42,846 bases of DNA from an uncultured Methylococcaceae bacterium (GTDB lineage: Bacteria; Pseudomonadota; Gammaproteobacteria; Methylococcales; Methylomonadaceae). Below are positions 1 to 42,846 of the stretch, in pieces. The DNA is taken from assembly GCA_903945605.1 (NCBI GenBank), contig CAJAWH010000006.1, forward strand, positions 1 through 42,846, written 5' to 3'. Numbering within the stretch: the stretch's first letter is position 1; each line of letters opens with the position of its first letter. Position numbers and translations under genes: made by a program. The notes under the pieces were generated by a model. It was not told the DNA's origin, did not search any database, and saw only the letters and a program-made list of their open reading frames with translations.

Positions 1-296
1 CCCAAACGCCCCAAGTTAATGCCAATGATAGGGATGTCATAAACGGCAATGGCGCGGGTTGCCGCCAAAAAAGTGCCATCGCCGCCCACGGCAATCACCA
101 AATCGCAATGTTGGCCCAGTTCGCCAATGGGTGAGGCAACCACTGCCGCATCAGCAATAAAATGGACGCTTTCTTGCTCGACAATCACGCCATAATCAAG
201 AGACTTTAAGGTGCTATACAGCACCGCTAAAGTCACCGCTATGCTGGGGTCGCTAGGTTTGCCGATAATGCCAATCGTCTTAAAAATTGCTTGCAT
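1..296 (-). CDS. nadK: NAD kinase, N-terminal part (3' end outside window)
   Basis: The minus-strand frame opens at an ATG (294-296) and runs off the left edge, giving about 98 residues. The sequence begins MQAIFKTIGIIGKP and contains the NAD kinase signature GGDGTFL near residue 73, followed by IPIIGINLGRLG at the edge. This matches the start of the ATP-NAD kinase family, which phosphorylates NAD to NADP in the cytoplasm. The GGDGT loop binds the nucleotide phosphate and carries the catalytic Asp. The remaining two thirds of the protein, including the NAD-binding beta-sandwich, are not in the window. The next gene on the same strand starts only about 50 bp upstream, so the two may be co-transcribed. 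Confidence 0.93.
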   Translation of the reverse strand, partial: MQAIFKTIGIIGKPSDPSIAVTLAVLYSTLKSLDYGVIVEQESVHFIADAAVVASPIGELGQHCDLVIAVGGDGTFLAATRAIAVYDIPIIGINLGRL

Positions 297-345
297 GGCT
301 TGTTGCTGTTATCGGCTCATTGGATGCCGTCTTAATGGCTGGGTG

Positions 346-585
346 TCAAGACGGGTTCAATAAATGCAGGACAGTTTGCGCCTGTTCGGCGGCTTCGCGG
401 CCCATGGTGGTCAAATAACCGCCATCTTCTTGCGAGACCAAGCCTTTGGCAAACAGGCGTTGGGTGGCGGCAACGGTAGTGGGTGACGCTTGGCTTTGAT
501 GCACTTTAAGCCCTTCCAGTGTGGTTTCTAGGTTGTAACGCACTAAAATGTTAAGTTCTTCCATTAAATCTTGAGTGTATAGCAT
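346..585 (-). CDS. TIGR02647-type small conserved protein
   Basis: This 79-residue protein starts MLYTQDLMEELNILVRYNL. I chose the ATG at 583-585 over an ATG 45 bp upstream because AGAGGA lies just before it and homologues begin at this Met. The leucine-rich start, the LEGLKVH segment and the TxxGREAAEQAQ tail are characteristic of the short TIGR02647 family (my recollection of the family, not a search). The predicted fold is all helical and resembles a small winged-helix DNA-binding unit. The family has no established function. It lies directly upstream of nadK on the same strand. Confidence 0.7.
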   Translation of the reverse strand: MLYTQDLMEELNILVRYNLETTLEGLKVHQSQASPTTVAATQRLFAKGLVSQEDGGYLTTMGREAAEQAQTVLHLLNPS

Positions 586-749
586 AGTCAATCCTCTTGG
601 TTTGTTCTTGTTATCCTGAGGCGATAGCATAAAAGCATTTGCCGCCCAGTGACACTTTTTTTTACCATCCGACCACTATTCCATATTATTTTTGCTGGAT
701 GAAGTGCCTGATGAGGCCGGGGCAAGGCCATTATGCCTAGCTTATGGGA

Positions 750-1718
750 TTATGTGCGGATAACTTTAATATATTCGCCGGTTGCCTCGCGGCTGGAGCC
801 AACCACCAGCCGCTGTAAGCCTTCGGGTGTCTGTTCCAATACACCGCTTGCCTCCACCCTTTCGCCCTTAAAAGCCTGACCGGCATAAGTGGCGGTAAAA
901 CAAATAATGGTCGGGATGCTGGCGTGGTCGGTATGAAAGCTTATTGGGTAATCAAAAGCCTGAGAATCATCGGTAATGACGCATTGCAGACTGGTCGGGC
1001 CGATTTTTTGGCACGGGCCGTTTTGTTCTGCTTGCCCGTTGATGTGTGCTTGTGTCGGCACATTAAGCAAGCTCAAATCAAATTTACGGCCATTGACTAA
1101 TGCCTTGTTATGCTTGCGGCGTTCGTGCCAGACATAATCCCTATAACTTAAATCAGCGGCGCGGCGTTGGTAAGCGGCTTGCCAATCGGCTTCCGCCAAA
1201 TCATCCAGTTCCCCTTGGGTCACCAGCTGGCGCACCACCGCCCGGCACTGTTGGAAAACAGCGCGGTCGTAACAGACCAGATCAATATCAGAGCTAGGGT
1301 TATGCACACCCGCCAGCACCGAACCGGTCACGCCCATGTGGGCAAGGTTTAAGCCGTTGCTGTGCAACAAGTGCAGCAATCGGGCCATATCCTGCTCCAC
1401 GGCATCAGGCCCCGGTTGTTGCAGCAGGGATTGCAAACGTTGGCTCGGCTGATGGTGTTGGCGAATGTTTGCCACCGGCACCGCGTGCAAATGTGCCGCC
1501 AGTGGTTCGGAATAATGCAAATAATCGGGATAATGGCTGAGCAAATGGCTATTGGCGGCTTCGGTGGGGTATTTTTTCCAGCCGGAAGCTTCCTTAACGT
1601 AGCGCAAAAAGCACAAAGCCTTATCATTTTCCAGACCGTAGGCAACCACGGCAAAAAGTAGCCCTTCAACAGTTTCCAGCATGTCTTTCGGGTAAAATGG
1701 CGCGGCGTGTCGGGTCAT
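750..1718 (-). CDS. Nucleotidyltransferase-fold protein
   Basis: A 322-residue protein with the pol-beta nucleotidyltransferase signature near its centre: TGSVLAG at 131-137 and DIDL at 144-147, the two Asp residues expected to bind metal. The N-terminal 125 residues and the C-terminal 120 residues do not match a domain I can name. The C-terminus is beta-rich and could bind nucleic acid. It resembles the group called 'predicted nucleotidyltransferase' (COG1665-like), best known from archaea, rather than a MntA-type antitoxin, which would be about 100 residues. It has no close partner gene: the gene to the right is divergent and the one to the left is 165 bp away. The substrate is unknown. Confidence 0.65.
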   Translation of the reverse strand: MTRHAAPFYPKDMLETVEGLLFAVVAYGLENDKALCFLRYVKEASGWKKYPTEAANSHLLSHYPDYLHYSEPLAAHLHAVPVANIRQHHQPSQRLQSLLQQPGPDAVEQDMARLLHLLHSNGLNLAHMGVTGSVLAGVHNPSSDIDLVCYDRAVFQQCRAVVRQLVTQGELDDLAEADWQAAYQRRAADLSYRDYVWHERRKHNKALVNGRKFDLSLLNVPTQAHINGQAEQNGPCQKIGPTSLQCVITDDSQAFDYPISFHTDHASIPTIICFTATYAGQAFKGERVEASGVLEQTPEGLQRLVVGSSREATGEYIKVIRT

Positions 1719-1821
1719 TCAGGGTATTAGGATTATCGGGCAGCAAACAAAGCCAATGCGTTAGCGGCTATTATGCCACTTAACACCACCCCATTTTGTA
1801 GCTTGTTAGTGTTTTTTTACC

Positions 1822-3108
1822 ATGCCTAAATTGAAACGCCCCGCCATCCGTACCCTATGGCTTACAGTCCATTTATATCTGGCACTGACCGTTGGCTTTT
1901 TGTTCGCCACTATCGGCCTGACCGGCAGTTTAAGCGTCTACCATGACGAGCTGGACGGCTGGCTAAATCCGCATTTGACCATTGACCAGCCCCAAGGCAG
2001 TTACCAATCGCTGGATAAAATGCTGGCAGCCGTTAAAGCGGCGCATCCACAACGTTTGGGCAGCTGGACGCTGGAATTGCCGCAAACACCCCATGACATG
2101 CTGACGGCTTGGTATGAAAAGCCGCAAGAAAGCTATTTTGACTACTACGCCCCGCTCAGGGTGTCGGTCAACCCCTATACCGCTGAAGTGGTGGACAGCC
2201 GCTTTTGGGGCAGCACGTTAATGACGTGGCTATTGGATATGCACACACAATTGCGGCTGGATGGTTTGGGCTGGCAATGCGTGGGGATTTTAGGCGGGCT
2301 GATGATGGTCTCGGTCATTAGCGGCTTGCTATTGTGGTGGCCTAGTGTGGGTGGTTTACGGCAAGCCTTGCAGTTCCGCTATCGGCAAACGGTGTTGCGC
2401 TTATTGATGGATGCCCATCGTTGGTTGGGCCTGCTGGGTGCCGCTGCCTTATTGGTATTGGCATTTACCGGCATGCAACTGAGCTTTCCGCAATTGCTGG
2501 AAACCTTCACAGGGGCGGATGACATGGGCCACGGCAATACCGGCAAACCGGTGTTCAGCACGGCCCGCCCCAATAATCACCCAGTAGCGCTGGAAGCCGC
2601 CGAATTTGCCGCCCGCGGGCCATTCCCACGCGCCACGCTACGGCGCGTCACCACCCCCTTGGGCGAAAACGGCACTTACCGTATCAACCTGCGCCAATCC
2701 GGCGAAATTAACCACAAACACCCGTTTACCATGGTATGGGTAGACCGTTGGAGCGGGCAGATTAAAGCCGTCCGCGACCCCAAGCAATTTGGCACGGGGC
2801 AACAACTGATGGCGTGGATGTGGCCTTTGCATACGGGCGAGGCGTTAGGTGCGGCAGGGCGGTTTGCGTGGTTTTTGGCTGGGCTTTGCCCCGCTTATTT
2901 TTACATCAGCGGCCTTTTGCATTGGCTGCATAAGCGCGGCTGGGTGCGTGACAGGCCGATAGATTGGCAACAGGTGCGGGTACGTTGCTGGCAGGGTTGG
3001 CAAACGCTGTTACGGACTTGGGCTTGGCTATTGCCGCGAATTGAAGCGGGGGGGCAATGGCTGGTATTGAAGATTGTCCAGTGGTGGCAAGCACGGATAA
3101 AGAGATGA
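1822..3108 (+). CDS. PepSY-associated transmembrane protein
   Basis: A 428-residue inner-membrane protein. Hydrophobic segments are visible near residues 12-36 (ending GLTGSLSVYHDEL, the usual first helix of the family), 148-175, 200-220 and 345-370. The stretch between the first two helices and the region around 270-320 (PFTMVWVDRWSGQI) read as PepSY-like extracytoplasmic domains. The layout fits PepSY_TM proteins, often linked to iron or siderophore reduction and uptake, but no TonB receptor or siderophore gene is adjacent, so that role is only a possibility. The ATG at 1822 follows a T-rich stretch without a clear ribosome binding site. The gene is divergent from the nucleotidyltransferase gene. 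Confidence 0.72.
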   Translation: MPKLKRPAIRTLWLTVHLYLALTVGFLFATIGLTGSLSVYHDELDGWLNPHLTIDQPQGSYQSLDKMLAAVKAAHPQRLGSWTLELPQTPHDMLTAWYEKPQESYFDYYAPLRVSVNPYTAEVVDSRFWGSTLMTWLLDMHTQLRLDGLGWQCVGILGGLMMVSVISGLLLWWPSVGGLRQALQFRYRQTVLRLLMDAHRWLGLLGAAALLVLAFTGMQLSFPQLLETFTGADDMGHGNTGKPVFSTARPNNHPVALEAAEFAARGPFPRATLRRVTTPLGENGTYRINLRQSGEINHKHPFTMVWVDRWSGQIKAVRDPKQFGTGQQLMAWMWPLHTGEALGAAGRFAWFLAGLCPAYFYISGLLHWLHKRGWVRDRPIDWQQVRVRCWQGWQTLLRTWAWLLPRIEAGGQWLVLKIVQWWQARIKR

Positions 3109-3474
3109 ATGGCGCAATACACTTAATCAGCTATCAAAAATATAGGCTTTTAACAGCTTACACTAAAAATTAGCTTTTGATTGCGGCAATGATAAATACA
3201 TTTTTCTATTACTGCGTGATTTGACTCGCCAACAAGCCATATCACACACTTGTCACTAGTAATTTTCTCTAAAAATATCAAAATGCCGTTAATGTTCTGC
3301 CACCTATTTTTGGCTTACGCTGGACTATAAATTTATCAATCAATAGCTTGTCAACAAATAAATGACATTAGCCTATTGGCGCATTTTAATCCGTATGGCA
3401 AAACAGCTATAGGCATGAACATTGCTGAAAATCTCATTGCAAACACTATCCTATTATTATCAATGAGAAAATTA
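3109..3474. other. AT-rich intergenic region, 366 bp
   Basis: No gene is supportable here. The DNA is clearly richer in A and T than the genes on either side. It presumably carries the promoter of the amidohydrolase gene, but I find no -35/-10 pair good enough to name. An in-frame upstream extension of the amidohydrolase from 3376 is open but would place 33 unrelated residues before a good signal peptide. Confidence 0.5.
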
Positions 3475-4698
3475 ATGTTAAACAAAAACTTTATATTGAC
3501 CGCATCACTGGCTATGGCTGTCGCCACTAGCTTAGCCACCCAGCAAGCTGTAGCCGACTTAACCAACGGTGCCAGCAGTTCTAATCAGTCATTGTTAATC
3601 AGCGCCCCCTTGCTTTTTGATGGCACCCAGTTTTTGACCGGACAAGCCGTTCTTATCCAAGATGGAAAAATTACCCAAGTTGCACCACTCAACGAAATTC
3701 AGGCAAACGATGCCCGCCAAATCAACATGTCTACCGGCACTATTCTGCCCGGCTTCATAGATATGCACACCCACCACATCCTCAATGCTGTACCGCCACT
3801 GCGAATGTTAGAACACGGCGTAACCACTGCACGTGATTTGGGTGGGCCGACCAAACTGGTAACTATCAAAAAACCTTACCAACTGCGCCAGCTCATATCA
3901 GGCCCAATCCTTTCAAAGCAAAATGGCTATCCTAACAATGTTTTTCCTGGCTCAGGCATCGACGTAAAAAATCCCGCCAATGCAAGGGCAATCGTAGACT
4001 CGTTAGTGGCAAAAGGCGCTAGTGTAATCGCTGTGTCTTTGGAAGCGGGCGGGGAACCCGGAGCGCCGTGGATGCTGCATGACCCAATTCCCGCCGACAA
4101 CTGGCCGGTATTAAGTGATGATGAGTTGAGTGCCGTTATGGACCAAGCCCACAATGTTCAACACGTCCGCGTAGTCGCCTACCTCGGCAATGAAGCAGCT
4201 GCGCAACGCGCACTTTCTTTTGGCATTGACGAATGGGCGCACATGCCCTGTGACCTGCTTTCAACTGACGTAATAACAACTGCCGTAGCCCAGAACGTGG
4301 CGATTGACGGCACCATAGACACAGAAGCCGAATGCGCGGGTGTCCATGAAAATGCTGTTGCGTTTCTTGGTGCAGGAGGTCAGCTGTTCTATGCTACCGA
4401 TATGGGGCATCCCGACATTCCACATGGTATTGATGCCCAAGAAATTCACATGGAACTTCATGCCGGGATGCACAGCGGCATGACTTTTCCAGTTGCAATA
4501 ATCAAGGCTCTTGTTTCAGCCACCAGCGGCGCGGGACAATACCTTGGTCTCGCGCCGCTCGGTCAAATAGTGCCTGGCGCACCAGCCGATCTTATTATGA
4601 TCGACAGTGACCCGCGCGTTAATTTTAAGGAACTCGAATACCCACAGCTTGTGATCAAAAATGGCTTAGTGGTTATTCAGCGAGCCAAGGGCGAATAG
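3475..4698 (+). CDS. Secreted amidohydrolase (imidazolonepropionase-like)
   Basis: From the ATG at 3475 the product is 407 residues and begins with a signal peptide (MLNKNFILTASLAMAVATSL, cut probably after AVA). GAG stands about 7 bases before this ATG; an ATG at 3463 is also possible. A metal-dependent hydrolase barrel follows: GFIDMHTHH near residue 96 supplies the first metal ligands, EWAHMPC a further His, and YATDMGHPD the late Asp. The C-terminus (GAPADLIMIDSDPR) is the usual closing strand of the composite domain. The family cleaves C-N bonds in cyclic amides or dipeptides. At the usual carbamylated-Lys position (GAxxIKV) this protein reads GASVIAV, so it may use a single metal or have lost activity. 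Export suggests a periplasmic substrate, unknown. Confidence 0.8.
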   Translation: MLNKNFILTASLAMAVATSLATQQAVADLTNGASSSNQSLLISAPLLFDGTQFLTGQAVLIQDGKITQVAPLNEIQANDARQINMSTGTILPGFIDMHTHHILNAVPPLRMLEHGVTTARDLGGPTKLVTIKKPYQLRQLISGPILSKQNGYPNNVFPGSGIDVKNPANARAIVDSLVAKGASVIAVSLEAGGEPGAPWMLHDPIPADNWPVLSDDELSAVMDQAHNVQHVRVVAYLGNEAAAQRALSFGIDEWAHMPCDLLSTDVITTAVAQNVAIDGTIDTEAECAGVHENAVAFLGAGGQLFYATDMGHPDIPHGIDAQEIHMELHAGMHSGMTFPVAIIKALVSATSGAGQYLGLAPLGQIVPGAPADLIMIDSDPRVNFKELEYPQLVIKNGLVVIQRAKGE

Positions 4699-4746
4699 TA
4701 TAAGTAAGCCAGATTGTCCAGAAAAAGCTGTAACGTCTATTTCAAT

Positions 4747-4772
4747 GGAGGGGATGGCTCCCCGCCCCCTCC
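4747..4772. terminator. Possible shared terminator between convergent genes
   Basis: A 7-bp GC-rich inverted repeat (GGAGGGG at 4747-4753, CCCCTCC at 4766-4772) with a 12-base loop sits between the ends of the amidohydrolase and thrC genes. There is only a weak T stretch after it on either strand, so it is a modest candidate. Confidence 0.35.
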
Positions 4773-4793
4773 TTTGTCCACATCAACCCACCA

Positions 4794-5879
4794 TCACAAA
4801 CTATCCAAAATAGCTTTTTTAACCTGATCCAAGCTGGCATCAATAGTGACTGGCTTGGCATCGGCACATTGCTGCATGGCTATTTCAGGGTCTTTAATGC
4901 CGTTGCCGGTCAGGGTACAGACAATCACACTGCCTTCGGGAATTTTGCCGGTGCTGATGTCGTGCAATGCGCCCGCTAATGAAGTGGCGGAAGCGGGTTC
5001 GCAAAATACGCCTTCATGTTGGGAAAGCATTTTTTGTGCGGCAAGAATCTGCTCGTCGGTGAATTTGTCAAACCAGCCGCCGGATTCCTGTTGGGCTGTC
5101 CACGCCAAATCCCATGATTGCGGATGACCGATACGGATGGCGGTGGCAATGGTTTCAGGGTTGTCGACCATAGCGCCTTGCACAAAGGGCGCGGCACCAG
5201 CGGCCTGATAACCGCACATCACCGGCCGGCCCCTGCAGACTGCATCTTGGCCTTGGCTGTAAGTGGAATATTCTTTATAGCCTTTCCAATAAGCGGTGAT
5301 GTTGCCCGCATTGCCGACCGGCAAGCAATGGAAGTCCGGCGGATAGCCCAATTCGTCGATGATTTCAAAGGCGGCGGTTTTTTGGCCTTCGATACGGTAG
5401 GGGTTAATCGAGTTGACAATGGTCACGGGTGCCAATTCCGCCACCTCTTTGACCAAGGCCATGCCGCGGTCAAAATTACCGTTGATTTGGATAATTTTGG
5501 CATCGTACATCAAGGTTTGCGCCAGCTTGCCCAAGGCGATCTTGCCTTCGGGAATCAGCACAAAAGCCTTAATGCCCGCACGCACCGCATAAGCGGCGGC
5601 AGAAGCTGAGGTGTTGCCGGTAGAGGCGCAGATAATGGCTTGGCTGCCCGCTTCCACGGCTTTGGTAACTGCCATCGTCATGCCCCGGTCTTTGAAAGAA
5701 CCGGTGGGGTTTAGCCCTTCAAATTTGACATAAATCGTGACATCCTTGCCAATCAGCTTGGGGATATTGTGCAGTTGGATCAGCGGCGTGTTGCCTTCGC
5801 CTAAGCTGATAAGACGGGTGTTGGCAGTCACCGGAAGGCGCTTGCGGTAACGTTCAATTAAGCCGGTATAGCGGGTCAT
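4794..5879 (-). CDS. thrC: Threonine synthase
   Basis: A 361-residue PLP enzyme that converts O-phosphohomoserine to threonine in the cytoplasm, the last step of the threonine pathway. LGEGNTPL (26-33) and GSFKDRGMT (60-68) are visible; Lys63 is the expected PLP-binding Lys. ICASTGNTSASAAAYA forms the phosphate-binding turn and CTLTGNGIKDP closes the cofactor site. I chose ATG 5877-5879 over one 45 bp upstream because AGGAA lies 8 bases before it and the protein start MTRYTGLIERYR is typical of the short thrC class. It lies 60 bp downstream of hom on the same strand and is probably in the same operon. Confidence 0.95.
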   Translation of the reverse strand: MTRYTGLIERYRKRLPVTANTRLISLGEGNTPLIQLHNIPKLIGKDVTIYVKFEGLNPTGSFKDRGMTMAVTKAVEAGSQAIICASTGNTSASAAAYAVRAGIKAFVLIPEGKIALGKLAQTLMYDAKIIQINGNFDRGMALVKEVAELAPVTIVNSINPYRIEGQKTAAFEIIDELGYPPDFHCLPVGNAGNITAYWKGYKEYSTYSQGQDAVCRGRPVMCGYQAAGAAPFVQGAMVDNPETIATAIRIGHPQSWDLAWTAQQESGGWFDKFTDEQILAAQKMLSQHEGVFCEPASATSLAGALHDISTGKIPEGSVIVCTLTGNGIKDPEIAMQQCADAKPVTIDASLDQVKKAILDSL

Positions 5880-5939
5880 GTTGGGAAATTCCTGTAAGTT
5901 GGTCAAACTGCCCGCGATCAGCACGGGCAGGCGGGGCGC

Positions 5940-7250
5940 TTAGCCCAAGGTTTCAAGGCGGATACGGTTGATTTGTCCGGTGACGGTTGGCAATGCTTCA
6001 ATTTCAGCAATCGCTGCGTTCATTTCTTTTTCGGCGGTGACTTGGGTGAGCATAATGACCGGCACACTGGTTTGGTCGTTTAACGGTTGTTTCTGGATCA
6101 GCGCTTCTATGCTGATATGGTGATGGGCCAAAATGCGCGTGACATCCGCCAACACACCGGGCTTGTCTTCAGCCAGCAAGCGCAAATAGTAAGCGGTTTT
6201 AAAGCAATCCGCCGCCAACACCGGAATATCATCCAATTGGTTGGCTTGGAATGCCAAATGCGGCACACGGTTTTCAGGGTCGCTGGTTAACGCCCGCGCC
6301 ACATCAATCACATCAGCCACCACCGCAGAAGCAGTGGGTTCCGCCCCTGCCCCTGCCCCGTAATACAGGCTGGGGCCGGCGGCATCGCCTTTGACCAACA
6401 CCGCGTTCATCACGCCGTTGACATTGGCAATCAGGCGGCCTTCAGGAATCAGGGTCGGGTGGACGCGCAATTCAATGCCGTCGGCAGTCTTACGGGCAAT
6501 CCCTAAGTGTTTGATGCGGTAGCCCAGCTGTTCGGCGTATTCGACATCAATACGGGCAATTTTGGTGATGCCTTCGGTGTAGACTTTTTCAAACTGCAAG
6601 GGGATGCCAAAGGCGATGGAAGCCAGCAAGGTCAATTTATGAGCGGCATCAATGCCTTCCACATCAAAAGTAGGGTCAGCTTCGGCATAACCCAAGGCTT
6701 GCGCTTCCGCCAACACAGCAAAGAAATCGCGGCCTTTTTCGCGCATTTCGGTGAGGATGAAATTGCCGGTGCCATTAATGATGCCTGCTAGCCATTCAAT
6801 CTGGTTGCCGCTTAAGCCTTCACGGATGGCTTTAATAATAGGGATACTGCCAGCGACAGCAGCCTCAAAAGCGACAATCACCCCTTGTTCGCGGGCGGTG
6901 GCAAAAATCTCATTGCCGTGCAGCGCCAACAAGGATTTATTGGCAGTCACCACATGCTTGCCATTGGCAATGGCTTGCAGCACCATGTCTTTAACGGGGC
7001 CGGCACCGCCTATCAGTTCCAACACAATGTCGATATCCGGGTCATTAATAACGTCCATCGGGTCAGACGAAACAATAATACCTCGGGTGCTGCATATTCT
7101 GGGTTTACTTAAATCTTTCGCTGAGGCACGGGTAATGATGATCTCCCGTCCTGCCCGCCGGGCAATTTCCGCTGCGTTGCGCGTCAATACATTAACCGCA
7201 CCGCCGCCGACCGTGCCAAGCCCTAGTACCCCTACTTTTACCGGTTTCAA
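5940..7250 (-). CDS. hom: Homoserine dehydrogenase
   Basis: A 436-residue monofunctional enzyme that reduces aspartate semialdehyde to homoserine with NAD(P)H. The N-terminus has the Rossmann motif GLGTVGGG (10-17). The middle contains NGTGNFILTEM and the catalytic segment YAEADPTFDVEGIDAAHKL. The last 80 residues (YYLRLLAEDKPGVLADVTRIL) form an ACT domain, usually the site of threonine feedback inhibition. The length is normal for the monofunctional class; there is no aspartokinase fusion. thrC follows 60 bp downstream, so the pair covers two of the three steps from aspartate semialdehyde to threonine. Confidence 0.96.
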   Translation of the reverse strand: MKPVKVGVLGLGTVGGGAVNVLTRNAAEIARRAGREIIITRASAKDLSKPRICSTRGIIVSSDPMDVINDPDIDIVLELIGGAGPVKDMVLQAIANGKHVVTANKSLLALHGNEIFATAREQGVIVAFEAAVAGSIPIIKAIREGLSGNQIEWLAGIINGTGNFILTEMREKGRDFFAVLAEAQALGYAEADPTFDVEGIDAAHKLTLLASIAFGIPLQFEKVYTEGITKIARIDVEYAEQLGYRIKHLGIARKTADGIELRVHPTLIPEGRLIANVNGVMNAVLVKGDAAGPSLYYGAGAGAEPTASAVVADVIDVARALTSDPENRVPHLAFQANQLDDIPVLAADCFKTAYYLRLLAEDKPGVLADVTRILAHHHISIEALIQKQPLNDQTSVPVIMLTQVTAEKEMNAAIAEIEALPTVTGQINRIRLETLG

Positions 7251-7352
7251 AATCCACTCCCGTTCAGCTTAAAACAGCCATTATATTTCATAACGCACAA
7301 AAATTACCCTGACCCACTGCAAAAGGCCATCAAACCATCGGTATAAACCTAG

Positions 7353-7562
7353 CTATGCCTTGGCTGCCAGTAATTTCTTACGCACTTTTTTACTGACCAT
7401 GTCGATAAATTCATCACTGTTTTCATAGCCTTGCTGCTGGATAAAGCTAACAAAAGCACCGATCAGCTGTTTGGTGCCGGCAATTTCTTCATGCGAACGC
7501 CCACAGCCTTGGCAATGGCTGCCTTCTTGGGTGCACTGGTCAAGACAAGGGGTGAATTTCAT
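7353..7562 (-). CDS. DUF1289-type cysteine-rich small protein
   Basis: A 69-residue protein with four Cys at positions 6, 10, 17 and 20 in the pattern CxxxCxxxxxxCxxC, followed by GRSHEEI. This is the DUF1289 signature (C...C..GC.R...EI), likely a small zinc or metal knuckle. The C-terminus is basic and helical (KKVRKKLLAAKA). Its function is unknown. It stands alone, about 100 bp upstream of hom and about 110 bp downstream of the AIM24 gene on the same strand. Confidence 0.72.
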   Translation of the reverse strand: MKFTPCLDQCTQEGSHCQGCGRSHEEIAGTKQLIGAFVSFIQQQGYENSDEFIDMVSKKVRKKLLAAKA

Positions 7563-7674
7563 AAGGCTTACTCGGTTAGGTTAGGACAAGGTAAAGACGG
7601 GTAAATTTTGACACGATTCGGAGCGGTTCATCAAATCAATTGCTGATGAATTGCCGTTGGCAAGGTAATCAACC

Positions 7675-8379
7675 CTAATTGCCATTCGGCAACAATTTCG
7701 CCAACCAGGTGGCAAATGAATTGCGGTTACGCGAGCAAATGATCACTTTGCCTTGACCGGAAAATTTAAGCACCACGCCTTCGCCGCTGGTCACGCTATT
7801 GACCAACTGGCCTAAGATACCGCCGCTGTTTTGTGTGGCCACTGATATTTCGTGGTGTAAGCGGCTATCCCACGCGACCACATGGGCATTGTCGATGACA
7901 ATATCTTTGCCGGGCTGCACATCCAAGACAAAGCTGGAGCCAAAGCCGGACACCGCCAACTTGCCCACGCCGCTGGCTTCGCAGATAAAGAAGCCGCCGG
8001 TTTGGCCAAACATGGCTGTGCCGACATTTTGCGTGCGCACATTCAGCGACACCCCGCTTTCGGCAGCGACAAACGCGCCATCGGTCAACATGTAACGGGT
8101 TGCCCCGACCTCTATCACTTCCACCGCACCCGGCAGGGCGGGCGATAGCAAGCAATCGCCATCACCGCGCACCGCTTCGATATGTTGCTGGAAAAAAGAT
8201 TCGTCATTGGCAAAGCGGCGCATTAGGGCACTAGCCAAACCGCCAGTCATTTTGCCTTTTAAGTCAAGATTGGCTTCCATCATGACCATCGCGCTGGATT
8301 CGCAATAGATTTTTTCGCCTCTTTTCAGGCTGATATGTAAAAACGGATCGACATCGCCAGTTACGGTAAATTCTGCCAT
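7675..8379 (-). CDS. AIM24 / TIGR00266 family protein
   Basis: A 234-residue soluble beta-rich protein. Features of the family are LKRGEKIYCESSAMVMM (18-34), MTGGLASALMRRFANDESFF (40-59), the glycine-rich middle (GFGSSFVLDVQPGKDIVIDNAHVVAWD) and the ending GQGKVIICSRN. Bacterial members are single-domain homologues of mitochondrial AIM24 and form a trimeric beta-barrel of unknown biochemical role. The ATG at 8377-8379 is preceded by GAGGTATACCC, with GAGG an acceptable ribosome binding site. It lies 42 bp downstream of comEC on the same strand. Confidence 0.83.
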   Translation of the reverse strand: MAEFTVTGDVDPFLHISLKRGEKIYCESSAMVMMEANLDLKGKMTGGLASALMRRFANDESFFQQHIEAVRGDGDCLLSPALPGAVEVIEVGATRYMLTDGAFVAAESGVSLNVRTQNVGTAMFGQTGGFFICEASGVGKLAVSGFGSSFVLDVQPGKDIVIDNAHVVAWDSRLHHEISVATQNSGGILGQLVNSVTSGEGVVLKFSGQGKVIICSRNRNSFATWLAKLLPNGN

Positions 8380-8421
8380 TGGGTATACCTCGTTTTGTGT
8401 TGGGCGCGGTGTTACGGATTA

Positions 8422-10704
8422 TTAATGAAGCGGCAAAGGCTGGCTGTTCCAGTACTTGCCCTGTGTTTCCCGATAGCCGGTTATGATAACTGCTTTTTTG
8501 CCTATTTGGGCAGTCAATGCGCCACTGTCTGCCGTGTTTAACCAACGGGCATCATAATCGCGGTAGCGGGCCAGTACATCGGCATGGGGATGGCCAAATT
8601 TGTTCCGGTAACCGGCGGGAATTAAAATGGTTTTGGCATGGACGGCAGCCAAAAAATGGGCAGTGGACGAGGTTTTGCTGCCATGATGCGGGGCCACCAG
8701 CACATCTGCTTTAAGGTCAGGCACATGACCAACCAACCACTGTTCCGCGTCGGCCTGAATATCGCCCACCAGTAACACCGCACCATAAGCGGAAGTTATT
8801 TTTAACACACAAGAATTGTCATTTTCCACCGTGAATGTTTGCGTATCGGGCGGCGACAGCAGTGCAAAATCTACCCCATCCCATTGCCAAGCTTGTCCGC
8901 TTAGGCAGCGCTCCGGTTTAAAGGCCGCCAATTGTTCCGGCACACTGGTCAGCACTACGGAGCTGGGCAATTCTTTTAAAATCGACGCGGCCCCGCCAAT
9001 ATGGTCATTATCACCGTGGCTAATAACCAGCCGGTCAAGTTGCCCGACACCATGCCAGCGCAAAAAAGGCAACACTACATTGCGCCCGCTATCCATATCT
9101 TCCGAAAATTTGCCGCCGGTATCATAAACCAGCCAGTGGTTGGCAGTCTGCACCGCCACCGCCAAGCCTTGACCGACATCCAACACCGTGACGGTAAATT
9201 CATGTTCGGCAGGCTTGTCCAATTTGGCAAAAGCCGATGGCAGCAACATCACCAAGCCTAACCAACGTGCGGGAATGCCCCTTGGCGCCAGCAACCACAC
9301 CATGCCGGGCAGGGCAAAAAATAATGTCCACAAGGGCGGCTGTGGGTGGTTAAGCACCGCATAAGGCCACGCCGCCAACTCAGCCAAGCTCCAATACAGC
9401 CCTTGCAAGCCTTTGTCCAATAGCATAAATAGCGGCATTGCCACGGCTGGGGCAATAAACAGCAACCCCGTTGCCAGTAAGGCCAGAGGCACCAGCACTA
9501 CACTGATGATAGGCACGGCAAACGCATTGGCTAAAGGTGACACCAAGGACACTTGCTGGAAAAACACCAGTAACAGTGGTGCTAAGCCCAGTGATGTCAC
9601 CCAGTTAAGTTTGAACATGGTGCGCCAATAACCCGCTTGTCCCAAACTGCCCGCCAGCGCATAGACAATCAGCAGCACCGACAGGAAAGACAGCCAAAAG
9701 CCAATATCCAACACGGCGAGCGGTTCAGCCAGCAAGATAACCAGCAAGGCAATTGCCAACAGGGTAGAAGCATGGAGATGGCGCTGCAACATAATGGCCA
9801 ACATAGCCACAGACAACATCAGCACACCGCGCTGGGTGGGCAAGGTGAACCCCGCCAGCCCAGCGTAAAAAATGCCAGCCACAATGGCGGCAATGGCAGC
9901 GACCGTTTGCGGTGACCAAGACAATATGCCGGTGCTGGCCCATAGCTTGCGCACCAGCAGGTAAACCAATCCGGCAATCAGGCCGATATGCGAACCGGAT
10001 ACCACAATCAAATGAATGGTGCCGGTTTTGCGGAACACCTCCCATTGGCTTTGCCTTATGGCACTGCCATCACCAATCGCCAGTGCTTTTATCAAGCCCA
10101 AGTTGGCATTGCCCGCCAAAGCCACTGATAGCTTGTCGGCAATGGTTTGCCTAAGCGAGGCAATCGGTGCGGCTAGCCCACCTTCAGCCAGCAGTTGCGC
10201 ATTGGGATGCGGTCGGACAAAACCGGTGGCGCCTATGTCGTGGCTAAATAGCCAACGTTCGTAATCAAAACCACCAGGATTCAGGCCGCCATGCGGACGC
10301 TTTAATTTGACGGTGAACGCCCAGGTTTGTCCGGCTTTTATCGCTTGCGGCGGGTAATACCAACTTAAACGCAATTGCCGGGGCACGGGTTTATCCGACT
10401 CGCCAACGATAAAATTGAAAGTAGTTTGTTTATCGTCATGTTCCGGTAAATCAGCAATGATACCCTTAATAGGCAGGTCAATGCCTTCGGAGCTGGCAGG
10501 CAATTGTTGGTGCAGGCGGTATTGGGCAAAGGCCAGACCGTACAGCAAGCCAAACGCCAAAAATAGCCCGGGCCAACAGCGCAACCATGCCATAATGCCG
10601 ACAAAAAAAGCGCCACCGATCAGCACCATGATAGTGGGCGGCAAGGACGGCAATTGTTGCACCAACAACAACCCGGTTAACAGGGATAAAGCCGACCAAA
10701 CCAT
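8422..10704 (-). CDS. comEC: ComEC/Rec2 DNA-uptake channel protein
   Basis: About 760 residues. I prefer the ATG at 10702-10704 (MVWSALSLLTGLLLV), with AGGAC a few bases before it, over one 60 bp upstream. An N-terminal hydrophobic/DUF4131 part is followed by a multi-helix Competence domain (the SGSHIGLIAGLVYLLVRK segment is typical), then a C-terminal metallo-beta-lactamase-fold domain with VISHGDNDHIGG and VAPHHGSKTSS as metal-binding motifs. ComEC carries single-stranded DNA across the inner membrane during natural transformation, and the C-terminal domain is thought to degrade the other strand. The protein is full length with no breaks, and the transformation protein DprA is also encoded intact in this window. 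Confidence 0.93.
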   Translation of the reverse strand: MVWSALSLLTGLLLVQQLPSLPPTIMVLIGGAFFVGIMAWLRCWPGLFLAFGLLYGLAFAQYRLHQQLPASSEGIDLPIKGIIADLPEHDDKQTTFNFIVGESDKPVPRQLRLSWYYPPQAIKAGQTWAFTVKLKRPHGGLNPGGFDYERWLFSHDIGATGFVRPHPNAQLLAEGGLAAPIASLRQTIADKLSVALAGNANLGLIKALAIGDGSAIRQSQWEVFRKTGTIHLIVVSGSHIGLIAGLVYLLVRKLWASTGILSWSPQTVAAIAAIVAGIFYAGLAGFTLPTQRGVLMLSVAMLAIMLQRHLHASTLLAIALLVILLAEPLAVLDIGFWLSFLSVLLIVYALAGSLGQAGYWRTMFKLNWVTSLGLAPLLLVFFQQVSLVSPLANAFAVPIISVVLVPLALLATGLLFIAPAVAMPLFMLLDKGLQGLYWSLAELAAWPYAVLNHPQPPLWTLFFALPGMVWLLAPRGIPARWLGLVMLLPSAFAKLDKPAEHEFTVTVLDVGQGLAVAVQTANHWLVYDTGGKFSEDMDSGRNVVLPFLRWHGVGQLDRLVISHGDNDHIGGAASILKELPSSVVLTSVPEQLAAFKPERCLSGQAWQWDGVDFALLSPPDTQTFTVENDNSCVLKITSAYGAVLLVGDIQADAEQWLVGHVPDLKADVLVAPHHGSKTSSTAHFLAAVHAKTILIPAGYRNKFGHPHADVLARYRDYDARWLNTADSGALTAQIGKKAVIITGYRETQGKYWNSQPLPLH

Positions 10705-10757
10705 GGGTGTCCTGAACAAGGGCGAAAAAATACAGTCATAACTGGAGGGGTGAAACA

Positions 10758-11303
10758 ATGCCAAAACAAGCCATACAGAAACTGATAACCCGCTACATAC
10801 CTGACCGTGAGGTATTGGTCAACCACCAGCACTTGCGGTTTTTAGGCAATCGCCTGAACGACCCTAACCTCTGGCATCTCAGCAGACGCTCGATAGCAAT
10901 GGCTTTTGCCGTTGGCCTGATGTGCGCTTGGATACCCGTACCCCTGCAAATGGTGTTAGCCGCCGTGTCAGCCCTGTATTACCGCGCCAACCTGCCTGTT
11001 TCAGTGGCTTTGGTATGGGTCACCAATCCTGTCACCATGCCGCCGCTGTTTTACTTCGCCTATAAAATCGGCTTATGGTTTATGGGGCGGCCTGCCCCCA
11101 CCCAAAGCTTCCAGTTCTCTTTGGAAGGGGTTATGAATGGCATAGGCAATACTTGGGAACCGTTCCTGCTGGGCTGCTTTGTTTTGGGGGTCTGTTGCTC
11201 GGCCCTGGGCTATTTTGGTGTGCGCTTCTTTTGGGCCCGCTTTGTGCTTAAAAAATGGGCGCAACGGCAAACACGCCGGATGAACACGCATACCGCCCAA
11301 TAA
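10758..11303 (+). CDS. DUF2062 membrane protein
   Basis: A 181-residue protein with a basic amphipathic start (MPKQAIQKLITRYIP), then hydrophobic segments near 50-75 (AMAFAVGLMCAWIPVPLQMVL), 78-110 and 132-160. The pattern FAVGLxxxxIPxPxQM and VTNPVTMPPLF is the DUF2062 signature. The function is unknown. The strong ribosome binding site GGAGGGG precedes the ATG. It is divergent from comEC with only 53 bp between the starts, so the two promoters share that space; this neighbourhood (comEC beside DUF2062) is common in gammaproteobacteria. Confidence 0.85.
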   Translation: MPKQAIQKLITRYIPDREVLVNHQHLRFLGNRLNDPNLWHLSRRSIAMAFAVGLMCAWIPVPLQMVLAAVSALYYRANLPVSVALVWVTNPVTMPPLFYFAYKIGLWFMGRPAPTQSFQFSLEGVMNGIGNTWEPFLLGCFVLGVCCSALGYFGVRFFWARFVLKKWAQRQTRRMNTHTAQ

Positions 11304-11489
11304 CCGGACTAACTGCTTGCCCAAGCAATTGGGTGGCACGCGCACTACAGGCAAGGAACGGCAAACATTGCCGTGCATTTCTTTGTCCATAGGACACTTT
11401 AATCTATTGGGTAACGGGCCGCCAGACTTGCTATCATACCCCATTGAACAGCGGGTTTGCCGCTATTCGCCCAACCTAAAGAGCTTTTT

Positions 11490-12869
11490 GTGACCACCGC
11501 ATTTTCATCATTACCGCTACACCCCGCCTTACTGGATAATATCGCCTCGCTAGGCTACAGCCAGCTCACGCCCATTCAGGCCGAAGCGCTGCCCTGCATC
11601 CTTGCGGGCCAAGACATCATCGCTCAAGCCAAAACCGGTAGCGGCAAGACTGCCGCATTCGGTATCGGCTTGTTATCACACATGGATTTTAGCCGCTTTA
11701 ACGTACAAGCCTTAGTGATCTGTCCAACCCGCGAACTGGCTGACCAAGTGTGCAAAGAACTGCGGCTATTGGCGCGTTTCACCCAAAATGTCAAAATTCT
11801 GCCACTCTGTGGCGGCGTGCCCTCCCGCCCCCAAGCCGATTCATTGGAGCATGGCGTACATATCGTGGTCGGCACCCCCGGACGCTTGCAGGAACATTTG
11901 CAAAAACGCAAGCTGTTGCTTAACCATCTGCAAGTGCTGGTGCTGGATGAAGCGGACCGCATGTTGGACATGGGCTTTGCCGAAGTCATTTCCGACATCA
12001 TTTCCTACGCCCCTAAGCAGCGGCAAACCTTGCTGTTTTCGGCGACTTATTCGGACTTGATCCGCGACATCAGCAAACGTTTCCAAAACCAGCCAGTCAC
12101 CATCAGCATCGACCATAACCATTCAGACGGCGCCATTAAGCAGCATTTTTACCAAACTGAAAAACCCAAGCGGCTGAACGCCCTAGGTTACTTGCTGGCC
12201 TACCACCGCCCCGAATCAACCGTGGTGTTTTGCAACACCAAACGCGAATGCCAAGATATTGCCGCCGCGCTGGATAACTGCGGTTTTTCGGTACAAGCCT
12301 TACATGGTGATCTGGACCAAAAACAACGCGACCAAGTGCTGGTGCGTTTCGGCAACAAAAGCTGCTCCATTTTAGTGGCCACTGATGTGGCGGCGCGGGG
12401 CCTGGATATTAAGGACTTGCAGGCGGTGATCAATTATGAATTGCCGTGGGACCCAGAAATTTATGTCCACCGCATCGGCCGCACCGGACGCGCTGGCAGA
12501 CAAGGCTTGGCACTGAGCTTATGTATTACGGCGGAACTGGAACGGGTAAAAGCCATAGAAGACTACCAAAATATGACCGCCCACTGGGATGACCTCGCAC
12601 CGTTCCCCATGGCTCACGAACCCCGCTTCCAACCCCCCATGGCAACGCTGTGGATAGACGGCGGACGCAAAGACAAGCTGCGCCCGGGTGACATTTTGGG
12701 CGCATTGACAGGCGAAGGCGGCATAGTCGGCAGTGCCATCGGCAAAATTGACATTTTTGACGACCACGCTTATGTCGCCATCCAGCAGGATTTCTTGGGC
12801 GATGCGTTGGCTTGGCTGAAAAGGGGCAAAATTAAAGGCAGGAGTTTTATGGTTAGGCACTCCCGATAA
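11490..12869 (+). CDS. dbpA: ATP-dependent RNA helicase DbpA
   Basis: About 459 residues from a GTG start at 11490 (AAAGAG lies 6 bases before); a TTG at 11457 is open in frame but gives residues foreign to the family. DEAD-box core: TPIQAEALP (Q motif), AKTGSGKT (47-54), PTRELADQV, LVLDEADRMLDMGF, the SAT motif, then HRIGRTGRAG. The last 75 residues (KLRPGDILGALTGEGG) form the DbpA RNA-binding domain, which recognises hairpin 92 of 23S rRNA, so the role is late assembly of the large ribosomal subunit. It is complete. A second, decayed dbpA-like fragment lies 2.2 kb downstream. Confidence 0.95.
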   Translation: MTTAFSSLPLHPALLDNIASLGYSQLTPIQAEALPCILAGQDIIAQAKTGSGKTAAFGIGLLSHMDFSRFNVQALVICPTRELADQVCKELRLLARFTQNVKILPLCGGVPSRPQADSLEHGVHIVVGTPGRLQEHLQKRKLLLNHLQVLVLDEADRMLDMGFAEVISDIISYAPKQRQTLLFSATYSDLIRDISKRFQNQPVTISIDHNHSDGAIKQHFYQTEKPKRLNALGYLLAYHRPESTVVFCNTKRECQDIAAALDNCGFSVQALHGDLDQKQRDQVLVRFGNKSCSILVATDVAARGLDIKDLQAVINYELPWDPEIYVHRIGRTGRAGRQGLALSLCITAELERVKAIEDYQNMTAHWDDLAPFPMAHEPRFQPPMATLWIDGGRKDKLRPGDILGALTGEGGIVGSAIGKIDIFDDHAYVAIQQDFLGDALAWLKRGKIKGRSFMVRHSR

Positions 12870-12892
12870 TTCATAAAGCGGTTCAATTGTAG

Positions 12893-12922
12893 GGATGGAC
12901 TGGCGGGTCAGGCCCCCCATCC
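12893..12922 (+). terminator. Possible terminator after dbpA
   Basis: Inverted repeat GGATGG (12893-12898) / CCATCC (12917-12922), with an inner GGC/GCC pairing, just after the dbpA stop codon. The following sequence is only moderately T-rich, so the call is tentative. Confidence 0.35.
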
Positions 12923-12962
12923 TCTTAATTATCAATTTATTATCTACACGAGTAGAATCCCA

Positions 12963-12991
12963 TTGGTTATTGGTCGTTTCTCTGTTATGAT
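12963..12991 (+). promoter_or_regulatory. Promoter of the adenine methyltransferase gene
   Basis: TTGGTT (12963-12968) and TATGAT (12986-12991) are separated by 17 bp, close to the sigma-70 consensus. The start codon of the methyltransferase gene lies 40 bp downstream. Confidence 0.55.
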
Positions 12992-12994
12992 GAC

Positions 12995-13009
12995 TTTATG
13001 TATCATAAA
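12995..13009. promoter_or_regulatory. Inverted repeat at methyltransferase transcription start
   Basis: TTTATG-tat-CATAAA is a perfect 6-bp inverted repeat beginning 4 bp after the -10 element, where a repressor would block initiation. It could be an operator for the methyltransferase itself or for another regulator. It is not the same sequence as the inverted repeat upstream of the controller gene. Confidence 0.35.
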
Positions 13010-13030
13010 AAGTTGTAGTGAGGTGACAAA

Positions 13031-13951
13031 TTGCGTTTTTCTGTTCCCCACCCAATTCCTTACCAAGGTAGTAAACGCCGCTTGGCATCAGCTATTCTTA
13101 GCCACATTCCCGAAAACCGATATACACGCTTGGTAGAACCGTTTGCTGGTTCATCTGCCGTTACTTTAGCGGCTGCATCCCGAAACATGTTTGCTTCTTA
13201 TGTGATAAATGATGCTCTTGAACCGCTGATAGAATTGTGGAACAAGGTGATTCAAGACCCTACAGAAGTCGCCATAAATTACAGCACGTTATGGCATAGA
13301 GAACGGGAAAAGCCCATTGAAGCGTACTACGAAATTCGTTCCGAATTCAATGTGGATCGTAGCCCTGCCAAGTTGCTTTACTTGTTAGCCAGATGTGTAA
13401 AGAACGCAGTTCGGTTCAATCCGGCTGGCGAGTTTAACCAATCACCCGATAAACGCAGAAAGGGTACGCGTCCACAACTGATGGAGTTGGAATTGGTTGC
13501 CGCACATCAGGTTCTTGCGGGTAAATCCCAAGCGGTATATGGAGATTTTTTGCCGTTATTTTTATCTGCCCAAGAAGGGGATTTTTTCTACTTGGATCCG
13601 CCATACCAAGGAACAAGCGAAGGCAGGGATCAGCGCTACGTTGCTGGTGTCAGCCGTGAGCGTGTGATAGAAGCACTGGAGATTCTCAACGAAAAGCGAA
13701 TCCCCTTTATTCTTAGCTATGATGGTTTTTGTGGAGAACGAAATTATGGTGCGCCACTTCCCAAGACCATGGCGCAGCAGATTTTGCTGGATGTTGGCAG
13801 GTCCAGTCAGGCCACCTTGAATGGTCGTGGCGACGTGACCATTGAATCGTTGTACATATCCCATACTATTCCAGTTATACCCCAGCCAAGCGCGACAACT
13901 CTTTCACTAAATGATTTTGAGAAACAGACAACACTATTCACATTTACTTAG
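13031..13951 (+). CDS. D12-class (Dam-like) adenine-N6 DNA methyltransferase
   Basis: A 306-residue modification enzyme. It begins at TTG 13031, supported by GAGGTG five to six bases upstream and by motif X at the very N-terminus (PYQGSKRRLA, 10-19). Motif I is VEPFAGSSAV (35-44), which binds S-adenosylmethionine; motif IV is DPPY (189-192), the catalytic tetrad for adenine-N6. The order X, I, target-recognition region, IV places it in the alpha (D12) class with Dam and M.DpnIIA. The target sequence cannot be read from the protein. It faces the HNH nuclease gene with the ends overlapping by 8 bp, a typical type II restriction-modification arrangement. Confidence 0.9.
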   Translation: MRFSVPHPIPYQGSKRRLASAILSHIPENRYTRLVEPFAGSSAVTLAAASRNMFASYVINDALEPLIELWNKVIQDPTEVAINYSTLWHREREKPIEAYYEIRSEFNVDRSPAKLLYLLARCVKNAVRFNPAGEFNQSPDKRRKGTRPQLMELELVAAHQVLAGKSQAVYGDFLPLFLSAQEGDFFYLDPPYQGTSEGRDQRYVAGVSRERVIEALEILNEKRIPFILSYDGFCGERNYGAPLPKTMAQQILLDVGRSSQATLNGRGDVTIESLYISHTIPVIPQPSATTLSLNDFEKQTTLFTFT

Positions 13952-14648
13952 TATGGTTTTTTAAAATCCGCTTGATTTCTTCAGCTACGCTGCACTTATT
14001 ATTATCCGCGTTATTCCTGACCCGCTCAAAGTCACGCACCTCATAACCCATCCAAATAACGTCCACCCGCCGTTGTGGCTGCATGGCAATGTGGGTATGT
14101 TCTGCCGGTTGCGCCCAATAACAAGAGAGGCAGGTAGCAAATGATTTGATTTGTAACCAATTTTTACAGCATTCGCATTCCCATGACTTTTTTCTGTTAC
14201 ATGAGCCGCACAGAACTTGGTAAGGCTGCTTTTCTTCGCTTTGTGATTCGCCACCAACCTCATACGGAATACGATGATCAACCTGCAAATTGTGCAATGC
14301 TCCGCAAATCTGGCATTTATCACCCGCTGCATGAATAAGAGCATCCCTTTCTTTCTTTGGCAGAAGTCGCCGACCTTCCTTACCTGATTCTAACTCACTG
14401 TCATCAAATATATACGAAGCAATCGAACGCCCGTTGGTATGCTTAACCATGATGGTTTTGAGCCGGAAACCCAAATCTCTGACATCTCGAGCCGCACGGG
14501 GAGGGTGATCGTATCCTGCCTGATTGATTTCCTCGGTTGTGACCGCGCCATTTTTAACGATAGCGTCCAAAACAAACCGCGCCCTTTTATTCGTCACAGC
14601 CGAAATTCTTTCCAAAAGCTCTTGCGGAAAGTTAGGCACATTAGTCAT
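13944..14648 (-). CDS. HNH restriction endonuclease
   Basis: A 234-residue protein with an N-terminal helical/winged region (1-85) and a central HNH nuclease: CQIC (112-115), VDHRIPYEVGG (123-133) with His125 as the likely general base, and CGSCN (147-151). The CxxC pairs should hold a structural zinc. A second cysteine cluster follows (CECC 158-161, CLSC 173-176), probably another zinc knuckle. With the facing DNA methyltransferase and the overlapping controller gene, it is best read as the restriction subunit of a type II system. AAAGGAA precedes its ATG, which lies inside the end of the controller gene, so translation is probably coupled. Its specificity is unknown. Confidence 0.85.
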   Translation of the reverse strand: MTNVPNFPQELLERISAVTNKRARFVLDAIVKNGAVTTEEINQAGYDHPPRAARDVRDLGFRLKTIMVKHTNGRSIASYIFDDSELESGKEGRRLLPKKERDALIHAAGDKCQICGALHNLQVDHRIPYEVGGESQSEEKQPYQVLCGSCNRKKSWECECCKNWLQIKSFATCLSCYWAQPAEHTHIAMQPQRRVDVIWMGYEVRDFERVRNNADNNKCSVAEEIKRILKNHTK

Positions 14649-14865
14649 CGAATAATTCCTTTACCGAAACACCCAATTCAGCGGCTATCTTGTGGATGTT
14701 CAGAAGGCTAATATTTCTTTCGCCCCGCTCAACACTGCCGATATAGGTGCGATCAAGATTACAGTTAAGTGCTAGCGACTCCTGTGAAAGCTCTTTTTGC
14801 TTTCGAAGTTCCCGCACTCGCGCACCAAAGCATTTTTGAAGCTGGGTCTCATTTTGTTTATCCAT
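14641..14865 (-). CDS. XRE-family controller (C) protein
   Basis: A 74-residue helix-turn-helix protein. The HTH lies at about 27-52 (SQESLALNCNLDRTYIGSVE, then RGERN), with the C-terminal helices AAELGVSVKELF. Length and sequence match C proteins that time restriction-modification expression, activating the restriction gene only after methyltransferase has accumulated. It overlaps the nuclease ATG by 8 bp and is upstream of it, the usual C-R operon order. There is no clear ribosome binding site before its ATG, which is common for C genes. A perfect 6-bp inverted repeat 30 bp upstream is a candidate operator. Confidence 0.88.
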   Translation of the reverse strand: MDKQNETQLQKCFGARVRELRKQKELSQESLALNCNLDRTYIGSVERGERNISLLNIHKIAAELGVSVKELFDD

Positions 14866-14894
14866 AGGGTGATTAAATCATCTTGGATGACAAT

Positions 14895-14908
14895 AAGTCC
14901 ACGGACTT
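14895..14908. promoter_or_regulatory. Candidate C-protein operator
   Basis: AAGTCC-ac-GGACTT is a perfect 6-bp inverted repeat located 30 bp upstream of the controller ATG and just downstream of the proposed -10 element, at the likely transcription start. It has AGTC/GACT half-sites like known C-boxes but in the opposite orientation to the usual GACT...AGTC. The position suggests repression rather than activation. Confidence 0.45.
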
Positions 14909-14913
14909 CGAGT

Positions 14914-14944
14914 ATCATATTATTTTGTCCATTGCTGTTTTCAA
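14914..14944 (-). promoter_or_regulatory. Possible promoter of the controller-nuclease operon
   Basis: On the minus strand TTGAAA (14939-14944) and TATGAT (14914-14919) are 19 bp apart. The spacing is long, as expected for a promoter that needs an activator, but no second operator is obvious upstream. Confidence 0.35.
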
Positions 14945-15079
14945 TAACAGAAGGCGTTGACGGCCAACCCACTCTCTCGCAAGGTTATTCGGAAAACAGC
15001 TGCGAACTGCATGGCACCAAAAAAGCTTGCAAAACTCAAAAAAAGAACTCGATATGGAGTTTTATATTGTTTTAACAAT

Positions 15080-15165
15080 TACCGAGCGTTGTATGACAAT
15101 CTGACACAAAAACAACTTGACCAAGTAGTGGCACGTTTTGGCAATGGAAGCTATTCGATTACTTA
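15080..15165 (+). pseudogene. Remnant of a dbpA-like helicase gene
   Basis: The + strand frame here reads RALYDNLTQKQLDQVVARFG and then NGSYSI, clearly related to VQALHGDLDQKQRDQVLVRFGNKSCSI of the intact DbpA. The DNA at 15098-15163 aligns without gaps to 12309-12374 with about 70% identity (about 76% in the central 54 bases). Only this part of helicase domain 2 is recognisable; neither the upstream DEAD core nor the C-terminal RNA-binding domain is present. Sequence further left (about 14957 on) is open but shows no helicase match. The divergence is too large for a recent duplication of the neighbouring dbpA, so it is more likely a relic of a second helicase gene. Confidence 0.6.
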
Positions 15166-15185
15166 AAGTCAAGCGAGTTTGTTTC

Positions 15186-16903
15186 TCAACGACTACCTTG
15201 TCCCATCAAGGAATACCAAAACACAGGGGAGACGGGCGTTGAAAAATGTCGATGCGCAATAAGATCAAGCACCCAAAGTCCTGCCTTAGCAGCAGGTGAA
15301 TCAGAAACCACTTTTTTAAATTCAGAATCGCATATCATATCTATCTGCTCTCGATATTCTGCAGCAGTAGAGGGAAAATAGATTGGTGCTTCAGTGACAC
15401 CAGATTCGAACTGAGCAGGCTGAAAATAAAGATATTGATATAGGTCTTTTTCAGGATGCCAAAGCTGAATACACACTTTAGGATATTTGTCTCTAGCATT
15501 CTTAGCTCACTGCTCGTAAAGCACATCCATCCCCATAATGACGCTAAAGCTTGCGATGCTTGCCAACATCCAAGACATTTCCATCATTCGATCCGTTGCT
15601 TGCTCACCTAGCCAGCCCCCTTCTTCCACTAAATCATCCAAAGAATCTGTCGCAATAGGCACATATTTCTTTTTTCTGTAGGCATAATCGACGTTCCGAA
15701 AGAGCTTTTGTAGCCACTCCTCGGCAATATTTCTGTGACCCGTACCCAATAACGCGAGCATTGCCAAAGTGATATCTTGGCTATGTCGATCAAGGCATGG
15801 CGTATTGGATACGCCATTGTTTACCAGTATGCTAGCCAAAGCTTCTGTCACTTCATTGGTTTTTATTTGCCAGTTATTTTTTGCATTCTCCGATGGGTGT
15901 GGACTTAAGGCTTGATGTAAAGAGAATAAACCCAAGCTTGCCAAAATACCTATTTGTTCGAAAACGACCAAAGAAGATTCAATACCATTAGAGGCATATC
16001 GAGTTAAACCATTTTCTCTATAGCAGTGCGGCCGAATCCTTTCGAAGTAATGCAATGAAAAGCGATTATAATGTTGCCACATAATTTTAAAAGCCTTTGT
16101 AGCCGCATTTTTTTACTATCTTCATCTACAAGTTGAATTCGATGCCACGACCACAACACTGCACGTTCTATGGCAAGAAGACCTTGGCGAGTATCGCCAT
16201 CGTCGCGTAGCGCCCAATGAGCGAACATCTGCGCTGACAGATTGACAATTTGTAAAGCTTTCAACAATGCTTTTCCTGTCTTGGCTTCCTCAGTTAACTG
16301 TCCTCTATCGTTCAAATCCAAGATGCGCATAAATAAATGATGCAAATCTTGCCTGCTATACTCGCTATCGCCGGATAATGCTAGCGCACGCCGTAAATGG
16401 CGACGATCTTCATCAAGAAAAATATGTTCATCCAAGAGATGTTTTTCGATCAGAATAGCGATATCATCCGCTCCCCAAAATTTAATACATGCCTTTTCTT
16501 GGTTATCGCTAACAAAACCGCTCCAATTGCTTTGTATGGTTTGTTTTAAATCACCGCTGGTGGCAAGGATAATGCGAATACTACGATTTTTATCTTGGGG
16601 TTCTAAATGCGATTTCAAGTAGACATCAAAAATCTCGTCAATGCTTTGGCGCACGGACTGATTGCCACCATTCCATTCACCTCGCCCAATATCTCCTTGT
16701 TTAACCACCAACAGAAGTAACTCATCTTCCCCTGTTTCTGCATTTTTGCCCCTGGCGGCAATGTCCACTCCGTATTGTCGATTACCTATTTGTGGCCGCG
16801 AAACAGGCACATATCCCATTTCCAGCAATAGGTTTGGTAATAAACGATCAAGCTCATCCCGTTCTTTGAGGGAACGCAGATATTCGGAAATAACTAGCTT
16901 CAT
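15186..16903 (-). pseudogene. PD-(D/E)XK-like nuclease-fold protein, frame-broken
   Basis: Read as one gene this would be 572 residues, but three pieces are seen. Piece 1 (16903 down to about 16085) has an N-terminal restriction-endonuclease-like fold: GVDIAA with Asp47, then LLLLVVKQGD with Lys68 in the D...xxK pattern, then WNGGNQSVRQS and IRIILATSGDL. The usual Glu/Gln two residues before the Lys is Val66. Piece 2 (16082-15507) continues in the -1 frame (MWQHYNRFSLHYFERIRP). The switch falls at T-TTA-AAA (16085-16091), so one base is missing or ribosomes slip there. An in-frame TGA (15507-15509) interrupts piece 2, after which the same frame stays open for 106 residues (AKNARDKYPKVCIQLWHPE). 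Downstream of the nuclease-like part it is helical and unknown. Its ATG overlaps the stop of the 652-residue gene, so they form an operon. Confidence 0.7.
16085..16091 (-). other. Slippery heptamer at frame junction
   Basis: The minus strand reads T-TTA-AAA in the zero frame exactly where the nuclease-like frame must move by -1 to continue. This fits the X-XXY-YYZ rule for programmed -1 frameshifting. A one-base loss in the A run would look identical, so the heptamer alone does not decide between the two. Confidence 0.4.
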
Positions 16904-18858
16904 TCATCGCCTCTTTTGGCAAACTTATACATAGAACGTGTAATTTCGTAGTTAAGAGGGTCTATAACAAATTGTGCTGGCAAAGTGTAAGAAAGTGAAT
17001 GGGAGCCAAGGCGATTGATCACACTAATTTTGTTAGCAAAAATTGAAAAATTGCCCGTTCCAGCTTTAAGGGGGACTTTTGTGAATAATTGCTGAAATGT
17101 ACATTGCTCATTAGCTTTTGCTACCGCATCCCGAAGTTCTTTTTCTTTTTTTAGCGCAATTGTTCGCCTTATACGCATGGGAATAGGCGGATACAGTTCA
17201 ATTCTATTTGGCAATTTCTGCATCGTATCGGCATAAGCAAGTAGTTCATTTTCGGTTCTTTGTAATAAAACTACTATTTCTGGTGTGGCGTTGTTCAATT
17301 TTTCCTTAATCGCTTCCAACGTTCCTTGAAGGTAATTTCGCCCTATTGCATTAACCAAAAGTTCATATACCCACTCAAAAGTTCTATGTTGCGCGTCTTT
17401 CGTATCTAACAGCGAAAACGCAAGTGAAATTAGAGGCTCTTCAAAGCACGTCCAGCCCAGTAAACGCCGAACAAGGTATTTAATGTCCTCATAATTTAAG
17501 GTGTCAATAATATCTTTTGAAAAAACAAGCTTATTGACACCATGTCCCCATAAATGACTGGTCACCTCCATAAAAGCATGTCCCAGTAGTTGCTCATCAG
17601 AAACTAGCCAGCGAGTAATTAACTCCGATAATAGAGTTTTATTATTTTCTAACTCCCTTATACTTTGCTCAAAGCTTGTGATCCAGCTACCATCTTCTAT
17701 GCTGATGGGATGTTTGATAAGCCAACCTTCTAATGTTGCACATATTTTTTGATCATAATTGCCATTTTTTATTAATTGTGAAAGCATATGGTCAAAATCA
17801 TGCGTACGCTCTACATTTAAATCCATCAATGCATAAAGTATATCGGTTAGATGTGGGTGATTTTGGATGACAGCAAGATTCATAAAAATGAATTCACTAA
17901 GTACCTGCAGTGCTTCTTGGTCTTTTGGTTTAGCATGAGCCAATAGTTCGGCAACTAACTCAGGCTGCAAAACAGCACATTTAGACAAGGAGTTCAAAGC
18001 TTGCAATCTGATATTTGAATCGGCATGATAGGCCATCTTTTTCAATGTTGCCTGTAAACGATCTTTTAAGCTAGGCTCTTTTTCCAAATGTACTAACATA
18101 TATCCCAGCACCCACAACGCTGTTACTGAAATATCGATGCTATCAGAGCCTGCATCATTAAGTGCAATCTCAGTGGCTTGATTAGCTTGACCTGCCATAG
18201 CCATACCGATTAAAGCTGCGCGGTACAAATTCTTATTTTCATCTGCGGCTATATTTTTTCGGACAAGTGTATACAGTTCTTTTGCATACATAGGATGCGC
18301 TGATAAATAGTTACTAACCTGATCGAAAAAAATACCGGCTGCAAAATCACCCAATGTTTTTGAATGCTGAGCTGCTGCTAACCCAGCTAAATCATTCATA
18401 TTTATGTTGATCAAAAACGGCAATGCATTACCAATATTTCTCAGAATATTAAAAATATTCCAGGCATCTGAGCTAGCAATTACATCGATTGCAACATGTA
18501 GGATATTCAGATTTTCAGAAACCAATCCTAAAAATCGTCCGCTAGCGAAATCTGTGTGACTAATTTCGGGAATCCATAATCGGTATGCTTCATCAAGAAT
18601 TTTTTGTGCATCCGTTAATAAATCTAAGTCCTTAAGCGTACGGAAACTATGCACGGCAGTACAGTGATTTCTCGCCATTATTGATGTAAATATTAATTCA
18701 TTTTGTTTGATGGAAAAAATTTGACTAACGTGATGATAGTTATTGATAGTTGATATGCTAATCGTGAGATTTTCGGAGTTTTTACAATGAAGTTCAGATG
18801 CAAGACTTGCAACTTCTATATCAACATCTTCAATTGGAAAGCTAAACAATACAGGCAT
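16900..18858 (-). CDS. Large helical, HEAT-like repeat protein of unknown function
   Basis: A 652-residue protein I do not recognise. Residues 1-90 are mixed alpha/beta. From about 195 to 345 there are repeated amphipathic helices (YRAALIGMAMAGQANQATEIAL; ISVTALWVLGYMLVHLEKE; IRLQALNSLSKCAVLQPELV), consistent with HEAT/ARM-type repeats; a long basic helix lies near 565-590 (RRTIALKKEKELRDAVAKA). No catalytic motif, membrane segment or signal peptide is visible. It ends in ATGA overlap with the nuclease-like gene, so the two are translationally coupled. The ATG at 18858 lacks a clear ribosome binding site, and the upstream sequence is AT-rich. Base composition differs from the housekeeping genes around it, which suggests transfer. 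By analogy with two-gene defence modules it could be the sensor or scaffold, but that is inference. Confidence 0.75.
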   Translation of the reverse strand: MPVLFSFPIEDVDIEVASLASELHCKNSENLTISISTINNYHHVSQIFSIKQNELIFTSIMARNHCTAVHSFRTLKDLDLLTDAQKILDEAYRLWIPEISHTDFASGRFLGLVSENLNILHVAIDVIASSDAWNIFNILRNIGNALPFLININMNDLAGLAAAQHSKTLGDFAAGIFFDQVSNYLSAHPMYAKELYTLVRKNIAADENKNLYRAALIGMAMAGQANQATEIALNDAGSDSIDISVTALWVLGYMLVHLEKEPSLKDRLQATLKKMAYHADSNIRLQALNSLSKCAVLQPELVAELLAHAKPKDQEALQVLSEFIFMNLAVIQNHPHLTDILYALMDLNVERTHDFDHMLSQLIKNGNYDQKICATLEGWLIKHPISIEDGSWITSFEQSIRELENNKTLLSELITRWLVSDEQLLGHAFMEVTSHLWGHGVNKLVFSKDIIDTLNYEDIKYLVRRLLGWTCFEEPLISLAFSLLDTKDAQHRTFEWVYELLVNAIGRNYLQGTLEAIKEKLNNATPEIVVLLQRTENELLAYADTMQKLPNRIELYPPIPMRIRRTIALKKEKELRDAVAKANEQCTFQQLFTKVPLKAGTGNFSIFANKISVINRLGSHSLSYTLPAQFVIDPLNYEITRSMYKFAKRGDE

Positions 18859-18918
18859 AAAGTATTTATATTTAGGCCCTACTTGCAGGCAGATTTAGAA
18901 TTGGATTTGTTATTCGCG

Positions 18919-19983
18919 CTATCTATTTGGATAATCGGTATAACCCACTGGGCCTGGCGAATAAAAAGTGGCAGGATTAGGATCGTTTAAGCCAGCTCCC
19001 TTTTTAAATCGGCTGGGTAAATCAGGGTTGGCCAAAAAGCTAACACCAAAGGCCACCGCATCCAACTTGCCTTCAGCTATGGCATTAGCCGCTTCTTCCG
19101 CTGTATACCCCATGTTACCAATCAAAACACCCTTATAATGGGCGCGTATCGGTGTCATGACATCGCCCGTTTGCTGGCTAAAGAAATCGCCGCGCATGAC
19201 GTGCAAATAAGCCAAGTCATAATCATTCAAGCGTTCTGCCAGCCATCTCGACAAGCCAATGGGGTCGCTGTCTATCATGCTGTTGAAGCTGTTAAGCGGA
19301 GAAATACGCAAACCTACCCGCCCGCTGCCAAAAACCTCACAGGCTACTTCAACAACCTCCAGCATTAACCTGGCCCGGTTTTCAATGCTGCCGCCATACG
19401 GCCCAGAGCGTTTGTTTGCTCCATCGCGCAAAAAACTGTCCAGCAGGTAGCCATTGGCCCCGTGTACTTCCACGCCATCAAAACCAGCGGCTTTAGCATT
19501 TTGTGCCGCTTTTTTGAACCCTTCGATAATCGTGGGCAGTTCGTCATCAGTCAGTTCGCGTGGCACAACATAGGGTTTTTTGCCCTCGGGGGTATGCACT
19601 TCATCATTCAATATGGCCAAAGCACTAGGAGCCACCGGTTGTGCGCCATTATTAAGCAGGGGATGGCAAGCCCGACCACCGTGCCAAATTTGCAGGAATA
19701 TCTTGCTGCCAGCGGCGTGTACTGCATCGGTGACCTGTTTCCAACCTTTAATCTGTGCGTCGGAGTAAATGCCAGGCTCCATCCAGAAAGCAGAATTACC
19801 TGCCATAACCATGGTCGCTTCGGCGATGATTAGCCCGGCACTGGCACGTTGGGCATAGTATTCCGCCATTAATGCGCCCGGCACATGATCAGCTTCCGCC
19901 CGGCAACGGGTTAGTGGAGCCATCAAGATACGATTGGCAAGCGTTACGTCGCCAATCTGCAATGGTTTGAATAGACTGTCCAT
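18919..19983 (-). CDS. nemA: Old Yellow Enzyme family ene-reductase
   Basis: A 354-residue FMN-dependent TIM-barrel oxidoreductase. MDSLFKPLQIGDVTLANRI (N-terminal), MAPLTRCRA, LQIWHGGRACHP, GVEVHGANGYLLDSFLRDG (His and Asn of the substrate pocket) and SIENRARLMLEV are hallmark segments, and the C-terminus YTDYP is typical of the NemA/alkene reductase branch. The enzyme reduces activated C=C bonds and nitro compounds with NAD(P)H. AAGGAG stands six bases before the ATG. Base composition matches the host rather than the AT-rich genes to its left, so the island boundary probably lies near 18.9 kb. The symbol nemA is by family resemblance. Confidence 0.88.
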   Translation of the reverse strand: MDSLFKPLQIGDVTLANRILMAPLTRCRAEADHVPGALMAEYYAQRASAGLIIAEATMVMAGNSAFWMEPGIYSDAQIKGWKQVTDAVHAAGSKIFLQIWHGGRACHPLLNNGAQPVAPSALAILNDEVHTPEGKKPYVVPRELTDDELPTIIEGFKKAAQNAKAAGFDGVEVHGANGYLLDSFLRDGANKRSGPYGGSIENRARLMLEVVEVACEVFGSGRVGLRISPLNSFNSMIDSDPIGLSRWLAERLNDYDLAYLHVMRGDFFSQQTGDVMTPIRAHYKGVLIGNMGYTAEEAANAIAEGKLDAVAFGVSFLANPDLPSRFKKGAGLNDPNPATFYSPGPVGYTDYPNR

Positions 19984-20068
19984 TTTTTCTCCTTGAACGA
20001 TTAAAAAGAGTTAAGTTGTTGGAATTGAAAAATCTTGATAAATTAAAATTGCAATTCATCTAGGGCAT

Positions 20069-20431
20069 TTAAACAATTGGAAAGGACAAGGCTACAATTT
20101 TCTGATGGAGTTCCGGCAGGTCGTTGTGGATAGTTTTCCATACGATTTCAAAATCGATTTTAAAATAACCATGCGCCAAAGCGTTACGCATCTCATACGC
20201 AAAATTTAACGGTAATTCTGGATGTTGCTCGACAAATAAAGGATGGTGGCATTTAATGTTATTAGATGCTTCCCCGATAACCTCAAAATTGCGGATTACT
20301 GCATCTTGGGTTTTTTCATCCTGAAGAAAACCAACCTCATCCAAATCTTCGGTATAACGCTCGATTCGTTCTATCGCTTCGGAAATATGCCGTAGATATT
20401 CCGGCAAACGTAAAATATCAGCCTTGCTCAT
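20069..20431 (-). CDS. hepT: HepT-like toxin (DUF86, HEPN RNase fold)
   Basis: A 120-residue helical HEPN protein. RNALAHGY at 82-89 is the RX4HXY active-site motif (Arg82, His87, Tyr89) of HepT, the toxin of the MntA-HepT system. HEPN toxins cleave RNA, and Tyr89 is where the partner adds AMP groups to inactivate it. Its ATG overlaps the stop of mntA (ATGA), so the two are made together. The length is normal and nothing appears broken. Confidence 0.9.
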   Translation of the reverse strand: MSKADILRLPEYLRHISEAIERIERYTEDLDEVGFLQDEKTQDAVIRNFEVIGEASNNIKCHHPLFVEQHPELPLNFAYEMRNALAHGYFKIDFEIVWKTIHNDLPELHQKIVALSFPIV

Positions 20432-20718
20432 ACTGGCTGGGCTTCTTCGAGCACACTATCCCTAAAATTTTCAGGTAATGCCTTTGGCGTTAAAACATCC
20501 ACCGCCACCCCTAAAAGCTCCTTTAATTCGTAACGAATGGCACCTATGTCAAAAAGGGTAGTGTCTTGAGTGGGATCGACCAGCAAATCCAAGTCACTGC
20601 CATCGATGTCATCGCCATGCACCACAGAGCCAAAAACGCGCACATTGACAACACGATGCCGCAAAGTGATTGCAAGGATGGCTTCGCGGTGAATGCCTAA
20701 GGCAACAGATGGACGCAT
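20428..20718 (-). CDS. mntA: MntA-like antitoxin nucleotidyltransferase
   Basis: A 96-residue minimal nucleotidyltransferase. FGSVVHGDDIDGSDLDL contains the GSX10DXD signature (Gly30, Ser31, Asp42, Asp44). MntA transfers AMP to the active-site Tyr of HepT and so neutralises it. I chose the ATG at 20716-20718 (AGGAT seven bases upstream) over an open TTG at 20739. It is the first gene of the two-gene unit, placed between topA and the ene-reductase gene. Confidence 0.9.
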   Translation of the reverse strand: MRPSVALGIHREAILAITLRHRVVNVRVFGSVVHGDDIDGSDLDLLVDPTQDTTLFDIGAIRYELKELLGVAVDVLTPKALPENFRDSVLEEAQPV

Positions 20719-20802
20719 GACGGGTATCCTATTAATCAATAGTGCTGTTTATGTTGCAGAACAGAGACGTTCCCCCCTTATCCTCACTCCAAAGCTTGCC
20801 CT

Positions 20803-23142
20803 TCACTCGCTCTGCACCCCAGAAGGTACGGCAGTTGGCCCTTGCACGTCAGCCGGATCACCCTCATAAGGCGTGGCATATTTGCAATCTTTTTGCGGAC
20901 AGACTTTTTCCACCCCTCGGCTCTTGGTTTCCTTAACTGTCAGTAACGGCCAATGGCAACTGGGGCAGCTTTCTTTAATCGGTGCGTTCCACAACGCATA
21001 ATCGCATTTAGGGTAGCCGGAACACGAATAAAACACCTTACCATTGCGGGATTTACGCTTAAGGATACTGCCAGCCTTGCATTGCGGACAAGCGACATGG
21101 GTATCCAACGGTTTTTCCAAAGGTTCGATATAGCGGCATTTTGGATACCCGCTGCAACCAATAAACTTGCCATAGCGCCCTGTCTTTAACACCAGCGGTT
21201 CGGCACAGGTGGGGCAAGTGCGGCCCGCCAGCACTTCTGGCTCCTCTGCGCCCCCGCCGTCATCATTAAGGTTGCGGGTATAGGAACATTCAGGATAATG
21301 GGTGCAGCCCACAAAACGGCCATTGCGGCCCAAACGGATGGATAACGGGTTGCCGCATTCAGGGCATTTTTCATCCATCGCTTCTTGGGTGACATCCTTG
21401 CGCTGCACGCTTTCTTCTTTCTCGTTAATCAGCGCGGTGAACGGCCCCCAAAAATCGTGCATCAACGGAATCCAATTTTTTTCCCCACGTGACACCGCAT
21501 CCAACTCATCTTCCAAATTGGCGGTAAAATTATAGTCAACGTATTTGGTGAAATGATCGGTCAGGAATTTATTGACAATGCGCCCGACATCGGTGGGCGT
21601 AAAGCGTTTGTTTTCCAGTGTGACATATTCCCTGTTCTGCAAGGTGGAAATAATGGTGGCATAAGTCGATGGCCTGCCAATGCCATGCTCCTCCAATGCC
21701 TTGACCAAACTCGCCTCACCGTAACGCGGCGGTGGCTCGGTAAAATGCTGGGCGGCGATAATATCGTGCAAAGCAACCGGACGGCCTTCTTCCAGCGGCG
21801 GCAGAAAGCTTTCTTTATCGTCACTTTCCTTGCTGTCATCCTTGCCTTCCAGATAAACCGTCATGAACCCCGGGGTGGCAATAGTCGAACCACTGGCCCT
21901 AAAGACATGCAGCCCATCACCACAAGTCAAGTCAACCGCGATCATGTTCAACGTGGCATGAATCATTTGGCAGGCAATGGTGCGCTTCCAAATCAATTCG
22001 TAAAGCTTAAATTGCTCAATGCTCAGATAGCTTTTGACCTGGGCTGGCAAATAGCGCGGCACAGTGGGCCTGATCGCCTCATGGGCTTCCTGTGCGTTTT
22101 TGGATTTGGTCTTAAAAACACGCGGTTCTTTGGGTACATTATCAGCACCGTAATTTTCTGCAATCAGTGCACGGATATCGACCACCGCATCAACCGACAA
22201 ATTGACCGAGTCGGTACGCATATAGGTGATCAATCCTGTTGTTTCGCCACCAATATCAATGCCTTCGTAGAGTTGCTGGGCCACCATCATGGTGCGTTTG
22301 GTGGTGAATCCCAGTTTGCGCGAGGCTTCCTGTTGCAATGTGGAAGTGATGAACGGGGGGGCGGGATTGCGCTTTTGCTGCTTTTTTTCCAGCTTGCTGA
22401 CCATCAGCTTACCATCTGCGGAGTCCAGCAATCGGTGCTTGGCTGCTTCCGCACTGTCTTGGTCGGTAATGCTAAATTGGCTTTGTTTGATACCGTCCAA
22501 GTAAGTCAAACGGGCTTTGAAAGCTTGCCCCTGTTCGGTCAATGCCGCCTCAACCGACCAATATTCACGGCTGACAAACGCCTCAATTTCCAATTCGCGT
22601 TCGACAATCATACGTAACGCCGGGCTTTGCACCCGTCCCGCCGACAAGCCCCGGCGGATTTTTTTCCACAACAAAGGCGATAAATTAAAGCCCACCAAAT
22701 AATCCAATGCCCGCCGCGCCTGTTGGGCATTAATCAGGTTAATGGCCAGTTGTTCGGGATGGGCAATGGCATCAGTGACCGCTTTTTTGGTGATCTCATG
22801 AAAGACAACACGATGCACCGCTTTATTTTTTAGCTGCTTCTTATCGTTGAGCAGCTCGTAAAGATGCCAAGAAATGGCTTCACCTTCGCGGTCAGGGTCA
22901 GTCGCCAAATACAGCGTGTCAGCACTTTTAAGGGCTTTGCTGATGGCTTGTACATGGCGCTGGTTGCGTTCAATGATTTCGTATTTCATGGCAAAATCAT
23001 TGCCAGGGTCAACCGCGCCTTCTTTTGGCACCAAATCGCGGACATGCCCATAAGAAGCCAACACCTGAAAATCCTTGCCCAAGTACTTTTCAATGGTTTT
23101 GGCCTTAGCAGGCGATTCTACGATGACTAGGTTCTTGCTCAT
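20803..23142 (-). CDS. topA: DNA topoisomerase I
   Basis: A 779-residue type IA topoisomerase that relaxes negative supercoils. The N-terminal Toprim domain has VESPAKAKTIEKYLG (8-22) and TDPDREGEAI (81-90); the catalytic Tyr is Tyr307 in ITYMRTDS. The C-terminal part holds three clear four-Cys zinc ribbons (CPECGNPL, CPTCAEPL, CPQCKAGS, each closed by YPxC) and a fourth, variant one (CPSCHWPL ... CPQKDC). Size and layout are those of the gammaproteobacterial enzyme. It is the last of the dprA-smg-topA series on the minus strand. No clear ribosome binding site precedes its ATG. Confidence 0.97.
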   Translation of the reverse strand: MSKNLVIVESPAKAKTIEKYLGKDFQVLASYGHVRDLVPKEGAVDPGNDFAMKYEIIERNQRHVQAISKALKSADTLYLATDPDREGEAISWHLYELLNDKKQLKNKAVHRVVFHEITKKAVTDAIAHPEQLAINLINAQQARRALDYLVGFNLSPLLWKKIRRGLSAGRVQSPALRMIVERELEIEAFVSREYWSVEAALTEQGQAFKARLTYLDGIKQSQFSITDQDSAEAAKHRLLDSADGKLMVSKLEKKQQKRNPAPPFITSTLQQEASRKLGFTTKRTMMVAQQLYEGIDIGGETTGLITYMRTDSVNLSVDAVVDIRALIAENYGADNVPKEPRVFKTKSKNAQEAHEAIRPTVPRYLPAQVKSYLSIEQFKLYELIWKRTIACQMIHATLNMIAVDLTCGDGLHVFRASGSTIATPGFMTVYLEGKDDSKESDDKESFLPPLEEGRPVALHDIIAAQHFTEPPPRYGEASLVKALEEHGIGRPSTYATIISTLQNREYVTLENKRFTPTDVGRIVNKFLTDHFTKYVDYNFTANLEDELDAVSRGEKNWIPLMHDFWGPFTALINEKEESVQRKDVTQEAMDEKCPECGNPLSIRLGRNGRFVGCTHYPECSYTRNLNDDGGGAEEPEVLAGRTCPTCAEPLVLKTGRYGKFIGCSGYPKCRYIEPLEKPLDTHVACPQCKAGSILKRKSRNGKVFYSCSGYPKCDYALWNAPIKESCPSCHWPLLTVKETKSRGVEKVCPQKDCKYATPYEGDPADVQGPTAVPSGVQSE

Positions 23143-23189
23143 GTATGCAATCGGGCTAAAAGTGATGATTTCAGCATGGTCATGATCCG

Positions 23190-23657
23190 TTAATGCATAT
23201 ACATCGGCACAAGATCATAAACGATGTCTTCCATGCGGGAAAAAGCGATTTCTTCATCGGGCTGGCTTAACAGCACCATCAGCACTATCCATTTTAATTT
23301 TTCCAAAGAAATTTCTTCGTTGTCCAAAGCCATGGCCCGGTCAATGACAATCTCACGGTTAGCAGAGCTGAGTATGCCACTATGCTCCAGGAACAAAACA
23401 AAATTACGGCACTCTAAGTCAAGCTTATCTATTTCCTGACTACAGAAAATCCGAAAAGCCGGGGCCACCATAGGGGTAATCGCCCGCTGCTGGCTAAGTG
23501 ATTCCAACCAATCGAAAGCCTTATTGACCTCATACGTTTCAAAACCTGCCTCTTGCAATTCCACTTTAATGACATCACTGTCAGGAAGAATTTCCAGCTC
23601 CTCTTCCATATAGTTTTCAAACAAATACATCAGGACATCAAAAATATTTTCTTTCAT
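23190..23657 (-). CDS. smg: DUF494 family protein Smg
   Basis: A 155-residue acidic protein beginning MKENIFDVLMYLFENY, the typical Smg start, with RIFCSQEIDKLDLECRNFVLFLE in the middle and ending IVYDLVPMYMH. DUF494/Smg proteins are nearly always encoded between dprA and topA, as here (16 bp after dprA, 47 bp before topA), but their biochemical role is unknown. The conserved position suggests a link to DNA processing. Confidence 0.92.
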   Translation of the reverse strand: MKENIFDVLMYLFENYMEEELEILPDSDVIKVELQEAGFETYEVNKAFDWLESLSQQRAITPMVAPAFRIFCSQEIDKLDLECRNFVLFLEHSGILSSANREIVIDRAMALDNEEISLEKLKWIVLMVLLSQPDEEIAFSRMEDIVYDLVPMYMH

Positions 23658-23673
23658 TGGGGATAGGGGTTGT

Positions 23674-24780
23674 TTATTTTATACGGGTATAGCAACCGCC
23701 AGGGATTGCCTCGATGTAACCTTGCAATTCTAAAAGTAATAACAGGGATGAGACGGTTTCAACCGAAAATCCGGCATTTTCAACCAAGCTGTCGATGGAA
23801 GTCGGGCTGAACAAGACTAGATTCAATAATTTTTGTTGCTCCAGGTCAAGCATTGATTGCCCCATCACTGGTGCTTCAATTGCATCGTATTGAATATATT
23901 GACTTAATTCTTCAAGAATATCTTGCGTCGTTTCGACTAATTTGGCACCGTCGCGAATCAATGCGTTACAACCACGGGCCAAAGGGTTGTGGATAGAGCC
24001 AGGAATGGCAAACACTTCCCGATTTTGTTCCAAGGCCATCCGTGCCGTAATCAAAGAACCGCTTTGTTTGGCGGCTTCCACCACCAATAAACCTTGGCAA
24101 AGTCCGCTGATAATGCGGTTACGGCGGGGAAAATGGTTGGCTTTAGCCGTGGTGCCGGGCGGAAATTCCGAAACAATGGCCCCGCTGGCCACAATCGCAT
24201 TGGCAAGGTCTTTGTTTTGCGCCGGATAAACCCGGTCCAACCCCGTTCCGGCAACCGCAATGGTAAGGCCGCCAGCCGCCAATGCCCCTTGGTGGCTGGC
24301 GGCATCAATACCCAAGGCCAAACCACTGGTTATCACCCAGCCTTGCTGGCTAAGGCTTTTAGCAAAGCTGAAGGCCGTTTCTTTGCCCAGGGCCGACGGG
24401 TTACGGCTACCGACCATGGCAAGCTGCGGCAACCCCAGTAACTGCCCGTCACCGCGCACAAACAACAGCGGCGGCGGGTCGGCAATTTCTTTCAGCAGCG
24501 GCGGATAAGCCGCATCATTAATGGTAATGACCGCATTGTTGGGTTGCCCCAACCACGACAAATCCTGTTCAATACCCGCCCAATCGGGGTTTTTGATGGC
24601 GGTGACCAGCACCTCCTTCAAACCCAACGCAGCTAAAGCCCGCGGCGGTTCCGTATACAACTCGGGAGGCGTATGCGTTTGCAGGATTTTAAGGAAAGTG
24701 CGGCAGCCTAAGCCCGGCACACGCAACAATGCAAGCCAAAACTTAATATCTTCTGTCGCGGTGGCTATGGAGGCGGAAAT
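23674..24780 (-). CDS. dprA: DNA-processing protein DprA
   Basis: DprA loads RecA onto incoming single-stranded DNA during transformation. The Rossmann-like core is clear: MVGSRNPSALG, TSGLALGIDAASHQGAL, AGTGLDRVYPAQN, NHFPRRNRIISGL and GSLITARMALEQ; the last 65 residues are a winged helix. The start is unusual. The family's N-terminal segment is readable as EDIKFWLALLRVPGLG, but no ATG, GTG or TTG precedes it in frame after the upstream TAA (about 24799). The first ordinary start codons (TTG 24732, TTG 24729) lie inside the conserved segment. An ATT at 24778-24780 has AAGG eight bases before it and is given here as the start; a CTG at 24784-24786 is the other choice. The rest of the gene is intact. 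Confidence 0.88.
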   Translation of the reverse strand: MSASIATATEDIKFWLALLRVPGLGCRTFLKILQTHTPPELYTEPPRALAALGLKEVLVTAIKNPDWAGIEQDLSWLGQPNNAVITINDAAYPPLLKEIADPPPLLFVRGDGQLLGLPQLAMVGSRNPSALGKETAFSFAKSLSQQGWVITSGLALGIDAASHQGALAAGGLTIAVAGTGLDRVYPAQNKDLANAIVASGAIVSEFPPGTTAKANHFPRRNRIISGLCQGLLVVEAAKQSGSLITARMALEQNREVFAIPGSIHNPLARGCNALIRDGAKLVETTQDILEELSQYIQYDAIEAPVMGQSMLDLEQQKLLNLVLFSPTSIDSLVENAGFSVETVSSLLLLLELQGYIEAIPGGCYTRIK

Positions 24781-25037
24781 GTTCAGGACCTTGGCTTGTT
24801 ATCTAAAATGTGGGAAGAGGGCAGTCGCCCCATGAATGCTGGCACAATTGGTTCAGCAGTCTTACAAAGGGTGTGCCTTACAGCAGCCAGCCCCCATAAA
24901 CCAAGTTGATGCCATGGCCTAAAAAATTTATTTGCCGACATACCGGCCAATATCCTTTAAAGTTGCCTCGGCTACGTTCTAAGTTTAGATGAATTCAGCT
25001 AGAATTTCACTATTACATTATCCTATAGGAGAGATTG
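24781..25037. other. Divergent intergenic region between dprA and def
   Basis: About 260 bp without a supportable gene. It must hold the promoters for dprA (minus) and def (plus). A weak plus-strand pair TTGCCT...TAGATG with 17-bp spacing is seen near 24965, and TAGAAT near 25001 could be an alternative -10. I see no structured RNA. Confidence 0.4.
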
Positions 25038-25538
25038 TTGAGCCTGCTAACCATTCTCGAGTTTCCTGACGAACGTTTAAGGAAGCCCGCCGCACCTGTC
25101 AGCCATATTGACGGCAAAGTAAAAAAACTGGTCGATGACATGTTTGAAACCATGTACGCCGCCAAGGGGGTAGGGCTTGCTGCCACCCAAGTCAATGTCC
25201 AGCAAAGGGTGATTGTGATTGATATCAGTGAAGAAAAAAACAGCCCGCTATGCCTGATCAATCCGGAAATTCTCGAAAAAGACGGGTTAAAAGAATCAGA
25301 AGAAGGTTGTTTGTCGGTGCCCAACTTTTACGAAAAAGTGAAACGTGCCGGACATATCAAAGTAAAAGCCTTGGACAGGGAAGGTGTCAGTTTTGAATTT
25401 GAAGCCACCGAATTATTATGCGTGTGTGTGCAACACGAAATTGACCACTTGAACGGCAAGCTGTTCGTCGATTACCTGTCGTCACTGAAACGCCAGCTTA
25501 TCAAGAAAAAGCTAGAAAAAATCCATAAAGGGAAATGA
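25038..25538 (+). CDS. def: Peptide deformylase
   Basis: A 166-residue metal enzyme that removes the formyl group from new proteins. The three motifs are present: [16 protein letters not shown] and QHEIDHLNG, supplying the Cys and two His metal ligands and the catalytic Glu. The start is TTG at 25038 ([15 protein letters not shown]); AGGAGA ends five bases before it, better spaced than for the adjacent TTG at 25035. fmt follows after 6 bp, forming the usual def-fmt-rsmB operon. Confidence 0.95.
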
Positions 25539-25544
25539 CCTATC

Positions 25545-26480
25545 ATGAAGATTATATTTGCCGGGACACCCGAATTTGCCGTCCCTACCTTGCAAATGCT
25601 GATCGCTTCCGATCATGACATTTGTGCCGTGTACACCCAACCTGACCGCCCCGCTGGTAGGGGACGCAAACTACAGCCCAGCCCGGTCAAAACACTGGCG
25701 CTGGCGGCGGGCATCGCGGTGCGGCAACCGCTATCCTTTAAAGACCCTGAGGAGATCCGGCAATTGGCGGCATTACAGGCGGATCTGATGGTGGTGGTGG
25801 CTTATGGCATTATTTTGCCGCAAGCGGTGATTGACATGTTCCCGTTGGGCTGCCTTAATGTGCATGGCTCGCTATTGCCTCGTTGGCGCGGTGCGGCACC
25901 CATCCAACGTGCGATTATGGCGGGCGACAGCAAAACCGGCATCACCATCATGCAAATCACCCTCAAACTTGATGCGGGCGACATGCTGCTTAAAGAAGAA
26001 TACGCCATTGGTGCACAAGACACTTCTAGCCAAGTGCACGACCAACTGGCACAACTGGGGCCAATTGGCTTAGCCAAAGTGTTGGCCCAGATCGCCAGCG
26101 GCACTGTCCAAGCAGAACCCCAAGAAGAAGCCTTAGTGACTTATGCAGAAAAACTGGACAAAGCCGAAGCGGTTTTGGACTGGTCGCAACCGGCAACACT
26201 GCTGGCCAGAAAAGTGCGCGGCCTCAATGCCTGGCCGGTCGCCCAAACACAGTATCAGGGTACTGTATTGCGGATATGGCAAGCCGACGCTTTGCCCTAT
26301 GCTAGCCCCCCACCGCCCGACACGGTGGCAGGAACGGTAATCTGTGCAGAAAAAAACTTGGACGTAGTGACAGGCGACGGTTTACTGCGGCTGCGCGAAG
26401 TGCAATTGCCCGGCGGCAAGCGCATAGACAGCCAAGCGTTCCTTAATTCCCATGCGCCCCACGGCATCATTTTAGGCTAA
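25545..26480 (+). CDS. fmt: Methionyl-tRNA formyltransferase
   Basis: A 311-residue enzyme that formylates initiator Met-tRNA using 10-formyl-tetrahydrofolate. FAGTPEFAVPTL (N-terminal), HGSLLPRWRGAAPIQRAI with the catalytic His-containing loop, and LKLDAGDML are family hallmarks. The C-terminal 100 residues form the tRNA-binding domain (VRGLNAWPVAQT). The ATG has AAGGGA upstream and lies 6 bp after def, whose product removes the group this enzyme adds. Confidence 0.97.
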   Translation: MKIIFAGTPEFAVPTLQMLIASDHDICAVYTQPDRPAGRGRKLQPSPVKTLALAAGIAVRQPLSFKDPEEIRQLAALQADLMVVVAYGIILPQAVIDMFPLGCLNVHGSLLPRWRGAAPIQRAIMAGDSKTGITIMQITLKLDAGDMLLKEEYAIGAQDTSSQVHDQLAQLGPIGLAKVLAQIASGTVQAEPQEEALVTYAEKLDKAEAVLDWSQPATLLARKVRGLNAWPVAQTQYQGTVLRIWQADALPYASPPPPDTVAGTVICAEKNLDVVTGDGLLRLREVQLPGGKRIDSQAFLNSHAPHGIILG

Positions 26481-26487
26481 CAATCCG

Positions 26488-27786
26488 GTGAACATACGTT
26501 TAATTGCAGCACGCATATTGATGAAAGTCCTCTATGATGGCCTATCACTGACCACCGCGCTTGACCAAGCTTTTGCCAATATCAACTCCCCCCAAGACAA
26601 AGCTTTTATCCAAGCCCTCTGCTATGGGGTATGCCGATATTATCACCGGCTCGATTTCATTCTCTCCACACTGCTGGACAAACCCCTTAAAGACAAGGAA
26701 ATAAAAACCCTGACTTTGGCAGGCTTGTTCCAATTGGCGTACATGCGCCTGAAACCTTATGCCGCCGTCTCAGAAACTGTGGTGGCAGCCAATAAAAAAC
26801 CGTGGGCAAAAGCAGTCATCAACGCCGTTTTAAGAAACTACCTGCGCGAGCAAGCGCGGCTGGAAGAACAGGCCAACGCCGTGGAAACAGCCGCCAGCAG
26901 CCACCCCGCCTGGCTGATTGAGCGTATCCGCCAAGACTGGCCAGAACAGGCAGACGACATTTTGCGGCAAAACAATCAGCAACCCCCGATGACCTTACGG
27001 GCCAACCTCGCCAAAACCACGCTTGAAGGCTACTTGGCGCAAATGACCGGGCATAATCTAGGCTATACAACCAGCGACTGCTGCCCCTCCGCCATTACCT
27101 TGCAACGCCCCGTCGCGGTTGATTTATTGCCGGGGTTTCATGACGGCATAGTTTCCGTGCAAGACGGCGCCGCGCAATTGGCGGCTTGGTTGCTCAATGC
27201 CCAGGCCGGACAACGGGTCTTGGATGTCTGCGCCGCGCCGGGCGGCAAAACCTCACATATCTTGGAGACACAAGCGCACTTGCAAGAACTGGTCGCCGTG
27301 GACATTGATGCCAGCCGCTTGGCGCAAGTGCAGGACAACTTGCAACGCCTAGGCCAACATGCCAGCTTAAAAGTGGGCGATGCCAGCCAACCCGACACCT
27401 GGTGGGACGGGCAATTGTTCGACCGTATAGTAGTCGATGCCCCCTGCTCAGCCACCGGCGTTATCCGCCGCCACCCCGACATCAAGCTATTGCGCCGGGC
27501 CGAAGACATAGCCCCACTTGTCATCACCCAACAAGCCATATTACAGGCCACTTGGGCTATGCTGGCACCGGGCGGTCTGTTGCTATATGCCACCTGCTCA
27601 ATCTTCAAACAAGAAAACGAACAACAAATCGCCCGTTTTCTGGCTGACCATGCTGATGCAACCGAACAGCCTTTGGCAATGCCTGGCAGCAGTGCATGGG
27701 GCATTGCCGGTTTGCACGGACGACAAATCTTGACTGGCGAGGCCGGTATGGATGGCTTTTACTATGCCTTGCTGCGCAAACACTAA
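26488..27786 (+). CDS. rsmB: 16S rRNA (cytosine-967-C5) methyltransferase RsmB
   Basis: A 432-residue protein starting at GTG 26488. The N-terminal 140 residues form a NusB-like RNA-binding domain (ARILMKVLYDGLSLTTALD). The SAM-dependent domain follows: LDVCAAPGGKTSHILE, DAPCSATGVIRRHPDIK (catalytic Pro-Cys) and YATCSIFKQENE with the second Cys of the C5-cytosine mechanism. It modifies C967 in 16S rRNA. It starts 7 bp after fmt and overlaps the next gene by 35 bp, indicating one transcript. Confidence 0.96.
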   Translation: MNIRLIAARILMKVLYDGLSLTTALDQAFANINSPQDKAFIQALCYGVCRYYHRLDFILSTLLDKPLKDKEIKTLTLAGLFQLAYMRLKPYAAVSETVVAANKKPWAKAVINAVLRNYLREQARLEEQANAVETAASSHPAWLIERIRQDWPEQADDILRQNNQQPPMTLRANLAKTTLEGYLAQMTGHNLGYTTSDCCPSAITLQRPVAVDLLPGFHDGIVSVQDGAAQLAAWLLNAQAGQRVLDVCAAPGGKTSHILETQAHLQELVAVDIDASRLAQVQDNLQRLGQHASLKVGDASQPDTWWDGQLFDRIVVDAPCSATGVIRRHPDIKLLRRAEDIAPLVITQQAILQATWAMLAPGGLLLYATCSIFKQENEQQIARFLADHADATEQPLAMPGSSAWGIAGLHGRQILTGEAGMDGFYYALLRKH

Positions 27787-28342
27787 AGCAGCGGCATTAT
27801 TACTGATAGGTCTGGCACCCTTGCCCAGCGCCGCTAGCCCCTATGCAGCCGAAATCAGCCAAGCGCAGCTGGCTGTACAAGGCCGGAGCTATCTGTTGTC
27901 CGCACAAATCCACTACCGCTTGAGCGACCGCGCCATTGAAGCCCTAAAAAACGGCGTGCCCTTATACTGGACTTTGCACATCAATCTAAAACAACGGCGG
28001 GCTTGGTTTTGGGACAAAACCCTGCTGACCCGAAACCAAGCCTTCCGCATTGATTACCATGCCTTGCTTAACCAATACCGATGGGCCAACCCACAAACCG
28101 GACAAAGCCAAAGCTTTGCCACCCTATCGGCCGCCATGGAACTGATGTCCACTATCCACAACCTGCCGGTCACTGACAGCCACCTGATTGAGCCTCTGAT
28201 TGACCTTGGCGAAAGCCTCTACGCTGAACTAAAAATAAGCTTTGATGGCGACCGCCTGCCCTTGCCGTTGCGGCCCATTGCCGCTATTGACCCCCAGTGG
28301 GCCTTATCCAGCCCGTGGACACTATGGCCTTTGACAAAATAA
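27752..28342 (+). CDS. DUF4390 exported protein
   Basis: A 196-residue protein with an N-terminal signal-like segment (TKAAALLLIGLAPLPSAASP) and a beta-rich body (ISQAQLAVQGRSYLLSAQIHYRLSD; LYWTLHINLKQRRAWFWDK) matching DUF4390. Members are nearly always found directly before an NtrY-type kinase, as here. The function is unknown; the location suggests a periplasmic partner of the kinase. The frame overlaps rsmB by 35 bp and the kinase gene by about 19 bp. The ATG at 27764 is an alternative start. Confidence 0.8.
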   Translation: MAFTMPCCANTKAAALLLIGLAPLPSAASPYAAEISQAQLAVQGRSYLLSAQIHYRLSDRAIEALKNGVPLYWTLHINLKQRRAWFWDKTLLTRNQAFRIDYHALLNQYRWANPQTGQSQSFATLSAAMELMSTIHNLPVTDSHLIEPLIDLGESLYAELKISFDGDRLPLPLRPIAAIDPQWALSSPWTLWPLTK

Positions 28343-30483
28343 AACTGCCCGCCAACCTATCGGTGCTGGCCTTGTTTGGGCTGGTGTTGCTGTTGCTGCA
28401 ATTGATGAGCAGTGCCACCCAAGAAGCCTCCGAACTGAGCGGTATCTATAACTGGCTATTGCTAATCAATATTATTGGCTCAATCGCATTGCTGGTGTTG
28501 GTCTGCGCCAACATCTACACGCTGGCGCTGCAACTTAAAAAGCACGAAGCCGGATCACGCCTGACCATCCGCATGGTGTCGCTGTTTGTGGTGTTGGCCT
28601 TGTCGCCCGCCGCCATTGTTTTTTATTTTTCCATGCAATTTTTGCATCAAGGCATAGACAGTTGGTTCAACGTAGAAATTGACCGGGCCATGGAGGACTC
28701 GCTGGAACTTAGCCAAGCCTCGCTTGACCAACGTATGCGCTGGCATCTCAAACAAACCAAACTGGCGGCAGAAAGTCTGGAAACCGCCTCCGCACACCTT
28801 GCCAGCTTAAAACTGGAAAATCTTAGGGCACTTTCAGACGCTGCCGAAATGACCTTATTTTCCCGCCCTGAGCGCATCATTGCCTCCAGCAGCAGCACCC
28901 CCAGCGAAATATTGCCGCACATGCCCGACAAAAACGTCTGGCTGCAACTCCGGCAAAACAACGAATTTGTTGCCCTAACGCCAGAATACGAAGGCCAATT
29001 GATGATTCGGGTGATTGTGCCCATCAACAGCGAAACCCCGCACTACCTGCAAGCCCTATATCCCGTGCCGGTCAGGATTGCAGATTTGGCCGATTCGGTG
29101 GAATTTGAATTTATCCGCTACCAAGAGCTGAACTACCTGCGCCATTCGTTAAAAATCAGCTTTTCGCTGGCGTTATCATTAGTGTTATTGATGAGTATGC
29201 TGGCGGCCATCTGGGTGTCTTTTTTCAGTATCCGCAATATCATCGCCCCCGTTAAAGCCTTGGTTAAAGGCACCCAGGCGGTGGCCTCGGGACAATACGA
29301 CCAGCAATTGCCCGTCACCAGCCACGATGACCTTGGCTTTTTGGTGGAGTCGTTCAACGAAATGACCTTGCGTATCGCCAAAGCCAGCCACGAATCGCGC
29401 ATCGCCGGACAAGAAGTGGAAAACCAACGGGCTTACCTTGAAACCATACTGGCCAACCTCACCGCCGGGGTGATCAGCTTCGATGCCGACAACAAAATAC
29501 GCACAGCAAACCAAGCCGCGTATCGGATTTTCCGCATCCCCGTCAACCAATTTATCGAGCAAACTTTACCGCAACTGACCACCCGCTATCCGGAATTGTC
29601 CGAGCCGTTCAAATCCATGCACCGCCTCATGGAACAAGCCGATGATATATGGCAGCAACGCATCGCCTTTTTGGGCAGCAAGGGACGCCAAGAATTGCTC
29701 TGCCGTGGCACACCGTTATTTTCCCAATCAGGCCAGCGCGTTGGTGCGGTGATCGTATTTGACGATGTCACCGACCTGATACAAGCGCAAAAAAACGCCG
29801 CTTGGGGGGAGGTGGCCCGAAGGCTCGCCCATGAAATCAAAAACCCACTGACCCCTATCCAACTTTCTGCCGAACGCCTACAGCGGCGCTTATCCAGCCA
29901 GCTTAGCGCGGAATATGCCGATATGTTGCAGCGTGCCACTAAAACCATTGTGCAACAAGTTGAAGCCATGAAAGAAATGGTGGATGATTTCTCAGAATAT
30001 GCCAAGCCACCGAAAAAAAACAACGTCAGCATTGACCTGCCGGAACTTATCCAAGGGGTATTGGCCCTTTATGCTTTAAAATCCGGCATAGCCATCCACA
30101 CCCAATTTGCAGCGGAACCGCTCATCATCCAAGGCGATCCGGTCAGTATCCGGCAAGTGCTGCATAATATGATAAAAAATGCCTTGGAAGCGATCAACGG
30201 CAAAGGCAATATAGACATCACCGTGCACCGGCTACAAAAAAACAACACCGATTTTATAGAAATGGCTTTGTTTGATGATGGCCCGGGCATTAAAGAAGAG
30301 CAAATCGAACAAATTTTTGAACCCTATGTCACCACCAAAGCCAAAGGCACCGGCCTTGGCTTGGCAATTGTCAAGAAAATCGTCGAAGAACATGGCGGTG
30401 CCATTTGGGTTGATGCTAACCGTAGCCAAGGCGCTGGCTTTATCCTGCAATTGCCTGTAGGCCACCTTAACAAACCTAACTGA
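28324..30483 (+). CDS. ntrY: NtrY-type sensor histidine kinase
   Basis: About 719 residues from ATG 28324 (MAFDKIKLPANL); a GTG 27 bp upstream is open too. Three N-terminal membrane helices (about 10-110), an extracytoplasmic sensor region (about 115-275) and a fourth helix (LALSLVLLMSMLAAIWVSF) are followed by a HAMP linker, a PAS domain (ILANLTAGVISFDADNKI), the phosphoacceptor site RRLAHEIKNPLTP with His503, and the ATP-binding domain (NMIKNALEA, DDGPGI, GTGLGLAIVKKI). The layout is that of NtrY, a kinase linked to nitrogen and redox responses. It is encoded 5 bp before the ntrX-type regulator, its expected partner. Confidence 0.9.
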   Translation: MAFDKIKLPANLSVLALFGLVLLLLQLMSSATQEASELSGIYNWLLLINIIGSIALLVLVCANIYTLALQLKKHEAGSRLTIRMVSLFVVLALSPAAIVFYFSMQFLHQGIDSWFNVEIDRAMEDSLELSQASLDQRMRWHLKQTKLAAESLETASAHLASLKLENLRALSDAAEMTLFSRPERIIASSSSTPSEILPHMPDKNVWLQLRQNNEFVALTPEYEGQLMIRVIVPINSETPHYLQALYPVPVRIADLADSVEFEFIRYQELNYLRHSLKISFSLALSLVLLMSMLAAIWVSFFSIRNIIAPVKALVKGTQAVASGQYDQQLPVTSHDDLGFLVESFNEMTLRIAKASHESRIAGQEVENQRAYLETILANLTAGVISFDADNKIRTANQAAYRIFRIPVNQFIEQTLPQLTTRYPELSEPFKSMHRLMEQADDIWQQRIAFLGSKGRQELLCRGTPLFSQSGQRVGAVIVFDDVTDLIQAQKNAAWGEVARRLAHEIKNPLTPIQLSAERLQRRLSSQLSAEYADMLQRATKTIVQQVEAMKEMVDDFSEYAKPPKKNNVSIDLPELIQGVLALYALKSGIAIHTQFAAEPLIIQGDPVSIRQVLHNMIKNALEAINGKGNIDITVHRLQKNNTDFIEMALFDDGPGIKEEQIEQIFEPYVTTKAKGTGLGLAIVKKIVEEHGGAIWVDANRSQGAGFILQLPVGHLNKPN

Positions 30484-30488
30484 CCACC

Positions 30489-31850
30489 ATGCACACATCC
30501 GCCCCCCTTATCCTGATTGTCGATGATGAACCCGACATTCGCCGCTTGGTCGGTGAAATCCTCGAAGACGAAGGCTACCAAGTGGCTATGGCCGAAAACG
30601 CTGTCACCGCCCGCCAATTGAAAAAATCCCTGCACCCCCACCTAATTTTATTGGATATCTGGATGCCCGACACGGACGGTATCACCCTGCTTAAGGAGTG
30701 GGTGGCGGAAGACCCGGTCATTTGCCCGGTCATTATGATGTCCGGGCATGGCTCGGTGGAAACAGCCGTTGAGGCCACCCGTTTGGGTGCCTATGATTTT
30801 CTGGAAAAACCGCTGTCACTGGCAAAACTGCTGCTGATTGTGGAACGCGCCCTAGAAACCAGCCAACTGCAACAAGAAAATGCCGGACTCAAACAACAAC
30901 TGGTGTCCGATATTGATCCGGTCGGTAAAAGCGCCACACTGGCGCGCATCAAAGACCAACTGAAACGGCTCGCCCAACACAACGCCCGTGTCTTGTTCAG
31001 CGGCGAAGCAGGCGTAGGCAAAGAATTGTTTGCCCGCTACCTGCACAACAACAGCGCCCACCGCGACGGCCCATTTATTAATGTTGCGGTGGGTAGCATT
31101 TCCCCAGAAAATTCAGCTGTTGAATTTTTTGGCAAAGAAGCGGGCGGCAAAACTTACCCCGGATTATTGGAGCGGGCGCACCGTGGCACCCTGTTTATGG
31201 GTGAAATTGGCGACATGGACAAAGAAACCCAGCTTAAATTGCTCAGCGCCCTAGAATCCAGCACTTTCTTGCGGGCGGGCGGTAGCGAAGCCGTGCACGT
31301 CGATGTCAGGATCATCACCGCCACCCGCATCCCGCTTGATGACGAAGTAAAAGCTGGGCGTTTCCGGCAAGACCTCTACTACCTGCTCAACGAAGTCACC
31401 CTGAACATCGCCGCCTTACGGGAACACAGCGAAGACATACCCAACCTGCTCAGCTTCTATGTGGACTATTACGTCAACCGCGACAAACTGCCGTTCCGCC
31501 GCTTCTCCATGGCCGCACAAAACTTTCTGCGCAACTACAGCTGGCGCGGCAATGTCCGCGAACTGAAAAACCTAGTTCAGCGGCTAATGATACTGGGTGT
31601 TGGCGAAGACATAGAACTGGAAGAAGTCAAAGCCGCCTTGGGCAACGGGGCCGGAGAAACCAACAGCGCCGCCACCGTGCCGGATTTCTTCAATTTGCCG
31701 CTAAAAGAAGCCCGCGACCATTTTGAAAAAACCTACCTGGAATACCATTTTGAAAGGAGCGGCGGCAGCGTGGCCAAATTGTCCGCCGCAGTAGGCATGG
31801 AAAGGACGCACCTGTACCGCAAATTGCACTCGCTTAATATCAAGCTTTAA
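30489..31850 (+). CDS. ntrX: NtrX-type response regulator
   Basis: A 453-residue three-domain regulator. The receiver domain has the acidic pocket VDDEPD and Asp56 (LLDIWMPD), with Lys107 in EKP. The central AAA+ domain (about 140-370) has Walker A GEAGVGKE (172-179), but the GAFTGA loop that contacts sigma-54 is missing (the region reads EFFGKEAGGKTYPG) and Walker B is LFMGEI, with Gly238 where Asp is normal. The C-terminus is a Fis-type HTH (GGSVAKLSAAVGMERTHLYRK). NtrX proteins often lack GAFTGA and probably act without sigma-54; the Walker B change further suggests weak or no ATP hydrolysis. It forms an operon with ntrY. Confidence 0.9.
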   Translation: MHTSAPLILIVDDEPDIRRLVGEILEDEGYQVAMAENAVTARQLKKSLHPHLILLDIWMPDTDGITLLKEWVAEDPVICPVIMMSGHGSVETAVEATRLGAYDFLEKPLSLAKLLLIVERALETSQLQQENAGLKQQLVSDIDPVGKSATLARIKDQLKRLAQHNARVLFSGEAGVGKELFARYLHNNSAHRDGPFINVAVGSISPENSAVEFFGKEAGGKTYPGLLERAHRGTLFMGEIGDMDKETQLKLLSALESSTFLRAGGSEAVHVDVRIITATRIPLDDEVKAGRFRQDLYYLLNEVTLNIAALREHSEDIPNLLSFYVDYYVNRDKLPFRRFSMAAQNFLRNYSWRGNVRELKNLVQRLMILGVGEDIELEEVKAALGNGAGETNSAATVPDFFNLPLKEARDHFEKTYLEYHFERSGGSVAKLSAAVGMERTHLYRKLHSLNIKL

Positions 31851-31982
31851 TTGCCCGTGTTGCCATCCGATGAACCGCAAACCCCTTGATTTTATCAGTC
31901 CGGCATCCCGATGCGGATAGGGCGCGGTGTTTAACCCATTGGGACACTTGGCTATTGCACCCTTGTCCGCACGCCATTAACC

Positions 31983-33344
31983 CTAGCTTTGTTGCCCAAT
32001 CAACAGCGCCAGCTCCGCCGCTTGTTCGCGTATCTCGCGCAGGGCTGTGGTTTCCAACAGCACCGCTTTACGCATTGGGCCTATGCACCACAGCCCAGCT
32101 TCTATTTCGTTTTGGGCATTAATGATTTTGCCTTCTGGTGTACATAAAATGCCCAAGCCCAAAGTATCAGTGGTGACTTTTCCCCGACCAATCAGCTCGC
32201 TGATAATAGGAAAACGGACTTTCCGGTAATTCGACTCTGGCCCTGTGCAATTGACCACTTTATCAAAAACTTGCCGGACATCTTGCTGCCCGGCACGATA
32301 AACAATGGCAATCCCGCTATCCGTGGCGGCGGCATCGACCAGATAACCTTTCTTCAATTCCAATTGACCGGCACTCGCCATACTATGCAACAAGGACGAG
32401 GATTTTTCAGGAATCCGGTGCCGGGCAATTTCCCAATAGGGCCTGATTTTTTGAAGAAAATATTTTTTCTCTTCCACCGTCCAGTTAAACCATATTTTTT
32501 TGGTGTGCGGGCGCAGGCCATCCAATATCGAAGGCCACGGCACATCTGGGTTATTGCGGATTAGGCGGCGCAACCAAAGCAACAATTGGCGCGGGGGCTT
32601 AACAGCCAGTTCATTGATCTGAAAGGCCGGATGCGACAAATCATGCGGCAACGGAAAACAGCCGCGCCGTGATAACAAAGTCACTTTGCCCTTAAATTTC
32701 CTTAACAACAACCCCAGCACAATATCCACCGCCGTCAGGCCGGAACCGACCAAAAGAATCGCTTCCCCTCCCTCAAGCTGGCTATACACCTTATCCGACC
32801 AAGGATTGGCACAATACCGGGGATCATCGCGTAGCGGGTTGTCGCGCTTAAAAATATCAGCGGGGGGGAAGTTGCCAAGCGCCAGTATCACATGATCGGC
32901 ATGGATAGCTTTACCGGAAGCCAGCACCACCGTTTTGCGCGTCCCAAACTCGACAATGGAAATGGCCTCATCAATCCGTATCTGCAACCGCCCCACGGCG
33001 GCCTGCTGGACGTTTTCCAGGTTTTCCAAAAGATAATCGCCAAAAATTTTTCTGGGGATAAAGGCTTGTGGTGACACTTCATCAATCAGGTGGTTATATT
33101 TGAAATGGTTCTTTTGCAACCACTCGACAAAATCCAGTGGCCTGTCAGCAAACAGGCTCATCCCGGCGGCCACTACATTTAGCGGCTGATGGGTGAAATC
33201 GTAGTGGTAAGCTACCCCGCGCCCGAGCAATTCAGGGTTTTTTTCAATCAGCACCACTTGCGGGCCATTTGGGAATTGCGCCAACTGCATGGCGGCCAAA
33301 GCGCCGGAAAGGCCGCCGCCGATGATTATAACGGTTGAACTCAT
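31983..33344 (-). CDS. FAD/NAD(P)-binding protein (NAD_binding_9 type)
   Basis: A 453-residue flavoprotein. The N-terminal dinucleotide-binding motif is IIIGGGLSGALAAMQLA (6-22), followed by the acidic end of strand two (VVLIEKNPELLGRGVAY). LPLNVVA-like text (QPLNVVAAGMSLFADRP) and the second Rossmann element (ILLVGSGLTAVDIVLGLL, about 200-217) match COG4529-type proteins, called uncharacterised FAD/NAD(P)-binding or hydroxyacylglutathione-like oxidoreductases. The substrate is unknown. It is convergent with ntrX and faces away from the repeat region to its right. Confidence 0.82.
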   Translation of the reverse strand: MSSTVIIIGGGLSGALAAMQLAQFPNGPQVVLIEKNPELLGRGVAYHYDFTHQPLNVVAAGMSLFADRPLDFVEWLQKNHFKYNHLIDEVSPQAFIPRKIFGDYLLENLENVQQAAVGRLQIRIDEAISIVEFGTRKTVVLASGKAIHADHVILALGNFPPADIFKRDNPLRDDPRYCANPWSDKVYSQLEGGEAILLVGSGLTAVDIVLGLLLRKFKGKVTLLSRRGCFPLPHDLSHPAFQINELAVKPPRQLLLWLRRLIRNNPDVPWPSILDGLRPHTKKIWFNWTVEEKKYFLQKIRPYWEIARHRIPEKSSSLLHSMASAGQLELKKGYLVDAAATDSGIAIVYRAGQQDVRQVFDKVVNCTGPESNYRKVRFPIISELIGRGKVTTDTLGLGILCTPEGKIINAQNEIEAGLWCIGPMRKAVLLETTALREIREQAAELALLIGQQS

Positions 33345-33591
33345 AAGGATAGTACCTGACAGGACGTGATGGGTAATGTAACCGCCTAATGGTGATGCCA
33401 GCGGTTGATTCTTTATCGGTTACAAGCGCACTGATTATAATCCATTAATGGCTTTCTGGCGTTAAGCCATAGCAATCTTATCAAGGCAAGCAAAAAGCAT
33501 CTTTTTATTTGGGTATACACAGCCCCTAAACTGTGCGTCAAGGCTGTCACATTAGGGCTTATTAGTGCGCCAAAATAACCCAAATCATCTG

Positions 33592-33717
33592 TAACCCATT
33601 GATTTAAATATCTGACCATAAATTAGACAGATTAAGGCAATATGACAAAAATTAGTCATTTAGCGGTGTTGTTAAGCCCCTATCCACAGACTTATCCACA
33701 GGAACTGGGGATAACTT
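33592..33717 (+). repeat. 126-bp direct repeat, copy 1
   Basis: The conserved core differs from copy 2 (33883-34008) at 8 of 126 positions by my manual comparison. It runs from TAACCCATTGATTT to GGGGATAACTT and includes the DnaA-box cluster at its right end. A weaker match continues left to about 33511. Confidence 0.9.
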
Positions 33718-33882
33718 GACCCAGCCGCCATTTGGCAAGGGGCGGCGTGTTTTGGCATGGGCTTGCATCATAGCCGGTCAGCCAAACGATGCGTTGCGAT
33801 TCGGGTATACACAACCCTAAAAAGTGCCAACATGCAGCAACATTAAGCCTTAAGTACTGACAAAAACCACCAAAAAATAACA

Positions 33883-34008
33883 TAACCCATTGATTTTAAT
33901 ATTTGACTATAAATTAGACAGATTAAGGCAATAGTACAGAAATTAGTCATTTAGCGGTGTTGTTAAGCCCCGATCCACAGACTTATCCACAAGAACTGGG
34001 GATAACTT
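33883..34008 (+). repeat. 126-bp direct repeat, copy 2
   Basis: Second copy of the core in the same orientation. The perfect TTATCCACA box (33983-33991) and the reversed TGGGGATAA (33997-34005) are retained, and the only change inside the flanking box is CTATCCACA to CGATCCACA. A weaker match continues left to about 33803. Confidence 0.9.
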
Positions 34009-34074
34009 CTGGCCGAACAGCCCGGCATCTAACCTCAATGTGATACCGCCAGATTGTAAACCAGCAGCCATAAA

Positions 34075-34106
34075 AAAAGCCCCGTCACCGCAATGACAGG
34101 GCTTTT
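34075..34106 (-). terminator. Rho-independent terminator of pfp
   Basis: A 13-bp stem (34075-34087 with 34094-34106, one G-T pair) with a 6-base loop, followed on the minus strand by a run of seven T. It lies about 25 bp after the pfp stop codon. Confidence 0.85.
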
Positions 34107-34131
34107 GTTTGCCTAAGGTTTTTGGTTTGGC

Positions 34132-35361
34132 TTAGTGTGCCACTTCCACTTTAGAACCTTTGCTTTGGCCTATGTCAGCCAGCAATGCATCAAACCAAGG
34201 CAGATCAACATCGAACGGCTTGCCGCCTTTAATACGAGGGAACTCAATGGCACGCAATACGCCACCTTGGTCTTCATCATGACCAATAACACCCGCTTCG
34301 CGGCGGAATGCACATTCAACCGCCAAATCGGCACATGACTTGATCAGGCGTATGTCAGCGGCATTAGCGGCGGCGGCACGGGCAAAGTAACCGGATTTTT
34401 GGATCAAGGTTTTTTCTGCACCTAACATGTCAGCAAATTGCTCGCCAAACCATTTGCCGGGATTGACCGCATCCAGCTTGACGTGACCGAACGCATCGCG
34501 CGGCACTTCTTGGCCTTTGGCTTGCATTTCAGCCACAATGGACTCAACGCCCGCACCTTCAGACACAAAAATGTTGACGCAATCGACCGTGTCCATCACT
34601 TCGCGCAAACGCGCCGCTTCGGCGGCAATATCAATATTCATTTCTGGCAGGAACACTGCGTGTACTTCAAAAGCTTTGCGGTTCAAGCCCAATTCAGGCA
34701 ACCATTCGGAACGGTCCAGCAGCTTGCGGTATTCAACGGCAGTGGCGGCGGTCAGCCAACCACAGCTACGCCCCATCACTTCATGGACAATCAACATGCG
34801 TGGATTGGCATTGTTTTCGGCAACCACGTTGGCAAAATAACGGGCGCCTTGCTCAGCGGCAGTCCATGCTCCTAATGATTGTTTGATAGGGAACACGTCG
34901 TTGTCAACGGTTTTGGGCAAACCAATAACGGTCAGCGGGTAATTGTTACGCGCCAAAAATGCCGCCAAATCGGCTGCGGCGGTGTTGGTGTCGTCGCCGC
35001 CAATGGTGTGCAAAATATCCACACCATCTTTAATCAGTTGGTCAGCCGCCACTTTTTGTGGGTCTTGGCCTTCTTGCACCAAACCGCGTTTGATGCAATC
35101 GGCGACGTTGGTCAGCTTAACCCGGCTATTGCCTATTAAGGAGCCACCAAAATGCTGCAACAAACCCGCTTTTTCACGCACTGTTGCAGTAACAGGATAA
35201 GAATCGCCCAATAACAAACCTTTGTAACCACTACGGTAACAAATAATTTCAATGCTCGGGTCAATTTCGTTATAACGTTCGATCAGGCTGCCAATCGCGG
35301 AGTTAAGGCATGGTGCCAAGCCGCCTGCGGTAAGAATCGCAATCTTTTTGGGTTTGTTCAT
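34132..35361 (-). CDS. pfp: Pyrophosphate-dependent 6-phosphofructokinase
   Basis: A 409-residue glycolytic enzyme that interconverts fructose 6-phosphate and fructose 1,6-bisphosphate using pyrophosphate. GGDDTN (121-126) is the key: Asp in place of the Gly of ATP-dependent enzymes (GGDGS/T) marks the PPi class. PKTVDND (149-155) holds the catalytic Asp and VMGRSCGWL the sugar-phosphate site. Type I methanotrophs characteristically use this reversible enzyme in the ribulose monophosphate pathway, one of the main clues to the host. No clear ribosome binding site is seen before the ATG. It is a single-gene unit with its own terminator. Confidence 0.94.
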   Translation of the reverse strand: MNKPKKIAILTAGGLAPCLNSAIGSLIERYNEIDPSIEIICYRSGYKGLLLGDSYPVTATVREKAGLLQHFGGSLIGNSRVKLTNVADCIKRGLVQEGQDPQKVAADQLIKDGVDILHTIGGDDTNTAAADLAAFLARNNYPLTVIGLPKTVDNDVFPIKQSLGAWTAAEQGARYFANVVAENNANPRMLIVHEVMGRSCGWLTAATAVEYRKLLDRSEWLPELGLNRKAFEVHAVFLPEMNIDIAAEAARLREVMDTVDCVNIFVSEGAGVESIVAEMQAKGQEVPRDAFGHVKLDAVNPGKWFGEQFADMLGAEKTLIQKSGYFARAAAANAADIRLIKSCADLAVECAFRREAGVIGHDEDQGGVLRAIEFPRIKGGKPFDVDLPWFDALLADIGQSKGSKVEVAH

Positions 35362-35438
35362 AAGAGTTTGGTAGGAGGTTAATAGTTAAATAGGTTTGCT
35401 GAATGCTGTTTATAGCGATGTGCAACCGCCAATCTGGC

Positions 35439-35467
35439 ATTATCTAAGCCAGCTGGCAAAGCCGCAA
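35439..35467 (-). promoter_or_regulatory. Possible pfp promoter
   Basis: On the minus strand TTGCGG (35462-35467) and GATAAT (35439-35444) are 17 bp apart, about 78 bp upstream of the pfp ATG. The rest of 35362-35680 shows no gene or clear structure. Confidence 0.4.
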
Positions 35468-35680
35468 CCAGTAAAATTTTATCATACTGGTTAGCTGGTT
35501 GGGGATTTAAACGGCACGGTGCGAACATCTTCTTCACTGTGGTGGTGACTGGGTAGCGCCCAAAAGGCATAACAGGAATTGAGCGTTATTGCCACTTCGT
35601 GCGCTGGCATTTACCCCCATCATGAAGCCAAGCAATTGGAAAGTGCGCCGGCACAACGCCTGTCTAGGCATAGCCTGTGT

Positions 35681-35709
35681 TTGTTGCCGTTAAAATAACG
35701 GGCTACAAT
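35681..35709 (+). promoter_or_regulatory. Promoter upstream of VapB-like remnant
   Basis: TTGTTG (35681-35686) and TACAAT (35704-35709) are 17 bp apart. It precedes the short VapB-like frame and the secreted-protein gene coupled to it. Confidence 0.5.
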
Positions 35710-35751
35710 GCACATTACCCGTATCATTTGATGATAACTTAGGAGGTGGAC

Positions 35752-35922
35752 ATGAAAGCCACGATAGTATTGGATGATGAGTTGCTGGCGAAAGCACTGG
35801 CACTGACTCATTTACAGAAAAAATGCAGCTCAATAAATGTGTTTGGTCATTTGTGCTTGTCAGCATCCTTACATAACACCATAACAATAAAAACATTCAA
35901 CACCTTGAAGGAAACAGCATGA
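35752..35922 (+). pseudogene. Truncated VapB-type antitoxin remnant
   Basis: An ATG at 35752 with a near-ideal ribosome binding site (AGGAGGTGGAC) opens a 56-residue frame starting MKATIVLDDELLAKALALT. This is the N-terminal ribbon-helix segment of VapB antitoxins. After about residue 19 the similarity is lost, and the remainder (HLQKKCSSINVFGHLCLS) is not VapB-like. No PIN-domain toxin follows. The stop codon overlaps the ATG of the next gene, so this frame may now serve as a translated leader for it. Another possibility is a real, short, coincidental peptide, which I consider less likely. Confidence 0.55.
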
Positions 35923-36311
35923 AACACTTAGTTTTTTTAATCGTTTTGCTGGTAAGCACCAGCGCTTTTGCCAAAGACACCAAAGAAGATGCCAAAAATG
36001 AATGGCATAACACCACACTGTCTGATGACACTATTGCAAAAATTCAGGCGGCAAAACTGGATTATAAAAAATGCGTGATCGATGAAATGCAAAAAGGCGG
36101 TTACCTGAAAATGGATACCCGCAATGCCACCGATGCGATTATGAAGCAATGCGAGACGGTATTGGGCAAAATGCGCGAGGTTTATTTGGCGGAGAAAATC
36201 CCCGAGGTGGTGGCAGACCGCCATTTGAAACAAATGCGTATGGAAACCACCCGTAAAGTGTTGCAAAACCTGATGTTTGCCGAAGCTGCGCGTAAAGCGG
36301 GCCAACCTTAA
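35919..36311 (+). CDS. Small secreted protein of unknown function
   Basis: A 130-residue protein with a clear signal peptide (MKHLVFLIVLLVSTSAFA, cut after AFA). The mature part is helical and charged with two Cys (KKCVIDEM and KQCETVL) that could form a disulfide in the periplasm. AAGGAAA precedes the ATG. I do not recognise a named family. It lies 25 bp upstream of the DUF2760 gene and may be in the same operon. Confidence 0.75.
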   Translation: MKHLVFLIVLLVSTSAFAKDTKEDAKNEWHNTTLSDDTIAKIQAAKLDYKKCVIDEMQKGGYLKMDTRNATDAIMKQCETVLGKMREVYLAEKIPEVVADRHLKQMRMETTRKVLQNLMFAEAARKAGQP

Positions 36312-36335
36312 CTTGACACAGGACGCAATGCCATC

Positions 36336-36995
36336 ATGAACACTGTATATTCCATTGACTTATCCATTGTGCCGACCACTTTCGATTTATGGCATGTGTG
36401 CCTTGCCGGGGCAGTGGCGGTGCTGGCAATCCTGCTGATTGTGCTGTTGATCAGCATGGTGTTACTGTTGTCGCGCCGCAGCCAGGCCGCGTTTTCTGCC
36501 GCTGCCAACCCCGCCAGTGCCGCCCCTGAACCGGTGGTGAAGGTGGTTGAGAAATTCGTGGAAGTTGAAAAAATTGTCCACGCGCCAGCACCAGAACCGA
36601 TTATCTTAAAAGAAGCCAGCGCCGATGCCGCCCTGCAATTATTGGGGCTGCTACAAAAAGAGGCGCGTTTTATCGACTTTATTAAAGAAGATATTAGCCA
36701 GTTCAGTGATGCCGATGTCGGCATGGTGGCGCGTGTTGTCCACGAAGGTTGCCATAAAGCCATTTTGGGGCATTTTACCTTGGCGCCGGTGAAGACCGAA
36801 ACGGAAGGCCAATCCGTCACAGTGCCCGCTGGTTTTGATGCTTCGCAGGTGCGCCTGACCGGCAATATCGTGGGTGGTGCGCCGTTTACCGGCAAGCTGA
36901 TACATAAAGGTTGGCAAGTGACGGATACACGCCTGCCCAAACTGACCCAAGGCTACAATGCGGCGGTTATTGCCCCGGCTGAGATTGAGTTATGA
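36336..36995 (+). CDS. DUF2760 membrane-anchored protein
   Basis: A 219-residue protein. One membrane helix (AVAVLAILLIVLLISMVLLL, about 26-45) is followed by an Ala/Pro-rich linker and VEKFVEVEKIVHAP, then the conserved DUF2760 domain from about 93 (ADAALQLLGLLQKEARFIDF, EDISQFSDADVGMVARVVHEGC). The family almost always precedes Hsp70-family genes. The stop overlaps the Hsp70 ATG (ATGA), so the products are made together and probably interact. The function is unknown; a membrane anchor for the chaperone is an inference. Confidence 0.85.
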   Translation: MNTVYSIDLSIVPTTFDLWHVCLAGAVAVLAILLIVLLISMVLLLSRRSQAAFSAAANPASAAPEPVVKVVEKFVEVEKIVHAPAPEPIILKEASADAALQLLGLLQKEARFIDFIKEDISQFSDADVGMVARVVHEGCHKAILGHFTLAPVKTETEGQSVTVPAGFDASQVRLTGNIVGGAPFTGKLIHKGWQVTDTRLPKLTQGYNAAVIAPAEIEL

Positions 36996-39067
36996 GTTTA
37001 TTTGACCATTTAAAAAAAATTCAGGACACCAAGCCTGAAGCCAATACGACAGAGCCACGCCCTATCCCAGAAACGCCCGCCCCAGCCGCTTCGTTTGCGG
37101 ATGCCCCGCAACCGGTAATGGCTGAGGTGCAGGCAACTGATATATCTGCCGCCCCTGTGCCGTCCGTGACACCCGTGGTTGCACCCATAACGCCTATCTC
37201 CGGCAATCCTGAAGCACAGTTTGGCGGCAAACGTTTCTCAGTCGGCATTGACTTGGGTACTACGCATTGCGTGTTGTCTTATGCCAATATTGATAATATC
37301 GACCCGCTGGATTTTAGCCAACAAGTGATGGGTATTCCGCAATTGACTTCGCCCGGCATGGTCGAAGACAAGTTGCAATTGCCGTCGTTTTTGTACCAAG
37401 CCCATGCGGCAGAATTGGCAGAGGGTTCGACCGCTTTGCCGTGGACGGGCAAAGCGGAATTTTTGGTGGGTGAGATTGCCCGCAACTTGGGCGGCAAAAC
37501 ACCTATCCGGCTAGTGTCCAGTGCCAAAAGCTGGCTGTGCCATACCGGTGTTGATTGCAAAGCCGCTATTTTACCTGCTGAAGCCCCTGATGAAGTCACC
37601 AAGATTTCCCCCTTCCAAGCATCGGTAGCCTATTTGCAGCACCTCAGCGATGCCTGGCATAACCTGCATCCTAACGCACCGCTTGCCGAGCAGGATTTGG
37701 TGATCACTGTACCGGCCTCGTTTGACCCGGCCGCCCGTGAACTGACCGTGGAGGCCGCCCGTGCGGTCGGTTTGCAACAGGCCATTTTGCTGGAAGAGCC
37801 GCAAGCTGCGTTGTACAGCTGGATTGAAAAAAACCGCGAATGGCGCAAACAAGCCCGCTGCGGTGACATTATTTTAGTGGTGGACGTGGGCGGTGGCACA
37901 ACCGACTTGTCTTTGATTGCCGTCACCGAACAACAAGGCAATTTGGAACTGACCCGTGTCGCGGTGGGTGACCATATTTTGCTGGGCGGTGACAATATGG
38001 ACTTGGCGTTGGCCTATACCGTCAAAGCCAAGTTGGAACAAGACGGCAAACGGCTGGAGCCTTGGCAAATACAGGCGCTCACGCACAGTTGCCGTGATGC
38101 CAAAGAGAAAATTTTCACCGTTGCCGATGCCGACAACATCCCTATTGTGGTCGCCAATCGCGGTTCATCGCTGATGGGCGGCACTTTACGCACGGAATTG
38201 ACCCGCGACGAAGTCAACCGAGTGCTGGTGGAGGGCTTTTTGCCGGTGGTGGCAGTCAGTGACAAACCGATCAGCCGTACCCGCGCGGGTCTTAGGGCAA
38301 CCGGTTTGCCCTATGCCCAAGATGCCGCCATAACCCGCCATTTGGCGGCGTTTTTGTCGAAACAGCAACATGCCACAGCGGATTTATCCGGTGTAAACCT
38401 GCCCGGACACGCAAGCTTTTTGCATCCCACAGCAGTGTTGTTTAATGGCGGCGTGTTAAAAGCCCAAGCCTTGGCGGAACGCTTGATGCAGGTGTTGAAC
38501 ACTTGGCTGGCCAACGAACAGGCCCCGGCTGCGCGTTTGCTGGAAGGTGCCGATTTGGATTTGGCGGTGGCCCGTGGCGCCGCCTATTATGGCTTTGTTC
38601 GTAGCGGCAAAGGTGTGCGTATCCGTGGCGGCACAGCGGCCTCTTATTATGTCGGCATTGAAAGTGCCATGCCAGCCGTCCCCGGCTTAGCACCGGAAAT
38701 AGAAGCGTTGTGCATTGCCCCGTTTGGCATGGAAGAAGGCACCGAAAAGACCTTGCCGGACGACGAGTTTGGTCTGGTGGTGGGTGAGCCGGTGCGCTTC
38801 CGTTTTTTTGCTTCCAACACCCGCCGCGAAGATACGGTAGGGACGCGTTTGGATTATTGGCATGAGGATGAGTTGGCAGAGCTGGCAGAAATTGAAATCA
38901 CCCTGCCGGAAGAAGGCCGCAAACCCGGCGAGGTGATTCCGGTGCATTTATGTTCCGCTGTCACTGAAGTGGGTACATTGGAATTGCAAGCCGTGTCACA
39001 AAAAGACGGCGGACGCTGGAAAATAGAATTTGATGTCCGTGCCGGTGAAAATGCTGACTATGCGTGA
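36992..39067 (+). CDS. Hsp70 family protein (DnaK-like, non-canonical)
   Basis: A 691-residue protein. Residues 10-75 are a Pro/Ala-rich, probably disordered extension. The actin-like ATPase follows: VGIDLGTTHCVLSY (84-97, phosphate loop 1), VITVPASFDPAARELTVEAA and VVDVGGGTTDLSLIAV (phosphate 2), and FNGGVLKA near 488. The C-terminal part is short and beta-rich and does not look like a DnaK substrate lid. It pairs with the DUF2760 gene by a 4-base overlap. In other gammaproteobacteria a second Hsp70 with DUF3731 usually follows, but here the next gene is a sugar transporter. No J-domain protein or GrpE gene is nearby. Confidence 0.88.
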   Translation: MSLFDHLKKIQDTKPEANTTEPRPIPETPAPAASFADAPQPVMAEVQATDISAAPVPSVTPVVAPITPISGNPEAQFGGKRFSVGIDLGTTHCVLSYANIDNIDPLDFSQQVMGIPQLTSPGMVEDKLQLPSFLYQAHAAELAEGSTALPWTGKAEFLVGEIARNLGGKTPIRLVSSAKSWLCHTGVDCKAAILPAEAPDEVTKISPFQASVAYLQHLSDAWHNLHPNAPLAEQDLVITVPASFDPAARELTVEAARAVGLQQAILLEEPQAALYSWIEKNREWRKQARCGDIILVVDVGGGTTDLSLIAVTEQQGNLELTRVAVGDHILLGGDNMDLALAYTVKAKLEQDGKRLEPWQIQALTHSCRDAKEKIFTVADADNIPIVVANRGSSLMGGTLRTELTRDEVNRVLVEGFLPVVAVSDKPISRTRAGLRATGLPYAQDAAITRHLAAFLSKQQHATADLSGVNLPGHASFLHPTAVLFNGGVLKAQALAERLMQVLNTWLANEQAPAARLLEGADLDLAVARGAAYYGFVRSGKGVRIRGGTAASYYVGIESAMPAVPGLAPEIEALCIAPFGMEEGTEKTLPDDEFGLVVGEPVRFRFFASNTRREDTVGTRLDYWHEDELAELAEIEITLPEEGRKPGEVIPVHLCSAVTEVGTLELQAVSQKDGGRWKIEFDVRAGENADYA

Positions 39068-39091
39068 TTGGACAATAGTAAGCGATAGGCT

Positions 39092-40330
39092 ATGACCGAC
39101 GCTGCCACTAAAAATCCACTGGGCGCACTTAGCATCCTGACTTCCCTGTTTTTTATATGGGGTTTTCTCACGTGCCTGAATGATATCCTTATCCCGCATT
39201 TAAAAGCGGTGTTCACATTGGATTACGCGCAAGTGATGTTGGTGCAATTTTGTTTTTTTGCCGCTTATTTTTTGTTGTCCGCACCTAGCGGCAAGTTGGT
39301 GGAAAAAATAGGCTACCAATACGGCATTGTCATTGGCTTGGCTGTTGCCGGTAGCGGCTGCCTGTTGTTTTACCCCGCCGCTGCCTTAAGGCAATACCCA
39401 CTGTTTTTAGGGGCTTTTTTTGTACTGGCTTCGGGCATTACTTTGTTGCAAGTGGCTGCCAACCCTTACGTCACCCTGCTGGGCAACGCAGCAACCGCTT
39501 CCAGCCGCCTGACCCTCACCCAAGCCTTCAACTCCCTAGGGACAACCTTGGCCCCTTATTTTGGTGCAGCCTTTATTTTGGGCACTACGGTTAAAACGGC
39601 GGATGAATTGCAGCGCTTGGATGCCGTGCAATTGGCGGCTTACCAAAGCGCCGAAGCGGCAGCGGTGCAGACCCCTTACTTACTACTGGCAGCGGCGTTG
39701 TTTGGCCTGGCGTTTATTTTTATGGTGTTGCGTCTGCCGGTTATCCAAAAACCGGCTGATTCCCCACGCGGCGTAAAAATTTGGCAGCATCGGCATTTGC
39801 TGTTGGGTGCACTGGGCATTTTTTTATATGTCGGGGCGGAAGTGTCCATCGGTAGTTTTTTGGTCAGTTTTTTGACCGAAACGGGCGGACTGGCACAACA
39901 GCAAGCCGCCCAAATGGTCTCGCTTTATTGGGGCGGTGCCATGCTGGGGCGGTTTGTGGGTGGCGTCGCCTTGCAAAAATTTAAGCCCGGCAAGGTACTG
40001 GCGATTAATGCGCTGATCGCCGCCACACTGCTGTTGCTGACCCTATTGGGCAATGGCAGCTGGGTGGTATGGACTATTTTGGCGGTTGGCTTATGCAACT
40101 CCATTATGTTTCCCAGCATTTTCTCGCTGGCCTTGGTCGGTTTGGGCGAACATACCGGACAAGGCTCGGGTATTTTATGCATGGCTATCGTGGGTGGTGC
40201 CATTGTGCCGCTGCTGCAAGGTGGCTTGGCTGATGCGGTGGGTATCCAAACCGCGTTTGTGTTGCCGCTGTTGTGTTATGTGTACATTGCTTATTATGGC
40301 TGGAAGGGCGCGGTGGTATCGCTTAAATAA
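39092..40330 (+). CDS. FucP/GluP-type sugar transporter (MFS)
   Basis: A 412-residue membrane protein with about 12 hydrophobic helices. [19 protein letters not shown] (20-38) is the signature of the fucose/glucose-galactose:H+ symporter branch of the major facilitator family. [19 protein letters not shown] and [20 protein letters not shown] are also family segments. It probably imports a hexose with protons. It begins 24 bp after the Hsp70 gene; a functional link is not obvious. Confidence 0.88.
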
Positions 40331-40350
40331 CACACCAAACTAAGCTGGCT

Positions 40351-40378
40351 TTGTGTTAAATAGACTGTTAATTATAAT
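40351..40378 (+). promoter_or_regulatory. Promoter of the 738-codon membrane protein gene
   Basis: TTGTGT (40351-40356), a 16-bp spacer and a perfect TATAAT (40373-40378), about 100 bp before the ATG at 40481. The long leader has no recognisable riboswitch. Confidence 0.55.
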
Positions 40379-40480
40379 CTATTGACATCGCTTAAACATA
40401 AAGGCCGCAGCTCGGGGTCTTCTCCAAGTTTGGGGTAATTTTGCCAGTGTTTCCTGGTTTCCTTGGTTAATATTAAAATC

Positions 40481-42679
40481 ATGTTAAATTCCAACCGCTT
40501 ATTTGGTTCGACACGGGGTGTCACCGTAGCAATCATATTAGCCATGCTGATGGCGGCAGGCATTGTTTTCACCGCACAGCTGTTTTTTAAAGACTTTTTT
40601 TTTATCGATGATGCCCAAATCGCGTTCTTGCCTTTTTTTAAGGAAATCGGGCGCATCATTCTGAGCGGTCATTGGCCAATATTGACCACCCATACTTTTT
40701 TGGGTGGCAACTTGTTGGTTGACATGGTTTTTTCTCCTTTTTCGCCGCAATCCGTGGTCACTGGCCTGCTGGCGACACAAGTCGAGTCTTTCCGGTTTGC
40801 CGCCAATTTTTTGGCGTGGCTTAACATCACCTTGGTGATAGCAGGTGCTTATTGGTTGGGCAGGACATTAACGATAAGACCCAGTTATGCCATGCTGCTG
40901 GGTTTTCTGGCAGCCACCAATCCGGTTTTCCTGTTTGTTTTTTCTGCTTCATGGTGGAACTTCGCGTCCGCGTTTGCTTGGTTCACCGTCAGTATGGCGG
41001 CGTTCATGCAGTTTCGGCTTACACCAACGGCTGGCTATTTTGTCACCGCTGTCGTGTCATCCTGCTTTTTGTTTGCTTCTGCGGGCACACACATGCAGAT
41101 AGCTTATTTAGTGGGCTTTGGTGTTGTCCTGTGTATCGACTACGTTGAGCATAAAAAGTTTCAGCGGATGTTTACTAGCTTGCTGATTGGTGTTTGCGCG
41201 GTGTCAATAGCCGCTATCCCGATCATGGCGGAATACGCGGTGAACGCCAGCCTGGTCGAACGGCTCAGCGACTTCAATAATGTTGGCAACTTTTTGGTAC
41301 CGTCATGGGGCAGCATTGTTAATGCCTTCAATCCTTTTTATGGGGCGTACATCCATTGGTTTGGGGGCTATAGATTTATCTCGTTATCTTTAGGCTATGT
41401 TGGCATCATTGCGGTTATTATTTTTTTTACCGACAAGAAACCTACTGAGTACCCTAAAAATTATAAGATAATCGGTGTGTTGATTTTATTATTGTTGGTG
41501 CTGGTCTTTTCATCCAGCCAATTCGGCCCGACCCGATACCCGTTCCGGTTTTTGCCTGCCTGGGCTTTGATGGTGACTGCGCTCATGGTTTATCATATTG
41601 AAAAGTCAATATTTATATTATCATCTAAAAAATTATATTATTTTATTGGCTTTATCGCCTTCGCCACCCTGATCCAATTGTTCTCCGCTGATAATGCCGT
41701 GTTCACGTTAAAAAACATAATTTTTTGCGTGGTTTTTATTTTGTTGTCAGCGGGCCTGGTTGTCTGTTTCTTTAAATTAAACGGGCGGCAAAAAAATAAC
41801 ATTAGCGTGCTTGGCTGTGTGTCTGTGCTTGCTTGGGTAGGGATGCTGGCGCAAAACCACTCGTTAGGCAAAGTCTATTTGGCTCACCACAAACATTTGA
41901 CCGAGCAGGTCACCGGATTGGATGGACAGGACGGCCACTATGCTTTGGTGCTGTCACCTGACCACGTACACCCCCATATTGATTTTTCAGATTTAGGTTC
42001 GGCGATGTTTTTGCTATATGGGCAGCAAACCATAAAAACCATCAATGGCTATAGCCCAGTGTTTCATAGGGGTGTCCGTCAATTGTTGCCGTTCCCGACA
42101 CCGCACAGCCTTTTCAGCCAAGATGCCACCTTAAGGAGCATTTGCCAGCCTTCCGGCCTAAAAAGTGATGTCTTTCTTTATCAGTTATTGGACATAGGGC
42201 GTATTTTTGCTTGGCAAAACCATATAACACCAGAAATTGCCGTGCTATTGGCCCAAGCTGGGCTAAAAATAACGCCCTATCCCGTTCCCGGCAAGGTCTT
42301 GATCACGCCAATCAACCCACACCCCGTTGAGGGGTCGCTGACCTACCAATCGGCACCGGGCACGGTTAGGCATGATACCGAAGATGGCATGATGCATGAG
42401 TGGTTTAATGTGGACAAGGTGGACACGGAACGGACGTTGGTTTTTTCGCGGGTATACTGGCGTGGTTATCATGCCGTGATCGATGGTCAAGAATATGCGG
42501 TGAGCGCTTATAAGGATGCCTTGGTCAAAGTGACTTTGCCTGCGGGTGTGCAAGGCCGATTGCATTTGTACTATGAACCTGTTTCTTGGCAATACACAAA
42601 GTGGTCTTTGTTGTTTGGGGTAATCTTGGCAGGCGGCATAGCTGCTCATTTGGCCCGTCAAAAAAAGACACGGAAGTGA
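40481..42679 (+). CDS. Large multi-spanning membrane protein (YfhO/glycosyltransferase C-like)
   Basis: About 732 residues from ATG 40481; an upstream in-frame TTG (40463) is less likely. Some 12-13 membrane helices fill residues 15-450 (AIILAMLMAAGIVFTAQLF; AMLLGFLAATNPVFLFVFSA; IIGVLILLLLVLVFSSS). After the first helix, FFFIDDAQIAFLPFF has the acidic DD pair seen in lipid-linked-sugar glycosyltransferases. The last 230 residues are outside the membrane and beta-rich (WRGYHAVIDGQEYAVSAY), with one final helix. The layout is that of YfhO-like proteins, which transfer sugars onto surface polymers. The following gene is a family 2 glycosyltransferase. The assignment is by topology only. Confidence 0.65.
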   Translation: MLNSNRLFGSTRGVTVAIILAMLMAAGIVFTAQLFFKDFFFIDDAQIAFLPFFKEIGRIILSGHWPILTTHTFLGGNLLVDMVFSPFSPQSVVTGLLATQVESFRFAANFLAWLNITLVIAGAYWLGRTLTIRPSYAMLLGFLAATNPVFLFVFSASWWNFASAFAWFTVSMAAFMQFRLTPTAGYFVTAVVSSCFLFASAGTHMQIAYLVGFGVVLCIDYVEHKKFQRMFTSLLIGVCAVSIAAIPIMAEYAVNASLVERLSDFNNVGNFLVPSWGSIVNAFNPFYGAYIHWFGGYRFISLSLGYVGIIAVIIFFTDKKPTEYPKNYKIIGVLILLLLVLVFSSSQFGPTRYPFRFLPAWALMVTALMVYHIEKSIFILSSKKLYYFIGFIAFATLIQLFSADNAVFTLKNIIFCVVFILLSAGLVVCFFKLNGRQKNNISVLGCVSVLAWVGMLAQNHSLGKVYLAHHKHLTEQVTGLDGQDGHYALVLSPDHVHPHIDFSDLGSAMFLLYGQQTIKTINGYSPVFHRGVRQLLPFPTPHSLFSQDATLRSICQPSGLKSDVFLYQLLDIGRIFAWQNHITPEIAVLLAQAGLKITPYPVPGKVLITPINPHPVEGSLTYQSAPGTVRHDTEDGMMHEWFNVDKVDTERTLVFSRVYWRGYHAVIDGQEYAVSAYKDALVKVTLPAGVQGRLHLYYEPVSWQYTKWSLLFGVILAGGIAAHLARQKKTRK

Positions 42680-42696
42680 TCGCACAACCCGTACAC

Positions 42697-42846
42697 ATGA
42701 ACCTCATTTCAATCATCATCCCTGCCTATAATGCCCAATCGACCCTCAATGATTGCCTAGGTTCTGTGTTGCGGCAGATGAAACCGCACCACGAACTTAT
42801 TGTTGTCAATGACGGTTCAACCGACGATACCGCTTGGCTATTGGAC
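42697..42846 (+). CDS. Family 2 glycosyltransferase, N-terminal part
   Basis: The frame starts MNLISIIIPAYNAQSTLNDC and reaches VVNDGSTDDTAWLLD at the right edge, the nucleotide-sugar-binding start of GT-A fold family 2 enzymes (DGSTDDT holds a UDP-binding Asp). An in-frame GTG at 42676 overlapping the previous stop codon is an alternative start; neither has a good ribosome binding site. The acceptor cannot be told. It probably continues the surface-glycan locus begun by the preceding gene. Confidence 0.88.
   Translation, partial: MNLISIIIPAYNAQSTLNDCLGSVLRQMKPHHELIVVNDGSTDDTAWLLD

Follow-up and report, generated by a model that had tools for sequence, protein, structure and literature searches.

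Genes of the locus

The window (the whole stretch of DNA analysed, 42,846 bases) is one of the 175 contigs of a 2.88 Mb draft genome. Its reverse strand carries two adjacent genes matching the two proteins of Olokun, a described anti-phage defence system; oloA is an intact open reading frame, and the 1,718 bases of oloB (15186-16903) hold three open pieces rather than one gene (Table 1). The initial annotation had placed a two-gene pair at 15186-18858. The pair is real, but its second gene is not one open frame. Other parts of that description hold as given: the first product has 652 residues, the oloA stop overlaps the oloB ATG by 4 bases (the ATGA at 16900-16903), and the stretch is AT-rich, the four kilobases from 15001 to 19000 having a GC content of 0.37-0.42 each and the remaining kilobases of the window 0.43-0.57. 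The adjoining restriction-modification cassette is there as well, a type II cassette with a D12-class methyltransferase and an HNH nuclease beside the pair.

Table 1. Features of the Olokun locus and its neighbours, in window coordinates
Feature	Position	Strand	Description
D12-class adenine-N6 DNA methyltransferase	13031-13951	+	Pfam MethyltransfD12 8e-36; PADLOC MTase_II 5.6e-63
HNH restriction endonuclease	13944-14648	-	Pfam HNH 2.7e-5; PADLOC REase_II 9.6e-55
Small helix-turn-helix (XRE-like) frame, possible control protein	14641-14877	-	Open frame; labelled by reading the sequence
oloB piece 3	15186-15506	-	Same frame as piece 2; C-terminal end
In-frame stop	15507-15509	-	TGA in place of a Leu codon of the sister gene (G017)
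oloB piece 2	15510-16112 (frame 15507-16112 including TGA)	-	Second frame; part of the helical C-terminal region
Frameshift	near 16115	-	One-base deletion against the intact sister gene (G017; pairwise DNA alignment), in an A-rich run
oloB piece 1	16004-16903	-	299-codon open frame; OloB residues 1 to ~262, then out-of-frame residues to the stop
oloA	16900-18858	-	Intact 652-codon ORF; predicted HEAT/ARM-type alpha-solenoid protein; PADLOC OloA E 2.7e-82
Raised-identity block	13648-19394	.	Olokun and HNH nuclease; sliding identity and dS against G017

Identity of the pair

What is this pair? The match of the first protein to the PADLOC OloA model extends over its residues 83-650. The three pieces of the second gene match PADLOC OloB with E-values of 9e-87, 1.8e-39 and 1.4e-24 and cover consecutive parts of that profile, namely 1-285, 265-455 and 459-554 of its 556 positions. 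The nearest relative among the genomes compared (G017, called the sister below) has an intact OloB of 568 residues, which matches the same model at E 5.1e-159. Since both products match the OloA and OloB models, the pair is taken to be Olokun, its oloB being broken in this sequence, and we give this reading a probability of about 0.85.

General resources say little about either protein. Neither reached the cut-off of any family in Pfam or NCBIfam; the best Pfam sign for OloA was a sub-threshold HEAT_2 (E 0.099), and Pfam gave nothing for any of the three oloB pieces. General annotation would therefore label both proteins hypothetical, as it does for the Escherichia coli pair described below. 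A sequence search of the PDB with OloA found nothing up to E 1, and one with OloB found a single match at chance level (E 0.99). In the source genome the OloB model has no match besides the window locus, and a search for OloA on plasmids found none.

Recurrence in other genomes

Does the pair recur together, as the initial annotation proposed to check? Among 84,980 species, each represented by one genome, a pattern-based scan turned up 143 confirmed OloB relatives. The best 80 of the 143 were kept, a cut that favours complete copies, and each of the 80 has OloA on the same strand, upstream of OloB. The upstream OloA was called by PADLOC in 68 loci and by a profile built from those in 12 (8 + 4); PADLOC OloA is matched by every one of the 69 members of the OloA alignment (A2), the window's protein included. 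The two genes overlap by 4 bases, as in the window, in 64 of the 80 kept loci, by 17 in 5 and by 1 in 4, with other spacings in 3, while 4 gave no single upstream ORF in this count. The pair is thus conserved as neighbours elsewhere. OloB is uninterrupted in 79 of the 80 loci and split in L060; OloA is split over two frames in L041, L060, L062 and L108 and cut by the contig end in L064, and about 1.2 kb separates the two genes in L096. The titles of the kept loci include Methylomonas, Nitrosomonas, Xanthomonas, Pseudomonas, Sphingomonas and Shewanella, and also Paenibacillus, Rubrobacter, Pseudanabaena, Treponema, Cloacimonadota and Anaerolineales. The pair is also present on four viral contigs, of which L109 and L112 are alike.

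The OloB model matched 9 of 398 genomes in a phylum sample and 14 of 311 in an order sample; each count includes the genome from which the window comes, some remnants, and one pair that is unrelated. OloA occurs in 2 of the 20 listed genomes of the window's genus, and the locus is therefore patchy. Several candidates were dropped. Two pairs (G190 and G046) match the PADLOC OloA and OloB models but look unrelated to OloB: hhalign found no relation between their OloB-like proteins and the alignment of 79 OloB sequences (probability 0.2%, with just two sequences in the second profile). Three further matches were set aside as remnants or chance, one of just 45 positions (G334), one a C-terminal fragment with two stops (G607), and one at E 8.6e-4 with four stops that was not found by our own profiles (G520).

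The neighbourhood survey, run with PADLOC at E 1e-20, took in 102 of the 127 flanking ORFs listed for 36 of the 80 loci, the later loci being thinned. In it, 137 PADLOC families matched at least one flanking ORF, most of the 25 shown being Gabija GajA (2 members each); this is a listing of family matches and no enrichment is claimed.

Predicted folds and active-site residues of OloB

The model of OloA, built on the window protein with 69 sequences (pLDDT 89.8), is an alpha-solenoid. It has 29 matches in the PDB at E 0.001 or better, headed by HEAT/ARM proteins, AP2 among them (best E 1.7e-4). OloB was modelled on the protein of locus L042, 100% identical to that of the sister, with 79 sequences (mean pLDDT 88.0). 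The predicted structure has an alpha-beta-beta-beta-alpha-beta core in residues 15-115 (H15-28, E32-35, E48-53, E60-68, H84-98, E108-115), which is the order of the PD-(D/E)XK core, and the remainder is long and helical. Asp47 stands just ahead of one strand and Lys68 ends the next. No PDB structure matched the OloB model at E 0.001; the best match was MspJI (4f0q, 4f0p), a weak one with E 9.3e-3, probability 1.00 and TM-scores of 0.17-0.21. Structure prediction, a check named by the initial annotation, thus gives a HEAT/ARM solenoid for OloA and, with the weak MspJI match, an N-terminal PD-(D/E)XK-like domain for OloB. Its reading of a defence module made of a HEAT-like scaffold and a PD-(D/E)XK-like nuclease fits both the PADLOC matches and these predicted folds.

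The OloB alignment holds 79 proteins, that is, the 80 kept loci minus L060, with the window's broken copy excluded. Asp47 and Lys68 are invariant in all 79, and both are also found in piece 1 of the window, which keeps the whole nuclease-like domain. Glu14, Glu17 and Asp19 are each present in 78 of the 79, with one gap. In PD-(D/E)XK enzymes the second position before the Lys, here position 66, is usually Glu, Asp or Gln. None of the 79 aligned proteins has any of these three residues there, so this usual feature is absent; the position is Ser in 46, Val in 25 and Thr in 8. The initial annotation had named Asp47, Val66 and Lys68, all three correctly, and doubted the activity of the protein on account of Val66. 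The valine is there, but it is not peculiar to the window copy; judging from the alignment, it is a family trait and not a mark of decay.

Is OloB then a working nuclease? Given that none of the 79 proteins has Glu, Asp or Gln at position 66, the nuclease-like domain could be a catalytically dead fold that binds DNA or a partner, while some other factor cuts or kills. We regard this as rather unlikely, because the invariance of Asp47 and Lys68, together with the acids at 14, 17 and 19, exceeds the apparent needs of a fold used for binding only. Moreover, Cfr10I and NgoMIV carry a Ser two residues before the Lys and use a Glu relocated to 14 residues beyond it. The corresponding position of OloB (82, Lys68 + 14) is Gln in 71 proteins, Asn in 7 and His in 1, and the parallel with these two enzymes is taken as a lead only.

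Interruption of oloB

The initial annotation took the second gene to be open, and so missed the one-base deletion and the in-frame TGA. A working Olokun should have both genes intact, and in this sequence the frameshift and the TGA leave oloB broken. The system is therefore probably inactive in this genome, and a working one is also unlikely because the 299-codon product of piece 1 would lose the helical half of the protein. From the comparison with the sister, oloB is most likely a recent pseudogene. As a side remark, the 299-codon product retains the nuclease-like domain and could keep some activity.

Might the lesions be false? In a draft assembly of 175 contigs, one or both could be assembly errors, and Olokun would then be intact in the living organism. 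The site of the deletion in an A-rich run agrees with such an error. So does the ratio of nonsynonymous to synonymous divergence of oloB against the sister, which is 0.32, below 1 and unlike that of a long-dead gene, so that the break must be recent or false. However, the TGA arises by substitution and not by an error of run length. In addition, the two lesions are of different kinds and fall in a single gene, yet the surroundings are clean: 16 of the 21 sister ORFs compared have a counterpart of at least 80% identity in the window, and 14 of these 16 are uninterrupted. The two others are oloB, with both lesions, and dprA, with one stop in the alignment that lies upstream of the listed start of the window gene. 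An intact gene misread at the assembly stage, at least for the frameshift and perhaps for the stop, is thus improbable in our judgement.

A programmed frameshift was rejected, because OloB is one open frame in the sister, in G045 and in 79 of the 80 kept loci, and the window copy also has a stop codon. Decay was not inferred from the dN/dS values, which come from a pairwise comparison with small counts: against the sister, oloB has 31 synonymous and 38 nonsynonymous changes and oloA 13 and 30, and the ratio of 0.62 for oloA rests on those 13 synonymous changes.

Probable exchange with the sister lineage

The OloA proteins of the window and the sister are 96% identical. The synonymous divergence (dS) between the two genomes is 0.032 for oloA, 0.091 for oloB, 0.131 for the HNH nuclease, 0.216 for an ene-reductase-like gene and 0.221 for the methyltransferase, while topA has 0.485, def 0.466 and a DUF494-like gene 0.432, gene names being given by reading except for those tested with profiles. 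The silent-site divergence of oloA is 15-fold less than that of topA, which suggests a recent exchange. The identity in 250-base bins gives a similar picture. From 31855 to 20644 it is 84-94%, with one bin at 69%. It is 98.4% in bins 20643-20144, at a nucleotidyltransferase/HEPN-like pair, 89-92% in the intervening 20143-19395, and 93.6-100% from 19394 to 13648. Identity is 92.8 and 91.2% in the two bins that follow, down to 13148; the sister contig stops shortly below them, which makes 13648 a provisional lower edge of the block. On these comparisons, the block with Olokun and the HNH nuclease was probably exchanged recently with the sister lineage. The simplest reading would be that it moved from one lineage to the other, or entered both, once they had split, and that the oloB lesions came later unless they are assembly errors.

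A possible mechanism of intact Olokun

How might the intact system work? In the mechanism that we consider likeliest, OloA, with its HEAT/ARM solenoid, would bind OloB and sense or recruit a phage product, as a sensor or scaffold. The helical region of OloB, joined to the nuclease-like domain, is a possible meeting place with OloA. The N-terminal PD-(D/E)XK-like domain would then cut DNA as the effector. The gene pairing, the predicted folds and the invariant residues are results of this analysis; the binding of the two proteins, the trigger, the substrate and the cutting of DNA are inferred, and we put the odds of such a cutting mechanism at about even. A more specific proposal, put forward tentatively, is that OloB is a nuclease in which the acid absent from the (S/V/T)-x-K motif is relocated; it may come from Glu14, Glu17 or Asp19, or whose role may be taken by Gln82; the OloA solenoid would block the site until infection, and lineages gaining the locus by exchange may lose oloB and keep oloA, as here.

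Comparison with known systems

Olokun was reportedly first described by Millman et al. in 2022. Published surveys place it in defence hotspots (PMC12629846, PMC10121019): the one on Pseudomonas islands assigns it to a hotspot (PMC12629846), and the one on E. coli defence islands cites it as described earlier (PMC10121019). A phage-isolation paper calls it not thoroughly characterised (PMC12592470), and a 2026 review lists its mechanism as unknown (PMC12926258). Under the names OloA or OloB the literature searched gave 17 papers, and by title none of them deals with defence.

The pair is also found in E. coli. The OloB gene of Brenneria found a match in 14 of 5,426 E. coli genomes, each with at least 80% query coverage; the OloB gene of Cedecea gave none in the same genomes. 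In strain Ceylon31 the two genes, both annotated as hypothetical, are 1 base apart, and they adjoin a site-specific recombinase and tail genes of a prophage, after which comes a broken IS4-family transposase. The proteins of this pair (L119) score 371 bits against PADLOC OloA and 688 bits against OloB, and its OloB has 27% identity to that of the sister over nearly the whole length (E 1e-47, residues 1-554 of 567).

The initial annotation had called the pair unrecognised and proposed an undescribed two-gene defence or surveillance system; the absence of any Pfam or NCBIfam family at cut-off would suit that view, but both proteins match the PADLOC Olokun models over most of their length, and the E. 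coli pair matches these models too. This refutes the proposal, by a criterion that the initial annotation itself had named. Olokun is already described and catalogued, and what is new here is one more broken copy, so that as a discovery the locus matters little. It does add to Olokun the predicted folds of both proteins, candidate residues for mutation (Asp47, Lys68, Glu14, Glu17 and Asp19), and a missing acid at position 66 that is common to all 79 aligned relatives. The case also shows that reading by eye can spot a defence pair and yet miss that one of its genes is broken.

Compared with catalogued Olokun (PADLOC PDLC03925 and PDLC03926), the window has the same two adjacent genes in the same order, with both models matched and with the 4-base overlap most frequent among its relatives; the E. 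coli pair differs from it by the 1-base gap. The window further differs in that its oloB is interrupted twice, and in that its OloA has 652 residues against a profile of 596 positions, the match starting at residue 83 and profile position 19. OloA shares the alpha-solenoid fold with HEAT/ARM proteins such as AP2 alpha, the PP2A A subunit and karyopherins, a likeness of fold only; no PDB sequence matched up to E 1. The restriction endonuclease MspJI is the best, though weak, structural match of the OloB model; it has Gln where OloB has Ser, Val or Thr, and OloB differs from it by its long helical C-terminal region.

Neighbouring genes in the window

The D12 methyltransferase and the HNH nuclease of the restriction-modification cassette are both uninterrupted when compared with the sister genome, the nearest relative. 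The high-identity block shared with that genome includes the HNH nuclease, while membership of the methyltransferase is less clear. Upstream of Olokun, the nucleotidyltransferase/HEPN-like pair shows 98.4% identity to the sister, with adjacent bins at about 89-94%; judged from these identities, it is perhaps a second patch of recent exchange with the sister lineage. As for dprA, its frame in the sister reaches further upstream, where a stop is found in the window at about 24800. The first ATG, GTG or TTG past this stop is a TTG at 24729, and it falls within the part conserved in the sister.

Positions of the features (L013, locus in genome G190; L026, locus in genome G046)
Feature	Location	Basis or content
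Type II restriction-modification cassette	window 13031-14877	D12 methyltransferase, HNH nuclease, small helix-turn-helix frame
Two-gene nucleotidyltransferase/HEPN-like pair	window 20072-20739	label from reading the sequence
dprA start region	window 24729-24810	comparison with sister frame
Pair matching Olokun models, G190	L013:1390-4312	PADLOC OloA and OloB
Pair matching Olokun models, G046	L026:3-2958	PADLOC OloA and OloB

Olokun and Olokun-like pairs in other genomes

In a Treponema metagenome assembly (L060:4402-7680), oloA and oloB are each broken across two frames. In E. coli Ceylon31 (L119:5434-9704), prophage tail genes adjoin Olokun, and a site-specific recombinase is adjacent.

Do all pairs matching the models belong to Olokun? 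PADLOC OloB scores for the G190 and G046 pairs are 171 and 185 bits. Kinship of their second proteins to OloB was absent by profile comparison (hhalign probability 0.2%, with a profile of these two sequences). By eye, a nuclease-like motif, ITD...IELK, lies close to their C-terminus, and the L026 protein also has a Lamassu LmuA match near its C-terminus. The PADLOC OloB model may mix two families, or there may be a second type of HEAT-plus-nuclease pair.
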